Shown in pieces: positions 1-64,000 of a stretch of DNA of 64,000 nt. This DNA is from an uncultured Carboxylicivirga sp. (GTDB lineage: Bacteria > Bacteroidota > Bacteroidia > Bacteroidales > Marinilabiliaceae), in contig CANLLN010000001.1 in the NCBI GenBank assembly GCA_947491945.1, positions 124,001-188,000 of the forward strand, written 5' to 3'. The notes beneath the pieces are model-generated. The model saw only the letters and a program-made list of their open reading frames with translations. It ran no database searches and had not been told where the DNA came from. The position numbers were made by a program, and so were the translations under genes. Within the stretch, counting starts at the first letter, position 1. Each line of letters starts with the position of its first letter.

Positions 1-475
1 CCTCGCAATTATCGAAGTTGGAAAACTGACGGGGCAGGAAAGTGTTATTGCTCTCGGTAGCCAGCTGATTGGCCATTTCGATGCTGCCTAAAAAACCACC
101 TTCTTCGGGAGTCACCAGTCGGATGTTTGCTCCAAAGCTCTTAATCAGGTTTTTACGCTCCTGGCTCATCCAATTGGGCATAAAGATAGTTACCGGATGG
201 CCCATAGCGCGGCCAAGGCCTGAAAAGGCAATGCCCGTGTTGCCGCTGGTGGCTTCTATTATGCGGTCGCCGTCTTTTAACTCACCACTCTCATAAGCCT
301 TGTTGAGGATGTGAAAGGCCATACGATCCTTGATACTACCGGTCAGGTTTAAAAATTCGGCCTTGGCATAAATCTTTCTTTTGGTGCCTTTGTATTCAAA
401 TTCAATGGCCAGCAAAGGGGTGTTGCCGATGAGTGTTGACAGGCCTTGCATCCGTTTAAATAGATGATCATTCAT
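1..475 (-). CDS. PLP-dependent cysteine synthase family protein, 5' part (runs off the left edge)
   Basis: Reading in from an ATG at 475, about 158 residues are visible and the frame is still open at base 1. IGNTPLL near the N-terminus, TGSIKDR (whose Lys is the expected Schiff-base residue for PLP) and ATSGNTGIA (phosphate/substrate loop) are the hallmarks of the cysteine synthase/cystathionine beta-synthase fold. Enzymes of this family usually make cysteine from O-acetylserine and sulfide in the cytoplasm. The exact substrate (CysK, CysM or a related beta-replacement enzyme) cannot be fixed because the C-terminal half is missing. It stands alone here, followed by a 245-bp gap with a strong bidirectional terminator on its upstream side. 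Confidence 0.9.
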   Translation of the reverse strand, partial: MNDHLFKRMQGLSTLIGNTPLLAIEFEYKGTKRKIYAKAEFLNLTGSIKDRMAFHILNKAYESGELKDGDRIIEATSGNTGIAFSGLGRAMGHPVTIFMPNWMSQERKNLIKSFGANIRLVTPEEGGFLGSIEMANQLATESNNTFLPRQFSNFDNCE

Positions 476-657
476 AGTATAGATGTTTTAATGGGGCTTA
501 TTAGTACTTAATTACTTTATAAGACACCTATAAAATCATTTCGGGTGACACACTTACAATTATATTGGCCGATGTTAAGTGTAGGTTGTTGTGGAGTAGG
601 GAGATGTGATAAATTGAGGCTGATGTGATTTCTTGTTTATGAGATCTTCCCCCCAAA

Positions 658-705
658 AAACGAGGAGGCCCGAAAATAAAACTACATTTTCGGGCCTCCT
701 CGTTT
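658..705. terminator. Strong bidirectional rho-independent terminator
   Basis: A perfect 20-bp stem (658-677 with 686-705) closes an 8-nt loop. It is flanked by an A-run on the left (655-660) and ends in Ts inside the right arm. It sits just past the stop codon of the minus-strand sigma/CpxP-like operon (stop at 721), so its main job is probably to end that transcript. Confidence 0.85.
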
Positions 706-720
706 CAGTTATTACGTGTA

Positions 721-1614
721 TTACCATCTCATTTCTCTATGGTGAGCGTGTTGCCCACGATGTCTGTCGAACATGAGTTGTTCCTCATCGCCGAGCTGTG
801 CGCGCATTTCACTTCGTTTGGCAGCGTGTAGTTTTGCTATTTTAAGTTTAATGGCTGCTTGCTCATCAATGTTCTTATCCACTTTTTTCAGATCTACTGT
901 TTCACCACTTGTTAGTGTGCGTTGTTGTGCCTTCAGCTCATTTAAGCGGTTGTTCAGGGGTTGAGTTTCCTTCATCATTGAAAGGTGCAAAGCTCTAAGG
1001 TTTTCGCGTACTTCATCCGATACCATTGGAGTTCCTTGTTGCCTCCATCCATCGCCATTACCACGTCCCTGTTGATAAGCTTTCCCTTGTTGTCCGTAGC
1101 CGCTACCATTCATGCCGTTTCCAGATCCCCGTCTCCCTTTTCCGGGGCGCATTCCATGTCCTTTTCCGGCACCGCTTCTCATGCCTTCGCCATAATAGCA
1201 TCCGGCATCTTGCCGTTGTCTTCGGCTGTCAAAGGCAATGCCTTGCTCTTCATTCAAAAAGGACTTAATGGTTTGATGATGACGTACCCTTTTCTTTTGA
1301 ATGTTGGTATTGATGGAGTTTATTTCTGTTAACACCTTGTTCAAAGCCTCCTTGTTAAGGGGCGTTGTGGTTTCGATACTTCGTTTTTGGGCACGCAACT
1401 CACCCAAGCGGTTATGTTGCTGTTGCACGGATTTCTGAAAGCTGATGCGCTCCTGATTAATCTTACTTTCCTGCTCGTCGCTTAGATTATCTATACGGCA
1501 ATTGCGATTTTCAAAATTAGCGCATTGGGCACGCCGGCCATTGTAGCGTTGTGCTGTCGCTGTTAGTATCGACAGGCAGAATATTCCGGTTAATAATAAA
1601 TATCTGTTTTTCAT
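721..1614 (-). CDS. Periplasmic Spy/CpxP-like protein with two repeat units and a Gly-rich linker
   Basis: 297 aa from the ATG at 1614. The frame is open further upstream, but only this start gives a clean signal peptide (MKNRYLLLTGIF...TATAQ). The mature protein has two similar helical units: NLSDEQESKINQ...LRAQKRSIE around residues 42-85, and VSDEVRENLRAL...LKAQQRTL around 198-240. Between them is a Gly/Arg/Met-rich stretch. DEQ-type helices followed by a long amphipathic helix with LGELRAQ/LNELKAQ resemble the LTxxQ/Spy/CpxP/ZraP/CnrX group of periplasmic chaperones and metal sensors. It is last in a four-gene operon led by an ECF sigma factor. Two fused units would fold like a covalent Spy dimer. 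Metal binding is inferred from the family and from the His-rich C-terminus (HRGQHAHHREMRW). Confidence 0.72.
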   Translation of the reverse strand: MKNRYLLLTGIFCLSILTATAQRYNGRRAQCANFENRNCRIDNLSDEQESKINQERISFQKSVQQQHNRLGELRAQKRSIETTTPLNKEALNKVLTEINSINTNIQKKRVRHHQTIKSFLNEEQGIAFDSRRQRQDAGCYYGEGMRSGAGKGHGMRPGKGRRGSGNGMNGSGYGQQGKAYQQGRGNGDGWRQQGTPMVSDEVRENLRALHLSMMKETQPLNNRLNELKAQQRTLTSGETVDLKKVDKNIDEQAAIKLKIAKLHAAKRSEMRAQLGDEEQLMFDRHRGQHAHHREMRW

Positions 1615-1710
1615 TGGTCTGTGTTTTAAAATGTTCAACATAAGGGTACAGCAATTACAGCTCAGCAAGCGCGCTTATGCTAAGTGGTTCATTGCAAGTA
1701 CAAATATTGA

Positions 1711-2220
1711 TTAGTGTCTGTGTCGTCGGCCCCGGAAACGTCTCTTCGGGCCCTCTCGCATGATACGTTCTTTAAACATTTGGTCAAGCAACTCACGTTG
1801 CCGGTCGTTTTCACACACTCCGCGTAATTGTCTAAAGTGATAATAGTTAGATTTCTCAATCAGCTTTTGCTGCCGGCTTATTTGATCAATCAGCCGTCCG
1901 GCTTCCACGCTGTCGGAGTTGTTGTTGAAGGTTTCGTTCATTAGCCGCTTTCGCAGGCTGTCAATGGCTGATTCGTGGCTGCGTATGCGCCTGGCATGCT
2001 GTTTCCACAAGCCATACATTTCATCAAACTGCGCTTCATTAATTTCTGCATTTTTCAGCAGGTGGCGATGCATGCGCATGCGATGTTCTTCCTTATCGTA
2101 GTTTTTTTTCTGAACATTGGGCTCAGCATCCGTTTTCAACCACCATATGCCCAATAGTATGATATTACCCAACAAGAAAAGGGTAAGGATAGTCCAGCAT
2201 ATTTTGCATGTGTTCTTCAT
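1711..2220 (-). CDS. Membrane-anchored CpxP/CnrX-like putative metal or stress sensor
   Basis: 169 aa. One N-terminal transmembrane helix (about residues 9-29, ILTLFLLGNIILLGIWWL) is followed by a helical periplasmic domain rich in His, Arg, Glu and Met, ending in RRFRGRRHRH. The pattern of a long helix, an RLIDQ.SRQQ stretch and a C-terminal basic tail matches the heavy-metal-resistance/CnrX-like superfamily rather than a soluble chaperone. The start is 1 bp from the stop of the upstream anti-sigma-like gene, so translation is probably coupled. In Cnr-type systems the membrane-anchored CnrX senses the metal and controls the anti-sigma factor; that role is inferred here from gene order. The ligand is unknown. 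Confidence 0.65.
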   Translation of the reverse strand: MKNTCKICWTILTLFLLGNIILLGIWWLKTDAEPNVQKKNYDKEEHRMRMHRHLLKNAEINEAQFDEMYGLWKQHARRIRSHESAIDSLRKRLMNETFNNNSDSVEAGRLIDQISRQQKLIEKSNYYHFRQLRGVCENDRQRELLDQMFKERIMREGPKRRFRGRRHRH

Positions 2221-2221
2221 T

Positions 2222-2575
2222 CTACTTGCGGTTTATGTTAGTGGCTAAAAAGGTATCGCCATTGTAATAATCGTACCAGTCGGGCGATGTGTTATTCTCA
2301 TAAACACTTGTCCAGTCGTTTTCATTCTCCTGGTTGATGGATGAGCGTAGTGTTAGTATATTAATCAGTAAGATAAGACCGGCACAGGCTGCGGCCACCT
2401 GAAGGCCAATGCTTATGTATTTCATGGAGGGCTTTATGTTATCCATCTTATCAATTCTTGCCATCACATTATCCACAAAGCCGGGCGATGGTGCATACCG
2501 ATGATTCAGTGTCTCCTCCAGCAACCGATCTATGTCTTGTCTTTCTTTCATTGGCTTTTTCATATCCACACTCAT
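2222..2575 (-). CDS. Putative one-TM anti-sigma factor
   Basis: 117 aa. A short cytoplasmic N-terminal part (about 1-50, with the helix DIDRLLEETLNHRYAPSPGFVDNVMARID, read here only as a charged helical stretch) precedes one transmembrane helix (about 55-75, IGLQVAAACAGLILLINIL). A roughly 40-residue periplasmic tail follows. Size, topology and position right after an ECF sigma gene (32-bp gap) match small membrane anti-sigma factors such as CnrY. No zinc-binding HxxxCxxC (ZAS) motif is visible, so it would not be a ZAS-type anti-sigma. Function is inferred from context. Confidence 0.6.
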   Translation of the reverse strand: MSVDMKKPMKERQDIDRLLEETLNHRYAPSPGFVDNVMARIDKMDNIKPSMKYISIGLQVAAACAGLILLINILTLRSSINQENENDWTSVYENNTSPDWYDYYNGDTFLATNINRK

Positions 2576-2607
2576 TTTATATGACGATAAAAAATGAATT
2601 ATCCTGC

Positions 2608-3183
2608 TCAGAAAATTTCTTCTTTGTGTTTTATTAATAACTCTTTTAGTTTGCGTTTCGCTCTAACCAGCAGCGATTCAACGGATGAGACCGACGTTTT
2701 CATAATGTCGGCCACCTCTTGTTGCTTCAGCTCTTTTATTTGCGATAGCACCAGGGCATTCTTCTGCCGTTCGGGTAGTTGTTCAATGGCTGCGTACAAA
2801 AGATTTCGACGTTCCGTTTCTTCAATGGCATCGTCGCTTTGCTGATGGTGGCTTATTTTTAGTGCTTCCATCTCGCTTTTTTCCAGGGCGCTTACCAGTC
2901 CGCTTCCTCGTTTTTGGCGATTACGTTGTCTGATAAAGTCCAGTGCTTTATTAACCGCGAGGCGATAGAGCCATGTAGAGAGGCTTGCTTCGCCACGAAA
3001 CTTTTTCAGGGAGCGATACATCTCAATGAACACCTCCTGGGCAATGTCCTCAGCATCATGGCTGTTGTTTACATACGACAGGATAATGTGTATGACCATT
3101 CTATGATGCAGCTCCACGATTTGCCGGAACGCATCTCTATCACCTTCAATTGCCTTATGGGTTAATAGTTTTTCCTTAGTCAT
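2608..3183 (-). CDS. ECF-type RNA polymerase sigma factor
   Basis: 191 aa from the ATG at 3183 (MTKEKLLTHKA); an in-frame ATG 30 bp upstream is less likely because it adds residues before the usual start of region 2. Region 2 is seen at about residues 15-85 (DAEDIAQEVFIEMYRSLKKF and STWLYRLAVNKALDFIRQ). Region 4 is at about 130-185, with LPERQKNALVLSQIKELKQQEVADIM read in two halves and a C-terminal HTH ending SVESLLVRAKRKLKELL. It belongs to the sigma-70 group IV and would direct RNA polymerase to a stress or metal regulon. It heads the operon with the putative anti-sigma gene and two periplasmic sensor-like genes, so autoregulation is likely but not shown. Confidence 0.93.
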   Translation of the reverse strand: MTKEKLLTHKAIEGDRDAFRQIVELHHRMVIHIILSYVNNSHDAEDIAQEVFIEMYRSLKKFRGEASLSTWLYRLAVNKALDFIRQRNRQKRGSGLVSALEKSEMEALKISHHQQSDDAIEETERRNLLYAAIEQLPERQKNALVLSQIKELKQQEVADIMKTSVSSVESLLVRAKRKLKELLIKHKEEIF

Positions 3184-3269
3184 TGAACTTTCTCTGTAAG
3201 GGTATGACGCCAAGCTGCAAATTATCCTGCACCGAAAGCTAAAAAAAGTTGCTGATTTTATCCGTGCGC

Positions 3270-4271
3270 CTACTGTTTATTTATCTTCAGTAGCAGAGGA
3301 AGGTGGTCGCTGATGCCACCGATATATCGCGGTCCGGCATAGCTTCGTTTGGGTTTATAGCCGCTATATTGCTTGTCAGTCTCCAGTAGGAAGGGCAGTT
3401 CGGCAAGGTGGAGTGAAAACTCGTAAGTCGGGTTTTTGAGCCATTCGGCATCTAACAAAATATGGTCAATATAGGACCAGTTGCCCTGGTATTTATAGCT
3501 GCCAGATGCCTTCTTCGGAGTTTTTCTCATCGCCTCAAGGCTTGATTGAAGCCCTGCTGTTTTCATCAGGTGTTGAAGGGATGGTGCTTCCAGGTCGGCA
3601 TTAAAATCGCCCATCACTACCAGTTTGCTGTGGGGGGCAGCCCGGCGAATGCTGTCCAGGCGGGCTGCAATGATGCGCGATACGGTCATGCGTTTGTATT
3701 CAGAAGCAACGGTTCCACCTCTTTTTGAGGGCCAGTGATTAACCACAATATGAAGAGTGTCGTGACCGATGCATCCTTTCACATAAAGGGCATCGCGGGT
3801 GAAAAAGTGCTCGGTAGTATTGGAAGTTACGATGGTGGTTGTGTGCAGTGTATCAAAGTGAGCGCTGCGATAGAGTAGCGCCACATCAATGCCTCTTCTA
3901 TCGGGTGATTCGAAATGTATGTAACGGTAGTTTAGGGCAGACAGGCCAGTTTGGTAGATCAGTTTTTTAAGTACTTCAGCATTCTCCACCTCGCACAGCG
4001 CAATTAAGGTGGGGGGCTGCCATTCGTTTATAGCGAGTATGGTTTTACTCAGGCCTTGTACCTTTCTGTAAAGACGATGCTCGTTCCATCGCTTATCCCC
4101 TAAGGGTAAGAATTCTTCGTCCTGCTTCAATGAGTCATCCACACAATCAAAAAGATTTTCCACGTTGTAAAACATCAGGCTGTAGGCAGTTTTAGTGCTG
4201 TCTTGCCCAATGGAGAGGGTGCTAAAGAAAAGCGTGATAAGGCTTAATAGCAGGTGTTTATTTTTTTTCAT
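3270..4271 (-). CDS. Secreted endonuclease/exonuclease/phosphatase family protein
   Basis: 333 aa from the ATG at 4271, chosen because it begins a signal peptide (MKKNKHLLLSLITLFFSTLSIGQ). EEP-fold motifs are visible: FYNVENLFD near the N-terminus (metal/active-site Asn), ALCEVEN (catalytic Glu that binds Mg), VNHWPSKRGG, VMGDFNAD (catalytic Asp-Asn) and GGISDHLPLLL (catalytic Asp-His) close to the C-terminus. All core residues are present, so it is likely an active Mg-dependent phosphodiesterase (nuclease or phosphatase) exported from the cytoplasm. It overlaps the 3' end of the upstream beta-helix lipoprotein gene by 14 bp, which suggests translational coupling. The substrate is unknown. 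Confidence 0.88.
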   Translation of the reverse strand: MKKNKHLLLSLITLFFSTLSIGQDSTKTAYSLMFYNVENLFDCVDDSLKQDEEFLPLGDKRWNEHRLYRKVQGLSKTILAINEWQPPTLIALCEVENAEVLKKLIYQTGLSALNYRYIHFESPDRRGIDVALLYRSAHFDTLHTTTIVTSNTTEHFFTRDALYVKGCIGHDTLHIVVNHWPSKRGGTVASEYKRMTVSRIIAARLDSIRRAAPHSKLVVMGDFNADLEAPSLQHLMKTAGLQSSLEAMRKTPKKASGSYKYQGNWSYIDHILLDAEWLKNPTYEFSLHLAELPFLLETDKQYSGYKPKRSYAGPRYIGGISDHLPLLLKINKQ

Positions 4272-5682
4272 AACGTTCGTAGGCACCCAAATCCGGGCCA
4301 TCATCCTGCAGGCGGTTGTTGCCCATGATATCAAAGGGGTAGGGCTCTGCCAACTTAAAGGAAGCACTGTCTTTGGCCGGTGACAGGGTATCGAGTTGAT
4401 AGTTATAACCCGCTATATCCATGAAAGCCGGATCGGCATTTTTCTGGATGTCAATAAATTTCGATTCATCGGAAATGTCAAAATCCTCCGATAGCTTGAT
4501 TATGGCGTTATTGAACAGGTAGCTGGCATCATTTTCGGGGAATTCATCGTTGGCATAGCGCAAGTCAAAGCCCAACTCAGAAATGTTGTTGCCGTATATT
4601 ATGCAGTTATTGAAGACCGCCTCTTCAAGGGGAATAATCTGCTCCTCGTCATTGGTGTCGATGTAGTAGTTATTCAGAAAAACGGTTGGATTATTCCTGA
4701 ATGTCCAGTCGTAATAATTGGCAAAGGTACAGTGGTGAAACTGATAACTTCCACCGACGGTGAGCGCTGCCGAGCTGTTACCGCAATCGCCAAACACACA
4801 GTTGGCCACTTCGAGGTTGGCTGTTTGTGCCAACAGGCCGAAGGTACTGATATGTTCTATTTTGGTGTTGTTAATAGCGATAGGTGCACTGTTTAAACCC
4901 ACCGAGTCGGCCAGAATGCCCATCATACCATTGCGGATAATGCAGTGGTTGAAGGTAGATGATCCGGAACCCGGCAGCAGATGGATGTAACCCCATTGAC
5001 CCGGTTTGTTGTGATACCACTCTTCTTGCCGGTGGCCGGCAAATACTACGGGCTCTTCATTTGTGCCGTTCACATGGAGGGTTCCCAGCACCAGCATACT
5101 GGCATCCTTATAGAAGTAAAGCTTAGCACCTGGGTCGATGCTTACGGTCTCGGCTGAGTCGACCACAATGAAATCATAGATAAGATAAGGCTTATCGCTG
5201 CTTAGGGTCTGCGTATTGAGCCATTCTTTACGCATAAGCACCACATCTTGCCCATAGGCTACTAGTTGCACGGTTTGCACCTTTTCGCGGGTTCTGAAGT
5301 AAATGGAATCGGTCACCACGTAGGGCTGATTGCTGCCAACTGGGTCGATGGTTACTTCTACAAAAATGTAGAGGCTGTCCTTGGCGCGTACCCGAATGCC
5401 CTCGGCCAGATTATTGGAATTGCCATCGATATTAAGACGAAAATCAGATTCTTCGCCACCGGCCAATTCAATGGCTTCTATGGTCATGTCTTCGTCGTAT
5501 GGGTTATAGACCCTAAAGTTTTTGGTAGTAGAGCCGATGGAAGTGAAGATTGTATCAAACATAATGGTGTCGGACGAGAAGCTTAAACCTTCTTCGTCAC
5601 CACGAAAAACAAACTCCCGCTCGCAGGCAAGGAGTGTTAAAATGCTTAAAATTAATAATATGCTGCGGTCAATCCATCTCAT
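4258..5682 (-). CDS. Right-handed beta-helix lipoprotein (choice-of-anchor-Q-like)
   Basis: 474 aa from the ATG at 5682; a longer frame starting at 5709 would put charged residues before the signal. The N-terminus MRWIDRSILLILSILTLLAC gives a type II signal with lipobox LLAC. The middle (about residues 180-430) has recurring short strands with N/C/V ladders (FNHCIIRNG, ANCVFGDCG, FHHCTFANYY, FNNCIIYGNN), typical of parallel beta-helices. The C-terminus LGAYERYEKK resembles the terminal motif of Bacteroidota proteins of the choice-of-anchor Q type. Such proteins usually sit on the outer membrane and may bind or cleave polysaccharides. No catalytic signature can be named. It is cotranscribed with the EEP-family gene. 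Confidence 0.75.
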   Translation of the reverse strand: MRWIDRSILLILSILTLLACEREFVFRGDEEGLSFSSDTIMFDTIFTSIGSTTKNFRVYNPYDEDMTIEAIELAGGEESDFRLNIDGNSNNLAEGIRVRAKDSLYIFVEVTIDPVGSNQPYVVTDSIYFRTREKVQTVQLVAYGQDVVLMRKEWLNTQTLSSDKPYLIYDFIVVDSAETVSIDPGAKLYFYKDASMLVLGTLHVNGTNEEPVVFAGHRQEEWYHNKPGQWGYIHLLPGSGSSTFNHCIIRNGMMGILADSVGLNSAPIAINNTKIEHISTFGLLAQTANLEVANCVFGDCGNSSAALTVGGSYQFHHCTFANYYDWTFRNNPTVFLNNYYIDTNDEEQIIPLEEAVFNNCIIYGNNISELGFDLRYANDEFPENDASYLFNNAIIKLSEDFDISDESKFIDIQKNADPAFMDIAGYNYQLDTLSPAKDSASFKLAEPYPFDIMGNNRLQDDGPDLGAYERYEKK

Positions 5683-5938
5683 ATCTTCTTCACTTTTCTC
5701 AAGTGGCAATGCCTATGATCATGCATTGTTTTCTGTGGGCTTTATTAGTGTGCAAAATACTAAAAGTTGGATCAAAAAACAATACATTTTTTTACATTTA
5801 ATCAAAAAATATTTACAAAAATTAACAAGCTATCACAAAGAGGTGCTTAACAACTTTCAAACGCGAAAGTACGGTCATTATTATAAAGTGTTTAAAATTT
5901 GCTTTGCTTTTATTAATTTGGCCTGAAATTTTTATTTT

Positions 5939-7057
5939 ATGCAAGATTTTCAACCGCGCCCTTATACCTTCGATCGGGTTGTTAGAATGGTATTAACCAC
6001 CCTGGTTTTTGGTTTCATACTTTATGTTGTTAATGCCCTTAAAAATGTACTGGGGCCTTTTATTATTGCAATATTTATAGCCTATCTGCTCGATCCGCTT
6101 GTGGGTTTTGTTCAGCATCGTCTTCGCGTGAAGCATCGTGGGGCATCTGTACTTATAACGGTAACCGTTGTGGGTTTTATCATGTCGCTTATCATGTTCT
6201 ATTTGGTACCCACCTTTATACAGGAAATGAATAAGATGGTGCACCTGATTCATGCCTACATGCAGTCGGTGGATGTAAGGGGTATCTTGCCCTTTGATAT
6301 GGATAAGAGCATCCGTGAGCTTATTCGTGATTCTGATTTGGTGTCTTACCTGAGTCTGGAGAATATCTCGCAGTTTCTGAAAAAGGTTTTGCCCGGTTTC
6401 TGGAACCTCTTCACCGGTTCGATGCACGTTATTGCTGCTATTGTAGGTTTATTGGTGGTGGTATTGTACACCATTTTCATACTAATGGATTTTCGTAAGT
6501 TGCGCCGCTTGGGACTCGGTCTTATACCGGTTCACTATCGCGAAGTGTCCGGCGAAATCATTGACGACCTGGGGCATTCTATGAACCTGTATTTTCGATC
6601 TCAGGGTTTAATCGCACTGATTGTAGGTGTGTTGCTGGCCATTGGCTTTAAGATTATTGGCCTTCCCATGGCCATTCTTATCGGTTTATTTATCGGAGCT
6701 TTAAATATTGTGCCCTACTTGCAGATTGTGGGTATTGTACCGGCCATGCTTCTGGCCTTGCTAAAGGCCATGGAGTCGCAGCAGAACTTTTGGCAGGTGG
6801 CACTATTGGTGCTGATTGTTTTAGCGCTGGTGCAACTTATTCAGGAAACTGTACTTGTACCACGTATCATGGGGAAGGCCTATGGCATGAATCCGGCCAT
6901 TGTGCTGCTGGTACTTTCGGTGTGGGGCAGCCTAATGGGCTTGATTGGAATGCTGCTGGCCCTGCCGCTTACTTCAGTTATTACTTCGTACTACAAGCGT
7001 TTTGTACTGCACGAGTCAAAAGAGAAACCTTTGGATAATGGGGGAAGTGAAGAATAG
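5939..7057 (+). CDS. AI-2E family transporter (PerM-like permease)
   Basis: 372 aa with about eight hydrophobic segments: a first pair near residues 18-60 (VFGFILYVVNALKNVLGPF), one near 68-90, a polar region 95-155, then closely packed helices from about 160 to 355. The sequence DPLVGFVQHRLRVKHRG after TM2 and the late segment LIQETVLVPRIMGKAYGMNP are typical of the AI-2E transporter family (formerly UPF0118). Members export autoinducer-2 or act as Na/H antiporters or permeases of unknown substrate. The substrate cannot be told from sequence. A 167-bp gap separates it from the sugar-kinase-like gene downstream, so an operon is uncertain. Confidence 0.87.
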   Translation: MQDFQPRPYTFDRVVRMVLTTLVFGFILYVVNALKNVLGPFIIAIFIAYLLDPLVGFVQHRLRVKHRGASVLITVTVVGFIMSLIMFYLVPTFIQEMNKMVHLIHAYMQSVDVRGILPFDMDKSIRELIRDSDLVSYLSLENISQFLKKVLPGFWNLFTGSMHVIAAIVGLLVVVLYTIFILMDFRKLRRLGLGLIPVHYREVSGEIIDDLGHSMNLYFRSQGLIALIVGVLLAIGFKIIGLPMAILIGLFIGALNIVPYLQIVGIVPAMLLALLKAMESQQNFWQVALLVLIVLALVQLIQETVLVPRIMGKAYGMNPAIVLLVLSVWGSLMGLIGMLLALPLTSVITSYYKRFVLHESKEKPLDNGGSEE

Positions 7058-7194
7058 CTGGGATGGAAGTGTTTTAACACTTTAGCGATGATATTTTTGT
7101 TCGGTTTAGGAACGAATGATTTTATAAAAGAAAGGAAAGGAAAGTTGGTGTAAAATAAAAATAACAAAACGTAGGATGTTAAAAAGTTAATATT

Positions 7195-7202
7195 TAAGTT
7201 TG
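7195..7202 (+). promoter_or_regulatory. -7 promoter box TAAGTTTG before the kinase gene
   Basis: The 8-mer matches the Bacteroidota -7 consensus TAnnTTTG and lies 22 nt before the ATG at 7225. No clear -33 TTTG is visible at the usual distance. Confidence 0.45.
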
Positions 7203-7224
7203 CCGCAACTAAAAACTTGCTGAT

Positions 7225-8322
7225 ATGAAAACGAATATAGAAGCCATTGTTAAGCACTTCAACATTGAAGGTACTTATAGTGAAGCAAAAATTTTTGGGG
7301 ATGGTTTGATCAACACTACCTATAAAGTGGTGACCAAGGAAGATGAAGCTCCTAACTATTTGTTGCAGATTGTGAATCATCACATTTTTAAGAATGTGGC
7401 TGAGCTAACACGCAATATTCAACGGGTTACTGATCATCTGCGCTCGAAGCTGGAGAAGATTGAGGGGAGTGACCTGAAGCGCGAGGTGCTGACTCCTATT
7501 GATACTGTTGATGGCAAAGGTTATATAAAGGACGAGGCTGGTAATTACTGGCGCATGTTCTTATTTATTGAAAATGCCCGTTCCTATAATCAACTATCTA
7601 ACGCCAATCAGGCCTATGTGGGTGGTAAGGCATTCGGTCAGTTCCAAAGTCGCCTGTCCGACTTGGGGGGAGAGCCGCTTTATCCGGTTTTGCCCGATTT
7701 CCATAATACCGAAATGCGCATCCTTAACTTCATAGAGCGTGTTAAGCAAGACCCGGTGGGACGATTGAAAGAAGTGCAGGAAGAGGTGGACTTTTTGATG
7801 GCGCGTTCAGAAGAGTATAAGAAAATTGTACAAATGGGTCGCGAGGGAATTCTTCCCGAACGCATTGTGCATCAAGACACAAAGTTTAATAATGTATTGC
7901 TTGATGAGAACGACAATATCCTGTGTGTGATTGATTTGGATACGGTAATGCCCGGCTATGTGTGTTACGACATTGGCGATGCCATACGAAACGGAGCCAA
8001 CACTGGTTTGGAAGATGACCGTGACCTGGATAAAGTGAGTATGAACATTGATCTGTTTGAAGGCTTTATCAAAGGCTTTATGGAAGAGACCAAGGATGTG
8101 CTGACGCCAGCAGAAATCGATACCCTTGCCTTTGGTGCCAAGCTGTTGACCTACGAACAGGCCGTTCGTTTCCTCGATGATTATATTGATGGTGATAATT
8201 ACTATAAGGTGAATGCTCCTGACCATAATCTGGTGCGTACACGTGCACAGATTAAGCTGCTAAAGAGTATGGAAGAGCAGTACGATAAGATGGAAGCCAT
8301 CGTGAAAAAATATTCAGCTTAA
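7225..8322 (+). CDS. Aminoglycoside-phosphotransferase-fold kinase, N-acetylhexosamine 1-kinase-like
   Basis: 365 aa. The protein-kinase-like fold of the APH/choline kinase group is shown by GDGLINTTYKV near residues 26-36 (nucleotide loop), HQDTKFNNVLL near 214-224 (Brenner motif HxDxxxxN, catalytic Asp) and CVIDLDTVMPGYVCYDIGD near 232-250 (metal-binding Asp). The sequence around the DLDT..PG motif fits NahK-like kinases that phosphorylate GlcNAc/GalNAc at C1 in lacto-N-biose/mucin glycan salvage. This would suit an organism with GH20 hexosaminidase and GH29 fucosidases elsewhere in the window. Other small-molecule substrates of the APH fold are possible. It ends 56 bp before a clear terminator. 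Confidence 0.8.
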   Translation: MKTNIEAIVKHFNIEGTYSEAKIFGDGLINTTYKVVTKEDEAPNYLLQIVNHHIFKNVAELTRNIQRVTDHLRSKLEKIEGSDLKREVLTPIDTVDGKGYIKDEAGNYWRMFLFIENARSYNQLSNANQAYVGGKAFGQFQSRLSDLGGEPLYPVLPDFHNTEMRILNFIERVKQDPVGRLKEVQEEVDFLMARSEEYKKIVQMGREGILPERIVHQDTKFNNVLLDENDNILCVIDLDTVMPGYVCYDIGDAIRNGANTGLEDDRDLDKVSMNIDLFEGFIKGFMEETKDVLTPAEIDTLAFGAKLLTYEQAVRFLDDYIDGDNYYKVNAPDHNLVRTRAQIKLLKSMEEQYDKMEAIVKKYSA

Positions 8323-8377
8323 GATTAGCTGGAAAGGGGTTGTATGAAAAGATAATCTCTACTGATAATTAGAATAG

Positions 8378-8412
8378 AAACCCGGATGGTCTGATGATCA
8401 TCCGGGTTTTTT
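8378..8412 (+). terminator. Rho-independent terminator after the kinase gene
   Basis: An 11-bp perfect stem (8378-8388 with 8399-8409) with a 10-nt loop runs directly into a T-run on the plus strand (8407-8413). Confidence 0.85.
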
Positions 8413-8443
8413 TATGCTACCAAGTTGGTGTAATAAATTGGCG

Positions 8444-10678
8444 CTACAGCTTGATATTGATACCTGCTAAATAAAGGCCACCCGCAGGGTCGGCGAAGCC
8501 AAACTGACGTGTTTTAGAATTAAATGTATTTCGGGCATTGATAAAGATGCTGTTGTTTCGGTATATTTTGTAGGCTACTTTGATACTCACCGTTGCATTG
8601 CCTTTAACTGATGCGGCACCTGTCCCTGTGTAATCGGAGTTGAGTTGTTGGTTTAAATAATGGAACTGCGAGTATTCATAATCATGCACGTATTGTTGTT
8701 TCGAGCAATAATAAAGATTGGCAAAAGCGGTTAATTTGTCGGTGGGCATGTAGTTGGCCAAAAATCCGCCAAAGATAGTTGGTGTTTGTTTGTGTGTTTG
8801 ATCGACTGTTTCATATACAGGATTTTGAAAAATGGGGCCACCTGGAATGGAGTTGTCAGGTATTACTAACATTGGCATGCGCTTTTTTTGCAGATTGCTC
8901 AGTCTGGTGTTTTGGACAGTCGTAAACAGTTTAAAATGCAATTGTTTGTTGGGTTTATAAAGGAAGTGTGCGCTGGCGCCGATTTGTCGTGACACCAGAT
9001 TGCTATTATCATACTGGTAAGTGATGTGTAAATACGGCGCATCTGCCGTTGGTGCCTTTACTGAGGGCTCAAAACTTGGAAATTCCTTAGTGGTTGACAA
9101 GAATGCTTCTACATCAATTTGAAGCCGATCACTTACCTGAGTCCGGTAACCGAAATCGAAAACATGGCTGGTAGGTAGGTTCATGTCGTTCTTACCCACG
9201 TATTCCAATAATGTTGAACCGGGATTGGTATCGCCTTCGGTGTAGCTGGCATAGAAGTCAACCATCACCGGGCCACGGTTGGCCTTAGAGAAGGAGGCGC
9301 GTATAAGATTTTGTTCATTAGGCTTATATGTTCCGATAAGCTGATAACTCAGATAAGATTTCTCAGGCTTGTTGTAATGATCCATTCTGATTGCAGCTAT
9401 GAGTCTTAGTCGTTTGTTAACCTGGTAATCACTCCTTAAATAATAAGCCAGGTTCGATAAGGTTGATCGGCGGTTTAAATTGCCCGAACCTGGTTTTTCT
9501 TCCGGGATATAAGGGGTGTCGTCGTGCACAATGTGTTGATAGCTGGCACCCGGACGCAGGGTTAAGTTGCCAATCGAATAATCATATTCAGCCAGGAAGT
9601 CAAGCGTATGAAAATCGTATTTCGAGGCGGTTGAACTACCTGCATATATGTCTTGTGTGCCATAGTTGCCCGCTATTTGCAGGTTTAAATCGGCTATGTT
9701 TGAAATGGAGTTGAAATAAAACGATTCTGATGATCTGGTTGTCAGGGGTGTTTTCGATCCTTCCATGAATACAGTTTGGGCTTCGGAGTTCTGTAGTCCT
9801 GCTGCTACAGAAAAATTAACTTTCTTGGAGGCCTCATAAGAGACCCATGCATTGGCGCCAAAACGTTGTTTGGCCAATGAAGGATTGGCATAGGCCAGAT
9901 CGTTAATCATAGTGGGATTAGTGGTGATGTAATCCACTAATTCGGTGTAATCAGTGTAGCCTCCTTGCGACCAGTTGTAATAATTATCACTAAAGCGCTC
10001 GCGCTCTTCAAAGTTCGTGCTTAAGCGGGTTTTTAGTTTGTGATTGGCAAACGATGAGCTGATGGCTAAGTCACCTATTGTAGTGGCGGCATTAGCAAAT
10101 TGCACGGTCCCATCTACACCAATTGTTTTATCCATTGGCTTTCGGGTGATAATATTAACTACTCCACTTACTGCGTTGGGGCCATAAAGGGCTGTTGAGG
10201 CGCCTCTGATCACTTCGATGCGTTCAACATCTGTCAGGCTCACCGGTAAGGTTTCCCAGAATGTTCCACCGTTCATGTTGTTAAATACTTTCCGTCCGTC
10301 AATCATTATTAACGACATGGAGTTTTCGCTAAAGAAGGTGAAGTTGCCCGGTGGTACATTATCGTTGCCACGGATGTGGATGTCGTAGTTGCCATTTGAT
10401 TCTTCGCGCACGATGAATCCAGGTATGAGCTTAAATACTTCTTCAATACAAGTGGCGCCTGAGTTGATGATTTCATCGCGCGTGATAATGGACGATGAAA
10501 GTGGAGCATCAAAGCTATTTTCTGCTTTTTTGGATACGGCAACAATTTCCAGATTCATCAAGTCTTCAAGGGACAGATTAAAATAGTCGATAGTGTCCTT
10601 TTTTGTCGACTGTCCATGGATAGTAAAGGTGTTGAAAATAAGTGCGCAAAGCACTGTGTGAAAAAATCTTAATTTCAT
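8444..10678 (-). CDS. TonB-dependent outer-membrane receptor
   Basis: 744 aa from the ATG at 10678 (MKLRFFHTVLCALIF..., signal peptide). There is no carboxypeptidase-D-like N-terminal domain; instead the mature chain begins with the LSLEDLMNLEIVAVSKK stretch typical of BtuB/FepA-like receptors of this phylum. The plug domain spans about residues 45-165, with ERIEVIRGASTALYGPNAV and GVVNIITRKP. The remaining about 580 residues form the barrel, ending in the short strand LYLAGINIKL. It should import a large or scarce ligand (siderophore, cobalamin or oligosaccharide) across the outer membrane. No SusD partner is adjacent and no known riboswitch is upstream, so the ligand is unknown. Confidence 0.9.
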   Translation of the reverse strand: MKLRFFHTVLCALIFNTFTIHGQSTKKDTIDYFNLSLEDLMNLEIVAVSKKAENSFDAPLSSSIITRDEIINSGATCIEEVFKLIPGFIVREESNGNYDIHIRGNDNVPPGNFTFFSENSMSLIMIDGRKVFNNMNGGTFWETLPVSLTDVERIEVIRGASTALYGPNAVSGVVNIITRKPMDKTIGVDGTVQFANAATTIGDLAISSSFANHKLKTRLSTNFEERERFSDNYYNWSQGGYTDYTELVDYITTNPTMINDLAYANPSLAKQRFGANAWVSYEASKKVNFSVAAGLQNSEAQTVFMEGSKTPLTTRSSESFYFNSISNIADLNLQIAGNYGTQDIYAGSSTASKYDFHTLDFLAEYDYSIGNLTLRPGASYQHIVHDDTPYIPEEKPGSGNLNRRSTLSNLAYYLRSDYQVNKRLRLIAAIRMDHYNKPEKSYLSYQLIGTYKPNEQNLIRASFSKANRGPVMVDFYASYTEGDTNPGSTLLEYVGKNDMNLPTSHVFDFGYRTQVSDRLQIDVEAFLSTTKEFPSFEPSVKAPTADAPYLHITYQYDNSNLVSRQIGASAHFLYKPNKQLHFKLFTTVQNTRLSNLQKKRMPMLVIPDNSIPGGPIFQNPVYETVDQTHKQTPTIFGGFLANYMPTDKLTAFANLYYCSKQQYVHDYEYSQFHYLNQQLNSDYTGTGAASVKGNATVSIKVAYKIYRNNSIFINARNTFNSKTRQFGFADPAGGLYLAGINIKL

Positions 10679-11081
10679 AAAGATCAAATTTGATTAGTTG
10701 TTTTTTGTTGATTAATAGTTTTAACTTGTATTTAATTATGATCATTTAGAATGGCCATAGCTGACTAGTTATAAATAATAAAAGTTTTCATTCTTTATAT
10801 TAAAAACGAGCATTAGTGACGAATGCCATGTTTTTTATTGGAATATTTTTTACAGCTAAACATTCAACATTTTTAAATTGTATGTTCAATAATAGTATCC
10901 CGAGCGAGATCTACGGTGTAGCTGATTAAAGGTTACGCTTCATGCGAAAAAAAGTCCATTTCGTGATTTTTTTTTGATGATCCTTCAAAAAATAGGCTTC
11001 TGTGGGAATTTGTCGTTATCGTGGGCACAAACACATAGGGTTTGCTGTATTTGTGTACTTTTGTGCTATTAATTATTGCAT
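10679..11081. other. Divergent intergenic region between the TonB receptor and the radical SAM gene
   Basis: About 400 bp of AT-rich DNA between divergent genes, with no ORF I would support. It must hold both promoters. The only recognisable element is a plus-strand -7 box at 11056-11063. Confidence 0.6.
11056..11063 (+). promoter_or_regulatory. -7 promoter box TACTTTTG before the radical SAM gene
   Basis: Exact match to TAnnTTTG, 18 nt before the ATG at 11082. Confidence 0.45.
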
Positions 11082-13268
11082 ATGTCACAGGTTTTATTGC
11101 TCACACCACCCTTTACCCAGTTAAATACACCGTACCCGGCCACTGCCTATCTCAAGGGTTTTTTAAATACGCAAAAGACGCCTTCGGCACAAGTCGATTT
11201 AGGTATTCGTGTAATGGATAGGTTGTTTACGGCCAAGGGCTTGACACAGTTATTTGCTGTGGTTGACAAAAATAAGCTGGTAACGGAGAATGCCCGTCGT
11301 ATTTATTACCTGCGTGCCGAATATGTCTCTTGTATTCATCGGGTACGGCAGTTTTTGAAGGTCCCCACCATCATTGAGGCGCAGAATATATGTGAGGGAC
11401 AGCTCTTGCCCGAGGCATCGCGATTCAATCAACTGCAGGACGAGGCTCTTGCCTTTGGTAGCATGGGGCTGCTTGATAAGGCCAAGCATTATTGCACCCT
11501 GTTGCTCGAAGATCTGGCTGATTTTATCGTTGAGACGGTAGATGAGAACTTTGGCTTTAGTCGTTATGCCGAGCGTCTGGGGCGCTCAGCTTCTTCCTTC
11601 GATGCACTTTATGCCTATTTACAACAGCTGCCAAGCTTTATTGAATGGCTGCTAATAGAGGAACTATCGGCGGCTATTGATAAGCATAAGCCTCAGCTGG
11701 TGTTAATTACTATTCCCTTTCCGGGCAACCTGATGGGAGCCCTGCGCATTGGGCAATATCTTAAGCGTGAGCATCCGCACATTAAGGTTTCGATGGGAGG
11801 GGGTTACGTGAATACCGAACTGAGATCTTTAAGAGATGCGCGCATTTTTGAGTTTTGCGATTTTATCACCCTCGACGATGGTGAGCAGCCCATTGCCTGT
11901 ATCCTCGATTATATGCGTGGAGGTCGCCTTCTTAGCGACCTGAAGCGTACTTTCGTATGTCGTAATGAGGAGGTGGAGCTGATGGATGGAGCACCGGAAG
12001 CTGATGTGGCGCAAAATGCGCTGGGCGTACCCGACTACAGCGATGTGGAGTGGGATAAGTACCTTTCGGTGCTGGAGGTGGCCAACCCGATGTTTCGGCT
12101 TTGGTCTGATGGTCATTGGCTGAAGCTAACCCTGGCCCATGGTTGTTATTGGGGGAAGTGTACTTTTTGCGATGGCTCACTTGATTATATCGGACGCTAT
12201 GCTCCTTCATCCATAAACACTACTGTAGATCGCATGGAGGCCTTAGTGGCACAAACCGGGAAGACAGGTTTTCATTTTGTTGATGAGGCAGCACCTCCCG
12301 TTCTTTTAAAAGAGCTGGCACTGGAGATACTGCGCCGTGGACTTAAGGTAGTGTGGTGGACGAATATCCGCTTTGAAAAGAACTTTACCGCCGATCTGTG
12401 TCTTTTGCTTAGGCAGAGTGGCTGTGTGGCGGTGGCAGGGGGTGTTGAGGTGGCATCAGATCGCTTATTGAAGCTAATTAATAAAGGGGTTAGTATTGGT
12501 CAGCTCAGTAATGTTGCTGCAAACTTTAGTAATGCCGGCATTATGGTACATACCTACCTAATGTATGGTTTCCCATCGCAAACGGCGCAGGAAACCATTG
12601 ACTCCCTTGAGGTGGTGCGACAGTTGTTTGAGCTGGGCATTGTACATTCTGGTTTCTGGCACCAATTTGCGCTTACGGCACACAGTCCAGTAGGTTTGCA
12701 GCCCGAAAGTTTTGGGGTGACTGTAAGCGGTGGCTTAAATGGTGCCTTTGCCAATAATGACCTAGAGTTTGTGGATCAAAGGGGTACCTGTCACGAACCT
12801 TTTGGGCCGGGTCTGAAAAAAGCAATTTTTAATTATATGCATGGGCTTGGCTTTGATATGCCGTTGCACAGTTGGTTTGATTTTAAAGTGCCGTCAACCA
12901 CGCACTCTCCTCATTCTATTGAGCAGGAGCTTAACGATGCCATTAGTATAAGGCCTGACAATCGTTTAGTTTGGCTGGCCAAGCCACCCCTTATTGAACA
13001 CTTTGTGAAACGAAAGGCGAAGAAAGATGTGCGCATGGCTACCCTATTGATTATGGGGCCCAAGGTGCAGGCTGAAATAAAGATGAAAGAGCGATTGGCT
13101 CTTTGGTTGAAGGGTGTGCTGACACAGATAAGTGTTGATAGCTCTCAGCTGATGCGCCTTGATGCTTTTCAGGAAGCCTATGAAGCACATCAGCTGGGCG
13201 ATTTCAATAAGTTTATCAATAGTTACACCTTCTCGCAACTCAAGCAGGCCGGCCTGCTTATTATCTAA
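11082..13268 (+). CDS. B12-binding-domain-type radical SAM protein
   Basis: 728 aa. The ATG at 11082 is preferred to a TTG two codons earlier. The N-terminus (LLLTPPFTQLNTPYPATAYL) and the segment LVLITIPFPGNLMGALRIGQYL...SMGGGYVN (about 205-250) resemble the Rossmann-like B12-binding domain of BchE-type enzymes. However, the DxHxxG motif needed for base-off cobalamin binding is not seen. The radical SAM core begins at about residue 350 with HGCYWGKCTFC, giving the CxxxCxxC ligands for the 4Fe-4S cluster, followed by GFHFVDEAAPP and GGVEVASDRLL. The N-terminal region between 60 and 200 is long and helical. It should cleave SAM to a 5'-deoxyadenosyl radical; the substrate is unknown. The next gene converges with a 12-bp gap. 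Confidence 0.82.
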   Translation: MSQVLLLTPPFTQLNTPYPATAYLKGFLNTQKTPSAQVDLGIRVMDRLFTAKGLTQLFAVVDKNKLVTENARRIYYLRAEYVSCIHRVRQFLKVPTIIEAQNICEGQLLPEASRFNQLQDEALAFGSMGLLDKAKHYCTLLLEDLADFIVETVDENFGFSRYAERLGRSASSFDALYAYLQQLPSFIEWLLIEELSAAIDKHKPQLVLITIPFPGNLMGALRIGQYLKREHPHIKVSMGGGYVNTELRSLRDARIFEFCDFITLDDGEQPIACILDYMRGGRLLSDLKRTFVCRNEEVELMDGAPEADVAQNALGVPDYSDVEWDKYLSVLEVANPMFRLWSDGHWLKLTLAHGCYWGKCTFCDGSLDYIGRYAPSSINTTVDRMEALVAQTGKTGFHFVDEAAPPVLLKELALEILRRGLKVVWWTNIRFEKNFTADLCLLLRQSGCVAVAGGVEVASDRLLKLINKGVSIGQLSNVAANFSNAGIMVHTYLMYGFPSQTAQETIDSLEVVRQLFELGIVHSGFWHQFALTAHSPVGLQPESFGVTVSGGLNGAFANNDLEFVDQRGTCHEPFGPGLKKAIFNYMHGLGFDMPLHSWFDFKVPSTTHSPHSIEQELNDAISIRPDNRLVWLAKPPLIEHFVKRKAKKDVRMATLLIMGPKVQAEIKMKERLALWLKGVLTQISVDSSQLMRLDAFQEAYEAHQLGDFNKFINSYTFSQLKQAGLLII

Positions 13269-13280
13269 TCATTACGCGCT

Positions 13281-14015
13281 TTAAAAGGTGATTTTTCCCC
13301 TGAAGGCCACCTTATCCTGTTGGGAATTAAAGCCCTCGAAAAGATGTATTTCTTCATTTTCCTGATGGTGCAGGATAATGGGCTCATGGGGCATGGTTTC
13401 TTTCAGGTAGTTTATGGATAAGTGCTGCGGATAATGTTGCTCGTGAAAATCAATAGGGAAGGCATCCATCATCCAATCGATATAGCGTGTTGATGTAACA
13501 TGTTTATTCAGGTCGATATCATAATAGTTGGGATGACGTTCTGCAATCTTTTTTCCATCGAAAGCACCCAGTTTTACGGGGGAGTAGTCTAAGGCATGCA
13601 CATCTTTCAGACGGGAGAAAACAGCCATCTTTTCAGCCTTGAAGTTACCGGGGCGTTTACTACTGATGTCAATGGCCAGCCAGGCCGAGGTAGCCTTGGC
13701 AACTACCTTATTCTGCCGGTCGCGAACCACGAAATCGCGAATGTAAAAGATGCGTTCAATGTTTTTAGGCCAGGTTTCAACGCTCAGCTCTTCACTCCAC
13801 ATAATGGGGCGATGAAGTTCAATATCCAGTCGGTTCAGCACCCAGAAAAGATGCTCCTTTTTAAGGTCGGCAAAGCCAAAGCCCAGTTGCTCGGCAGAGC
13901 TGATGGCCGATTGAATCAGGTAATTGGCCATGGCGCTCAGCTTCAGGCGCGAAAACATATCGGTATCGGCTGAACTGACGGTATAGTGGGTATTTAGTTT
14001 TAACGATGCACTCAT
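13281..14015 (-). CDS. Acyl-ACP thioesterase
   Basis: 244 aa. Two tandem hot-dog folds are visible. The first spans about residues 8-130 (TDMFSRLKLSAMANYLIQSA, WVLNRLDIELHRPIMWSEEL, TSAWLAIDISSKRPG). The second spans about 150-240 (HPNYYDIDLNKHVTSTRYIDWMMD). The DLNKHV...Y.DW signature carries the Asn and His expected in the FatA/FatB-type active site. The enzyme releases free fatty acids from acyl-ACP in the cytoplasm. It is monocistronic and convergent with the radical SAM gene. Confidence 0.9.
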   Translation of the reverse strand: MSASLKLNTHYTVSSADTDMFSRLKLSAMANYLIQSAISSAEQLGFGFADLKKEHLFWVLNRLDIELHRPIMWSEELSVETWPKNIERIFYIRDFVVRDRQNKVVAKATSAWLAIDISSKRPGNFKAEKMAVFSRLKDVHALDYSPVKLGAFDGKKIAERHPNYYDIDLNKHVTSTRYIDWMMDAFPIDFHEQHYPQHLSINYLKETMPHEPIILHHQENEEIHLFEGFNSQQDKVAFRGKITF

Positions 14016-14198
14016 GTTTGTGTATATTAATTTACAGGCAAAAATAGGGTTTTTATACCTTTCTGCCTTTCCGCAAACCTTTTCGGAAATGTGAAGTGTG
14101 AAAAAATAAAGGGCTTAACTATGTTTAATAATCTAATATTTAAGTCTTTAGGTGTGTTTGATTGCTTTTATAAAGCACCCGCTAATGATGGAGTTGCT

Positions 14199-14206
14199 TA
14201 GCTTTG
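14199..14206 (+). promoter_or_regulatory. -7 promoter box TAGCTTTG before the amylase gene
   Basis: Exact match to TAnnTTTG, 31 nt before the ATG at 14238. No convincing -33 element is seen. Confidence 0.45.
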
Positions 14207-14237
14207 TTAATTTTACCTGAAACTAAAATTCAATATT

Positions 14238-15905
14238 ATGATACTGAAATATCCATTGCTACTGGCACTCCTTAGTTTGCTGTCCTGCTCGGGTAAGAAA
14301 AATGAGGTGCATCAATCCTCAGTTGACACTCCCTTTGTTTGGGAGAATGCTAATGTGTATTTTTTGCTTACCGATCGTTTTAATAACGGAAATCCACACA
14401 ACGATGTGCATTTCAATCGCACAGAAGAAACAGGTCTTTTACGCGGTTTTGAGGGAGGCGATCTGAAGGGAATCACCCAGAAAATCAAGGAGGGATATTT
14501 CGCCGACTTGGGTATTAATGTTATATGGTTTAGTCCTGTAGTGGAGCAAATTCACGGGGCTGTAGATGAAGGCACGGGAAATACTTACGGTTTTCATGGA
14601 TATTGGACGAAGGACTGGACAGCGTTGGAGCCTAACTTTGGAACTGAACAAGAGTTGGCCGAGCTGGTGCAGGCTGCTCATGAACAGGGTATTCGTATCA
14701 TGCTGGATGTGGTGATTAATCACACAGGACCCGTTACTGCGAAGGATCCACTGTGGGGAGATGATTGGGTGCGTACAGATCCTCAGTGTCGCTATCAGGA
14801 TTATGAATCGACGGTGACCTGCACCTTGGTGGAGAACCTGCCTGATATACGCACCGAGCGCGATACACCCGTTGAGTTGCCCAAAGCATTGCTGGATAAG
14901 TGGGCGGAAGAAGGACGTTTGCAGCAGGAGATGGCTGAGTTGGATGACTTTTTTAATGCCACGGGCTATCCGCGCACACCGCGTTACTATATCATCAAAT
15001 GGTTAACGGATTACATTCGCGAATATGGTATTGATGCTTTTCGGCTCGATACAGTCAAGCATACTGAAGAGTCGGTGTGGGCCGATTTGTGGAGGGAAGC
15101 GATGAAGGCTTTCGCAGAGTGGAAGGAAGCGCATCCGGAAAAAGTGCTGGATGACAATGAATTCTTTATGGTAGGTGAAGTATATAATTATGGAGTTTCT
15201 GGCGGTCGTTGGTTTGATTTTGGTGATCGCAAGGTCGATTACTTTGCGCATGGTATGCAAGGCCTTATTAATTTTGAGTTTAAACATGATGCCGCTAAGG
15301 ACTATGAGGCGATATTCTCGAAATACAGTGATGCTCTTAATGGCCCTTTAAAGGAGCTGAGTATTATGAATTATGTATCGTCGCACGATGACGGCGGCCC
15401 CTTTGATAAGCAGCGGAAACGAGTGTTAGAGGCCGGTACCAAGCTGCTACTGTGTCCGGGCATGTCGCAGGTGTACTATGGCGACGAAACGGGTCGTAGC
15501 CTGGATATAGAGGGCACGGTGGGCGATGCCACGCTGCGCTCTTTTATGAATTGGGAGGCGTTGGCAGCCAATGAGAAGGTAAACGGCGTGCCGGTGCAAA
15601 ATATTCTGCATCATTGGCAGCGACTGGGACAGTTCAGAGTTGCGCATCCCTCAGTGGGTGCTGGTGTTCATCGTATGCTCAGTGAGCAGCCCTATTATTT
15701 TACCCGCAGCTATCAGTCGGCCGATTATGAGGATAAAGTATTGGTGGGGCTTGACCTGCCGCACGGTGAAAAGACAGTTGAGGTGCATGGAGTGTTTAAT
15801 GAGGGTGATAATGTTACCGATTACTACTCAGGCAAAAAGGCACAAGTAAGCAAGGGGCGTTTACATTTCAATACGGACCATGATATTCTTTTACTGGCTT
15901 ATTAA
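14238..15905 (+). CDS. GH13 alpha-amylase family lipoprotein
   Basis: 555 aa. The N-terminus MILKYPLLLALLSLLSC gives a lipobox (LLSC), so it is probably anchored to the inner or outer membrane. Conserved GH13 regions are present: DVVINHTGP (region I, about 160), DAFRLDTVKH (region II with the nucleophile Asp, about 270), MVGEVYNYG (region III with the acid/base Glu, about 313) and NYVSSHDDGG (region IV with the transition-state Asp, about 382). All three catalytic carboxylates are intact. It should hydrolyse alpha-1,4 glucans or maltodextrins outside the cytoplasm. It is not linked to SusC/D here; the GH97 enzyme at 58552 would act on the products. Confidence 0.92.
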   Translation: MILKYPLLLALLSLLSCSGKKNEVHQSSVDTPFVWENANVYFLLTDRFNNGNPHNDVHFNRTEETGLLRGFEGGDLKGITQKIKEGYFADLGINVIWFSPVVEQIHGAVDEGTGNTYGFHGYWTKDWTALEPNFGTEQELAELVQAAHEQGIRIMLDVVINHTGPVTAKDPLWGDDWVRTDPQCRYQDYESTVTCTLVENLPDIRTERDTPVELPKALLDKWAEEGRLQQEMAELDDFFNATGYPRTPRYYIIKWLTDYIREYGIDAFRLDTVKHTEESVWADLWREAMKAFAEWKEAHPEKVLDDNEFFMVGEVYNYGVSGGRWFDFGDRKVDYFAHGMQGLINFEFKHDAAKDYEAIFSKYSDALNGPLKELSIMNYVSSHDDGGPFDKQRKRVLEAGTKLLLCPGMSQVYYGDETGRSLDIEGTVGDATLRSFMNWEALAANEKVNGVPVQNILHHWQRLGQFRVAHPSVGAGVHRMLSEQPYYFTRSYQSADYEDKVLVGLDLPHGEKTVEVHGVFNEGDNVTDYYSGKKAQVSKGRLHFNTDHDILLLAY

Positions 15906-15952
15906 ATTACATTCCTAGCTTTTATCACATTAATCAAGAGGAAGTTAAATGC

Positions 15953-16018
15953 AAATAGCCCTGCGCAAAGTGCAGGGCTATGATTCGATATGAATATTAG
16001 CAACCACAGCATGGTTGA
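15953..16018. repeat. Two-hairpin dispersed repeat, copy 1 (AGCCCTG/CAAC family)
   Basis: The first hairpin has arms TAGCCCTGC (15956-15964) and GCAGGGCTA (15972-15980). A second hairpin, CAACCA/TGGTTG (16001-16006 with 16012-16017), follows after about 20 nt. A sequence with the same order of hairpins and the same flanks (AATAGCCCTG ... TAGCAAC ... CAGC ... GTTGAAT) occurs at 43900-43964. It follows the amylase gene but lacks a T-run, so it is a poor terminator. Confidence 0.6.
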
Positions 16019-16065
16019 ATTTTCAATGGAATTGCTATTTCTCAATAGGTCTCGTATTCACCGTT

Positions 16066-16587
16066 CTATTCGTCTTTTTTATTATCTAAGACCGACACCT
16101 TACCGTTGTAGCTAATCTGGCTGCGGTTGTTGCTGGTTATATGAACCGAGGTGCCACCATTATATCCTATGTCCATTCGTATACGGAATCGGTCATTTTC
16201 ACCTTGCGCCTCAAAACTGTAGGAGATGCGCATTTTCTTTTCATTGAGTTCTGTCTTTTCTTTCTCAATGCTTGTTTTCTCATATTTAATGCCGCTATCG
16301 CCGCCGTAGGGCACCGAGTAGCCCCGGCCAAAGAAGGGCATGTCACCTGCACTTTCTGTGCCCATAATTTTTATGAAACCATAGTTAGTGGTTAAATCAA
16401 TGGAGCGGCCGCCTTGTGGATAGGCTCTGTCGGGCACAAAAATAAATTGTTTGTTGTTGATCATCTTCTGCGTTTCGGCAAACTGCTCCAAACGACGTTC
16501 TTTTTTATCTTTCTTTTTTTGAGCCGCGCTATTGAGTGGTAATAAAGCGATGGCCATCAATAGGGTAATATTTGTGATAAGTCTCAT
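16066..16587 (-). CDS. DUF4251 domain periplasmic protein
   Basis: 173 aa with a Sec signal (MRLITNITLLMAIALLPLNSAAQ), then a charged KKKDKKERRLEQF segment. A beta-rich domain follows with the family pattern FVPDRAYPQGGRSIDLTTNYGF, quoted here in parts (FVPDRAYPQGG; RSIDLTTNYGFIKI), and a central YSVPYGGDSGI. DUF4251 proteins occur almost only in Bacteroidota; their function is unknown. Single gene between a repeat and a divergently placed small Cys-rich gene. Confidence 0.85.
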   Translation of the reverse strand: MRLITNITLLMAIALLPLNSAAQKKKDKKERRLEQFAETQKMINNKQFIFVPDRAYPQGGRSIDLTTNYGFIKIMGTESAGDMPFFGRGYSVPYGGDSGIKYEKTSIEKEKTELNEKKMRISYSFEAQGENDRFRIRMDIGYNGGTSVHITSNNRSQISYNGKVSVLDNKKDE

Positions 16588-16728
16588 AACAACTTAATTT
16601 TAAGGTGATATCTTTGTGTATCTAAAATAACCAAAAGAGTCCATAATTGAAACAGGATATTGATTTTTGTTTTTTTGACGATAACTTTGTTATATATTTT
16701 GTAACTTTTCAAACACGGATCAATTATT

Positions 16729-16926
16729 ATGCCACAGGAAAAATCAGATGTCAAGACCATTCTTTGTTTTGTTTGTAATGCCCTTATTGTAGGTGATGAT
16801 GTGCTTTATAACCGTCGGGTGAATCTGCCGGTGTGTAAAGCATGTGAGGGCAGCGACGAGGAAAAACATAAGGCAGATGACTTATTGAAAGGCCTGGCTG
16901 ATGGTTTTGTCTGTGGTTGTATTTAA
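16729..16926 (+). CDS. Small Cys-rich (zinc-ribbon-like) protein
   Basis: 65 aa. Two CxxC pairs (CFVC at 13-16 and CKAC at 36-39) separated by about 20 residues form a plausible zinc ribbon, and a further CGC lies one residue from the C-terminus. The ATG is preceded by an AT-rich leader. Its stop is 10 bp before the start of the outer-membrane protein gene, so the two are probably cotranscribed. No family is recognised; a redox or metal-handling role is only a guess. The coding call rests on the conserved-looking Cys spacing and the tight spacing to the next gene. Confidence 0.6.
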   Translation: MPQEKSDVKTILCFVCNALIVGDDVLYNRRVNLPVCKACEGSDEEKHKADDLLKGLADGFVCGCI

Positions 16927-16936
16927 ACCTTATCCT

Positions 16937-17482
16937 ATGAAATATCAGGCATTGCTGTTCACGCTGATGTTATTTTGTGGTGTGGCGCTGACTAGAGCTC
17001 AGGAAAATGAAGCAAAAGTAGAGAAATCTTTTAAGGACAAGCTATTTACCGGTGGTAGTATCGGCTTAACTTTCGGCGATTACACCAATGTTATGATCAG
17101 TCCGCTGATTGGAGCACGGCTCAATGAAAAGGTGTATGCCGGTTTGGGTATTGAGTATCAATATACAAAACATAAGCGTTATGATCCACCGCTTACCTAT
17201 AATCAGTTTGGCGGTCGCATGTTTACGCAGTACAATATTGTACCCAACCTATTTGCCCACGGCGAATTTGCCGCTTATAGCATGGAACAATACTCACAAT
17301 TGACAACAGCTAAAGAGCGTAACTTTGTACCGTTCATATATATTGGAGGAGGCTACCGACAGATGGTTTCAAAGCGCAGTTTTGTGTCTGTTCAGGTGCT
17401 TTTTGATATTCTTCAGGATAAAAACTCACCCTATAAGGCCTGGGAACCCATATTCAGCGTAGGTTTTGGCGTGGGTATCTAA
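16937..17482 (+). CDS. Small outer-membrane beta-barrel-like protein
   Basis: 181 aa from the ATG at 16937, which starts a signal peptide (MKYQALLFTLMLFCGVALTRAQ). The mature protein has alternating amphipathic strands rich in Gly, Tyr and aromatic residues (GGSIGLTFGDYTNVMISPL, KVYAGLGIEYQYTKHKRY) and ends in a strand FSVGFGVGI. That pattern fits an 8-strand outer-membrane barrel of the OmpX/OmpW size class. Function is unknown. It follows the small Cys-rich gene with a 10-bp gap. Confidence 0.65.
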   Translation: MKYQALLFTLMLFCGVALTRAQENEAKVEKSFKDKLFTGGSIGLTFGDYTNVMISPLIGARLNEKVYAGLGIEYQYTKHKRYDPPLTYNQFGGRMFTQYNIVPNLFAHGEFAAYSMEQYSQLTTAKERNFVPFIYIGGGYRQMVSKRSFVSVQVLFDILQDKNSPYKAWEPIFSVGFGVGI

Positions 17483-17532
17483 GTGATAAGATTTATTTTA
17501 CAAATTGCTCTTATGGCGCAGTGCGCGTTCAC

Positions 17533-18297
17533 CTAGATATATCCTTTTAGTTTGTAAACCAGAATACCTACCCATTCCTTGGTAAGTAGTGGCCAGCATT
17601 GCAAGGTGTTGAGCGATGGCAGAAAATAATCAGCCGGCTTTAGGGGCTGATGATTGCTGAGCGTGTGTGCTGCCAGTGGTTTCACTGTAAAGCCTTGTTT
17701 TTTAAAGCAGGCGATGGCGCGTGGCAGATGAAAGCCCGAGCTTACCAGTATAATGCTTTTGTCCATATTCATACTGTCCATGAGTGCTGCTGTGTTAAGG
17801 GCATTTTCGTAGGTGTTGCGTGAGTTGACCTCAAAGAGAATATTTTGTGAGGGAATTCCTGTTTTAATCAGGAACTCATGCAGGTAATCAGCTTCGGGAC
17901 GTTCATCAAAATAGATTTCAGCCGAGCCACCGCTGATGATTATCTTCCTTTCCGGACGATCGTGATACAATAGTAAGCCTTGTAGTAAGCGATCGGTGGC
18001 TTCTTTAAAGTGGATACGACCTGTTTCGTCATCGTAGCTCGAAAGGCCGCCTAAAATAACAAGGTTGCCTTGTGTGTTTTTATGCTTTTCAAGTGCTTCG
18101 GCCGGATGCTCCCAACCTGAAACGCATTGTTGAAAGATAAAGGTGTTGGAGAAAAACAGGAAGATAGCAAGTGTTGAGAGGTGTATGATCTTTCTTAGTC
18201 TTTGCTTTTTAAGCAGAAAGCCAAGCACCAAAAGCAGTAGGCACCAGTTAAATGGTACCAAAAGGAAGCTCAGGATTTTAGATAGTAAGAAAAACAT
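17533..18297 (-). CDS. YdcF/SanA/ElyC family (DUF218) membrane protein
   Basis: 254 aa. Two N-terminal hydrophobic segments (about 4-28 and 35-55) precede a DUF218 domain starting at NLVILGGLSSYDDETG (about 78). The domain contains IIISGGSAE, SRNTYENA and ILVSSGFHLPRA. The GG...R/N.T.EN..SS.FH.PRA pattern is diagnostic of the DUF218/ElyC family, which has been linked to envelope polysaccharide or peptidoglycan carrier-lipid metabolism in enterobacteria. The active domain would face the periplasm or be membrane-associated. Confidence 0.88.
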   Translation of the reverse strand: MFFLLSKILSFLLVPFNWCLLLLVLGFLLKKQRLRKIIHLSTLAIFLFFSNTFIFQQCVSGWEHPAEALEKHKNTQGNLVILGGLSSYDDETGRIHFKEATDRLLQGLLLYHDRPERKIIISGGSAEIYFDERPEADYLHEFLIKTGIPSQNILFEVNSRNTYENALNTAALMDSMNMDKSIILVSSGFHLPRAIACFKKQGFTVKPLAAHTLSNHQPLKPADYFLPSLNTLQCWPLLTKEWVGILVYKLKGYI

Positions 18298-18388
18298 TTG
18301 CTTAGCTTAAAGTTTGGAAGTTAGCATAGTCCTTTTAATTTTGTTGTAAAGAAAAAACAAAGTAAGCAATCCAACAAAACTCTCTGTT

Positions 18389-18922
18389 ATGCATTTTAAC
18401 CAACTTCTTCGTGAGCGTAGCTCAGTGCGCGAGTATAAGTCGCTGAAAGTATCTAAAGCCCTGCTTGTTGAGGTGCTGGAGGCTGGTCGTATGGCTCCCT
18501 CGGCTGCCAATAGACAGCCCTGGCGTTTTATTCTGGTTTCGGAGGACGATAATCTGCAACCCTTAAAGGCGGCTTATGATCGGGAGTGGTTTAAAAAAGT
18601 TCCACAGGTCATTGTGGTTTGTGGCGATCACGAAGAGTCGTGGAAGCGTAAAATAGACGATAAGGATCACTGTGATGTGGATGCGGCCATAGCAGTGGAT
18701 CATATTACCTTACGCGCAGCAGAGTTGGGCTTGGGTACTTGCTGGGTATGTCACTTCGATCCTAAGATTGTGCGTGATGTACTGAATTTGCCCACCCATA
18801 TAGAACCCATTGCCTTATTGCCCATTGGGTATCCTTTGCGCGATGAAGTGCCGGAGAAGAAGCGCAAGCCTTTTTCTGAGATTGTGTTTGATCAAACTTA
18901 TGGTAAACCCCTTTTGAAGTAA
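18389..18922 (+). CDS. Nitroreductase family flavoprotein
   Basis: 177 aa. The N-terminal RERSSVREYKSLKVSK (FMN phosphate contacts), APSAANRQPWRFILV (about 36-50) and a late ELGLGTCWVCHF (about 112-123) are the standard motifs of the short, FMN-dependent nitroreductase fold. It probably reduces an unknown quinone, nitro compound or enone with NAD(P)H in the cytoplasm. The gene is short for the family (usual 165-220 aa) but complete. It is followed by a very strong terminator. Confidence 0.9.
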   Translation: MHFNQLLRERSSVREYKSLKVSKALLVEVLEAGRMAPSAANRQPWRFILVSEDDNLQPLKAAYDREWFKKVPQVIVVCGDHEESWKRKIDDKDHCDVDAAIAVDHITLRAAELGLGTCWVCHFDPKIVRDVLNLPTHIEPIALLPIGYPLRDEVPEKKRKPFSEIVFDQTYGKPLLK

Positions 18923-18965
18923 ATTTTTTTGATAATTCGCTACTCTCTCTGCTGAGACAAAAGAT

Positions 18966-19020
18966 AATAAGCAAGCCCGCAAGTTTAGCATTTCTTAAAC
19001 TTGCGGGCTTGCTTATTTTT
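18966..19020. terminator. Strong bidirectional rho-independent terminator between convergent genes
   Basis: A perfect 22-bp stem (18966-18987 with 18996-19017) with an 8-nt loop is followed by a T-run. It separates the nitroreductase gene (plus) from the DUF6588-like gene (minus). Confidence 0.88.
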
Positions 19021-19054
19021 TTGTTTCGTTGATAACGAGGTAAATTTTACGTGT

Positions 19055-20020
19055 CTAACGGAAGTTAATGCCTAAGCCGGCGGTAATTACGTCATAGTCG
19101 CCAATGCTGTAATCACCATGCAGTGATATGATGCCCAGGCGAATGCGCATGCCGGCATTAAAGTCAAAGCCATCAGTTTTATATTCCAAAGCAATGGGAG
19201 TGTCGATATCTTCATAGCCATTGAAAGCTCCTTTGAGGTCGAAGTTACTGGTGGTGGTTCCATAGCCCAGCCCTGTGTAGAAAGACACCACGGGAATATT
19301 CACACCCACAAGTAAACGCGTGGTAAAAGCACCGGCCTGTGTTTTCAGATTACCCTGTCCAATGCCTGCCTCTGATACTTTTAACTTGGCATCAAAATCG
19401 GTATAGGCCGCCAGTATAGAGGTATGTAAAAACGGAACGCGTTTCACAAAGGGGATGTAATCTTTTATGGAGTGCTTGAGACCAATGCCCCAAAGTCCGG
19501 CATTGCCATAATCACCAAAGCTGGTTTTGGGCATAAAGCGTCCCATTATCTCGGTGTGAAAGGGCAGGCCAATAGCCGCCTGTACCATGGGGCTGATGAA
19601 TATGTCTGCATCGGCACCTTCCATACTTAATATAGTATTTCTTTGCGGATCACCCTGTAGGTAAAAATCCATGCTTTGCCTGTCGCTGCCTGCCATGGTG
19701 GGAGCCATGCCTGTTTGCTTGGGGGCTACCGTTGACAGGGGAAGCGCATTTGGATCAAAGCTTTTCTTGCTGCCCGGTGCCTTGGTGTAACTGGCCGATA
19801 CGGTAATGTCAAAGCCTCCCAGTTTGTGTACTTTGGCAGAGTTGTACCAGCCACTGTTGAGGTTAACGCCCAGCATCTCGCCATAGGGAAGTAGGTAGGC
19901 CTCTGACAGTACATTGGCATCGGCCTGACCGGCTTTCAGAAAATCAATGATTTGTCCTTGTCCGAAGATAGGGGAGCTCGCGATGAGTGCAAGCCCGAGA
20001 AGTAGTTTAACTTTTTTCAT
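19055..20020 (-). CDS. Outer-membrane-type protein, DUF6588-like
   Basis: 321 aa with a signal peptide (MKKVKLLLGLALIASSPIFGQ). The mature N-terminus DFLKAGQADANVLSEAYLLPYGEML, seen as DFLKAG...ANVLSEAYL, and the phrase WYNSAKVHKLGGFDITVSAS match a Bacteroidota family of predicted outer-membrane barrels that I associate with DUF6588. It is beta-rich and ends in a strand VITAGLGINFR. No enzymatic motif. Single gene behind the strong terminator. Confidence 0.68.
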   Translation of the reverse strand: MKKVKLLLGLALIASSPIFGQGQIIDFLKAGQADANVLSEAYLLPYGEMLGVNLNSGWYNSAKVHKLGGFDITVSASYTKAPGSKKSFDPNALPLSTVAPKQTGMAPTMAGSDRQSMDFYLQGDPQRNTILSMEGADADIFISPMVQAAIGLPFHTEIMGRFMPKTSFGDYGNAGLWGIGLKHSIKDYIPFVKRVPFLHTSILAAYTDFDAKLKVSEAGIGQGNLKTQAGAFTTRLLVGVNIPVVSFYTGLGYGTTTSNFDLKGAFNGYEDIDTPIALEYKTDGFDFNAGMRIRLGIISLHGDYSIGDYDVITAGLGINFR

Positions 20021-20142
20021 TTCAATATGTATAGGTTGTTATTATACGATAATGGCCCCGATGCGAGGCGTCAGCGCTTGTTTAACGAACGTTATTGAAA
20101 AAGGTTTGTTTATAGGATGTGAATTTTCCTGTTTATGATGCT

Positions 20143-20150
20143 TACCTTTG
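20143..20150 (+). promoter_or_regulatory. -7 promoter box TACCTTTG before the M3 peptidase gene
   Basis: Exact TAnnTTTG match, 27 nt before the ATG at 20178. Confidence 0.45.
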
Positions 20151-20177
20151 TAGCAATTTTAAAAAGATAGTTTGACA

Positions 20178-22220
20178 ATGATATCTAATATTTTAAGTAA
20201 GAAGTTTGATACACCCTATCAGACACCCCCTTTCGAACGGATTAATGAAGCAAGCTACCTACCTGCTTTCAAAGAGTTAATAAAAAGTGCAAAAGCCGAG
20301 ATTCAGCAGATTGTTGATGATACGGCTCATCCCGATTTCTATAATACCATAGTGGCGCTTGAAAAGGCGGGACGTCAATTGGGTGTAGTCAGCCATATTT
20401 TCTTTAATCTAAACCATGCTGAAACCAATGAGCAGATACAGACCATTGCCCGTGAGGTATCGCCTCTGCTCACAGATTATTCCAATGATATATGGCTCAA
20501 TGCCGATTTATTTCGCAAAGTAAAGGAGGTATATGAATACCAGAGCCGGCGTGAGCTGTCCAGCGAGCAGGAGCGATTGCTAGAGGAAACCTACAAGGGC
20601 TTTGTTCGTCGTGGTGCCTTGCTCGAAGGAGCAGCACGTGATCGTTACCGTGCCATAACCACAGAGCTGTCAAAGCTGACGCTTCAGTTTGGTGAAAATC
20701 TACTGGCCGAGACCAATGCCTTTCAGTTGCATGTTACCCGCCAGGAGGAGCTGGCAGGCCTGCCCGAAGGAGTATTGGATGCTGCCGCTGAACTGGCCCG
20801 TCAGCAGGGTAAGGAAGGATGGATTTTCACACTACAGTTTCCCAGCTATATGCCTTTTATGAAGTATGCCCTTAACCGGGATTTGCGCAAGCAAATGTTT
20901 ATGGCCTATTCCAAGCGAGGAAATAATAACAATCAGCACGACAACAAGGAGCTCATCAAGAAGATTGTTAGCCTGCGTGTGGAGAAAGCCAGGCTATTAG
21001 GTTATGCCACCCATGCGCATTTTGTGCTGGAAGAAAATATGGCTTTACATCCCGATAAGGTCAATGGCTTTTTGCAGGAATTGCTGGATGCTTCCATTGA
21101 TGCCGCACGGGAAGATGTGAAGGCCGTGGAGGACTATGCCCGCACGCGGGGATTGGATGGAAAGCTGGAGCGCTGGGATTATGCTCTTTACAGCGAGCAG
21201 CTGAAAGCGGAGCGCTACGGATTGGATGACGAGGCCACGCGTCCGTATTTTCAGCTTGAGAAGGTAGAGCAGGGTGTGTTGGGATTAGCCACACGACTTT
21301 ACGGACTCACCTTTAAGGAAAATAAGCAAATCTCAAAGTATCACCATGAGGTGAAGACCTATGAAGTGTATGATGCTGATGGTACTTTCCTTAGTGTTTT
21401 TTACGTGGATTATCATCCGCGTACAAGCAAGCAGGGAGGTGCATGGATGACCAGCTTCAGGGAGCAATACCGTGATAATAACGGCGATGTGCGCCCGCAT
21501 GTTTCTATCGTTTGTAACTTTACCCGTCCCACGGAGAATAAGCCTTCTTTGTTGACCTTTAATGAGGTACAGACCTTTTTGCACGAGTTTGGCCATGCCC
21601 TGCACGGTATGTTAAGCAAGGTGAGCTATGAGAGTATGTCCGGAACCAATGTGTACCGCGATTTTGTGGAGCTCCCCTCGCAGATTATGGAAAACTGGGC
21701 CACTCAGAAGGAATGGTTGAAGGATGTGGGCGTCCACTATAAAACAGGCGAGCTGATTCCGGATGAACTGATTCAAAAAATTATCGATAGCGAAAACTAT
21801 CAGAGTGGTTATGCCATGGTGCGGCAGCTGAGCTTTGGCCTTAATGATATGGCCTGGCACTCGCTGGATGCAGCTTTTGAGGGCGATGTGATTGCTTTTG
21901 AGCGGGCGGCTATGGCGGCTACCGAGCTTTTTCCACTGGTTGAGGGAACGGCTTTTTCCACCGGCTTTGCCCATATTTTTGATGGTGGTTATGCTGCCGG
22001 GTATTATGGCTATAAATGGGCCGAGGTGCTCGATGCCGATGCTTTTGAGGCCTTTAAGGAAAAGGGTATTTTTGATAAAGAGACGGCAATACGTTTTCGG
22101 AAGGAGATACTGGAGAAAGGTGGTACTGCGCATCCTATGACTCTGTATAAGAATTTTAAGGGGCACGAGCCATCAGTTGAGCCCTTGCTAAAGCGCAGCG
22201 GACTGTTGAAGGAGGCGTAA
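20178..22220 (+). CDS. M3 family metallopeptidase (oligopeptidase A / dipeptidyl carboxypeptidase type)
   Basis: 680 aa. The ATG at 20178 is preferred to a TTG two codons before it. The zinc site HEFGHALHG is at about residues 468-476, with further family motifs FNEVQTFLHEF just before it and FVELPSQIMENW about 30 residues after, whose Glu is the expected third zinc ligand. There is no signal peptide, so it is probably cytoplasmic and degrades short peptides. Length fits the 670-700 aa Dcp/OpdA class. It is followed by its own wobble-containing terminator. Confidence 0.93.
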   Translation: MISNILSKKFDTPYQTPPFERINEASYLPAFKELIKSAKAEIQQIVDDTAHPDFYNTIVALEKAGRQLGVVSHIFFNLNHAETNEQIQTIAREVSPLLTDYSNDIWLNADLFRKVKEVYEYQSRRELSSEQERLLEETYKGFVRRGALLEGAARDRYRAITTELSKLTLQFGENLLAETNAFQLHVTRQEELAGLPEGVLDAAAELARQQGKEGWIFTLQFPSYMPFMKYALNRDLRKQMFMAYSKRGNNNNQHDNKELIKKIVSLRVEKARLLGYATHAHFVLEENMALHPDKVNGFLQELLDASIDAAREDVKAVEDYARTRGLDGKLERWDYALYSEQLKAERYGLDDEATRPYFQLEKVEQGVLGLATRLYGLTFKENKQISKYHHEVKTYEVYDADGTFLSVFYVDYHPRTSKQGGAWMTSFREQYRDNNGDVRPHVSIVCNFTRPTENKPSLLTFNEVQTFLHEFGHALHGMLSKVSYESMSGTNVYRDFVELPSQIMENWATQKEWLKDVGVHYKTGELIPDELIQKIIDSENYQSGYAMVRQLSFGLNDMAWHSLDAAFEGDVIAFERAAMAATELFPLVEGTAFSTGFAHIFDGGYAAGYYGYKWAEVLDADAFEAFKEKGIFDKETAIRFRKEILEKGGTAHPMTLYKNFKGHEPSVEPLLKRSGLLKEA

Positions 22221-22327
22221 GTTAATTAATGAGGTGAGTTGTATAAAAGTAGACTGATTTGTAGCTTGTTAATATTGTAAATGCAGCCTATGTTAATCAA
22301 TCAACTTTTAGATAAGAAACACTAATA

Positions 22328-22374
22328 ATGCCAAGTTAATAAGGTTCGATAGAGCCTGTTAGCTTGGTATTTTT
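22328..22374 (+). terminator. Rho-independent terminator after the M3 peptidase gene
   Basis: A 12-bp stem (22328-22339 with 22359-22370) whose two non-Watson-Crick positions become G-U pairs only in plus-strand RNA. An inner AGGUU/AGCCU helix extends it, and a T-run follows. The strand-specific wobble pairs support plus-strand use. Confidence 0.7.
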
Positions 22375-22517
22375 GGTAAAGTTTTCTGAGAGATGACATT
22401 AAGTAGGTTGTGATTTTTATTTTACAGTATTGTATTCTTGCAGTATAATTATTGTAATTGTTATCTTAGCGCTTTCATTATTGTTTGTTAGGAACTTTCG
22501 CTATTAAAAGTCATCTT

Positions 22518-23555
22518 ATGAAGAGACTGCATTATATTGATACTCTTAAGATAGTAGCTATTTTCATGGTTGTTTTTCAACACAATGATCTTAATTCAGC
22601 CATAAGATTTTACTTTCAATCATTTTCCGTATTACTTTTTTTTGTGGCTTCAGGGTTTGTGAGTAGCCCTAAAAGTCATTTGCCTTTTATGGATGTTCTT
22701 AAGAAATATATCAGACATTTGATGGCTCCATATTTTCTGATTAGCATAGTCCTTTATTTATTTTGGTTTTTCGTAGGGCGTTATTATGGTAATAAGGCTA
22801 TTTTAAAAAGTGATCCGTTGGATAATTTCATAGGAGTATTTTATGCTCAGGGAGGGTCTGAATATATGCAATGGGGTATTCCTATGTGGTTTCTTCCAAC
22901 TCTTTTCGTTGTTGTAATGCTTGATTATTTTGTTTCTAAGTTAAGATTACCCTTTCAAATATTGGCCACTTTGGTCTTTCCTGTTATTGGTATGGGTGCT
23001 TTTCAAGTGTTGGGTTATCATCTTCCATGGAGTATTGATATTGCCCTGGTTGTTTATTTGTTTTACTTTACGGGGAGGATATTTAAAAGGATTGATTTGG
23101 CAGAAGCAATTAAAGGGTGGGAACTTCCGATTTTCACACTATGTTTTGCAGTTCACTTGTACACGTCTCAGTTAAACGAAATCGTTGGTGTGCACAATGG
23201 TCAATATGGAAAATTCCTTGTTCTTATGTATTTCAATGCAATATTAGCATTTATATGGCTTTTTGCCTTGTTAAAAGTCGTGCCGAGTTGGAAACCATTA
23301 ACTTGGTTGGGTTGCAATACATTGCCGATTTTAGCATTTCATTTGCTGGCAATGACAATGATAAAAGGGGTGGCTCTTTTTGTCTTCCAACATGAAGTTA
23401 TTTTTACTCCTATTAACGCTGCTTTTTATGCTGTTTTGCAGATTTTTTTGTTGGTACCAGTTATTTTATTTTTAAATAAATATCTGCCTTTTTTTGTTGG
23501 TCAAGCTCAAAAAAAAGAACCCGTGTCGGATTCTTTAAGCGCGACGTCCTGGTGA
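22518..23555 (+). CDS. Acyltransferase 3 family integral membrane protein
   Basis: 345 aa from the ATG at 22518 (MKRLHYIDTLKIVAIFMVVFQH). The start RLHYIDTLKI..A...VV..H is the typical opening of acyltransferase-3 proteins, whose His early in the first helix is catalytic. About ten hydrophobic helices follow to the C-terminus. These enzymes O-acylate (often O-acetylate) sugars of surface polysaccharides. The gene is clearly richer in A+T than its neighbours on both sides, and no partner polysaccharide genes are adjacent, so recent transfer is plausible. It converges on the next gene with a 7-bp gap and no terminator. Confidence 0.85.
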   Translation: MKRLHYIDTLKIVAIFMVVFQHNDLNSAIRFYFQSFSVLLFFVASGFVSSPKSHLPFMDVLKKYIRHLMAPYFLISIVLYLFWFFVGRYYGNKAILKSDPLDNFIGVFYAQGGSEYMQWGIPMWFLPTLFVVVMLDYFVSKLRLPFQILATLVFPVIGMGAFQVLGYHLPWSIDIALVVYLFYFTGRIFKRIDLAEAIKGWELPIFTLCFAVHLYTSQLNEIVGVHNGQYGKFLVLMYFNAILAFIWLFALLKVVPSWKPLTWLGCNTLPILAFHLLAMTMIKGVALFVFQHEVIFTPINAAFYAVLQIFLLVPVILFLNKYLPFFVGQAQKKEPVSDSLSATSW

Positions 23556-23562
23556 TGCATTA

Positions 23563-24966
23563 TTATTTTTCATCCACCTGTAGCAGGCTCTCAAGGCGTT
23601 CTATTTGGCTTTGTTTATTTACTTCCCTTAGGCTGCGTGCTGTTTCGGTGTGGTACTGGTGACCTCTGATAAAGTTTAGTTGTAGTTGATTCCATTCGTC
23701 AAAAGTGCCAATCATGTTGCGCTCTTTCAGTTCCTGAAATAAGGTGTTGGAAACCGGGATAAAATCACTGCGCCCCAGGTAGTCAAGGTCTGAATCGCAG
23801 ATCACTTGCTCCAGCTTATCCTTGGGCTCTGGCGGAAATTTAGTGCTCAGAATTAAACGGCACACCGTGTCAATCTGATCCTGCGGATAGTGATAGTTAC
23901 CCAAAATATCACGGGCAATATTGGCGCCATGCATCTCATGCTCCTTGTAGTCGATGGTGTGTCCACTGTCGTGAAAAAGGGCGGCCAGTTTGAGTAGGAG
24001 AATCTCTTCTTCTTCCAACCCTTCGGCCCAACCAATCAGCTCCACCTCAGTTACTACATCAATGGTGTGTTTGATATTGTGGTAATAGAGGTCTTCGGGG
24101 AGTTTCTGTTCCAGTATATCCAGTAAATCTTCCTGAATATCCATAAACTGAATCAGACTGTACTTTGTATGAAAATTACGATTAGGCAGTAGTCCCTTGC
24201 CTTCAAGCGATAACTTGGGTAATATTCCCTTCACGGTGAACATATCGAGGAAACCCTTGTACTTTGCTGGCATTTTGCCGTTTTCTGACACGCTAAAAAA
24301 CTCCTTAATAAGTTCATAGGTCATTACCGATATATTGATATCACCACCATTACAGGCCATGCCCATTCGTGAGGCAATATTTACACTCTCGCCGGTGAGT
24401 GTGTAGGGCGAATTTTTCTTACCGGTTATCTCACCCAGCACCGGACCTGTGTGAATGCCGATGCTCAGTTGCCAGAAGGGCTCGGTGTCGCCATTGATTA
24501 TACAGCGTTTGGCAGCCGTTTGCATTTCCAGCGCTGCATTTGCCACGTCGATGGGATTGGTGCGGTTTTCTTCAAGAATACCGCCGGCAAACAGGAAAGT
24601 ATCGCCGATGGTTTTTACTTTCAGCACGCCATATTTTTTGGCAATATCGTCAAAGGTAAGGTAAAGCTCATCCAGGGCATCAATGAGTTTCTGAGCATGG
24701 GGGTTGCCATTGATGCGGTCGAAACCTTTCACGGTGGCATATAAAACAGATACCATTTTAAAACGTTTAACACGCTTTTTCGATGGCATCTTCAGGCGTT
24801 CTTCAATTTCTTCGTAGGAATATTCTGACAATAGGTTCAGGTATTTTTCGTTCTGCTTCTGAATAATTTCGTAGCGGCCAACAAGTCCCTGTAGCTGATC
24901 GTTTAGTTCCTTGTTGCGATTGGCTAGTTTGGTAATTCTCAGAATATAATCTTCAATGCTTTCCAT
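23563..24966 (-). CDS. Class III nucleotidyl cyclase-like domain fused to an HD phosphohydrolase domain
   Basis: 467 aa from the ATG at 24966. Residues about 1-60 form a coiled coil (TKLANRNKELNDQLQGLVGR and on). About 75-260 is a class III cyclase homology domain: MVSVLYATVKGFDRI, LKVKTIGDTFLFAGG, LSIGIHTGPVLGEI and YTLTGESVNIASRMG. About 310-450 is an HD domain (HNIKHTIDVV, ALFHDSGHTID, DSDLDYLG). In ordinary cyclases the first metal-binding Asp sits where this protein has Thr (ATVKGF instead of ADxxGF). The second Asp (IGD), the substrate Lys (KTIGD) and the transition-state Asn and Arg (VNIASR) are present. Cyclase activity is therefore doubtful; the HD domain looks complete, with His, HD and a distal Asp. 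It could turn over or sense a cyclic or linear nucleotide. Cytoplasmic, single gene. Confidence 0.82.
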   Translation of the reverse strand: MESIEDYILRITKLANRNKELNDQLQGLVGRYEIIQKQNEKYLNLLSEYSYEEIEERLKMPSKKRVKRFKMVSVLYATVKGFDRINGNPHAQKLIDALDELYLTFDDIAKKYGVLKVKTIGDTFLFAGGILEENRTNPIDVANAALEMQTAAKRCIINGDTEPFWQLSIGIHTGPVLGEITGKKNSPYTLTGESVNIASRMGMACNGGDINISVMTYELIKEFFSVSENGKMPAKYKGFLDMFTVKGILPKLSLEGKGLLPNRNFHTKYSLIQFMDIQEDLLDILEQKLPEDLYYHNIKHTIDVVTEVELIGWAEGLEEEEILLLKLAALFHDSGHTIDYKEHEMHGANIARDILGNYHYPQDQIDTVCRLILSTKFPPEPKDKLEQVICDSDLDYLGRSDFIPVSNTLFQELKERNMIGTFDEWNQLQLNFIRGHQYHTETARSLREVNKQSQIERLESLLQVDEK

Positions 24967-25172
24967 TGCTTGGGAATTTATATTGAGCCTTAAAATAATG
25001 CATTGCATACACATATAAAAAATAGCGGAGGCAGATTAAGTTAAGGCCTTTGGGTAAAATGTCTATCCGATAGTACGTTAGTAGGGCAAAAAATATTGCT
25101 TTTATTTACGATAGGCGTCAAATAATGGATAAACGTCCTGATCGAGAGCATGAATTACAAATGTAATACTAC

Positions 25173-26102
25173 CTATGGTTTTAGAAGCGATGTTACGCGT
25201 TCTATGCGTTGATCCATTGGCTCAAAGGCATCTACCCAATGTATGGTGAAACCGCGACGTTCCATACCCCTGAACCAGGTCATTTGTCGTTTGGCAAACT
25301 GATGGATGGCCACATTCAGCTTATCAAACATTTGTTTATAGCTAAGTTCGCCCATTACATGCTGGGTAAGGAACTTATACTCCAGGCCGTAATAAATGAG
25401 GTCGACGGGGGCAATGCCCTTATCCAGCAGCTGCTTTACTTCGTCAATCATACCTTCTTGGAGTCGCTTTTTCAGGCGAGCCGTTATTTTACGACGTCTG
25501 GCCTCGCGGTCAATGTTCACCCCAATGATTAAGGGATTTATCTCGGGTAGCTTCACCTCAAGCTCCGGGTTGTTCTTGTAATATTCTTCTATTTCGATGG
25601 CGCGTATGGCGCGTTTGACCGTATCGGTATCGGTTTGGTTGTGCAGGGTTTTATATTCGGACAGCAGGGCACTCAGTGTTTTTAGGTCTTTGCCCTGTAG
25701 CTCATCGCGCAGCTTTTGGTTGACCGGTACATTTATCAGTTTATACTGTTTCAGTACCGACTCAATGTACATACCCGTGCCACCACACATAATTGGCCAG
25801 TGTTTATTGGCCTGCACCTGTTCAAAGGCTTTAAAGAAGTCGGCCTGATATTCAAATACATTGTACTTATAGCCGGCATCTACGATGTCAATCAGATGAT
25901 GGGGAATGGTGTATCCCTCAATGGTGTAGTCTTCAATGTCCTTACCGGTACCCAGATCCATACCGCGGTACAGTTGTCGCGAGTCGGCACTGATGATTTC
26001 GCCCTTGAGCGCCCGTGCCAGGTGAGCCGCAAAAGTGGTTTTGCCCGAGGCAGTAGGGCCCAGGATGACAATGAGGTTATAGGGTGAGTCGTACTGTTCC
26101 AT
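25173..26102 (-). CDS. miaA: tRNA dimethylallyltransferase
   Basis: 309 aa from the ATG at 26102. A longer frame reaches 26174 and would overlap the upstream recQ gene, but the family length (about 300-316 aa) and the start of the P-loop (VILGPTASGKTT, residues 9-20) favour the shorter form. SADSRQLYRGMDLGTGKD (about 37-54) carries the catalytic Asp region, although GTGKD differs from the usual GTAKP. MCGGTGMYI is also conserved. The enzyme adds an isopentenyl group to A37 of tRNAs that read UNN codons. Bacteroidota often carry two MiaA paralogues, and the variant motif suggests this may be the less canonical one. The 31-bp gap to recQ suggests cotranscription. Confidence 0.88.
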   Translation of the reverse strand: MEQYDSPYNLIVILGPTASGKTTFAAHLARALKGEIISADSRQLYRGMDLGTGKDIEDYTIEGYTIPHHLIDIVDAGYKYNVFEYQADFFKAFEQVQANKHWPIMCGGTGMYIESVLKQYKLINVPVNQKLRDELQGKDLKTLSALLSEYKTLHNQTDTDTVKRAIRAIEIEEYYKNNPELEVKLPEINPLIIGVNIDREARRRKITARLKKRLQEGMIDEVKQLLDKGIAPVDLIYYGLEYKFLTQHVMGELSYKQMFDKLNVAIHQFAKRQMTWFRGMERRGFTIHWVDAFEPMDQRIERVTSLLKP

Positions 26103-26133
26103 CTGATGTTCTTTCAAAACTTTAATAAATTGT

Positions 26134-28041
26134 TTAGTTATTGCGTATTTGTAGCCGTCCTTCTTCGTTTTCAAATACCCGCTCGTATTCTTCCAGCCAG
26201 CGCAGCACCTTTGTGAGCTTAGCCTGCGGAATATTGGTGGTCATCAGTAAACGATCAAAATCCATTGCTTCCTTACTGAGTGTCTTCAGTAGCGTTTGCT
26301 CAATTTTCTCGAAGTCTGGCACGGTAAGATCGGTCTTTTTTATGCTCTGACACACATCGCACAGTCCACAGTTCTCGCCGCCCTGCTGTCCGAAGTAACG
26401 CAGTAGCTGCTTACTGCGGCACAGGTGGTGCGTGGTGCCGTAATCAATCACACTCTGTATGCGTTTCTCGTATCTATCTTTACGATCCTGATAAACTTCA
26501 TTGCGCAGCTCAATGTACTTGCTGTCTTCGCGTGCCGTGGTGTAGCTGATCAAGGGCGTTTTTTTCTGTGGTATGTATTTGATTACGCCCAGTCGGCTGA
26601 GCTTTACAAGGTATTGATATACGGTGTCGCGCGTGGTGGTCAGGCGCTTGGCCAACAGTTCCTCGTTAATGGCCACATACTCGGTAAATAAGCCGGTGTA
26701 GGAGCGAAGCAGAAGCTTGGTGAAATGGTCAAAATCCTCGTTGGCCACCTGAAATTTGTAAAGCTCTTCGCGTCGCATAATAAAGTGTACTTTAGCCGCC
26801 AACTGCAATTCTTCGGTGAACTCAATATAACCCGCACGTTGCAATATCTTCAGGCTGTTATATACCAACATCATATTCATGCGGTAGTTCTTACAGAACA
26901 GCTGTAGGTTAAAGTCATATACCATGCCAAATCCACTTCCCACCGCCAGCTGAAAGAAGTTGCCCAATGCCTCGTACACATTGCGTATTTTCTCTTTCTC
27001 GGGAAAGCTGACCGCTACACTGCGTTGGAGGCGCACCCGGTCGTTGTCGGACCATAGGAGCACGGCGTAGGCCTTCTTGCCATCGCGTCCGGCACGTCCG
27101 GCTTCCTGAAAGTAGGCTTCCAGCGAATCGGGTGCATCCATATGCACCACCAGGCGAACATCTGCTTTATCAATGCCCATGCCAAAGGCGTTGGTGGATA
27201 CGATGATGCGCAGCTCGCCCTCGCTCCATCTTTTTTGGCGCTGATCCTTCACCTCCTGAGGCATGCCCGCATGATAGGAGCTTGCTGAAATGCCATGTTT
27301 AATCAGTAGCTCAGCATATTCTTTGGTTTTTTTACGACTTCGCACATATACAACGGCCGAACCCGGTACTTTGCTGATGATATTCAGCAGTTGTTGTTCT
27401 TTGTCTTCGGCAGGACGCACCACGTAAACAAGGTTATCTCGTTTAAAGCTCTTTTGAAAAACGTTTTTCTTTTTAAAGAGAAGACGTTCCTGTATGTCAT
27501 CCACCACATCAGCCGTGGCCGTGGCGGTCAGTGCCAGTATGGGCGTGTCGGGTAGCAGAGGGCGTATATCGGCCACGGTAAGGTAGGAGGGGCGGAAGTC
27601 GTAACCCCATTGCGATATGCAGTGCGCTTCGTCAATGGCCAACAGGTTTACATTCATCTGCTGCACTTTCTCCTTAAAAAGGTCGGTGCCCAAACGCTCG
27701 GGTGACATGTACAGAAACTTAATGCCGCCATAGACACAGTTGTCAAAAATGATATTGATTTCATCGCGCGACAGACCCGAATGGACTGCAGCCGCCTTTA
27801 CATCACGCTGTTTCAGGTTTTCCACCTGGTCTTTCATAAGGGCAATAAGGGGTGTAACAACAATGCACAGGCCTTCTTTGGCGAGCGCAGGCACCTGAAA
27901 AGTAAGGGATTTACCGCCTCCGGTGGGCATCAGTCCCAGGGTATCGTTGCCGGCAGCCACCGAGCGGATAATGTCCTCCTGTAAGGGACGAAAAGCTTCG
28001 TAGCCCCAGTATTGCTTTAATATATGATGAAAGATATCCAT
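26134..28041 (-). CDS. recQ: ATP-dependent DNA helicase, RecQ family
   Basis: 635 aa from the ATG at 28041. Motif I MPTGGGKS is at about 38-45, the DEAH box in AIDEAHCISQWGYDFRP at about 133-150, and GRAGRDGKKAYA (motif VI) at about 315-330. The RQC zinc site is CRSKQLLRYFGQ followed by CGLCDVC (about 535-560). There is no obvious HRDC domain at the C-terminus; the last about 60 residues look like a winged-helix-like tail (LTKVLRWLEEY). It unwinds DNA 3' to 5' during recombination and fork repair. Probably cotranscribed with miaA. Confidence 0.94.
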   Translation of the reverse strand: MDIFHHILKQYWGYEAFRPLQEDIIRSVAAGNDTLGLMPTGGGKSLTFQVPALAKEGLCIVVTPLIALMKDQVENLKQRDVKAAAVHSGLSRDEINIIFDNCVYGGIKFLYMSPERLGTDLFKEKVQQMNVNLLAIDEAHCISQWGYDFRPSYLTVADIRPLLPDTPILALTATATADVVDDIQERLLFKKKNVFQKSFKRDNLVYVVRPAEDKEQQLLNIISKVPGSAVVYVRSRKKTKEYAELLIKHGISASSYHAGMPQEVKDQRQKRWSEGELRIIVSTNAFGMGIDKADVRLVVHMDAPDSLEAYFQEAGRAGRDGKKAYAVLLWSDNDRVRLQRSVAVSFPEKEKIRNVYEALGNFFQLAVGSGFGMVYDFNLQLFCKNYRMNMMLVYNSLKILQRAGYIEFTEELQLAAKVHFIMRREELYKFQVANEDFDHFTKLLLRSYTGLFTEYVAINEELLAKRLTTTRDTVYQYLVKLSRLGVIKYIPQKKTPLISYTTAREDSKYIELRNEVYQDRKDRYEKRIQSVIDYGTTHHLCRSKQLLRYFGQQGGENCGLCDVCQSIKKTDLTVPDFEKIEQTLLKTLSKEAMDFDRLLMTTNIPQAKLTKVLRWLEEYERVFENEEGRLQIRNN

Positions 28042-28090
28042 GCCTTGCAAAGGTAGTTTTATTTGAGATAAGAGCGAAGCGGGGAGAACG

Positions 28091-28180
28091 GGTTAACTGA
28101 TGAATTGGTAAACTGATGAAATGGTGAATTGAGAAGTTACGAATTAACAGTTTACCGATTTTTCAAATAACCACTTCATC
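28091..28180. repeat. Imperfect tandem/inverted short repeats between recQ and guaB
   Basis: Two near-copies of AACTGATGAAwTGGT occur in tandem (from about 28094 and 28111). A 9-bp inverted pair GGTAAACTG/CAGTTTACC (28107-28115 with 28148-28156) overlaps them, and a degenerate inverted copy lies at about 28171-28180. Purpose unknown; could be a degraded dispersed element. Confidence 0.4.
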
Positions 28181-28238
28181 ATTTTATTTGGTTTATTATC
28201 AGGTAGTGTGAGTTGACTATCAAAAAATAACTTTGTAA

Positions 28239-29786
<1,548 letters not shown>

Positions 29787-29832
29787 TCTAGTAATCGTTT
29801 AATTGATAAGATAAAACGAAAGGGTTCAAAAA

Positions 29833-29945
29833 TAAAATTTCACGCTAAGAGCGCTAAGAATTTCGCAAAGGACGCAAAATATAGAATATTATTATTCATA
29901 GTTTTGTGTCCTTTGCGTTTTTTTTGTTTTGCGCACTTTGCGTGA
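29833..29945. repeat. Long imperfect inverted repeat of GCAAAG/CACGC type, copy 1
   Basis: TTCACGC (from about 29839) with nearby GCGCTAAG and CGCAAAGGACGCAAAA is mirrored on the right by TTTTGTGTCCTTTGCGTTTT and GCGCACTTTGCGTGAA (to about 29945). The arms form a hairpin more than 40 bp long with interruptions. A second element built from the same words is at 46437-46530. Elements of this kind are scattered in Bacteroidota and neighbouring phyla. Confidence 0.6.
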
Positions 29946-30009
29946 ACCAGTAATGTTTTTGAACAACCGCAATTTGTTTTTTTAAGTCTTGTATTCAGAC
30001 TTTTCCACC

Positions 30010-32568
30010 TCACTTCCGGTATTTGTCCTTAATCAGATAGGCGCGCTGTGTCATGTCTATATTTTGCAAAATCTTCAGTTTAAGATGCTCGGGGTAGTCC
30101 GGATGATTATCTAAAAACTGCCTGGCTACCAAATACGCTGCTTCTGATGAATGTCCGCCAAAACTGTTCCTCAGCCAGCCAATGGGGAAGAAGATGTCTC
30201 CTTTACGCTGTATCTCCTCCAGTAGCTCAAGGGTGCGTGGTAGGTAAGCGATGGAATGTGCGGTGCGCAGCGGATGGTGTAGGTTGGCAAGGGCGTTTTG
30301 TACCCATGCCTCTTTTGTGCGGTTTTCGTGCAGGCTGAGAGAGCGGAAGAAAGCATCGCGCTCACTTGACTTGTCTGACAGAGAAGGTAGTAAAAAGCGT
30401 AGTTTTTCTCTGTTGTGGCGGTTCTTTAGCTGTCCTAGTGTGGTTTGCTGCAAGCTGTCAGCTTCCGGATGGTTGCGCAGGCACAGTTGGGTGAGTAAGC
30501 GCATTTTATCATTCTCACTCAGAGGCATTCCTTCAAGTTCGGTCTCACCAAGCAGTAATTGGGTAAGCTTCTGCTCGCTTTTCTTACTTAGGTAGATATG
30601 GCTCCAAAGCCTGAGTAGTATTTTTTTGTTGGCCACCGTTTCCTCCTTTCCAATGCGATTGATTAAGGCATCTTCCAGCGCAGCCACTATGGTTTTTCGC
30701 TCTGCTGACGGTATGAAGTGCCAGAAAGTGCTTTGCAGCTGACTAGCGTATTGGTTTAGCAATAAACTATTCTGTTCCTCACTTATTCTATGGCTCAAGT
30801 ATTTTATAAAAGCCCGGGGATTGATGCTGCTATCCAGGAAGTTTTCGTTTAGGTTAATGGCAAGGCGGCCACGTAGTAATTCATTTGTTGGTGTGTGGGT
30901 TTCGTCTAACCAATAGTTAATTTGTGGTTGGGTTAGGCGCACTAGTCCGTAGCCTTTGTCATCAGCCAAAAAAAGGCTGTTCAGACGATCCGGTTCAGCA
31001 TCGATGGTAATATTAGCATCGTACATCTGATAGCGATAATGCTGATGGTCCTGCATCAGGTTAATCTCCTGAGGCCAATAGGTGTCCGCCGCTGCCAGAT
31101 GTTCATGCTCGGCCACCTGTTTCAGCTTCCAGCTTTTGTCTTGTTCCGAGGGTTCAAAAAACAGCACAGGACGACCAGCTTCATTCACCCAGGCCCGGCT
31201 CCATACGTTCAGGTCTGTCTCGGTGTATTTATCAATGCAGCTGATTAAATCGTTCCACGACGCATTGCCAAAGGTATTCTTAGCCACGTATTCGCGGATG
31301 CCCCTTTGTAGATTTTCCTCACCCGCCATATTTTCCAGCTGCTTCATTACGATGGGCGCTTTGTGGTAGATGATTTTTCCATACACAGTACCTGCATTCT
31401 TCAGGTTGTCAAGATGCTGACTAATGGCATTGGCACCTGCTGTGCGATCGATGCTGTAGGCCGCGGGGAAATGAGCCATCAAAAAGCGCAGTTGGTGGTT
31501 GATGTCGGGAAACCAGGGACGAGTAATTTTATCGGCCATAAAATTGGCAAATACCTCCTTGAGCCATACTTCGTTGAACCAGGGCATGGTTACCAGGTCG
31601 CCAAACCATAGGTGAGCCGTTTCGTGCGCTATTAGGTTGGCGCGCGCCAGCTCCTCGTCTCTGCTGGGCGTGGCATCCAAGAAAAGTTTCTCAGAACGAA
31701 AATAGGTAGCTCCCGGATGCTCCATGCCACCAAATTGAAAGGAGGGGATGGCCACCAGGTTATGGGTGTCGAAGGGATATTCGTAGGCGGTGTATTCCTC
31801 CAGCCAATCGAGGGAAGCGGTTGTTTGTCGGAATATTTCATCGATGTTTCGTTGGTATCTAAGCGTGTCATCAAGCATGTGATACAGGCCAATGGTTTTA
31901 TCTTTCCACTGAATAGAGTCGTAGTGATAGCGGCCTGCCGTAAAAGCCCACAGATAGGTGCTGATGGGTTGCGACGGGGCAAAAGTAAGCTGTGTGCGTC
32001 CCTCCGTTCCTTGCCGGGTCAGGGCTTTGCCATTGGCTATTCCGATCCAGCCTTCGGGCAAGTCCATGCTGACAGCAAAGCGGCCTTTTATATTGGGTTG
32101 ATCGAAGCAGGGAATGGCAGTGCGGGCTCGGTCGGGAACAAATAATGCGTAAAAATAGTCGTTGTTGCGGTTTAGTGGACCATCGCCTAATAGAAAAGTG
32201 ATAGCTATGGAGTTGCTGCCCTCTTGCAGTTGATTCTTACTGAGTTTAATGTGTTCATTAATGATGGCGGGCTGTGGCAGGGTGTCATTATTAATGATGA
32301 GCTGCTGTAGCTGTTCGTTATCGGCTTTAAAATCCAGATAAATATCCTGATTATCTGCCAGGTTAAATTGTATCAGCGCCTGTCCCTTAATGGGGGCATC
32401 GGCCCGTTCCGGCACGCTAATGGAAAGGTGATAGTGCAGCTCACTGATAAGTCTCGCACGACGCTGAGCCAGCTGCCTGCTCACCCCTTCCCCGGGCATG
32501 GGCTGCTCCGGTAATGAGCATGATAATAATATAAAGAGTGATAAAAGGAAAAGAGCCGTTTTTCTCAT
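30010..32568 (-). CDS. M1 family aminopeptidase lipoprotein
   Basis: 852 aa. The N-terminus MRKTALFLLSLFILLSC ends in a lipobox (LLSC), so the enzyme is an envelope lipoprotein. The zinc motif HETAHLWFGD is at about 311-320 with the third ligand Glu in EVWLKEVFANF about 20 residues later. The usual GxMEN exopeptidase motif appears as GGMEHPG, with His in place of Asn, as in several Bacteroidota M1 enzymes I know. A long alpha-helical ERAP1-like C-terminal region is present from about 560. It should trim N-terminal residues from extracytoplasmic peptides. Single gene; the 254-bp region upstream is divergent with the DUF4136 gene. Confidence 0.92.
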   Translation of the reverse strand: MRKTALFLLSLFILLSCSLPEQPMPGEGVSRQLAQRRARLISELHYHLSISVPERADAPIKGQALIQFNLADNQDIYLDFKADNEQLQQLIINNDTLPQPAIINEHIKLSKNQLQEGSNSIAITFLLGDGPLNRNNDYFYALFVPDRARTAIPCFDQPNIKGRFAVSMDLPEGWIGIANGKALTRQGTEGRTQLTFAPSQPISTYLWAFTAGRYHYDSIQWKDKTIGLYHMLDDTLRYQRNIDEIFRQTTASLDWLEEYTAYEYPFDTHNLVAIPSFQFGGMEHPGATYFRSEKLFLDATPSRDEELARANLIAHETAHLWFGDLVTMPWFNEVWLKEVFANFMADKITRPWFPDINHQLRFLMAHFPAAYSIDRTAGANAISQHLDNLKNAGTVYGKIIYHKAPIVMKQLENMAGEENLQRGIREYVAKNTFGNASWNDLISCIDKYTETDLNVWSRAWVNEAGRPVLFFEPSEQDKSWKLKQVAEHEHLAAADTYWPQEINLMQDHQHYRYQMYDANITIDAEPDRLNSLFLADDKGYGLVRLTQPQINYWLDETHTPTNELLRGRLAINLNENFLDSSINPRAFIKYLSHRISEEQNSLLLNQYASQLQSTFWHFIPSAERKTIVAALEDALINRIGKEETVANKKILLRLWSHIYLSKKSEQKLTQLLLGETELEGMPLSENDKMRLLTQLCLRNHPEADSLQQTTLGQLKNRHNREKLRFLLPSLSDKSSERDAFFRSLSLHENRTKEAWVQNALANLHHPLRTAHSIAYLPRTLELLEEIQRKGDIFFPIGWLRNSFGGHSSEAAYLVARQFLDNHPDYPEHLKLKILQNIDMTQRAYLIKDKYRK

Positions 32569-32762
32569 TTGTATCTATTTTTTGGAACTCCCAAATAAAT
32601 TTGATCATCTTTCGGTGTGCAATTTGGATGTTCAAACTTATAGGGGTGTTTGGGTAATTATGAATTTTGAAAGCTAAAAGTAATGAATCGGTGTTAATTA
32701 TGGCTTTTTAGTGATAAATATCATCGGTCGCCGGTGGTGTGTTCAAACTTTTTTAGCTTCAG

Positions 32763-32796
32763 TTTGTCATGATTGAAACATAATTCCTTACTTTCA
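32763..32796 (+). promoter_or_regulatory. Candidate promoter before the DUF4136 gene (TTTG-N22-TACTTTCA)
   Basis: TTTG at 32763-32766 and TACTTTCA at 32789-32796 resemble the -33/-7 elements of the Bacteroidota sigma factor, with one mismatch in the -7 box and a spacer a little longer than the usual 19-20. The ATG is 26 nt downstream. Confidence 0.4.
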
Positions 32797-32822
32797 CAGA
32801 TTAACGATAAAAACATACGAAG

Positions 32823-33407
32823 ATGAAACAAATGCTGACCCTTGCTTTTTGTTTGTTACTTGTCGCAGGCTGCACAGGTATTAAAACCACCGTGGACTAT
32901 GATGAAACAGTGGATTTCAGTACCTTTACTACCTACGTCTTTTACGGGTGGGATGCAAGAACGACCGATGCGCTGAATGATTTTGATCGCAGGCGCATAG
33001 AAGCTTCCTTTGAGGAGGAATTTGCAAAACGGGGACTTAAGCGCCTGGATAAGGGGCAAGGTGCCGATTTAGTCGTGAGTCTGTTTTTAATTAACGAAGA
33101 GCGTACGCAAAAAACAGCTACTACTACCCATCGTCCTTCCATGAATATGTATATGGGCTTCGGAGGTTACTATGGTTACGGGCCAGGTTGGGCCTATGGT
33201 CCAGGTTTTGGCGGTTATAGTACTACTCAAATTCAGGAGATGAACTACCAGGTGGGCACCCTGGTGTGCTCGGTTTACGACGCACAAAAAAAGCAATTGA
33301 TATGGGAGAGTGCTGCGAGTAAGACCATTGACGATAATCCTCAAATCAGAAAGAAAAGCATTCCGTATGTGGTTAGATCCATAGTACGGAAATACCCTAA
33401 AAAATAA
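32823..33407 (+). CDS. DUF4136 domain lipoprotein
   Basis: 194 aa. MKQMLTLAFCLLLVAGC gives a clear lipobox (VAGC). The mature part has the family opening VDYDETVDFSTFTTYVFYGW, the helix RRRIEASFEEEFAKRGLKR and GADLVVSLFL. A Gly/Tyr-rich insert (about 105-140) and a C-terminal TLVCSVYDAQKKQLIWES follow. DUF4136 lipoproteins are common in Gram-negatives; no molecular function is established. It is 27 bp before hflK and may be the first gene of the hflKC transcript. Confidence 0.88.
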   Translation: MKQMLTLAFCLLLVAGCTGIKTTVDYDETVDFSTFTTYVFYGWDARTTDALNDFDRRRIEASFEEEFAKRGLKRLDKGQGADLVVSLFLINEERTQKTATTTHRPSMNMYMGFGGYYGYGPGWAYGPGFGGYSTTQIQEMNYQVGTLVCSVYDAQKKQLIWESAASKTIDDNPQIRKKSIPYVVRSIVRKYPKK

Positions 33408-33434
33408 TAACTGACAAACTACAAATCTATTAAT

Positions 33435-34433
33435 ATGACATCAAATCAATTTAATCTCAACACATCCGGTGGTGTGCTTGAGAAACTATTAAAAAACATC
33501 CGGTCTGTTGTGGTCATGCTTTTAGTAGCCCTTATGGCTTGGACAGCCTTTTTTACTATCGACCCCGAGGAGGTGGGGGTAATTGTGCGCTTTGGTAAGT
33601 ATGTGCGCACCGTGGATCCCGGTCTTAACTACAAAATCCCCCTTATGGAAACAGTTTATAAGGTGGCCGTTGAGCGACAGCAGAAAATGGAGTTTGGCTT
33701 TCGTACCAGCCGTGCCGGTGTTAAATCATCTTATGCCACGGGCGGAGGCAGTAATGAGGAGTCGCTGATGTTGACGGGCGATCTGAACCTGGCAGATGTG
33801 GAGTGGGTTGTGCAGTATCGTATCGATGACCCCTATAATTACCTGTTTAAGGTGCGTAATCCCGAAGGTACACTGCGTGACATCTCAGAGTCGACCATGC
33901 GACAGATCGTGGGCGATCGCACCGTGAATGAGGTATTGACCATTGGACGCGCCGAAATAAGCTCAAGACTGGAGGAGCTGATGCAGAAAATATGCAATGA
34001 GTATTCGTTAGGTGTTAAAATAGAGCAGGTGGTGTTGCAGGATGTTAACCCACCCGTACCTGTGAAGGCCGCTTTTAATGCTGTTAATGAGGCGCAGCAG
34101 GAAAAAGAAACCCTGATTAATCAGGCCAAGGCGGAGTACAACAAGGTGATACCCAAGGCAGCGGGTCAGGCCAAGGAAACCATACAGATGGCTGAGGGTT
34201 ATGCTACCGAACGTGTTAACAATGCACGCGGTGATGTGGCTCGTTTCAATGCTTTGTATGGCGAGTATATCAAGGCACCGGAGGTGACGCGTCGTCGTTT
34301 GTATTTGGAAACGATGATGGATGTGATGCCTCGCCTGGGTCAGAAAATCATAACCGATGAGAACGGCAGTAATGTATTGCCCTTATTACAAATGCAGCTT
34401 TCTAAACAAAAAACAGTGAACAATGGACAATAA
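33435..34433 (+). CDS. hflK: HflK-like SPFH/prohibitin membrane protein
   Basis: 332 aa. One N-terminal TM helix (about 22-42, VVVMLLVALMAWTAFFTI) is followed by an SPFH domain (EEVGVIVRFGKYVRTVDPGL and on) and a long coiled coil rich in Ala, Glu and Gln (about 215-275). It carries a Gly/Ser-rich insert near residue 95, as HflK does. With HflC it forms the large membrane complex that surrounds FtsH and modulates its proteolysis. Its stop overlaps the hflC start by 11 bp. No ftsH is in the window. Confidence 0.93.
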   Translation: MTSNQFNLNTSGGVLEKLLKNIRSVVVMLLVALMAWTAFFTIDPEEVGVIVRFGKYVRTVDPGLNYKIPLMETVYKVAVERQQKMEFGFRTSRAGVKSSYATGGGSNEESLMLTGDLNLADVEWVVQYRIDDPYNYLFKVRNPEGTLRDISESTMRQIVGDRTVNEVLTIGRAEISSRLEELMQKICNEYSLGVKIEQVVLQDVNPPVPVKAAFNAVNEAQQEKETLINQAKAEYNKVIPKAAGQAKETIQMAEGYATERVNNARGDVARFNALYGEYIKAPEVTRRRLYLETMMDVMPRLGQKIITDENGSNVLPLLQMQLSKQKTVNNGQ

Positions 34434-35367
34434 GAAGTCAATCATATTTATCGTTCTGGGGCTTGTGGTGCTTTTCTTTTTTTCGCAGGCTACCTATATC
34501 GTCGATGAGACAGAACAAGTGGTGGTTACTCAATTTGGTAAGCCGGTGGGCGATGCCATTACCACCCCCGGCATGAAATTTAAAGTACCCTTTATCCACA
34601 CTACACATTTTTTCGATAAACGCTATCTGGAGTGGGATGGCGACCCCAATCAGGTACCTACCAAGGATAAGAAGTTTATTTTTGTGGATACTTATGCGCG
34701 CTGGCAAATCACCGATCCGCTTCAGTTTTATAAGCGGATGACCAATGAACGCAGTGCCTATTCGCGACTGGATGATATACTGGATGGCGAGACGCGTAAT
34801 TTCATTGCCAAGCATAATATCGAAGAGGCTGTAAGAGCCAGCAATCGTAAGCCGGTATCCTCCGGGGTAGTGGGCGAGATGATAGGCGATAGCCTGGCCA
34901 CCATTTCCGTAGGGCGTGATAAGATTCAGGAGATGATACAAAAGGCATCCAACGAACAAGCTAAAGAGCTGGGTATCGCAATTCTTGATTTTCGTATTAA
35001 GCGAATCAATTATGTTGAGGAAGTACGCACTCAAGTGTATGAGCGCATGAAGAGTGAGCGCTACCGCATCGCCGATAAGTTTAAATCGGAAGGCCAGGGC
35101 GAAGCCTCACGCATTAATGGTGAGAAGGATCGCGAGCTGAAATCCATTGTATCGGAGGCCTATAAAACGGCAGAGGAGATAAAAGGTAGAGCCGATGCAG
35201 CTGCGGCTGCTATCTATGCCGGTGCTTACGATAAATCGCCACAGGCGCGTCAGCTTTACAGTTTCATCAAGTCCATGGAGGCCTACGAGCGTACCTTTGA
35301 TGGGCAAACACACATCATTCTGTCAACCGACAGTGAGTTTTATAAGTACCTGAAAGATAGTAAGTAA
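34423..35367 (+). CDS. hflC: HflC-like SPFH/prohibitin membrane protein
   Basis: 314 aa. TM helix at about 5-25 (IIFIVLGLVVLFFFSQATYI), SPFH domain (ETEQVVVTQFGKPVGDAITT start), then DFRIKRINYVEEVRTQVYER and MKSERYRIADKFKSEGQGEA, the best-conserved HflC stretches. It ends in a coiled coil. It overlaps hflK by 11 bp, so expression is coupled. The terminator for this transcript lies inside the 3' end of the convergent antiporter gene. Confidence 0.93.
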   Translation: MDNKKSIIFIVLGLVVLFFFSQATYIVDETEQVVVTQFGKPVGDAITTPGMKFKVPFIHTTHFFDKRYLEWDGDPNQVPTKDKKFIFVDTYARWQITDPLQFYKRMTNERSAYSRLDDILDGETRNFIAKHNIEEAVRASNRKPVSSGVVGEMIGDSLATISVGRDKIQEMIQKASNEQAKELGIAILDFRIKRINYVEEVRTQVYERMKSERYRIADKFKSEGQGEASRINGEKDRELKSIVSEAYKTAEEIKGRADAAAAAIYAGAYDKSPQARQLYSFIKSMEAYERTFDGQTHIILSTDSEFYKYLKDSK

Positions 35368-35383
35368 ATCGCTTATTGGTATA

Positions 35384-36685
35384 TTAAGAGCCTGCCTGGT
35401 TATTTTTTCGGGCAGGCTTTTTTAATGCAATAGAAAGCACAACTGTTAGTCCCATCAGATAGGGATAAAACAGGTAGCTCATTATATCGAAAGGGCTGAG
35501 TGTGCCGGCGGCGAGGCCAACTGCTGCCAATATTTGAGCGCCGTAGGGCAGTATGCCCTGCACCAAACACGATGCTGTGTCCATCAGACTGGCAGATCGT
35601 CGGGGGCTGATGGAGAACCGTTCGGCAATGTCCTTGACAATGGAGCCCGACATTAAGATGGCAATGGTGTTGTTGGCCGTAAACACATTGATCAGGCCGG
35701 TCATGGTAACAATACTGAATTCGGCTCCTCTACTGCCCTTTGTGCGTTTACCAATGTGTTTAATTAGATAATCGATACCGCCATTGAGTCGCACTACATG
35801 AACAATGCCGCCCACCAGTAAGGACACCATTATTATCTCTGCCATACCCATCATACCATTGCTGATGGAGGAGAAAAGCGACCAGATAGTAAAATCGCCA
35901 TTGATCAGGCCGATGGTGCCGGTTAGTACAATGCCCAGACCCAATACCAGAAACACATTCATGCCCAGAGCAGCAGTGAGCAGCACGATCAGGTAGGGTA
36001 GTAGTTTAATGCCGTCGATAAGGGTAATGCTGACATTGGGGGCGCTCTCTTTCGAGGGGATGAGGGTGTAGATTAGGATGGAGACCAGTGCGGCGGGAAC
36101 CACCAGCTTTATATTGGCCTTAAATTTATCTTTCATCTGGCAGTTTTGGGTGCGGGTGGCGGCAATAGTAGTATCGGATATGATGGATAGGTTATCGCCA
36201 AACATGGCACCGCCAATGGTGGCTCCTACAGTAATGGCCGGGTGAATGCCCAGCGCTTCAGCCAGGCCGATGGCTACCGGTACAACTGCTACCACGGTGC
36301 CTACCGAGGTGCCTACCGATAGGGAGATAAAGCAGCTGATAACGAATAGGCCGGCCAGTAATATCTCGCTGGGTAAAAAATACAGACCAATGGCCACGGT
36401 GGAATCAACAGCTCCCATGGTTTTGGCCAGGTTGGCAAAGGCGCCGGCCAGCATGAAGATCAGGCACATCATCACAATTCCTGAATGCCCCATGCCTTTG
36501 GAAAACTCTTCCATTTTGCTTGCTGTTGTATTTCCGGGCGCCATGAAAAGAGCAATAAAGGCGGCAATGAGAAAGGGTATGATGATGGGCATTTTATAAA
36601 AATCACCACTGACCAGTCCGGGTGCCAGGTATATAACGATGAATACCCCTATTGGTAACAGGGCTTTGGCTTTTAAATCTTTCAT
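35384..36685 (-). CDS. Na+/H+ antiporter NhaC family protein
   Basis: 433 aa from the ATG at 36685 (MKDLKAKALLPIGVFIVIYL). About ten to twelve hydrophobic helices; family motifs include VGTSVGTVVAVVPVAIGLAE, GGAMFGDNLSIISDTTIAA and ASCLVQGILPYGAQIL. The FGDNLSIISDTT segment is characteristic of NhaC/DcuC-like antiporters of the ion transporter superfamily. It would exchange Na+ for H+ (or organic ions) at the inner membrane. Its last codons also encode a terminator hairpin. Confidence 0.9.
   Translation of the reverse strand: MKDLKAKALLPIGVFIVIYLAPGLVSGDFYKMPIIIPFLIAAFIALFMAPGNTTASKMEEFSKGMGHSGIVMMCLIFMLAGAFANLAKTMGAVDSTVAIGLYFLPSEILLAGLFVISCFISLSVGTSVGTVVAVVPVAIGLAEALGIHPAITVGATIGGAMFGDNLSIISDTTIAATRTQNCQMKDKFKANIKLVVPAALVSILIYTLIPSKESAPNVSITLIDGIKLLPYLIVLLTAALGMNVFLVLGLGIVLTGTIGLINGDFTIWSLFSSISNGMMGMAEIIMVSLLVGGIVHVVRLNGGIDYLIKHIGKRTKGSRGAEFSIVTMTGLINVFTANNTIAILMSGSIVKDIAERFSISPRRSASLMDTASCLVQGILPYGAQILAAVGLAAGTLSPFDIMSYLFYPYLMGLTVVLSIALKKPARKNNQAGS
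35389..35423 (+). terminator. hflKC terminator embedded in the 3' end of the antiporter gene
   Basis: An 8-bp stem AGCCTGCC/GGCAGGCT (35389-35396 with 35411-35418), a 14-nt loop and a T-run on the plus strand. The whole hairpin lies inside the last about 35 coding bases of the minus-strand antiporter gene. Confidence 0.65.
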
Positions 36686-36898
36686 TAATGTGGTTTTTGT
36701 TTTGCGCTGCAATATTACTAAAAATACAGGCGAAAGTGATTGTTATTGTGGTATGATCAATTCATAGGAGGAGAGTAGTAAACAAAAATTAACATTTTTG
36801 CACTATATCCTGTGGCAGGCTAAATAATAATTATAACTTGTCCCCTGACTTTTACAAACCTAGCTGTTAATATTATTTTATTCACTAAATCCAAATCT

Positions 36899-37330
36899 AT
36901 GAAGAGTGTAATTAACTTTATTAACACGGCTTCAGCAAAAACCGAAGATTGGGCTTTGCTGGCTATGCGTTTAACTTTGGCCTATGGATTTTATGATCCT
37001 GCCATTCGCAAATTTGGCAATATTCCCGCTACGGCAGAATGGTTTGCAAGTCTGCATTACCCATTGCCAACCGTTAGTGTATTGCTTGCCGGTGCCGTTG
37101 AGTTTGCTGGTTTTTTCCTATTGATGTTAGGATTCTTCACGCGCTATATTAGTATCCCTCTTATGTTTATTATGTTGTTGGCCATCTTTACGGTGCACTT
37201 GGGTAATGGTTTTTCAGCTGCCGATGGTGGCTTTGAAGTTCCTTTGTACTATTTGGTTATGTTATTTGTTTTGTTCAGCAAGGGGCCGGGTCGTTTTAGT
37301 ATCGACGAGGCTATCGTTAATAAAATATAA
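36899..37330 (+). CDS. DoxX family membrane protein
   Basis: 143 aa with four predicted TM helices (about 20-40, 58-82, 84-106, 112-130). LLAMRLTLAYGFYDPAIRKFG at the start and LLAGAVEFAGFFLLMLGFFTR are typical of DoxX/HvfX-like small quinone-linked or unknown-function proteins. Early TM1 LRLxxGxxFxxxGxxK signature is recognisable in modified form. Its role is unknown; single gene followed by a 15-bp inverted repeat. Confidence 0.82.
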   Translation: MKSVINFINTASAKTEDWALLAMRLTLAYGFYDPAIRKFGNIPATAEWFASLHYPLPTVSVLLAGAVEFAGFFLLMLGFFTRYISIPLMFIMLLAIFTVHLGNGFSAADGGFEVPLYYLVMLFVLFSKGPGRFSIDEAIVNKI

Positions 37331-37347
37331 AAGCTTCAGTTCTGAAA

Positions 37348-37397
37348 ACTTATCGGATGACTTAGTAGAAGTTTGTATAATCAGTCATCCGATAAGT
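37348..37397. repeat. 15-bp perfect inverted repeat after the DoxX gene
   Basis: ACTTATCGGATGACT at 37348-37362 pairs with its complement at 37383-37397 across a 20-nt loop. No T-run follows, so it is not a typical terminator. Confidence 0.6.
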
Positions 37398-37445
37398 GCA
37401 CAGTTGTAATCTTGGAAATGGGTGGTACCTGTGGTTATTGCTATT

Positions 37446-37504
37446 CAACCCACTCCGGGGTTGGTGAATAATGTGTGATGAACGCCACAGGTTGTCACCT
37501 GTGG
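37446..37504. repeat. CAACCC/CCACAGGT two-hairpin dispersed repeat, copy 1
   Basis: The first hairpin, CAACCC/GGGTTG (37446-37451 with 37458-37463), is followed 21 nt later by a second, CCACAGGT-TGTC-ACCTGTGG (37485-37504). A second copy with the same order, loop and spacing lies at 43719-43780, where one base pair of the second stem is changed on both sides (A-T to G-C). The stretch just before copy 1 (ACCTGTGGTTATTGCTATT) repeats the end of the unit, suggesting tandem organisation. Confidence 0.7.
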
Positions 37505-37546
37505 CTATAGATATTTGAATGACTAAATTCACAACCTTACAAACGC

Positions 37547-37578
37547 AAAAAAGGCCATCTCATTTGAGATAGCCTTTT
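37547..37578 (-). terminator. Terminator for the tRNA-Gly/tRNA-Thr transcript
   Basis: Arms AAAAGGCcATCTCA and TGAGATaGCCTTTT pair around a short loop with a single C/A mismatch. The A-run on the plus strand gives a U-run in minus-strand RNA just after the tRNA-Thr 3' end. Confidence 0.7.
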
Positions 37579-37584
37579 ATTTTG

Positions 37585-37656
37585 AGCCAATGACGAGAAT
37601 TGAACTCGTGACCTCTTCCTTACCAAGGAAGCGCTCTACCCCTGAGCTACATCGGC
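37585..37656 (-). tRNA. tRNA-Thr (anticodon GGT)
   Basis: A 72-nt cloverleaf on the minus strand: acceptor GCCGATG with CATTGGC (one G-U pair), D-arm GCTCAGGGGTAGAGC, anticodon arm CTTCC-TTGGTAA-GGAAG with anticodon GGT, and T-arm with GTTCAATTC. CCA is not encoded. It follows tRNA-Gly by 57 bp. Confidence 0.93.
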
Positions 37657-37713
37657 AAATTAAAATCGAATTTTATCAAGTGATACATCCAATTTCAATC
37701 ACTATTAAACCTG

Positions 37714-37786
<73 letters not shown>

Positions 37787-37789
37787 GTA

Positions 37790-38520
37790 TCCCGCTCGTG
37801 TAGCGGGTGTCTGTTGTTCTCAACAGCGATGCAAAAGTAAAGCATTTTATAAAGCTTACAAATTTTAGAAGGGATTTTTTTGATGTGAAAACGATTTTTT
37901 TTTGTTCCGCTCTTCTGTTAATGTGTGTGCCTGTTTTTGTGTGATATTCGCAACGTGCTCATGGACAATTACTCACCCTTTCAAATATCCGGAAAACTGC
38001 CACTGTTGTGCCCTGCGTGATTTTTTGCGACAGATAATAAATTTGGCTTCGGATAATTTATAAGGGTAGTTTCGACTTGGAGAGTTGCCCCAGATCTCCA
38101 TTCATTTTATTCAATAGTATTTTTACTGTAGCTTTTATGAATAGCTCCGCATTTTGCGGCATTGTAGAAGATATGCGAAGAAAAAGAGAATTTAGGTTCT
38201 GGCTGCTTCCCTCATCCAACGGCCCTTTATGGCCTACAATCGTCGAACTCTTCCAACTAAGAACTATGTGAAATTAGATGCGCAAATACTAATTTGCAGT
38301 GATACAATATTCGTTCTTTACGGCAATTTCATCTTGCTTTATGGGTCATCAAACAAGGCCGATTCAAGTGCACACATGATATTACCACTTGATGTCATCT
38401 GGTATTAAAATTTTGTGATGCCTCTCTTGTTGATTCATCCTATGTGGGCCTTAAAGCAAGGGTAGGAACATTTATTTACCTTTTCAGAACAATGGCACGA
38501 GCAGATTTAATAAAGGTCTT
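37790..38520. other. Long intergenic stretch without a supported gene
   Basis: About 730 bp between the tRNA pair and the GH20 operon. Only sub-65-codon frames with poor composition are open. A CTCCGCA/TGCGG hairpin lies near 38143-38157. I see no tRNA, tmRNA, RNase P or SRP RNA signature and no transposase. It may be a decayed gene or mobile element. Confidence 0.5.
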
Positions 38521-38522
38521 TG

Positions 38523-38530
38523 TAGTTTTG
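38523..38530 (+). promoter_or_regulatory. -7 promoter box TAGTTTTG before the GH20 operon
   Basis: Exact TAnnTTTG match, 22 nt before the ATG at 38553. Confidence 0.45.
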
Positions 38531-38552
38531 TGTGACAATTAATATATCTGCA

Positions 38553-40820
38553 ATGAATAAATTTATTTTTAGTATTTCGTTGATGCTGCTGCTAATAAGC
38601 TGCCGAGAGACGGAAGTGATCGAGACCTATAGTATTATTCCACAACCTAATTCGCTGCGTTATGCCGATGAATATCTAACGAGTGATAAGACTTTTAACC
38701 TGCAGGCCAATCATGCCGAAGGGGTCACTTTGCGCGATGTACTGATGAGCAAAGCCGATCAGTACGCCCTTACTTTCAGCCAGGGGAGTGATGCTACCCC
38801 CTTATTGCTAATGTACGATGCTTCCCTGTCGAACGAAGCCTATCGCTTAGTGGTGGATACTGAAAAAATAACGATATCGGCCTCTTCTCAAGCGGGCTGG
38901 TTATACGGTTTTCATAGTGTGGTGCAGATGCTTCCTGTGGGCGATGCCGGTACTTTCCAACTGCGCTGCGGCACCATTGAGGATGCGCCTCGTTTTGTCT
39001 ACCGCGGCATGCACCTTGATGTGTCGCGTCATTTCTTCGATCTGGAGGAGGTGAAAGAGATGGTGGATCAGATGGTACACTATAAGCTTAATAAGCTGCA
39101 CCTTCATCTCACGGACGATCAGGGGTGGCGACTGCAGATTGATAAATACCCTTTGTTAACACAGATGGGTGCCTGGCGCGAGCACAACGGGCAGGATAGC
39201 ACCTGTCTGGAGAAAGCCGTCGAAGATGCCACCTTTATTATCCCTGAAAAACACTACCGCATCATTAATGGTAAGCGAATGTACGGTGGTTTTTATACCA
39301 AGGCACAGATGAAGGAGCTGATCGATTATTGTCAGCAACGTAACATTGAAATAATTCCTGAGATCGATATTCCCGGTCACTTTAAGGCGGCCATCGATAA
39401 CTATCCTTACCTTTCGTGCAGTGGCGAAGCAGGATGGGGCACGCATTTTTCTTACCCGGCATGTCTGGGAAAGGCAAGCACTTACGAGTTTATCGAGAAT
39501 GTGCTAAGTGAGGTGGCCGAGCTGTTTCCATCGAAATACATTCATATTGGGGGCGATGAGGTAAATAAGGATGAGTGGAAGCGCTGTAAGAAGTGTCAGC
39601 GTGCCATCCGTAAAGCCGGGCTGAAGAATGAACATGAACTGCAATCACACTTTAACCATCATATCGAAGAATTCCTTGCAGCCAAGGGTAAGCAGCTGAT
39701 GGGCTGGGACGAGATTGTGGAAGGTGGCGTTAGCGAGCACTCAACCGTAATGTGGTGGCGCAACTGGGCACCCAATACCATTCGCGATGCTGCTAAAAAC
39801 GGAAATGATGTGATTGTGACTCCTGATTTTGAGTATTATTTCGATTTCACACACGCTGCTACCCCGCTGAGTAAAGTGTATAACTTTGAGCCGGTGCCCG
39901 ATGACTTTACCGAGGCCATGGCTGCCCGCGTGCTGGGGGTTCAGGCCAATATATGGACCGAGGGAATTCCCAATACGGATCGCCTCTACTATCAATCTTT
40001 GCCACGTATGCTGGCCTTGGCCGAGAGTGGATGGACAGCAAAAGATCTGAAGAGCTATAGTAAGTTTGAGGAGCGTTTGCCGCGTCATTATCGTTATTTC
40101 GAAAGTCAGGATCTGTTTTATCATTTGCCTGTATTGGGTGCTTACGAAGATGAAACAGTGTTTATCCAAAATACAGCCTTTCAATTGGAGATACCGCTGG
40201 AGGGTATGACGGTGTATTACACACTGGATGGATCAACGCCCACACAACAATCGGCTGTCTATGAAGGACCCGTGGCTATCGATCAGGCCTGTACCGTGCG
40301 TTTTCGTGCTTATAAAGGCGATGTGTTCAGTAAAATATACGAAGCGAAATACACGCAGCAGACACCAGCTGATGCGGTGGAGGCAAGTGTGCAACCAGGC
40401 TTGCATCGTAGCTATGTAGAAGGGCGTTACTGGAACTGTAAAGACGTGCCCCTGACCAACATTGCCGCTGCGCAGACCCGTGTAGATGACTTTGGCCTGG
40501 GGCAATACGAGGGACAAAGCAACTATGCCCTGGTATTTGAAGGCTATTTCAAAGCGGAAGAAGAAGGGGTTTACACCTTTTATACGAACTCCGATGATGG
40601 CGATCAATTGTCTGTACATGGGAACATTATTGTTGATAATAACCCAAGTCACGGACCGCGTATGCGCCGGGGATCCATTGCTTTAAAAGCCGGTTTGCAT
40701 CCCCTGCAGCTTATCTATTGTCAGATAGGCGGCGGTGCCGTACAGGAAGTTTTTGTGGAAACACCGGGGCAGGAGAAGCGCCTGGTACAACCCGCTGAGC
40801 TATTTTGTAAGATAAATTAA
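38553..40820 (+). CDS. GH20 beta-N-acetylhexosaminidase lipoprotein with C-terminal beta and PA14 domains
   Basis: 755 aa from the ATG at 38553. MNKFIFSISLMLLLISC gives a lipobox. The GH20b domain is about 20-145 and the catalytic barrel about 150-510: YRGMHLDVSRHF, LHLHLTDDQGWRL, and HIGGDEVNK with catalytic Asp335-Glu336. A chitobiase-C/FN3-like module follows (YYTLDGSTPTQQSA, about 545-620). The C-terminus (about 640-755) looks like a PA14 domain (GYFKAEEEGVYTFYTNSDDG). It releases terminal GlcNAc/GalNAc from host or algal glycans in the periplasm or at the surface. First gene of a three-gene operon with a CBM9-like and a GH29 gene (gaps 15 and 18 bp). Confidence 0.94.
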   Translation: MNKFIFSISLMLLLISCRETEVIETYSIIPQPNSLRYADEYLTSDKTFNLQANHAEGVTLRDVLMSKADQYALTFSQGSDATPLLLMYDASLSNEAYRLVVDTEKITISASSQAGWLYGFHSVVQMLPVGDAGTFQLRCGTIEDAPRFVYRGMHLDVSRHFFDLEEVKEMVDQMVHYKLNKLHLHLTDDQGWRLQIDKYPLLTQMGAWREHNGQDSTCLEKAVEDATFIIPEKHYRIINGKRMYGGFYTKAQMKELIDYCQQRNIEIIPEIDIPGHFKAAIDNYPYLSCSGEAGWGTHFSYPACLGKASTYEFIENVLSEVAELFPSKYIHIGGDEVNKDEWKRCKKCQRAIRKAGLKNEHELQSHFNHHIEEFLAAKGKQLMGWDEIVEGGVSEHSTVMWWRNWAPNTIRDAAKNGNDVIVTPDFEYYFDFTHAATPLSKVYNFEPVPDDFTEAMAARVLGVQANIWTEGIPNTDRLYYQSLPRMLALAESGWTAKDLKSYSKFEERLPRHYRYFESQDLFYHLPVLGAYEDETVFIQNTAFQLEIPLEGMTVYYTLDGSTPTQQSAVYEGPVAIDQACTVRFRAYKGDVFSKIYEAKYTQQTPADAVEASVQPGLHRSYVEGRYWNCKDVPLTNIAAAQTRVDDFGLGQYEGQSNYALVFEGYFKAEEEGVYTFYTNSDDGDQLSVHGNIIVDNNPSHGPRMRRGSIALKAGLHPLQLIYCQIGGGAVQEVFVETPGQEKRLVQPAELFCKIN

Positions 40821-40835
40821 TCAGAAGCATTCAAT

Positions 40836-41933
40836 ATGAAACAGATTATATCATTTTTATCCCTGCTCTTGCTGGCTGCATGTGGTCATGCTGAGGAGGC
40901 CTTAGAAGGGAAGGTTGATTTGCCGCCTTTTCATCCCAAACAGTATGTGTGTTATCGCACTGCAGAAGCTTTAAATATTGATGGTAAGCTGGATGAGGCT
41001 GCCTGGCAGCAAGCGCCCTGGACTGATCTATTCGTTGATATAGAGGGTGATAAAAGGCCGGCTCCTTCGCTGGCTACACGGGCCAAGATGTTGTGGGACG
41101 ATAACTACCTGTACATTGCCGCGTATTTGGAAGAGCCGCACCTATGGGCTACGATTACCGAGCGCGATGCTGTGATTTATTATGACAATGATTTTGAGGT
41201 CTTTATTGATCCTGATGGTGATACGCACGGTTATTACGAGTTTGAAGTGAATGCCTTTAATACCGTGTGGGATCTGATGCTGGCCAAGCCCTATCGCGAT
41301 GGAGGGCCGGCCATCAATCACTGGGATATCAATGGCCTGAAATCGGCTGTTCATCTGCAAGGCACCATCAATCAACCTGATGACCTTGATGAAGGATGGT
41401 CGATAGAGATGGCTTTTCCACTGGATGTGCTTAATGAATATAATGGGGGAGTGCCTGCTAAAGCCGGCAATCAGTGGCGCATTAACTTTAGCCGTGTGCA
41501 GTGGCAGCTCGACGTGAAGGATGGCGAATATGTCAAACGTATTAACCCGGATACCAATAAGTCCTACCCGGAGAACAACTGGGTGTGGTCGCCACAGGGT
41601 TTTATTGCCATGCATCGTCCCGAGACATGGGGTTTCCTGCAATTCTCGGATGTGGAAGCTGGCAAGGGCGAAGAGGCTTTTGTTTTCAATGATGATGAGC
41701 TGGTGAAATGGGAGCTGTACAGCGTCTATCATGCACAGCGTTTATACCGTCATGCCACCGGGCGCTATACCGATGAGCTGACAGCTTTACACAAGCTGAA
41801 GCTGCCCGCAACAAAATATGTGACTTCCCTGGCGGTAACCAATTCCTTGTTCGAGGCCATTGCTACACGACCCGAAAGCGATTATCAGTGGCACATCAAT
41901 AACGAGGGACGCACCTGGAGAACGAAAAAATAA
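40836..41933 (+). CDS. CBM9-like carbohydrate-binding lipoprotein
   Basis: 365 aa. MKQIISFLSLLLLAAC is a lipoprotein signal. The CBM9-like domain spans about 35-260, with LNIDGKLDEAAWQQAPW, MLWDDNYLYIAAYLEEPHLW, DNDFEVFIDPDGDTHGYYEF and WSIEMAFPLDVL. The last about 90 residues (HAQRLYRHATGRYTDELTAL) are helical and of unknown role. The DG.LDE..W and FE.FIDPDGD signatures are typical of the carbohydrate-binding family 9-like group common in Bacteroidota. It probably binds the sugar released by its operon partners. No catalytic site is recognised. Confidence 0.85.
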   Translation: MKQIISFLSLLLLAACGHAEEALEGKVDLPPFHPKQYVCYRTAEALNIDGKLDEAAWQQAPWTDLFVDIEGDKRPAPSLATRAKMLWDDNYLYIAAYLEEPHLWATITERDAVIYYDNDFEVFIDPDGDTHGYYEFEVNAFNTVWDLMLAKPYRDGGPAINHWDINGLKSAVHLQGTINQPDDLDEGWSIEMAFPLDVLNEYNGGVPAKAGNQWRINFSRVQWQLDVKDGEYVKRINPDTNKSYPENNWVWSPQGFIAMHRPETWGFLQFSDVEAGKGEEAFVFNDDELVKWELYSVYHAQRLYRHATGRYTDELTALHKLKLPATKYVTSLAVTNSLFEAIATRPESDYQWHINNEGRTWRTKK

Positions 41934-41951
41934 CATCTTATCTTTATAATT

Positions 41952-43649
41952 ATGAAGCAATTTTTATTACTGATTGGTTTTTTGCTGGCGCTGATGCCTG
42001 CCCAGGCACAAAAAGAAGAGACGGCCAAGCAAAAAGATAAACGCATGGCGTGGTTCAAAGATGCTAAGCTGGGTATCTTCATTCATTATGGTATCTACGC
42101 CGTGAATGGTATCGATGAATCATGGTCGTTTTTTAACGGTTACATCAACTACGACGACTACATGAAGCAGTTGGAAGGTTTTACAGCAAGCAAGTACGAT
42201 GCTGAAGCATGGGCACGGCTAATCAAAGAGAGTGGTGCCAAATATTCGGTGCTCACCACCAAGCATCACGATGGTGTGGCGCTGTGGGATACGGAAACAG
42301 ATCATTACAGCACCGTGAAGCATACACCGTCCGGCAAGGATATAGTGGCTCCTTTCGTGAAGGCCTTGCGCAAGGAGAAACTTAAGGTGGGACTGTATTA
42401 TTCACTCATCGACTGGTCGTACCCCGATTATCCGGCACACCTGCGTAACGAGAAGCGTTACACCGATGATCCCCAGCGCTGGGCGCGCTTCACCGATTTC
42501 TATTTCAAGCAGATGAATGAGCTGTCCGGTCGTTTTAATCCCGACCTGTATTGGTTTGATGGCGACTGGGAGCATTCGGCTGAAGAGTGGAAATCCAGTG
42601 AGCTGCGCGATCTGATGCTGAAATATAATAAGAACATCATTTTGAACAGCCGTCTGCAAGGCTATGGCGATTATGATACGCCCGAGCAAGGCGTGCCCAT
42701 TAACAAGCCTAATAATCCCTATTGGGAACTGTGTATGACCATGAACGACTCATGGGGTTATCAGCACAACGACCATAATTATAAGACACCTTATCAGCTG
42801 ATCCGTATCTTTGTGGATTGTATCAGCATGGGTGGAAACCTCTTGCTGGATATTGGTCCTAAAGCGGATGGCAGTATTCCGCAACCACAGCTCGATATTT
42901 TAAAAGAGTTCGGTCGGTGGACAGGAAAGCACGGTGAGGCCATTTACGGAACACGAGCGGGTATCGATCATAAATATTTCAACGGCCCATCGGCTGTGTC
43001 AAAAGATGGAAAAACACTATATCTGTATATCGATCGTCAACCTAAGCAGCCTGTTATGGTAAGCGGCCTTGATGTAGATATTGATAAGGTTCGTCTGGTG
43101 GGTTCCGATGCGACACTGCCGTACCGTGCAGAGGACAGTTTTCTGGCTATCGATTTGGATGCACAGCAGTGCGACCCAACCATGACGGTTGTTGCTGTTG
43201 ATCTGAAGCAGAGTATCAAGCTGGTAAACCCCGTAACTGCATTGCAGACATTGGAAACCGCCGAGGTGATGAAAGATGAGGCTTGGCGCGAGAAGCATAA
43301 AATTGCTCTTGCCGACATGGGAGAACCCATTCCCGGAGGACACTATAACGGTCCAACAGCCTTGTCGAAAGATAAAACCATTTTGTACCTGATGGTGGAT
43401 GGTAAAAATAACGGTCCCCTAGTGGTTCGTGGTTTGAAGAATAAAATTAACCGCATCTGGGTAGTTGGCAATGGCACTAAATTGAGTCATAAGGTCATTG
43501 GAAAACAGTACTGGAGCGAAGTGCCGGGCATCACTTATATTGATGTGCCGGAAAAAGTACTGGATAAAGACATGACGGTGATTGCCGTACTGCTCGACGG
43601 TAAACTTGACCTGTATCGCGGTAAGGGCCATGTGATTGAGAGTAACTAA
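41952..43649 (+). CDS. GH29 alpha-L-fucosidase (secreted)
   Basis: 565 aa with a signal peptide (MKQFLLLIGFLLALMPAQAQ). GH29 motifs: KLGIFIHYGIYAVNGIDESW, YSVLTTKHHDGVALWDT and LYWFDGDWEH, whose Asp (about residue 203) fits the nucleophile position. An additional beta domain pair (about 350-560, with a doubled YLYIDR/YLMVDG-type pattern) follows. It removes alpha-linked fucose. Last gene of the GH20 operon and directly followed by a terminator. Confidence 0.93.
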   Translation: MKQFLLLIGFLLALMPAQAQKEETAKQKDKRMAWFKDAKLGIFIHYGIYAVNGIDESWSFFNGYINYDDYMKQLEGFTASKYDAEAWARLIKESGAKYSVLTTKHHDGVALWDTETDHYSTVKHTPSGKDIVAPFVKALRKEKLKVGLYYSLIDWSYPDYPAHLRNEKRYTDDPQRWARFTDFYFKQMNELSGRFNPDLYWFDGDWEHSAEEWKSSELRDLMLKYNKNIILNSRLQGYGDYDTPEQGVPINKPNNPYWELCMTMNDSWGYQHNDHNYKTPYQLIRIFVDCISMGGNLLLDIGPKADGSIPQPQLDILKEFGRWTGKHGEAIYGTRAGIDHKYFNGPSAVSKDGKTLYLYIDRQPKQPVMVSGLDVDIDKVRLVGSDATLPYRAEDSFLAIDLDAQQCDPTMTVVAVDLKQSIKLVNPVTALQTLETAEVMKDEAWREKHKIALADMGEPIPGGHYNGPTALSKDKTILYLMVDGKNNGPLVVRGLKNKINRIWVVGNGTKLSHKVIGKQYWSEVPGITYIDVPEKVLDKDMTVIAVLLDGKLDLYRGKGHVIESN

Positions 43650-43669
43650 AGCTAAATAATATTGGTTGT

Positions 43670-43712
43670 AAAGGCCTTGAATGATATTCTGTATTGTTCA
43701 AGGCCTTTTTTT
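43670..43712 (+). terminator. Terminator of the GH20-CBM9-GH29 operon
   Basis: A 12-bp perfect stem (43670-43681 with 43697-43708), a 15-nt loop and a run of eight Ts. Confidence 0.87.
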
Positions 43713-43718
43713 TACCTT

Positions 43719-43812
43719 CAACCCACTTAGGGGTTGGTCGGGATGTGTACGCACATGGTGCCGCAGGTTGTCACCTGCGGTTATTCATATTCAACCCCTC
43801 TGGGTTTGGGTG
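43719..43812. repeat. CAACCC/CCGCAGGT two-hairpin dispersed repeat, copy 2
   Basis: CAACCC/GGGTTG (43719-43724 with 43731-43736) is followed 24 nt later by CCGCAGGT-TGTC-ACCTGCGG (43761-43780). After TTATT-N-ATT comes another CAACCC half-unit at about 43792. This is the same architecture as 37446-37504, with a compensated base pair in the second stem. Confidence 0.7.
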
Positions 43813-43878
43813 TGGTTTGCATAAGGAAAGAATCTTTGTTCGTTTGTAGAAACATGATATTCATTTTAAGCTGGAATT

Positions 43879-44160
43879 AATCCCGAAGGGATTTCATATT
43901 AATAGCCCTGTGCGCAAGACAGGGTATCGGTCATGTTATCATAGCAACTGCAGCGCAGTTGAATACTCCGTGTCTGTTGGCGGTAGAGTTACATTTGATT
44001 ATACTACAGCATTCTTCCCTTTGCTATTGAAAGCAAGGGGAAGTACAGCGCCTAAGGCGGTGGGATGGGGATCAGAGTTTGGTTTTAACTGTGCTTCTAT
44101 CATCACGGCCAAAGCTCATAACCTATTTCTTTGGTGCGCCGCCATAATAGGAGGGTTTAG
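43879..44160. repeat. Cluster of short palindromes, including copy 2 of the AGCCCTG/CAAC repeat
   Basis: In order: AATCCC-GAA-GGGATT (43879-43893), AGCCCTGT...ACAGGGT (about 43903-43925), CAACTGC-AGC-GCAGTTG (43945-43961), an imperfect CCCTTTGCT/AGCAAGGGG (44017-44040) and a CGCC/GGCG hairpin near 44050. Hairpins two and three match the element at 15953-16018. A 106-codon frame crosses these repeats but has no family features and is not called as a gene. Confidence 0.6.
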
Positions 44161-44260
44161 CGGATGTGTGGCCGAGGTTTTATTGAAGAAGTGCATCAGG
44201 CAGGGGGAGTCGATGTGTGTAAAATTATAAGTGACAAGCCTTGAAATCTTTATAATTTCG

Positions 44261-44268
44261 TAGTTTTA
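44261..44268 (+). promoter_or_regulatory. Candidate -7 box TAGTTTTA before serB
   Basis: One mismatch to TAnnTTTG, 28 nt before the ATG at 44297. A TTG at 44241-44243 with a 17-nt spacer could serve as the -33 element. Confidence 0.4.
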
Positions 44269-44296
44269 CATCGCTATTAACACTTAATCGAATATT

Positions 44297-45520
44297 ATGC
44301 ACCAGAAGAAAGAGATTATACTGCTCAATATATCAGGGGAAGATAAGCCCGGACTAACGGCCAAACTAACTGATATCTTATCACATCATGGCGTTCATAT
44401 TCTGGATATTGGTCAGGCAGTTATCCACGACGACCTGGCGCTGGGCATATTATTTGAGGTTCCTGCTGCGGCTGAATCGGCTCCGGTGCTAAAGGAATTA
44501 CTTTTTCAGTCCTATGAACTGGGACTCAACCTTAAGTTTACACCCGTTACCGAAGAAAAGTACCGCGATTGGGTGGGGCAGCAAGGAAAAGAACGATTTA
44601 TTATTACCCTGCTGTCCCGCAAGCTAAGCGCCGGTCAATTATCGCAAGTAACGCGTATCATATCGGCACAAGGTCTTAATATCGATTATATTTCGCGCCT
44701 TAGTGGCCGTGTGTTGCTCGATGATCACGAGGGTAATGATAAGTCAGTAGTAGAGTTTTCGGTTAGGGGCACACCCAAGGACGGAGCAGCCATGAAACAA
44801 CAGTTTATTGATATTTCAGGTGAGTCAGGCGTTGATATTGCCTTTCAGGCCGATAATATTTTTCGTCGTAACCGTCGTCTTGTGTGTTTCGATATGGATT
44901 CAACACTGATACAAACCGAGGTGATCGATGAGCTGGCAGAGAAAGCCGGGGTGGGGGCTGAGGTGAAAGCCATCACCGAAGCAGCTATGCGGGGTGACAT
45001 CGATTTCAACGAAAGTTTTATTCAGCGGGTAGCTTTGTTGAAGGGACTGGATGAAAGCGTAATGAAAGATATTGCCGAGCAGTTGCCCATTACCGAGGGT
45101 GCCGAGCGTCTGTTCAAGACCCTGAAGAAGTACGGCTACAAAACAGCCATCCTATCGGGTGGATTTACCTATTTTGGCAATTACTTGAAGAGCAAGCTGG
45201 ATATTGACTATGTTTTTGCCAATGAACTGGAGATTGAGGGAGGGAAGCTGACCGGGCGTCATAGCGGAGAAATTGTGAATGGCGAAAAGAAAGCTGAATT
45301 ACTTAAACTACTGGCCTTTAAGGAGGATATTCACCTGGAGCAGGTGATTGCCGTGGGCGATGGCTCCAATGACCTACCCATGCTGAAGCTGGCCGGTCTG
45401 GGAATTGCTTTTCATGCCAAGCCGCGTGTGCGTGCATCAGCCCGCCATCATATATCTACCATCGGGCTCGATGCTTTGTTATACCTTCTGGGCTTCAGAG
45501 ATCGTGAGATAAATATCTAA
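44297..45520 (+). CDS. serB: Phosphoserine phosphatase with two N-terminal ACT domains
   Basis: 407 aa. Two ACT-type regulatory domains occupy about 1-180 (LLNISGEDKPGLTAKLTDIL opens the first; FIITLLSRKLSAGQLSQVTR opens the second). The HAD phosphatase domain starts at about 190 with CFDMDSTLIQTEVIDEL, whose first Asp is the phospho-accepting nucleophile. It continues with ILSGGFTYFG and VGDGSNDLPML (metal-binding Asp). It catalyses the last step of serine synthesis. The ACT pair probably gives feedback control by serine. The domain order is the one known from SerB of actinobacteria and many Bacteroidota. Confidence 0.95.
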   Translation: MHQKKEIILLNISGEDKPGLTAKLTDILSHHGVHILDIGQAVIHDDLALGILFEVPAAAESAPVLKELLFQSYELGLNLKFTPVTEEKYRDWVGQQGKERFIITLLSRKLSAGQLSQVTRIISAQGLNIDYISRLSGRVLLDDHEGNDKSVVEFSVRGTPKDGAAMKQQFIDISGESGVDIAFQADNIFRRNRRLVCFDMDSTLIQTEVIDELAEKAGVGAEVKAITEAAMRGDIDFNESFIQRVALLKGLDESVMKDIAEQLPITEGAERLFKTLKKYGYKTAILSGGFTYFGNYLKSKLDIDYVFANELEIEGGKLTGRHSGEIVNGEKKAELLKLLAFKEDIHLEQVIAVGDGSNDLPMLKLAGLGIAFHAKPRVRASARHHISTIGLDALLYLLGFRDREINI

Positions 45521-45563
45521 GCGGAAGAGTATTCAGAGGTGCTTTCTCGCTAAATAATTTTAT

Positions 45564-45571
45564 TATTTTTG
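45564..45571 (+). promoter_or_regulatory. -7 promoter box TATTTTTG before tcdA
   Basis: Exact TAnnTTTG match, 23 nt before the ATG at 45595. It suggests tcdA has its own promoter despite following serB by only 74 bp. Confidence 0.4.
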
Positions 45572-45594
45572 CCGCCCAATAACTTGATTTGATT

Positions 45595-46428
45595 ATGGGT
45601 AAGGGTATTTTTCATCGTTCTGAGCTGCTGATGGGGCAGGGAGTGATGCAGGCTTTGGCCACCAAAAGGGCCATCTTATTTGGCATTGGCGGTGTAGGAA
45701 GTTGGTGTGCCGAGAGTCTAATACGCACCGGTCTTCGGCATCTCACCATTGTTGACAGTGACCGGGTAGATGTAAGCAATATCAACCGTCAGCTGATGGC
45801 CACATGTAAAACGGTAGGGCAGGTTAAGACGGAGGCGCTCAAAAACAGACTGCTGGAAATTAATCCGGATGCACAGGTAACACCGATACAGCAGATTTAT
45901 GGTCGCGATACAGCCGATCAATTCAGGCTGGAGGATTATGATATTGTGATTGATGCCATTGATAGTTTGAGTAGCAAGGCACACCTGATCAGACATGCCG
46001 TGGGGCTTAATGTTATTTTTGTATCATCGATGGGCGCTGCCTTAAAGGTGGATCCTACGCGCGTTAGGGTGTCTTCTTTTTGGAAGGTACAAGGCTGTCC
46101 GCTGGCTCGTAAAGTGCGTAAGATGTTACGTAAATGGCAAGTGGATGAGCAGTACTTTCCGTGTGTTTATAGCGATGAGGTACTCGAAAACGAAGGTGCC
46201 TATTTGCTGAAGGTAAGCGATGAGGAGGATGGTGTGGCTGAGGATGAAGCCCTGCCAGGCGATCCTGCGCTGGCAAGACATACCTGGGATGCTAAAAAGG
46301 CTTCCATCAACGGAAGTCTGGCACATGTAACCGGAATATTTGGTTTTACCATGGCGGGTCTGGTTATTCAGCGGATACGCGAAGAGGTAAAATATCGCGA
46401 ATTGGAAGCGAGTTCTATAGAAGCATAA
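45595..46428 (+). CDS. tcdA: tRNA threonylcarbamoyladenosine dehydratase (ThiF/E1-like)
   Basis: 277 aa from the ATG at 45595. The N-terminal FHRSELLMGQGVMQAL, nucleotide loop FGIGGVGSWCAESLIRTG (about 29-46), TIVDSDRVDVSNINRQL and a central DAIDSLSSKAHLI are classic for TcdA (CsdL/YgdL). It converts t6A37 to its cyclic form in tRNAs reading ANN codons, using ATP. The extra stretch near 190-225 (DEEDGVAEDEALPGDPAL) is acidic and may be lineage-specific. Cytoplasmic. Confidence 0.92.
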   Translation: MGKGIFHRSELLMGQGVMQALATKRAILFGIGGVGSWCAESLIRTGLRHLTIVDSDRVDVSNINRQLMATCKTVGQVKTEALKNRLLEINPDAQVTPIQQIYGRDTADQFRLEDYDIVIDAIDSLSSKAHLIRHAVGLNVIFVSSMGAALKVDPTRVRVSSFWKVQGCPLARKVRKMLRKWQVDEQYFPCVYSDEVLENEGAYLLKVSDEEDGVAEDEALPGDPALARHTWDAKKASINGSLAHVTGIFGFTMAGLVIQRIREEVKYRELEASSIEA

Positions 46429-46436
46429 AAATATCT

Positions 46437-46530
46437 AGCAAAGTACGCGAAATTAAAAAAAACGCAAAGAAAGCAAGGTTTTGAATTATAAATCAATCGC
46501 TTGCGCCTTTGCGTTTCTTAGTGTTATTGG
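46437..46530. repeat. Long imperfect inverted repeat of GCAAAG type, copy 2
   Basis: Left arm words GCAAAGTACGCG and AACGCAAAGAAAGCAAGG are mirrored by CGCTTGCGCCTTTGCGTTTC on the right. It is built like the element at 29833-29945 and lies in the same type of place, between two gene 3' ends. Confidence 0.55.
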
Positions 46531-46580
46531 GTGAAATATCCATTTCGGATATCTCTACTTTAGACACTTATAGACAAATA

Positions 46581-49508
46581 CTAGTAACCAAAAATATCTT
46601 CTAAAGCCAGTTCGTGTACTTTACCAAGACTGGCCAGGGCTTTCTTGTCCAGGTCCGACTTGCGACCTAATACCATGTAGGTGTAGTTTTTGCCTTTAAT
46701 GTGTTCATTGAAAAAGGTTTCAAACTCATCCAATGAGATATTTTCGGCCTTCTTATAAATATCTTCACGCACATCGTAATCAATGCCCCGGTCGGCATTG
46801 GACAAGTATTCCCAAAACAGGTCTTTATTGGTAATGCGTTCGGTATTAAGCTGCTTTACAATTCCTTCGCAGGCCTGCTTAAATTGTGTTTCGGCGCGTG
46901 GCATCTCATTCATCAGTTCTTTTAGTGTGGCTGTGGCAATGCCCAGCTTATCGGCCTGTGTGCCCAGGCGACCATAGATAAAGTTATCCTTGTTATGTTT
47001 GCTTGCATTGATATAACCGGCGCCGGCGGAGTAGGCCAATGCCTTCGATTCGCGTATCTCCTGAAACACTACTGATGAGAGTCCCGAACCAAAATAATTA
47101 TTAAACACCTCTGCATAAGGTAATATTTCGGTATCAAAAGGTCTATCTTTCACCAGCAGCAGAATATTGGCCTGGTTGATGTCGTAATCCACCACATACA
47201 CATTGGATTGCTCATCGTTTCGCATTTCGTACTCAACAGCCTGTGGCAGTGGAGCCAGCTCATCGGGTGTGGTATGGTGCTTTGTCAGCAGGCCAGTAAC
47301 TGTTGCGGGCGACGATGGACCGTAGTAATAAACCTTGTGCTCATAGTAGGTCATCTCGTTGAGCTGACGGGTGAGCTCTTCGGGTTTGATAGATTTGAGC
47401 TCCTCGGCACTAAGCAGGTGTTTGCGGGGCGATTTTTCTCCATATAGGCCAAAATCAACCATGGCATTGAAGATGCGTCCCTGACTCTTTTTAGCATCAG
47501 CTCTTTTCTTTAAGATACTGCTTACAAACTCGTCGTAGGTTGCCTGGTCGGCCTTGGCATTATGAATGATGTGTTCGAGTATCTCGATGCCTTTCTCCAG
47601 TTTTTCGTCAAGACCTGCCACGGTAACATAGCAGCGCTCGCTTCCTGCATCTACATAAAGGCTAAGGCCATGGCGAAACAGCTCTTTGCGTAGCTCTTCG
47701 GGCGAATATTGATTGGTGCCTAATAGCGGCAGGTAATCAACGGCCAGCGGAAACTGTAGGTTGTGATTCTTACCCAGGTCGATTACATAGTTGAGGCGGA
47801 ATAGACCGTTGTTTACGTTTTTCGAGTGGAAGAAGTCAAGACCTGGCTTCAGGGTTTCCTTATGCAGCTTGCTGTCAAAATCAACAAAGACAGGCTCGAT
47901 GTCACTCACTTCCGTGGCGAGGAAATCTTCGGCAAAATCAGATTGCAGTTCGCGATTGACCGGCACCGCTGTGATGGCCGGTTTTTCAACCTTCACCAGG
48001 GCACTGTTATCACCGGTGCGCTTGTACGCCAATACATAATTGTCGGCATATTTTTCCTTGGCAAAGGCCATTACCTGCTCTTTGGTTATCTGCTTCATCT
48101 TATCCAGACTGGCCAATACATCAGCATGCGATCGGCCACCGGTAAATTCATTCATCAGCGAGTAGGCCGAGTAGAAAGGATATTCAAGGGCATTCATAAA
48201 GTCCAAGCGTTCCTTATTGACAATGGCCTCGATGAGCCACTCCTCAAAATCACCTTCTTTTACTTTATCCAATTGCTCCAGCAATAAATCTTTTACCTCG
48301 TCAAGTGTTTGTCCCTCGCGTGGCTTGCCCCGGAAAATGTGCATGCCGTAGTCGCGCATAAACCACGATCCAGTGTAGGCGCTCAGTACCTTCTGCTTTT
48401 GCACCAGGTTAAGATCAATTAATCCGGCCTGTCCGTTGTAAAGAATAGAGCTGATCAGGTCAACCATCAGCTCATCATCGCTGCCGATGCCATCAAAGCG
48501 AAAAGCCATTTGTAAACTCACGGCATCCGGCCCCACCACCTCTTTAATAACAGGCTCCGTTATGGGTTCCTCAGCGGTAAACTGAGGTTCGCTCAGCTCT
48601 TTCTTCTCCAGTTGTCCAAAGTGTTTATCAATCAGCTGTATGGTGGGCTCAAACTCCAGATCGCCGGCCAGCGCAATGGCCATGTTATTGGGCACATAAA
48701 ACTGATCTTTGAACTTATAAATCTCCTCCATGGAGGGATTCTTAATATGCTCGGGCAAACCAATTATATCGCGGCCATAAGGATGGTTCTTATACAAGCC
48801 CTGCATCATGGCCTCTGAGGCGCGCTGTCCGTCCATGTCCTGATACATGTTAAACTCCTCGTAAACCGTTTCAAGCTCGGTATGAAACAGGCGAAGCACC
48901 AGCCCGGTGAAGCGTTCGTGCTCCAGGCGTGCCCATCGTTCCAGTTCATTTTTGGGAATCTCACACATATAAACGGTTGATTCGTAGGAGGTACCGGCAT
49001 TAACGCGTGAGGCACCCATGGCGGTATTGAGCTTATCAAACTCATTGGTAGCCACAAAGGTAGCGGCTATCTGCGACAGGCTGTCTATTTGGGCGTACAG
49101 TCTCTTTTTCTCATCGAGGTCATCAGTAGCACGATGCTGCTCAAACAAATCAGAAATCTGTTCAAGATAAGCGCTTTCCTGCTCCCAGTTAACGGTACCC
49201 ACCTTGCTGGTGCCTTTAAACATCATGTGCTCCATATAATGAGCCAGCCCGGTGGCATCGGGGTTTTCGAAGGTCGATCCGGCTTTTACGCCGATGAGGG
49301 CTGCCACCCGTGGCTCGTTCAGGTTGCGCGTCAGGTAAATCTTCAGTCCATTATCTAAAGTGTAGATGCGTGCGTTGTAAGGATCGTTGGTGACGGTTTC
49401 GTAGTGGTAACCATTTTTGTCAGTTTTTTGTTGGGTTTGATAGCTTTGCTGCTGGCACGAAAATAGCACCAGCAAACCTACCAGGGTTAGGAATGATAAT
49501 CGTTTCAT
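46581..49508 (-). CDS. M16 family zinc peptidase lipoprotein (pitrilysin/PqqL-like)
   Basis: 975 aa. MKRLSFLTLVGLLVLFSC is a lipoprotein signal. The inverted zinc motif HYMEH is at residues 90-94 (LAHYMEHMMFKGTS), with the distal Glu in the segment ETVYEEFNMYQ (about 210). The chain contains the usual two pairs of M16 domains; the second half (from about 510) lacks an HxxEH motif, as expected. It probably degrades medium-sized peptides in the periplasm. A 306-bp gap upstream separates it from the GH29/discoidin gene. Confidence 0.92.
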   Translation of the reverse strand: MKRLSFLTLVGLLVLFSCQQQSYQTQQKTDKNGYHYETVTNDPYNARIYTLDNGLKIYLTRNLNEPRVAALIGVKAGSTFENPDATGLAHYMEHMMFKGTSKVGTVNWEQESAYLEQISDLFEQHRATDDLDEKKRLYAQIDSLSQIAATFVATNEFDKLNTAMGASRVNAGTSYESTVYMCEIPKNELERWARLEHERFTGLVLRLFHTELETVYEEFNMYQDMDGQRASEAMMQGLYKNHPYGRDIIGLPEHIKNPSMEEIYKFKDQFYVPNNMAIALAGDLEFEPTIQLIDKHFGQLEKKELSEPQFTAEEPITEPVIKEVVGPDAVSLQMAFRFDGIGSDDELMVDLISSILYNGQAGLIDLNLVQKQKVLSAYTGSWFMRDYGMHIFRGKPREGQTLDEVKDLLLEQLDKVKEGDFEEWLIEAIVNKERLDFMNALEYPFYSAYSLMNEFTGGRSHADVLASLDKMKQITKEQVMAFAKEKYADNYVLAYKRTGDNSALVKVEKPAITAVPVNRELQSDFAEDFLATEVSDIEPVFVDFDSKLHKETLKPGLDFFHSKNVNNGLFRLNYVIDLGKNHNLQFPLAVDYLPLLGTNQYSPEELRKELFRHGLSLYVDAGSERCYVTVAGLDEKLEKGIEILEHIIHNAKADQATYDEFVSSILKKRADAKKSQGRIFNAMVDFGLYGEKSPRKHLLSAEELKSIKPEELTRQLNEMTYYEHKVYYYGPSSPATVTGLLTKHHTTPDELAPLPQAVEYEMRNDEQSNVYVVDYDINQANILLLVKDRPFDTEILPYAEVFNNYFGSGLSSVVFQEIRESKALAYSAGAGYINASKHNKDNFIYGRLGTQADKLGIATATLKELMNEMPRAETQFKQACEGIVKQLNTERITNKDLFWEYLSNADRGIDYDVREDIYKKAENISLDEFETFFNEHIKGKNYTYMVLGRKSDLDKKALASLGKVHELALEDIFGY

Positions 49509-49750
49509 AAGTTTCGTTTTAGATATTTAAACAGTTGAAGATAATGAATAATAGTTAAACTCAAAGGGATTGATTTGCTTTTATTTATATGATGCTTTTA
49601 AAAAATCTTCATCTGTTATTCAGCATAATAGAAAGGGTGCGGCTTTCAGGATATTCTTTAGGTAATATGTATACTGAATTGAGGCAGCATTATTATGGTT
49701 AAACTATTATCAGTGTTTTATGGATTGAGAGGTGGGTGAAAACAATTAAA
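49509..49750. other. AT-rich intergenic region upstream of the M16 gene
   Basis: About 240 bp that should hold the M16 promoter on the minus strand. No ORF, RNA or repeat is recognised. Confidence 0.5.
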
Positions 49751-49786
49751 AAACTCCCGCCCTGCAAAGCAGAACGGGAGTTGTGA
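49747..49786 (-). terminator. Terminator after the GH29/discoidin gene
   Basis: AACTCCCG (49752-49759) pairs with CGGGAGTT (49775-49782), with an inner CTGC/GCAG helix. The plus-strand A-run at 49747-49753 becomes a U-run in minus-strand RNA. Confidence 0.8.
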
Positions 49787-49814
49787 TTCCAGAAAAGGAG
49801 AAAAAGTACTTTGC

Positions 49815-52049
49815 TTAATTCTCAAAAAAGTCGAGTTCGGCTATGGCTACCGATGGGCTGCCTCCGGCACCTCTTTCGGATATAATTTTTATATACCTTG
49901 TTTTTATCGGTTTTGCGAATGTTTTAGTTCTTTTTACCGGATCATTAATCAGGTTACCAAATTCAAAGTCGCTGATTTTTTTCCATTTCTTACCGTTTTT
50001 ACTCCAGTAAATGCTTCCTGTTTCCATCATCCCCTCCTTGTGTTGGTTTTGAGGCGTGTAGGCAAATCCGGTAATGCTACGAACAGCCCCCAGGTCGATG
50101 GCGATGGTATGCGGATGTGTTGCTTCATCGTCAGATTGCCAGTAGCTTCCGTCGTTGTTGTCAAATGCACTGCTGGCTTCAAACCCTTCTTTACTGCTGC
50201 TTACCTCCATTAGTTTCCAGTTGTTTTTAAGTATGCCCAGGTGCAGTGAGGTAACGCTGCCGGATTCCTTTTGACTAAAAGCACGTGCTTTAATCTCTTT
50301 GGATAGCGGCATGTTAAAAGGGCCAGTATAAAGTGTCGATGTGCTTGTAGGGGTGCTTCCGTCCAGGGTATATCGTATTTCCATATTGGCATTCAGGTTG
50401 CCTGTGGCATCAATGCCATGCTTCTTCCACCCGAAATCGTTGGCTTTTGGCGACAGCCTTACTTCGCCTTCATTGTTACGATTAATAACAATTTGCGGCG
50501 GACGACTTTGGTAGTAGTGTGCAGATACCTTATTGAGTGTGGCATCCAATCGTGACTTGAGAATGCGAATACGAAATTGCTTGCTTGTTACATTGGGGAA
50601 GCGCAGTATCTTTTTATAGCCTACAGTGGTTCCCGAGGCTATCTCCTTCCACGATCCATCTATCATCGCATCCAATGCATGTTCTTCTATGCGCTGGCTG
50701 TGCGTTGATATCGCTTCCTGCAAAACAAAGCGGTTGATGATTTCCTGCTTGGGCAGGGTGATGATTATTTCATTGTTATATTCGGCCGTGTTGATATGAC
50801 TTAGCTCGTCATCATCCAGAATTTCTTTCGGAGCCTTCGCGGCGGCTAACTTATCGTTGCCGTATGTTTCGCGTATTCTTTTTCCTGTTTCTTCCAGTAC
50901 CGCCACATCTTTATCTGAGAAACGCCCTTCTCGGTTGGGGGGTATGTTCAGCAAAAAGGTAGAGTTACCACCCACGGCACGCTCGTAAATGTCGAATACA
51001 TCATCAGGGTTACGAACCTTCTGGGTTGTCTCATCGCGGTAGAACCAGCCCTCGCGAATAGAGGTGTTGGTTTCGGCTGGCAGATAGTGCAGATAGTTGG
51101 CATTCATTAGTTTTTCGCGGCTGCCTATGTCGCCATGCAGATCGGGAAAGCGACTCATCTGGTCTGGATCTTCTTCAAAAGGAACGATATCCCACTCGGT
51201 TTCTCGCGTAGCGCCACTCTCGTTTCCACACCAGCGAACATCTTCGCGGCCAAAGATAACCGTTTCGGGTGCCAGAGTACGGATGAGTTTTTTCCAGGCG
51301 GGGTAATGATACTTCTGTCCTCCCTTGCGCTTGGGGTGAGCTCCGTCGAACCATACTTCGTGCACGGGGCCATACTCGGTGAGCAACTCAAATAGTTGAT
51401 TCAAAAAGTACTCGTTGTAATCATCTACCTCAAACTCAAAAGTGGTTTTGTTGGCAAAGGGACGTCCCTCCACAGGGCGGGGTATTGTGCGTGTGGTGTA
51501 TTTGCTCAGGTTGCCGTATAAACCCTCGGGGTTTTCGATCTGGTACAGGTCGGCCGGCGACAGGTAAACACCCAGCTTAAGGCCGTATTTTTGACAGGAG
51601 GCCGATAGCTCTTTGAGCACATCCCCCTTGCCATTTTTAAAGGGTGTTGACATGATGCCGTGCTGCGTATAGCGAGACTGCCACAACACAAAGCCATCGT
51701 GGTGCTTGGCCGTAAACACTACCAGTTTCATGCCCGCGGCTTTCATTGCCTTGCACCATTGGTCGGTGTCGAGGTTATGGAGGTCGAATATTTTGGGGTC
51801 TTCTTTACCGTTGCCCCATTCCATGCGGGTGAAGGTGTTGGGGCCAAAGTGCACAAATCCGGTGAACTCGTGTTTTTTGTATTCGTATTGGTTGGGGCTG
51901 GGGACCACATGAGCTGCTTTGCGAATTATTTCTTCGGGGGTGTCGCCTTCATCTATCTTAATCGTATTAGAAGGGGTAATTGGTTTTTGTGCCCAGGCCA
52001 TCGTATGCAGTATAAACAGCATGAGCGTGAGAATAAAAAGGTTCTTCAT
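49815..52049 (-). CDS. GH29 alpha-L-fucosidase with FN3-like and discoidin (F5/8 type C) modules
   Basis: 744 aa with a signal peptide (MKNLFILTLMLFILHTMAWAQ). Catalytic domain about 40-390: FTGFVHFGPNTFTRMEWGNG, LVVFTAKHHDGFVLWQS and HEVWFDGAHPK (Asp at about 235, the nucleophile position). An F5/8-like segment at about 415-510 is followed by a chitobiase-C/FN3-like module (RYTLDGSTPTSTSTLYTGPF, about 555-600). A C-terminal discoidin-like domain spans about 620-742 (WQSDDEATHPHTIAIDLGAV). It is of the longer, multimodular GH29 subtype (family B-like) and probably acts on branched fucosylated glycans. No operon partner. Confidence 0.9.
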   Translation of the reverse strand: MKNLFILTLMLFILHTMAWAQKPITPSNTIKIDEGDTPEEIIRKAAHVVPSPNQYEYKKHEFTGFVHFGPNTFTRMEWGNGKEDPKIFDLHNLDTDQWCKAMKAAGMKLVVFTAKHHDGFVLWQSRYTQHGIMSTPFKNGKGDVLKELSASCQKYGLKLGVYLSPADLYQIENPEGLYGNLSKYTTRTIPRPVEGRPFANKTTFEFEVDDYNEYFLNQLFELLTEYGPVHEVWFDGAHPKRKGGQKYHYPAWKKLIRTLAPETVIFGREDVRWCGNESGATRETEWDIVPFEEDPDQMSRFPDLHGDIGSREKLMNANYLHYLPAETNTSIREGWFYRDETTQKVRNPDDVFDIYERAVGGNSTFLLNIPPNREGRFSDKDVAVLEETGKRIRETYGNDKLAAAKAPKEILDDDELSHINTAEYNNEIIITLPKQEIINRFVLQEAISTHSQRIEEHALDAMIDGSWKEIASGTTVGYKKILRFPNVTSKQFRIRILKSRLDATLNKVSAHYYQSRPPQIVINRNNEGEVRLSPKANDFGWKKHGIDATGNLNANMEIRYTLDGSTPTSTSTLYTGPFNMPLSKEIKARAFSQKESGSVTSLHLGILKNNWKLMEVSSSKEGFEASSAFDNNDGSYWQSDDEATHPHTIAIDLGAVRSITGFAYTPQNQHKEGMMETGSIYWSKNGKKWKKISDFEFGNLINDPVKRTKTFAKPIKTRYIKIISERGAGGSPSVAIAELDFFEN

Positions 52050-52149
52050 TGGATATTCAATAAGTGATTTGTGTATTATTTTGCTGCCTCCAAAGTAAAC
52101 TAATAATGGGATAAGATCAAACTAATAATTCGGCCTTTCAAGGTGTTGT

Positions 52150-52275
52150 GGATAGGGTGTAGCATGGTTTTCCTATCCCGGATTGGCAGGATGTTCAAAT
52201 TGTAATAAAGTCATGGCTAAAGCCATTTGCCGCGTGAGGGGTTGTCCCCCATCTTGAAAGATGGGGTTAGGAGAT
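52150..52275. repeat. Palindrome-rich intergenic repeat
   Basis: ATGGC-TAAA-GCCAT (about 52213-52226) and CCCCATCT-TGAA-AGATGGGG (52247-52266) are perfect hairpins in the gap between the patatin and GH29 genes. They resemble the palindrome clusters at 43719-44160 in size and loop type but not in exact sequence. The second could end minus-strand transcripts only weakly, as no T-run follows. Confidence 0.5.
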
Positions 52276-52291
52276 GGGGTGGCTGTTCGGA

Positions 52292-53071
52292 TCAGTCTTT
52301 GACGAGGGGCAGCAGCTCATTGTCAATCTTCTTTTTTGCTGTTTTGTAGCCCAGCTCAATAATTTCATCAAGCTTATTAAAATCCCACATCGAATAATCC
52401 GATATTTTTTCAGGTTCAATATACAGGTCACAATGCAAGCGGCTGGGCCGTTGGTTCTGCAGAATGGTGAGGTTGAAAACGCGCTCTGCTACCTCTTTGG
52501 CACTTTTAAAAGACTCTGTTTTACGGTCGGTCACTACGCTGGAGCCAATGACTGTATCACAGTCAAACATAAGGGGTTCAACGGGCAGGTTCATAAATAA
52601 GCCACCGTCCACATAGGTGTGCCCATCAATAATTGCCGGCTTGAAAGCTACGGGCACACTGCTGCTGGCAATTACCCATTCAAACAGCTGATTACCATCG
52701 CTCACCATTTTCACTTTGCCCGTATTCATATTACTGGCCACCACGCAAAATGGTTTTTTCAAGCGACTAAAATCATCGTGCCCTACCTGTTTCTCAAGGG
52801 CTTCTTTAACACCGTTTAAATTCACCAGTCCACCGCTGAGCAGATCCAGGTTAAACCAGTTCCAAACTTTCTCTTCCTTCAGCAGCTTGTGGATTTGCTT
52901 TGCATCATAGCCGGCGCAGTACAATACACCAATGATGGCGCCCATGCTGGTGCCTGCCACCTTGTGGACAGGAATATTGTATTCCTCAAGTGCCCGTATC
53001 ACGCCGATGTGTGCAAATCCTTTGGCACCGCCGCCGCCCAGGGCCAGTCCTGTTTTTCCAAGTTGATCCAT
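52292..53071 (-). CDS. Patatin-like phospholipase (RssA/NTE type)
   Basis: 259 aa. The oxyanion-hole loop LALGGGGAKGFAHIGVIRAL (about 9-28), the nucleophile elbow GTSMG with Ser42, and the DGG motif with Asp155 (TYVDGGLFMNLPVEPL) form a complete Ser-Asp dyad. No signal peptide is evident, so it is probably cytoplasmic or peripheral and hydrolyses acyl lipids. Its start is 2 bp from the stop of the upstream hypothetical gene, so the two are cotranscribed. Confidence 0.9.
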   Translation of the reverse strand: MDQLGKTGLALGGGGAKGFAHIGVIRALEEYNIPVHKVAGTSMGAIIGVLYCAGYDAKQIHKLLKEEKVWNWFNLDLLSGGLVNLNGVKEALEKQVGHDDFSRLKKPFCVVASNMNTGKVKMVSDGNQLFEWVIASSSVPVAFKPAIIDGHTYVDGGLFMNLPVEPLMFDCDTVIGSSVVTDRKTESFKSAKEVAERVFNLTILQNQRPSRLHCDLYIEPEKISDYSMWDFNKLDEIIELGYKTAKKKIDNELLPLVKD

Positions 53072-53073
53072 GG

Positions 53074-53745
53074 TTATAATACTTCCAATAGCATTTGTTG
53101 GATGGCGCGTGTATCCTCAATTTGGTATTCTTCCTCCAGCTTTTTCCAGTCGATTGTCATTCGCATGGCCTTACTTTCCATTAGGTGGACGATGTCATCT
53201 TTGCTCAGAAGAAGTTGTGTTTTGTAGTACGAAACATTCCATTTATCAATAAACTTCTCTTCGGTATTGGTGAAGGTGCCGCTTACACTTCGGCCATCGG
53301 CTAACGACAGTGTGATGGGGCGATCCATGGCCGTATAACCAAAGTAGCGGTTGGCGTCACCAATGGGCATCATAAACTCAAAGTTAATGGATATTTCACC
53401 TTTGTTGTTAGTGACGGCAGCCATGCACCGTACCCGTCCTTTTTCCTCACCGAAGAAACGAGCCAGGCGTTTACTTACTGCGTTGCAGAGTTCCATTTTT
53501 TCTGAGGAGGCTTCTTTATCGGAACTGATGCTTAGACTGGCCCTTGGTTTGCTTTCAGTAGCAGGTTTTGTTTCCGTAGTTGGTGCACTCACAGCAGGTG
53601 TTCCGGTATCTTTCTCGTATTTCCAGGTGCCATTTTCATAAAGAATAACAGTTTTGCCATATTGGGTGATGGCCTTAACGGTTTGTGCTGATGTAAGCAG
53701 CGGGGCTGATATCAGTGCTGCAAAAGAGAGAATGTATTTGATCAT
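53074..53745 (-). CDS. Exported hypothetical protein
   Basis: 223 aa with a signal peptide (MIKYILSFAALISAPLLTSAQ). A short opening domain KAITQYGKTVILYENGTWKY resembles the N-terminal motif of proteins grouped as DUF3157, but I am not certain of the match. A Thr/Pro/Ser/Lys-rich linker (about 45-80) precedes a mixed alpha/beta domain of about 130 residues. No catalytic signature. Translationally coupled to the patatin gene, which suggests a shared envelope role. Confidence 0.6.
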   Translation of the reverse strand: MIKYILSFAALISAPLLTSAQTVKAITQYGKTVILYENGTWKYEKDTGTPAVSAPTTETKPATESKPRASLSISSDKEASSEKMELCNAVSKRLARFFGEEKGRVRCMAAVTNNKGEISINFEFMMPIGDANRYFGYTAMDRPITLSLADGRSVSGTFTNTEEKFIDKWNVSYYKTQLLLSKDDIVHLMESKAMRMTIDWKKLEEEYQIEDTRAIQQMLLEVL

Positions 53746-53785
53746 AAGGTCCTTTTTTTGTAAAGATAGGAAAAAGTTGAAGCAA

Positions 53786-53812
53786 CAAAAAGGGCCCCCT
53801 TTCGAGGTCCCC
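53786..53812 (-). terminator. Weak candidate terminator after the mrp gene
   Basis: GGG...CCT and AGG..CCC arms around a TTCG loop, with a 3x1 internal loop and a U-run in minus-strand RNA. Position between mrp and the next gene fits; the stem is imperfect. Confidence 0.35.
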
Positions 53813-53844
53813 GTATTGACTAACAGTAAAGGAAATAAATTTTC

Positions 53845-53964
53845 TTAGGCTGGTGACAAGCTTGTAATTATTTGTGTTGCCAGCTTTTCAAAGGCTTTGT
53901 GAAGTGTTTTGTCCGAAGAGTGATAAATGCTTTTACCACTATCGCTTGTGGCTTCAATATCCAT
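53845..53964 (-). pseudogene. Frameshifted C-terminal tail of Mrp (39 codons)
   Basis: This frame begins with an ATG that overlaps the mrp stop codon (TAATG) and runs 39 codons to a TAA. Its start MDIEATSDSGK continues the Mrp family consensus where the main frame stops: IPL, then V, then roughly DI..ASDSGK. One base is missing between the TTG (Leu) codon and the next codon. The rest (HKAFEKLATQIITSL) matches the typical C-terminal helix. It is either the result of a deletion or sequencing error, or a separately translated tail made by stop-start reinitiation. Confidence 0.72.
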
Positions 53965-54668
53965 TACAACGGTATTTGCCCTAAAAGAGGAATATTAAAT
54001 TCACGGGCCAACTCTTCGCCACCACCTTTACCAAATATGTTATATTGTTCATCGGGATGAGCCTTAGGCGTAAACCAGCTCATGTTTTCCACAATGCCCA
54101 GCAGTGGCATTTTAATGGAAGAATGTCTGAACATACTTAGTGCCTTCCTGCCATCGGCCACCGCCAGTTGCTGGGGGGTAATTACTACCAATGCTTGCGC
54201 CTTTTTTAGGTCTTGCGCCAGCGTAATGCAGATATCGCCGGTGCCGGGTGGCATGTCAATCACCAAAGCATCAAGTGGCCCCCAAAGGGTGTCGTTAATA
54301 ATTTGTTTTAGTGTTTTTGATGCCATGGGTCCCCGCCATATTACCGCATCTTCCTTGTTAGTAAGGAGTCCAATGGACATGATTTTGACCCCGTACTTTT
54401 CGATGGGTACGATGTAGTTCTTATTGTTTTGTTGGCTCAGGCGGGGTCGCTGACCTTCCAGGCCAAACTGAATAGGAGTGGAGGGGCCGTATAAATCGGC
54501 ATCCAAAAGACCGGTTGATAAGCCTTCGCGTGCCAGGCTGACGGCCAGGTTAGCAGCTACTGTCGATTTGCCTACGCCTCCCTTGCCCGAGGCCACCATG
54601 ATGATGTGTTTTACATCGGGCAAAAGCTCTTTCTCCTGCTGCGGAATTACCATTTTATATTCTGACAT
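53964..54668 (-). CDS. Mrp/NBP35 family P-loop ATPase, frame-interrupted near the C-terminus
   Basis: 234 aa. Deviant Walker A motif ASGKGGVGKSTVAANLA at about 27-43, then LLDADLYGPSTPIQFGLEG, VIDMPPGTGDICITLAQD and VENMSWFTP. Unlike the housekeeping Mrp it has no N-terminal DUF59/MIP18 domain, and it lacks the CPxC motif in the ENMS region. The frame ends at LLGQIPL, about 40 residues short, and the missing part is encoded in the adjacent frame at 53845-53964. Mrp proteins carry or transfer Fe-S clusters. Last gene of the orange-protein-like cluster, 66 bp after the second MinD-like gene. Confidence 0.85.
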   Translation of the reverse strand: MSEYKMVIPQQEKELLPDVKHIIMVASGKGGVGKSTVAANLAVSLAREGLSTGLLDADLYGPSTPIQFGLEGQRPRLSQQNNKNYIVPIEKYGVKIMSIGLLTNKEDAVIWRGPMASKTLKQIINDTLWGPLDALVIDMPPGTGDICITLAQDLKKAQALVVITPQQLAVADGRKALSMFRHSSIKMPLLGIVENMSWFTPKAHPDEQYNIFGKGGGEELAREFNIPLLGQIPL

Positions 54669-54734
54669 AGTGTTATTGTTTAGGCTATTTATATACTTAA
54701 TACAATTTGCGATGGTAAAGCGAGTAAAATTGTT

Positions 54735-55610
54735 CTACTCCTGTGCTCTTTGTGCCAGGTAATTCCAGGCACGGCGTATTTGTATGGCTGCTTCTGATTG
54801 CGGTGCATAGTCAACAATGGTTTTTTGTGCCAGCATGGCTTCCCTTGCGACCCGACTAAATGGTATTTTGGCCAGTAGAGGAATGTTAGCTCTTTTCAGC
54901 CCTTGCTCTACTTCTTGCTCAACCATTTGATTAATGCCGGATTTATTGATAACAGCCGAAATGGGGATATTAAAATTACGGATGAGGCTAATGAGCCGCT
55001 GGGCATCGTGCCAGCCACTTTGCGTGGGTTCAATAACCAACAGTACTTGATGGGTGCCGGTGAGCGAAGCAATAACAGGGCAGCCAATGCCCGGTGGTCC
55101 GTCGCTTAGCAGGTAGCGTGCCTTCCTGTTTTTTGCTTCCTGTGCGGCTTTACGGCGGATAAAGCTTACCAGCTTGCCCGAGTTTTCTTCGCCGGGACCC
55201 ATCTGTGCATGCACAAAAGGACCATTGGCTGTATCAGACAGAAACCATTGGTTACCGCTGTTGGGCGTTGACGTAATGGCCTCTTGAGGGCATAAGCGTT
55301 CGCACAGGCGGCAGCCTTCGCAGCTAAAGGGGTTAATATGATAGCTTCCGTCCTTTAGCTCAATGGCTTTATAGCGGCAGTGCTCAAAGCAAAGTCCACA
55401 TTGCGAGCAATCTGAATCATTGATGTGAGCCGTCCATCCGCTGGTAAAAACGCCATTTTCTAACACTGTGGGTTGCAGCAGCAGAAACAGGTCGGCCGCA
55501 TCCACATCGTTATCGCAGATCACAGCACTGTCGGCTAGTGCTGTGAGTGCGGCTGTGATGGTGGTTTTGCCGGTGCCTCCCTTGCCGCTTAATATGGTTA
55601 TTTCATGCAT
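54735..55610 (-). CDS. MinD-like P-loop ATPase with inserted ferredoxin domain (Orp4-like)
   Basis: 291 aa from the ATG at 55610. A longer open frame exists but would overlap the upstream gene by about 250 bp; this start gives the correct N-terminus MHEITILSGKGGTGKTT and an 8-bp overlap. The P-loop is at about 8-16. Two 4Fe-4S motifs, CSQCGLCFEHC and CEGCRLCERLCP, lie at about 60-110, followed by LLSDGPPGIGCPVIASLTG. This is the COG1149 type found mainly in anaerobes. It forms a pair with the upstream paralogue and probably a heterodimer. ATP-driven electron or cluster transfer is inferred. Confidence 0.88.
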   Translation of the reverse strand: MHEITILSGKGGTGKTTITAALTALADSAVICDNDVDAADLFLLLQPTVLENGVFTSGWTAHINDSDCSQCGLCFEHCRYKAIELKDGSYHINPFSCEGCRLCERLCPQEAITSTPNSGNQWFLSDTANGPFVHAQMGPGEENSGKLVSFIRRKAAQEAKNRKARYLLSDGPPGIGCPVIASLTGTHQVLLVIEPTQSGWHDAQRLISLIRNFNIPISAVINKSGINQMVEQEVEQGLKRANIPLLAKIPFSRVAREAMLAQKTIVDYAPQSEAAIQIRRAWNYLAQRAQE

Positions 55611-56484
55611 ATTGCAATAGCTTACTTTGTAGATGGGTAATAATTGCTTGATAGGCTGTTGTAATTGTATCCGGAATGTCATCCAGCAGCGCTCCGCGGG
55701 CGTATTGATGAGCGTAGTTGCTTGAGAAAGGTATCTTTCCCAGTACTTCAATCTTTTCTGCTGCCAGGTAGTCGTCGAGCGCCTTGAAGTTGTCCTCGTA
55801 TTTGTTAATGATGACCCCAAAGGGTTGTTGAAGCTCGCGCATAAGGGCAACCATCAGCTTTAAATCGTGCAGGCCGAAGGGGCTTGGTTCGGTAACCAAA
55901 ATAGTGTAATCAGCTTGGGTTACGGTGGCTACCACCGGGCAGCTTGTTCCCGGAGGGGCGTCCAGCAGCTGTATGTCGGCATTTACGTGATGACTCTTAA
56001 GTAGCTCTTTAATGGCCAGCGTTTGCATGGGTGAGCCAATATTCAGTCGCCCTTCAACCAGCGAAGTATGCTCGCAGTTACCGTAGCAGCTCAGTTGTGC
56101 AATGGGATGCGCCTCTTCAATAATAGCCTCGGGAACGGGACAGGCGTAAGTACATGCGCCACAGGAGTGGCACAGGCTTTTGTTGACCTCGGCAAAGTTG
56201 GCTGTGGGAAGAACTACAATGGCGTTAAACTCGCAATATTCAACACATTGACGGCAGAAAGTGCATTGGGATGTGTCGATGTGTGGTATCATCTGATGAA
56301 TAGCTTCTTCGCTTTGTTTCTTGTAACCCTTTAAAAAAAGAGCATCATTGGGCTCTTCTACATCGCAGTCGATGAGTTGCACCGAGGCTGTTGCCTGTGT
56401 TTTTAAGTGATGAAAGAGGTTCAGTGAAACGGTGGTTTTGCCCGTGCCTCCTTTACCACTGGCGATAGCTATCTTTACTGACAT
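55603..56484 (-). CDS. MinD-like P-loop ATPase with inserted ferredoxin domain (Orp3-like)
   Basis: 293 aa. P-loop ASGKGGTGKTTVSLNLF at the N-terminus; two 4Fe-4S motifs CTFCRQCVEYC and CHSCGACTYACP at about 70-110; then LLDAPPGTSCPVVATV and VTEPSPFGLHDLKLM. It is a paralogue of the next gene (overlap 8 bp) and overlaps the upstream DUF4405 gene by 10 bp, so the three are translated together. In sulfate reducers two such proteins belong to the orange-protein complex. Confidence 0.88.
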   Translation of the reverse strand: MSVKIAIASGKGGTGKTTVSLNLFHHLKTQATASVQLIDCDVEEPNDALFLKGYKKQSEEAIHQMIPHIDTSQCTFCRQCVEYCEFNAIVVLPTANFAEVNKSLCHSCGACTYACPVPEAIIEEAHPIAQLSCYGNCEHTSLVEGRLNIGSPMQTLAIKELLKSHHVNADIQLLDAPPGTSCPVVATVTQADYTILVTEPSPFGLHDLKLMVALMRELQQPFGVIINKYEDNFKALDDYLAAEKIEVLGKIPFSSNYAHQYARGALLDDIPDTITTAYQAIITHLQSKLLQYA

Positions 56485-57137
56485 TCTTCATGATACTGGT
56501 TGATGATATTTCTGATTTCTGACATCTGAAAACCATATTGTTTGCGTAGTTGTCCCAGTTGCGCCTCACCGTTAACATGCTTAGGTAGTTGTAAATGCTG
56601 CTGCAGATAGGGCAGAGGTACTTTGTAGGTGTCTACCACTTCCTGAAGCCTTAGTTTACCGTTAATGACTGTTGTTTGTTTAAGATCTGCCTGTATAGCA
56701 TGCTTTGTAACGGGTGCCTGGGGATGCTGATGGCTTGTATGTTTGCTATTTTCTACTGGTCTTGTTATGTCGCTTGGTTTTACAAAAAACGGAATAATCA
56801 ATAATGAAAGACAAATAAATACGAAGCACCATGATATAAGTGATTTAGCACTTGAGGAATTAACCATTCTACTGAAAATGGTTTTAATGAAGCCCCAGTG
56901 TAGCACAATATGAACCACCAGAAGGGCTATCATCACCAGGCTGATATAAAAATGAATATCGCCCCACTGGTGCCGGTCCATACCCAGCCATTGCAGATTT
57001 TTACCTGCGCCCGCTTGTGCCCACCGATCCTGCCCCGAGGGCAGGGTGTATTTTATTAAAAGCCCAATGCCACTTATTGCACAGAGGCAAAATAATAGCA
57101 AGGCATCGATAATGAAATTGATGCTTGACTTCTTCAT
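56475..57137 (-). CDS. DUF4405-type cytochrome-b-like membrane protein with a C-terminal helical domain
   Basis: 220 aa. Three clear TM helices (about 8-28, 60-82, 102-120), with His residues at DRHQWGDIHFYIS and VVHIVLHWGF placed like heme ligands of DUF4405/NapH-like cytochromes. A His/Pro-rich linker follows (about 125-150). The C-terminal about 65 residues (LRLQEVVDTYKVPLPYLQQH and LGQLRKQYGFQMSEIRNII) form a soluble helical unit that I have seen fused to cytochrome-b and 4Fe-4S proteins. It may link the quinone pool to the ATPases downstream. Heme binding is inferred. Confidence 0.75.
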   Translation of the reverse strand: MKKSSINFIIDALLLFCLCAISGIGLLIKYTLPSGQDRWAQAGAGKNLQWLGMDRHQWGDIHFYISLVMIALLVVHIVLHWGFIKTIFSRMVNSSSAKSLISWCFVFICLSLLIIPFFVKPSDITRPVENSKHTSHQHPQAPVTKHAIQADLKQTTVINGKLRLQEVVDTYKVPLPYLQQHLQLPKHVNGEAQLGQLRKQYGFQMSEIRNIINQYHEECQ

Positions 57138-57163
57138 CGGTTATCTGTAGTTAATAAATAAAA

Positions 57164-57218
57164 GGCAGAGGATGACTTACAATTGTGAGAAATAGATGAT
57201 TCTGAGTCACCCTCTGTC
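57164..57218. repeat. 14-bp imperfect inverted repeat inside the orp-like cluster
   Basis: GGCAGAGGATGACT (57164-57177) pairs with AGTCACCCTCTGTC (57205-57218) over a 27-nt loop; the two mismatches can form G-U pairs. It lies in the only sizeable gap (119 bp) of the operon. It could be a processing site or a partial terminator that sets the ratio of upstream to downstream genes. Confidence 0.45.
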
Positions 57219-57256
57219 ACCACTCATTTTGCTTATTTGTGAGTTTGCTGAAACAC

Positions 57257-57439
57257 TTACTCGTTTCCGGATCTGAATTTGAATCCGAAGCCCCATTTAC
57301 GGCGACCTCTTCCTCGTCCCATGCCCGCCTCTGATTGAGAAGGTGCATCTTTACTGTTTTTTGAAGTACGGCATTTGCCTCTACCTCTTCCGGTACCGGG
57401 ACCTTGTCCCGATGGTCCGCTTGCGTCGAATCTTGGCAT
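57257..57439 (-). CDS. Small Gly/Arg-rich protein (DUF5320-like)
   Basis: 60 aa. MPRFDASGPSGQGPGTGRGR followed by a Ser/Lys-rich stretch and GMGRGRGRRKWGFGFKF. MP.FD..GP.G.GP.TGRG.G.C is the usual opening of the small proteins that accompany NifX/MTH1175-like genes in anaerobes. One Cys is present (GRGKCR). Located 12 bp after the NifX-like gene. Function unknown. Confidence 0.72.
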   Translation of the reverse strand: MPRFDASGPSGQGPGTGRGRGKCRTSKNSKDAPSQSEAGMGRGRGRRKWGFGFKFRSGNE

Positions 57440-57451
57440 AATAAACCGGTT

Positions 57452-57769
57452 TTAAACGGATAATTTATCGATGATTACTCCCACGGTACTGTTGGCATCA
57501 TCCAGCATCACCATCTGAATCTTAAATTGATTAAGCAAATCTTTTGCTTTGGGTCCGAAGTCACCGGAGATAATTCGTTTCACCCCCAGCTCAATCATCT
57601 TCTCGGCTGCCTTTGTGCCGGCACCGCCTTGTGCATCGCACTGTTCGTTGGCAATAAACTGCGTACTGCCATTGCTTGTGTCATAAACGCAAAAATAGGC
57701 AGCGCGACCAAAGCGCAGGTCAAATTTTGCATCGGTGCTGTCTCCGCTTGATGTGATAGCAATCTTCAT
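57452..57769 (-). CDS. NifX/NifB C-terminal-like (orange protein, COG1433) protein
   Basis: 105 aa, a single dinitrogenase-iron-molybdenum-cofactor-type domain: MKIAITSSGDSTDAKFDLRF, GRAAYFCVYD, QGGAGTKAAEKMIELGVKRI and SGDFGPKA. Length and fold fit the orange protein of Desulfovibrio, which carries a Mo/Cu-sulfide cluster, and archaeal MTH1175-like proteins. No nifHDK or molybdenum cofactor genes are in the window. Metal-cluster binding is inferred. It is 11 bp downstream of the DUF134 gene. Confidence 0.88.
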   Translation of the reverse strand: MKIAITSSGDSTDAKFDLRFGRAAYFCVYDTSNGSTQFIANEQCDAQGGAGTKAAEKMIELGVKRIISGDFGPKAKDLLNQFKIQMVMLDDANSTVGVIIDKLSV

Positions 57770-57780
57770 AATATCTCGTG

Positions 57781-58188
57781 TTATTTCATTTTTTTAATGA
57801 TGGGTTCAATGGCATCTGACTTACAGATGGGACAGTCTTTACTGTTGTCATCGGGCAGGTTAAAGCGCGCGTGACAGGCATTGCATACATACCAGTCATC
57901 ATCGAGGTGTGCGTTGCCAAACACTGTTTTGAACTCACAGGATTCAACCAGTGATTTAGCAATTTTTTGACGGGCACTTTCGTAAATGCGGGCAAAGGTA
58001 GCCCGAGAAATTCCCATTAGCTTACAGGCCTCTTCCTGGTTCATATTATCATAATCGGCTAGTTTTATGGCTTCATATTCTTCGTAATTTAGTTCGACTA
58101 CCCGATTGTTCTTGATATGGCCATAAGGTCTAAATCCTTTGAACCCCGGCGGGGCTACTATTTTTCGTAAACGTCTTCGTCGTGGCAT
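57781..58188 (-). CDS. DUF134 (UPF0251) DNA-binding regulator with a C-terminal zinc ribbon
   Basis: 135 aa. N-terminal basic MPRRRRLRKIVAPPGFKGFRP, then a sigma-region-4-like HTH (YEAIKLADYDNMNQEEACKLMGISRATFARI, seen as the parts LADYDNMNQEEACK and MGISRATFARIYESAR, about 37-75). A C-terminal zinc ribbon-like segment follows, CNACHARF and CPICKSD (about 102-127). DUF134 proteins are usually encoded next to NifX-like genes and are thought to regulate them. First gene of the operon; it is immediately preceded by two perfect palindromes that are good candidates for its own operator. Confidence 0.87.
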   Translation of the reverse strand: MPRRRRLRKIVAPPGFKGFRPYGHIKNNRVVELNYEEYEAIKLADYDNMNQEEACKLMGISRATFARIYESARQKIAKSLVESCEFKTVFGNAHLDDDWYVCNACHARFNLPDDNSKDCPICKSDAIEPIIKKMK

Positions 58189-58213
58189 AATTGAATATTG
58201 ATGCTACAAATAT

Positions 58214-58262
58214 AATGAGAATATTCTCATATAGCAAGGTTTCAAATGAGAATATTCTCATT
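58214..58262. promoter_or_regulatory. Two identical 16-bp palindromes: probable operator pair
   Basis: ATGAGAATATTCTCAT occurs twice, at 58215-58230 and 58246-58261, centre to centre 31 bp or about three helical turns. Both copies are perfect palindromes on the same DNA face, 27 bp and more before the DUF134 start codon. The distance and symmetry fit cooperative binding of two dimers, most simply by the DUF134 protein or by a redox/metal regulator. Confidence 0.82.
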
Positions 58263-60687
<2,425 letters not shown>

Positions 60688-60737
60688 ATCTGCTAGTCCC
60701 AACTTTGTTTGTAGTTGGGTCTTCCCAATTGATTGTG

Positions 60738-60770
60738 AACCTTCTTTGCTGCGGCGAGGAAGGTTTTCTT
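60738..60770 (+). terminator. Terminator between GH97 and the DUF2007 gene
   Basis: AACCTTC/GAAGGTT (60738-60744 with 60759-60765) followed by a T-rich tail. A second hairpin CCCAACT/AGTTGGG (60698-60704 with 60713-60719) lies just before it. Confidence 0.65.
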
Positions 60771-60807
60771 ATATTGCATCAGTCAAACTAAATTTTAAAA
60801 ATGAACT

Positions 60808-61029
60808 ATGGAAAAGGATAGCAAATTAACTACTGTATTTGAGGGGTCACCCATGGAAGCGGCGATGCTCTGTGAGGTGTTGATTGATCAGGGCATTGAA
60901 GCCACGCAAAGTAACGCATTAATGGGATCCATTGCCCCACACATTGTGCCGGATGTTAAGGTAATGGTGTTGGAGAAAGATAAGGAAAAGGCCCTGCTAT
61001 GGGTTGAAGAATTTAAAAAGAGTAAATGA
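60808..61029 (+). CDS. DUF2007 domain small protein
   Basis: 73 aa. The pattern TTVFEGSPMEAAMLCEVLIDQGIEA, seen in parts as FEGSPMEAAML and EVLIDQGIEA, and the end VMVLEKDKEKALLWVEEF match the DUF2007 family (putative signal-transducing protein; regulatory PII-like fold). Small, cytoplasmic, no partner gene. Function is unknown. Confidence 0.8.
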   Translation: MEKDSKLTTVFEGSPMEAAMLCEVLIDQGIEATQSNALMGSIAPHIVPDVKVMVLEKDKEKALLWVEEFKKSK

Positions 61030-61090
61030 GGTAAATGTCTTCGCTCTTATAATGTTTTTTTCCTTGATTGACATTAGGCTGCTGGGGTAT

Positions 61091-61119
61091 AAAAAAGCCC
61101 GCATCGATGTGATGCGGGC
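61091..61119 (-). terminator. Terminator of the thiamine-type TonB receptor gene
   Basis: GCCCGCATC (61097-61105) pairs perfectly with GATGCGGGC (61111-61119). A plus-strand A-run at 61091-61096 gives a U-run in minus-strand RNA. Confidence 0.87.
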
Positions 61120-61142
61120 AAGGAGTATATAGCTTTTTTTGT

Positions 61143-63611
61143 TTAGAATCGCATTCCCAGGCGCAGCATAAAGTTGGTACCTGCCTGTGTAAAGTAACCA
61201 TCCAGTACATCGTGTTCCCCGGCGTAGTAATAGCGGTACACCCAGGCGTTAGACTCGTACTCGGCATTGAATAGGTTGTTTACTTTAAGTCCCAGGTTAA
61301 AGTTGCCCACCGATGAAATGGTGAAGTCATAGTTCACCAGCAGGTCATTCACAAACCAGGCATCCAGTTTCCGCTCATCGTTGGAGGTGTTGTCGATGTA
61401 TTGTTCACCCACATATTTGCTCATGAGTGATAGCGTAAGGTCTTTGGCCGGCATCCAGCTGATGTTACTCGCTGCTGTTATGCTTGGCGAAAAGGCAATG
61501 TCTGTCTTACCCAGCTCATTAACAATCTGCAGTTGATTATCTGGTCCCGCAGGCAGATCCCAGTCGAAAGACCAGTTGTCTACATATTCGGTGAAGTTCT
61601 TAATCTTGTTAAGCGAAAAAGCGGCATTGAGTGTCCAGCTGAGCTTGGGTAGTAACTTAAAGCCTCCTTCGGCTTCGATACCGGCACGGTAACTCTCCGG
61701 TACATTTGTCATAATGGCAGCACCCACATTATTGATTTCACCCGTTAGCACCAGCTGATCTTTGTATTGCATGTAATAGCCATTCAGCGCTAAATAGGCT
61801 TTCTCGCGCATGTATTCATAGCCCAGCTCCCAGTCGTACAGTGTTTCATGTTCAGGCATTTGATTGGCCGGGGCATCTCTGAAGTCGCTGCGCGAGGGTT
61901 CACGCTGTGCCATGGCAAAAGAGGCAAAAAGACGTTGGTGTTGGTTAATCTGAAAATTAACCCCTGCCTTGGGATTCACAAAGTTAAACGAATGGCTTTG
62001 CGCTAAGTCGGCATTGTCATCGTGGGTGCCACTCATGGTATAATCAATATGGCGGTACTGCACATCGCCATAGAGCCAAATATTATCCATAACAGCGTAG
62101 CTTGCTTTTACATAGCTGTTAAAATCCTTCTTGGTTCCGTTGTTAAAATACCACTGATGGTTATGGGGGATGCCGGCATTGTGCTCGCTCCAGATGATGT
62201 TACCATAATGATCGCCGTCGTAGTGGTTATAGGCACCGCCAATAATTAATTCAAGGCGGTCGTTGCTGTAAATGCCTGAAGCCGTGGCACCGTAGAAATC
62301 ATTATCCAGCCATTTGCGCTGTATCATATCCGATTTACGCACCGTATCGTTACCTTCGTAAACAATGTAATCGAAGTTCAGATTATAGTCTTCAAATTTA
62401 CGGCCGTCTTTAAACGACTCGTAGTGTCCCTTGCCCCTTGTGTAGTGCAGGGCGGCTGTCACGTCCCAGTGCTCGCCGGCCTCGTGAGCGAAGTGCAGCT
62501 GGTAATGATCCTGCTGATAATTATCGGTTTGATTCTCGTACAGGTATTTATTAAAAGTACGGGCATCTGAATTATACAGGTTCTCGGCTTCGGCATCGGT
62601 CCAGCCATCCATCATTACCAGTTTTTCCATGCCGGCACGGTCGTTTTCCAGCTTTACCTTGGGCACGCCGTTCCAGGCCTGATAGGTCTTTTCCTTACCC
62701 GAGAAGGTGATGAATTTAAGGGTGGTTTTCTCGCCATAGTAACCGCCCGAGAAATAATAGGATTTCAGGTCGGCTGTGGCACGATCGATAAAGCCATCGG
62801 ACTTGATGCGCGAGAGGCGCAAATCGAAGGCAATGTTGTTTTTCAGCAGGCCGGTTGATACGGCCACCGAGTTCTTCATGCTGTTAAATGAACCATAGCT
62901 GTTATCCACAAAAGCCATGGTCTCAGCCGCTGAGTTCAGAGTATTCAGGTTCACCGAGGCGCCAAAGGAAGCAGCACCGTTGGTAGATGTACCCACGCCG
63001 CGCTGCACTTGTAGCTTATCCACCGAAGCGGCAAAGTCGGGCATGTTCACCCAGAATAAGCCTTGCGACTCGGCGTCGTTCATGGGTATGCCGTTCACCG
63101 TAATATTGATGCGGGTGATGTCGGTACCACGGATGCGAAGTCCTGTGTAACCCACGCCGGCACCTGCATCAGAGGTGGTTACCACGCCCGGCATCTGATT
63201 GAGCAGGAAGGGAAGATCCTGGCCAAAATTTTGTTCCTGAATGGCTTCCGAGTCCATCTCGGAGGTAGCCACCGGCGCATTTTTATTGGCTCGGATGGCG
63301 GATACGATTACCTCGTCGGTCAGTACCGCAGCGGGTATGAGGGTGGCATTCAGGGTGCTACCCTCGGCCTTCAGTGTGCTTGTTTGATAGCCCACATAGG
63401 AGAAAACCAACTTGGGCGATGCTTCTTTTGTTACAATGTTGTAATTGCCGTTTTCATCGGTAACGGTACCTTTGTAAGAGTTGTGAATGATCACGTTAAC
63501 ACCCATCAGGGCTTCGCCGTTTTCATCGCTTACACGACCGTTGATTGTCGTTTGTGCCAATGCGCCCAATGTTAACATGGCGCTCAGCATAAATGCATAA
63601 AACCTCTTCAT
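61143..63611 (-). CDS. TonB-dependent receptor with carboxypeptidase-D-like domain, probably for thiamine or a precursor
   Basis: 822 aa. Signal peptide MKRFYAFMLSAMLTLGALAQ, then a carboxypeptidase regulatory-like domain (TTINGRVSDENGEALMGVNV to about 110), the plug (about 115-220; VDKLQVQRGVGTSTNGAASF) and a long barrel ending NFMLRLGMRF. There is no SusD gene. The 5' leader carries a TPP riboswitch ending about 60 nt before the ATG, so the cargo is probably thiamine, its phosphate or a pyrimidine/thiazole moiety. This corresponds to the thiamine-regulated outer-membrane receptors described for the phylum by comparative genomics. Substrate is inferred from the riboswitch. Confidence 0.92.
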   Translation of the reverse strand: MKRFYAFMLSAMLTLGALAQTTINGRVSDENGEALMGVNVIIHNSYKGTVTDENGNYNIVTKEASPKLVFSYVGYQTSTLKAEGSTLNATLIPAAVLTDEVIVSAIRANKNAPVATSEMDSEAIQEQNFGQDLPFLLNQMPGVVTTSDAGAGVGYTGLRIRGTDITRINITVNGIPMNDAESQGLFWVNMPDFAASVDKLQVQRGVGTSTNGAASFGASVNLNTLNSAAETMAFVDNSYGSFNSMKNSVAVSTGLLKNNIAFDLRLSRIKSDGFIDRATADLKSYYFSGGYYGEKTTLKFITFSGKEKTYQAWNGVPKVKLENDRAGMEKLVMMDGWTDAEAENLYNSDARTFNKYLYENQTDNYQQDHYQLHFAHEAGEHWDVTAALHYTRGKGHYESFKDGRKFEDYNLNFDYIVYEGNDTVRKSDMIQRKWLDNDFYGATASGIYSNDRLELIIGGAYNHYDGDHYGNIIWSEHNAGIPHNHQWYFNNGTKKDFNSYVKASYAVMDNIWLYGDVQYRHIDYTMSGTHDDNADLAQSHSFNFVNPKAGVNFQINQHQRLFASFAMAQREPSRSDFRDAPANQMPEHETLYDWELGYEYMREKAYLALNGYYMQYKDQLVLTGEINNVGAAIMTNVPESYRAGIEAEGGFKLLPKLSWTLNAAFSLNKIKNFTEYVDNWSFDWDLPAGPDNQLQIVNELGKTDIAFSPSITAASNISWMPAKDLTLSLMSKYVGEQYIDNTSNDERKLDAWFVNDLLVNYDFTISSVGNFNLGLKVNNLFNAEYESNAWVYRYYYAGEHDVLDGYFTQAGTNFMLRLGMRF

Positions 63612-63670
63612 TTTTAAATCGCAGTTTAAGTAAATAACAAATACCGCAATGAGGATGTCATAGGAGATAA

Positions 63671-63745
63671 CACTGTTCCCTTGCCAGCATTACCTGGCCA
63701 GGTTCGAAGGGTATAATCTCAGCCCGTAAGGGGCACCCCATTGGA
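63671..63745 (-). ncRNA. TPP (THI-box) riboswitch
   Basis: On the minus strand, read 5' to 3': GGGGTGCCCC, then GGGCTGAGA (the conserved CUGAGA of the pyrimidine helix), then ACCC, GAACCTGG, CCAGGTAATGC and GGCAAGGGAA. These are the conserved elements of the TPP aptamer. It precedes the TonB receptor gene by 60 nt. No clear terminator hairpin lies between aptamer and ATG, so control of translation start is more likely than attenuation. Confidence 0.93.
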
Positions 63746-63918
63746 ATAGGCCGCAAACATAGATACTTAACAGCAATTATCAAAGAGTATTGATATCTTA
63801 TTGTCTTTTTTTGATGGAAGTCATGTGTTTTATGGCTTGTCTGAATCAGAATAAGTTGTATTGTAAGTGTCTGGTTATTATTGTGATGAATTTATTGTAA
63901 TGCGTATTGCTGAATGGT
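63746..63918. other. AT-rich region upstream of the TPP riboswitch
   Basis: About 170 bp that must contain the promoter of the receptor transcript (minus strand). No other element is recognised. Confidence 0.4.
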
Positions 63919-64000
63919 TTAAAAAAGTTTACCCCAGTTGGCCGAGCTACATCTGCCTATTTTTTCAAGTAGTTCCAGCGTTAGTGCGCCCGGCTGTTCA
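63919..64000 (-). CDS. Possible C-terminal end of a gene entering from the right edge
   Basis: A minus-strand frame is open from the edge to a TAA at 63921-63919 and encodes 26 residues (ending RCSSANWGKLF). Composition is protein-like, but a plus-strand frame from an ATG at 63900 is also open to the edge. Too little is visible to decide; no family can be named. Confidence 0.3.
   Translation of the reverse strand, partial: EQPGALTLELLEKIGRCSSANWGKLF

Follow-up and report, generated by a model that had tools for sequence, protein, structure and literature searches.

Two perfect palindromes upstream of a seven-gene operon in an uncultured Carboxylicivirga sp. appear, from sequence comparisons, to be the binding site of DUF134, the first protein encoded by that operon. 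The window analysed was a stretch of 64,000 nucleotides. We consider it reasonably probable, taking the explanation as a whole, that this is an autoregulated operon handling metal-sulfide or Fe-S species, and the gene set belongs to a widespread operon family with a presumed role in metal-sulfide handling. The gene order is conserved without the membrane gene. As judged from its genes, the locus is not an orange-protein (ORP) system proper, since the Mrp frame is shifted and without CxxC.

The seven minus-strand open reading frames of the first-pass annotation were all found (53845-58262; Table 1), and a profile search confirmed the Pfam names of all seven proteins above curated cut-offs: DUF134 (PF02001, E 1e-21, 77.7 bits against a cut-off of 27), Nitro_FeMo-Co (PF02579, E 5e-16), DUF5320 (E 2e-10), DUF4405 (E 2e-15, 57.6 bits against 26.7), two CbiA/ParA ATPases with Fer4 domains, and ParA/Mrp (E 7e-82). 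Calculated from the coordinates, the junctions in gene order are 11 bp, 12 bp, 119 bp, a 10-bp overlap, an 8-bp overlap, and 66 bp; the description of most genes as separated by 8-12 bp or overlapping holds for four of the six and fails for the gaps before DUF4405 and before Mrp.

Table 1. Features of the operon and its upstream region (window positions)
Feature	Position	Strand	Basis
Distal operator palindrome ATGAGAATATTCTCAT (candidate)	58246..58261	.	Perfect 16-bp palindrome
TTG, -33-like element, 20 nt ahead of -7 box	58235..58237	-	Sequence
Proximal operator palindrome ATGAGAATATTCTCAT (candidate), inside promoter spacer	58215..58230	.	Perfect palindrome and composite match
TATATTTG, matches Bacteroidota -7 box TAnnTTTG, immediately after operator	58207..58214	-	Sequence, geometry elsewhere
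DUF134 regulator, sigma-region-4-like HTH and C-x2-C/C-x2-C ribbon	57781..58188	-	Pfam, AF2, Foldseek
NifX-like (PF02579) protein	57452..57769	-	Pfam, solved relatives
DUF5320, 60-aa cationic Gly/Arg-rich protein, calculated pI 11.7	57257..57439	-	Pfam, pI
Hairpin, 12-bp stem, T-rich 3' side; possible attenuator/terminator ahead of DUF4405	57166..57216	-	Folding
DUF4405 membrane protein	56475..57137	-	Pfam
Ferredoxin-MinD ATPase 1, two 4Fe-4S motifs	55603..56484	-	Pfam
Ferredoxin-MinD ATPase 2, two 4Fe-4S motifs; ATG start taken from sequence	54735..55610	-	Pfam
Mrp/ParA-type ATPase, early frame end	53964..54668	-	Pfam, sequence
Mrp C terminus, out-of-frame remainder, 40 codons	53845..53967	-	Comparison with L218

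The two ATGAGAATATTCTCAT copies upstream of DUF134 are identical and lie 31 bp apart; 0.01 palindromes would be expected in the window at <=2 mismatches. They are the most informative feature of the locus, and the first-pass annotation was silent on them. The proximal copy adjoins a match to the Bacteroidota -7 consensus TAnnTTTG, as quoted in PMC7366714. Throughout the 4.9-Mb genome, exact ATGAGAATATTCTCAT is confined to this locus. The composite of operator and -7 box was matched at this promoter (C1:182207-182229) and at a second place, C22:250, which is not palindromic, and a scan for 14-mers with one mismatch yielded one extra place; only this operon is therefore predicted in the regulon of its own genome, and a larger regulon is not favoured.

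Related palindromes were located upstream of 170 of 266 distinct DUF134 genes, as compared with 21 of 1146 other upstream regions. An earlier set of 189 genes had sites at 134, against a mean of 1.72 and a maximum of 6 in dinucleotide shuffles. At 122 of 202 operator sites the -7 box starts exactly 1 nt past the 14-mer (random positions with a nearby -7 box, 3.4%), and 100 aligned sites showed T (0.80), T (0.85), and G (0.43) or T (0.47) at about -33. The composite site was present in 123 of 295 genomes of the host's order, part of the matches not being full palindromes; control columns with the reversed pattern gave 8 matches. Of 30 composite sites whose loci were retrieved, DUF134 followed 16 and a gene for NifX or DUF5320 followed 4, whereas behind the remaining 10 lay other genes or nothing called; the site also stands ahead of NifX, DUF5320, and MinD operons in trans. 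The exact site is absent from 96 of the 266 DUF134 genes, among them a group without NifX. In other phyla, TGRCANNTGYCA occurs upstream of DUF134, exactly in 8 of 14 loci and with <=1 mismatch in 13 of 14; outside those upstream stretches, 5 exact copies were found in 75.5 kb. Two loci on viral contigs carry the same upstream. A literature search on four operator palindromes returned no match.

DUF134 occurs in both bacteria and archaea among the control genomes, and none of the titles listed by a literature search (20 of 22 matches) concerned this protein; UPF0251/COG1342 and DUF5320 gave two matches each. Its AF2 model (pLDDT 83.7) superposed on sigma region 4 at 0.7-1.0 Å over about 48 residues (Foldseek, E 0.06-0.1), and no PDB match reached E 0.001. 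A PDB sequence search gave a single weak hit (E 0.07) that was apparently spurious. Cysteines C102, C105, and C119 were invariant across 51 sequences. Within the predicted recognition helix, Ala or Gly at residue 66 was paired with a TGAG half-site in 105 of 110 half-sites, and Thr or Ser with TGAA in 217 of 230. Mutual information with operator class was 0.86 for residue 66 and 0.71-0.79 for columns beyond the helix, chiefly 88-90, and the match between residue and half-site is, on these sequences, partly a clade effect. On the tree, the residue-66 class changes 4 times, as against 15 changes of the operator base. Among pairs on supported branches, two differ in residue 66 and four in the operator, never in the opposite way and often without a change in the partner. 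Tests of residue 66 were not significant, due to too few independent changes, and for the same reason it was rejected as an independent switch.

That DUF134 binds these palindromes is, by sequence statistics, very probable: it would recognise a palindrome in the -33/-7 spacer of its own promoter, TGAGA-NNNN-TCTCA in this clade and TGAAC or TGAGC forms in others. Were the palindromes instead bound by another global factor, with DUF134 first in the operon by chance, the 21 sites at other upstream regions and the composite matches in some genomes without a DUF134 hit (e.g. G230, G404, G590, G682) would be accommodated, DUF134 binding being itself a prediction; but the confinement of the exact site to this locus, the base choice that follows residue 66, and the fact that sites accompany DUF134 across classes, and in a shorter form across phyla, make such a factor very improbable.

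Repression by DUF134 is likely. A dimer on the spacer site would block RNA polymerase, and the distal palindrome may add cooperativity. An activator acting from the spacer, in the manner of MerR, would give the same geometry, with its site at fixed phase between -33-like and -7 boxes, and the resemblance to sigma region 4 would suit it; we nonetheless think activation rather unlikely, as occlusion better explains the tandem operator copies, which lie 26 or 31 bp apart and in some cases probably cover the start site, as the promoter boxes seem intact, and as in four Bacillota DUF134 upstreams the palindrome holds TTGACA, the usual -35 box.

The genes behind DUF134 recur in relatives. Among 170 DUF134 genes, 141 had NifX close by or fused; MinD-type ATPases were close to 101, DUF5320 to 77, Mrp to 24, and DUF4405 to only 8; in a set of 225, 49 had no NifX within 1.5 kb and no fusion. 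The order proposed in the first-pass annotation was thus conserved as DUF134-NifX-(DUF5320)-MinD-MinD-(Mrp), with DUF4405 outside it. Fusions of DUF134 to NifX (7 of 266) and to a Gly/Arg tail (24 of 266, of which a single family accounts for 18) were also found. Within 6 kb on the same strand, 127 clusters contained DUF89/ARMT1 (30), methionine-gamma-lyase-like (16), and CoA-disulfide-reductase-like (15) genes, with 0 of each on the opposite strand. Sulfur-enzyme-like genes are frequent among the neighbours, in a minority of DUF134 clusters.

The membrane gene is a different matter. DUF4405 carries conserved His in RH(Q/E/G)WG.IH and H..(L/F/Y)HW segments, in or near membrane segments as expected of a cytochrome-b-like protein, and has a soluble C-terminal part; against the cytochrome b561 profile it scored 18.8 bits (cut-off 30.1). 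The first-pass annotation proposed that it passes membrane electrons to the ferredoxin-MinD ATPases. Its coding overlap with MinD1, its four His columns kept (by eye) in the 8 cluster members, and its recurrence in 8 of 170 clusters, where about 0.6 would be expected by a rough chance figure (from 2 copies in its own genome), speak for that role. It is, however, missing from the operon of the closest relative (L218) and from most clusters, its position varies (between DUF5320 and MinD1 here, downstream of the MinD pair in the other seven), and 119 bp separate it from the upstream genes. That gap contains a hairpin with a 12-bp stem, then a T-rich stretch; the signal is weak (z -2.1; 6 of 200 shuffled sequences fold equally well), and the hairpin was not among the terminators of a short-loop scan. 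We consider the electron-input role quite improbable here, and as a general feature it was not borne out. An accessory role is possible, since the frequency exceeds the chance figure; DUF4405 would then be a lineage-specific accessory gene.

Cluster or sulfide handling by the operon is somewhat favoured. From the protein families, the NifX-like protein would bind an anionic metal-sulfur cluster, cationic DUF5320 (relatives with pI 9.5 or more in 113 of 124) may attach to that polyanion as a separate protein, in trans, as is proposed in cis for the IssA tail, and the ferredoxin-MinD pair and Mrp-like ATPase would move or reduce the cluster. The operon might be released upon a change in the sulfide, Fe-S, or metal-sulfide status of the cell; that the NifX-like partner, encoded adjacently or fused, reports this status to DUF134 as a sensor is a tentative suggestion. 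More speculative still is a general form, in which DUF134 on its spacer operator and a NifX/ORP-type protein, free or fused, would constitute a widespread metal-sulfide-sensing repressor: NifX bound to a thioferrate-, Fe-S-, or Mo/Cu-sulfide-like cluster would free or clamp DUF134, and DUF5320 would be the IssA tail in trans. If so, the operon would buffer such clusters in response to sulfide and metals by means of a built-in sensor. To our knowledge, this would also be the first known case of a transcription factor responding to a free metal-sulfide polyanion, and it would span Bacteroidota, Bacillota, Spirochaetota, and Pseudomonadota.

DUF134, which by its Pfam name has no assigned function, gains a predicted DNA target and promoter geometry, along with a possible specificity residue, a putative regulon, and a partner protein. 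Because its predicted targets include NifX, DUF5320, and MinD operons and sulfur-enzyme-like genes, it offers a genetic handle on the orphan NifX-domain and ferredoxin-MinD proteins; the system bears on their role in anaerobes and on metal-sulfide storage or traffic there.

Several known systems invite comparison. In the ORP system of Desulfovibrio, as here, a NifX-domain protein, two ferredoxin-MinD ATPases, and an Mrp-type ATPase are encoded together; the window NifX is single-domain and related to Orp8, the ATPases have two 4Fe-4S motifs each, like Orp3 and Orp4, and DUF134 does occupy the place of the sigma-54 regulator, as the first-pass annotation held. Its identification as ORP stood for this core and no further. 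ORP genes form divergent sigma-54 operons with an EBP, whereas a single gene run here follows DUF134 and a TAnnTTTG promoter; DUF5320 and DUF4405 are added, and there is no Orp5-like [2Fe-2S] gene among the seven. MrpORP (Orp9) is a P-loop ATPase of the same Mrp/NBP35 class in the same gene neighbourhood, but the window protein is single-domain, without the Di-Nase fusion (no PF02579; NF041136 251.7 bits, cut-off 450) and without the CxxC of Fe-S carriers, reading WFTP where the L234 Mrp has CPHC. Among the 29 Mrp-like ORFs that the loci contain, CPHC was at that place in one (L234, outside the cluster), CxxC elsewhere in five, and neither in 23. The window frame is also truncated, stopping at 53964 after 234 aa, with a further 40 codons to 53845 in another frame; the L218 homologue is a single intact 273-aa frame, and other Mrp-like frames span 263-296 codons stop to stop, except L104 (207, at a locus end). 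A programmed frameshift is therefore disfavoured; the simpler account is a recent mutation or a fault in the assembly, and in this genome the operon may not be fully functional.

A true ORP system with only the regulator exchanged, in which, as in Desulfovibrio, NifX would bind a Mo/Cu-sulfide cluster such as the S2MoS2CuS2MoS2 of ORP, with the MinD-type ATPases responsible for its placement in the cell and themselves matured by Mrp, would accord with a Peptoclostridium DUF134-NifX-ATPase-ATPase run that leads into a gene annotated MrpORP, and with ORP 2wfb as a sequence relative of NifX (E 6e-9). That relative ranks third, however, behind MTH1175, which is IssA-type (1eo1, 7e-12), and 1rdu (6e-10); with Mrp in so few clusters and the differences above, such a system is unlikely.

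IssA (PF2025), with which Pyrococcus furiosus stores thioferrate, is modelled on MTH1175, the closest solved relative of the window NifX, and shares the NifX-like (IPR003731) domain and a cationic Gly-rich segment. In IssA these form one chain, whereas here the cationic partner is a separate protein, DUF5320, and an ATPase pair and dedicated regulator are added; one fusion of a NifX-like domain to a cationic Gly-rich tail was found elsewhere (L164:149-697). As compared with sigma-70 region 4 and ECF sigma-4, on which its HTH superposes, DUF134 adds an N-terminal arm and a C-terminal Cys ribbon, and is predicted to bind a palindrome by the -7 box. MerR-type spacer-binding regulators have a palindromic site between two promoter boxes; the DUF134 system has the same arrangement, with a different HTH family.

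A pair of identical palindromes, overlooked in the first-pass annotation, stands 5' of the DUF134 gene (see the table). With up to two mismatches allowed, ATGAGAATATTCTCAT gave 0.01 matches in shuffles of the window. The exact sequence was found in the organism's own genome at the DUF134 locus only, and its 14-bp core with one mismatch at one further place. The proximal copy occupies the spacer between TTG and TATATTTG; by sequence, these two elements match the promoter boxes described for Bacteroides, TTTG around −33 and TAnnTTTG at −7 (PMC7366714), and form a predicted promoter. According to the same source, no −33 motif was found in Flavobacterium johnsoniae.

Coordinates of sequence features at the DUF134 locus
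Feature	Position	Strand	Location
Perfect 16-bp palindrome, ATGAGAATATTCTCAT	58215-58230		proximal, 5' of DUF134
Identical second copy of ATGAGAATATTCTCAT	58246-58261		distal, 5' of DUF134
TTG, −33-like	58237-58235	minus	5' of proximal palindrome
TATATTTG, −7-like	58214-58207	minus	3' edge of proximal palindrome
Hairpin, 12-bp stem, then T-rich stretch	57166-57216		DUF5320-DUF4405 gap
Mrp C-terminal part, out of frame with remainder of gene	53845-53967		Mrp gene

Because the 14-mer pattern TGARMNNNNKYTCA was derived from the same DUF134 upstreams in which it was counted, shuffles and the upstreams of other ORFs serve as controls. The exact site lay within 300 nt upstream of 86 of 118 DUF134 genes. 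It preceded 134 of 189 distinct genes, whereas 100 dinucleotide shuffles gave 1.72 on average and no more than 6; allowing one mismatch raised the count to 171 of 189 against 30.9. In the full set of 266 distinct genes, many of whose loci are related to one another, 170 had the exact site and 220 a site with at most one mismatch; for other ORFs of at least 200 aa in the same loci, the exact site was found in 21 of 1146 upstreams. TAnnTTTG started exactly one base past the 14-mer at 122 of 202 exact sites and at one of four other offsets at 9; it was near 3.4% of random positions. Second operator copies were most commonly spaced at 26 bp (13 pairs) or 31 bp (4 pairs). The 96 genes lacking an exact site included a group without NifX in the downstream DNA covered (loci L263, L274, L282, L284, L285, L288, L293, and L294). 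A PepSY-TM-like gene was observed 3' of DUF134 in L263, L274, and L211, the Pfam profiles having been applied to L211.

The AF2 model of DUF134 (pLDDT 83.7) contains an HTH, the last helix of which spans residues 62-82; about 48 residues of this HTH superposed on sigma region 4 at 0.7-1.0 Å (weak E-values). Residue 66, which opens that helix's recognition face in sequence order near its beginning, was Ala or Gly at 105 of 110 TGAG half-sites and Thr or Ser at 217 of 230 TGAA half-sites. At the next base of the half-site, Ala66 occurred mostly with A (67/78) and Gly66 with C (32/32). For GA versus AC operators, residue 66 had the highest mutual information among the columns compared (0.86); columns 88-90, outside the helix, reached 0.71-0.79, a pattern expected from shared ancestry. 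When column 66 was left out of tree building, the residue-66 class changed 4 times and the operator base 15 times, the base also changing where residue 66 did not. Across supported branches, two independent pairs differed in residue 66, with the operator matching in direction in 1.8 on average, and four differed in operator, with residue 66 following in 1.5. Those branches held no opposite-direction pairs, and no test of co-change on the supported pairs was significant; a 189-row tree yielded 3 and 5 supported pairs. The association of residue 66 with the operator is strong and its independence limited. That DUF134 binds DNA at the palindromes is a well-supported prediction, and it likely acts as a repressor. 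The operator is the part of the locus that would interest the specialist, since it gives DUF134, a domain family of unknown function, a testable role as a regulator.

Plasmid records of Bacillota, Spirochaetota, and Pseudomonadota also carried DUF134 (best 20 of 170 and best 20 of 191 matching records). Twelve plasmid records and two viral-collection loci provided 14 upstreams, not all independent (L410 and L411 share one sequence, as do L419 and L423). The long operator pattern was absent from all 14; a short form with one base less per half-site, TGRCANNTGYCA, occurred exactly in 8 and with at most one mismatch in 13, and 5 exact occurrences were counted in 75.5 kb outside those upstreams. 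In four Bacillota upstreams, TTGACA lay inside the palindrome. By annotation, Peptoclostridium has the run DUF134-NifX-ATPase-ATPase-MrpORP. All six gammaproteobacterial records (L418-L423) had DUF134-NifX, with PaaI thioesterase next in four; Dps and ArsR-type genes were seen in two of these plasmids. Proteins of Roseburia, Selenomonas, Pusillibacter, and Treponema covered 93-100% of a DUF134-NifX fusion query.

The operator combined with the −7 box was found in 123 of 295 genomes of the order, with 8 matches in reversed-pattern columns. Among the matches listed, some were not full palindromes, and some fell in genomes without a DUF134 match (G230, G404, G590, and G682). Thirty such composite sites had loci: 16 were before DUF134 (one by profile-match coordinates), 4 before a NifX or DUF5320 gene in a stretch without DUF134, and 10 before something else or nothing called. 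Twenty further places were chosen in which the site was not directly before a DUF134 gene among the matches listed, two of them repeating places of the thirty. The choice of the twenty was not blind: downstream NifX was already known on the contig for several of them. Eleven preceded NifX, DUF5320, or MinD-type genes; seven of these eleven were among those with known NifX, and four were unforeseen (L390, L395, L396, and L409). Another four preceded a DUF134 gene outside the DUF134 matches listed, and five, L405 among them, were other or uninformative. In L405 (349-3765), the site is followed by a TonB-dependent receptor and an Mrp-NifX two-domain protein, with a DUF134 gene further downstream. 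In the earlier loci scanned, only three non-DUF134 genes had a composite site within 200 nt: NifX, DUF5320, and a protein of 397 aa similar, as judged by eye, to the methionine-gamma-lyase-like proteins. L399 has a second site directly 5' of a CoA-disulfide-reductase-like gene. The window's own genome encodes a second NifX-domain protein with a His/Cys-rich C terminus (L100, C10:66000-79000); a genome-wide search revealed no composite site there.

Same-strand neighbours in 127 clusters with 6 kb downstream included DUF89/ARMT1 (30), methionine-gamma-lyase-like (16), and CoA-disulfide-reductase-like (15) genes; on the opposite strand, none of these three types occurred. NCBIfam scores of the tested examples fell below equivalog cut-offs, so the names should be read at family level only. 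The DUF89/ARMT1-like phosphatase gene recurs in clusters such as L067:5721-6581, L070:2484-3326, and L076:6078-6935. In L406, an operator 5' of DUF134 is followed by cydAB (cytochrome bd oxidase), and L189 has cydA 3' of DUF134 and no exact site; cytochrome bd has been reported to sustain sulfide-resistant respiration (PMC4815019).

ORF coordinates and Pfam profiles confirmed the positions and named families of all seven genes in the first-pass annotation, with successive junctions of 11, 12, 119, −10, −8, and 66 bp. The Mrp frame stops after 234 aa, and 40 more codons follow in a different frame; the break is probably a sequencing error or a recent mutation. The hairpin between DUF5320 and DUF4405 is a possible attenuator.

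The proposed gene order held in relatives for the core of the run and failed for the membrane gene, DUF4405. Marinilabiliaceae bacterium A049 (L218; DUF134 76% identical), the nearest relative identified, has DUF134-NifX-DUF5320-MinD-MinD-Mrp without DUF4405; its Mrp is intact (273 aa), with a CoA-disulfide-reductase-like protein containing a rhodanese domain 23 bp beyond. Judged by this best match, the window belongs to a member of the Bacteroidales, probably a Marinilabiliaceae relative. Among 170 distinct DUF134 genes, each with at least 2.5 kb of downstream DNA, NifX was within 3 kb or fused in 141. Over distances of up to 9 kb, limited by locus length, MinD-type ATPases accompanied 101, DUF5320 77, Mrp 24, and DUF4405 8. 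In the seven other DUF4405 loci (L070, L076, L078, L174, L220, L221, and L295) the gene is 3' of the MinD pair, and its position is thus unlike that in the window. Roughly 0.6 copies would be expected by chance in 170 × 9 kb, based on two copies in the 4.9-Mb genome; the excess is modest but real. Four His columns, judged by eye in the alignment, are retained in DUF4405 cluster members, as a heme-b protein would have them; the score against the cytochrome b561 profile was under the cut-off.

The suggestion of an ORP-like cluster stands as to relatedness, not as to membership. As described for Desulfovibrio, ORP comprises Orp3, 4, 5, 8, and 9, encoded by divergent sigma-54 operons, with Orp9 a two-domain Mrp bearing CxxC (PMC6345978), and its regulation also involves the EBP DVU2106 and IHF (PMC3897727). 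The window differs in regulator, promoter type, Mrp architecture, and CxxC, and its seven genes include no Orp5-like gene; by the features tested, it is therefore related to ORP and not a member. In 95 relatives, a second NifX is next; most copies contain H-F-G-H-C, and C.H stands at the C terminus, a combination resembling the reported motif CXHFGHCE/CDH of the MrpORP Di-Nase domain; this second NifX is not in the window's run.

Another parallel is IssA of Pyrococcus furiosus, described as a NifX-like domain with a cationic Gly-/aromatic-rich tail, which has a predicted pI of 10.7 and a proposed role in thioferrate binding (PMC5524996). In 7 of 266 genes, five with an exact operator, the DUF134 frame is continuous with a NifX domain; in the one fusion checked in Pfam, both domains were above cut-off. 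A Gly/Arg-rich C-terminal tail occurs on DUF134 in 24 of 266 (18 from f19, one family of the phylum), and in L164 on a NifX distant from that locus' DUF134 gene. These fusions link DUF134, NifX, and a cationic segment pairwise. DUF5320 proteins in the loci (n = 124) had a median pI of 10.7, with 113 at 9.5 or higher. IssA holds the NifX-like domain and cationic tail in one chain, whereas the window has separate NifX and DUF5320 proteins, which we infer to be a split IssA-like pair.
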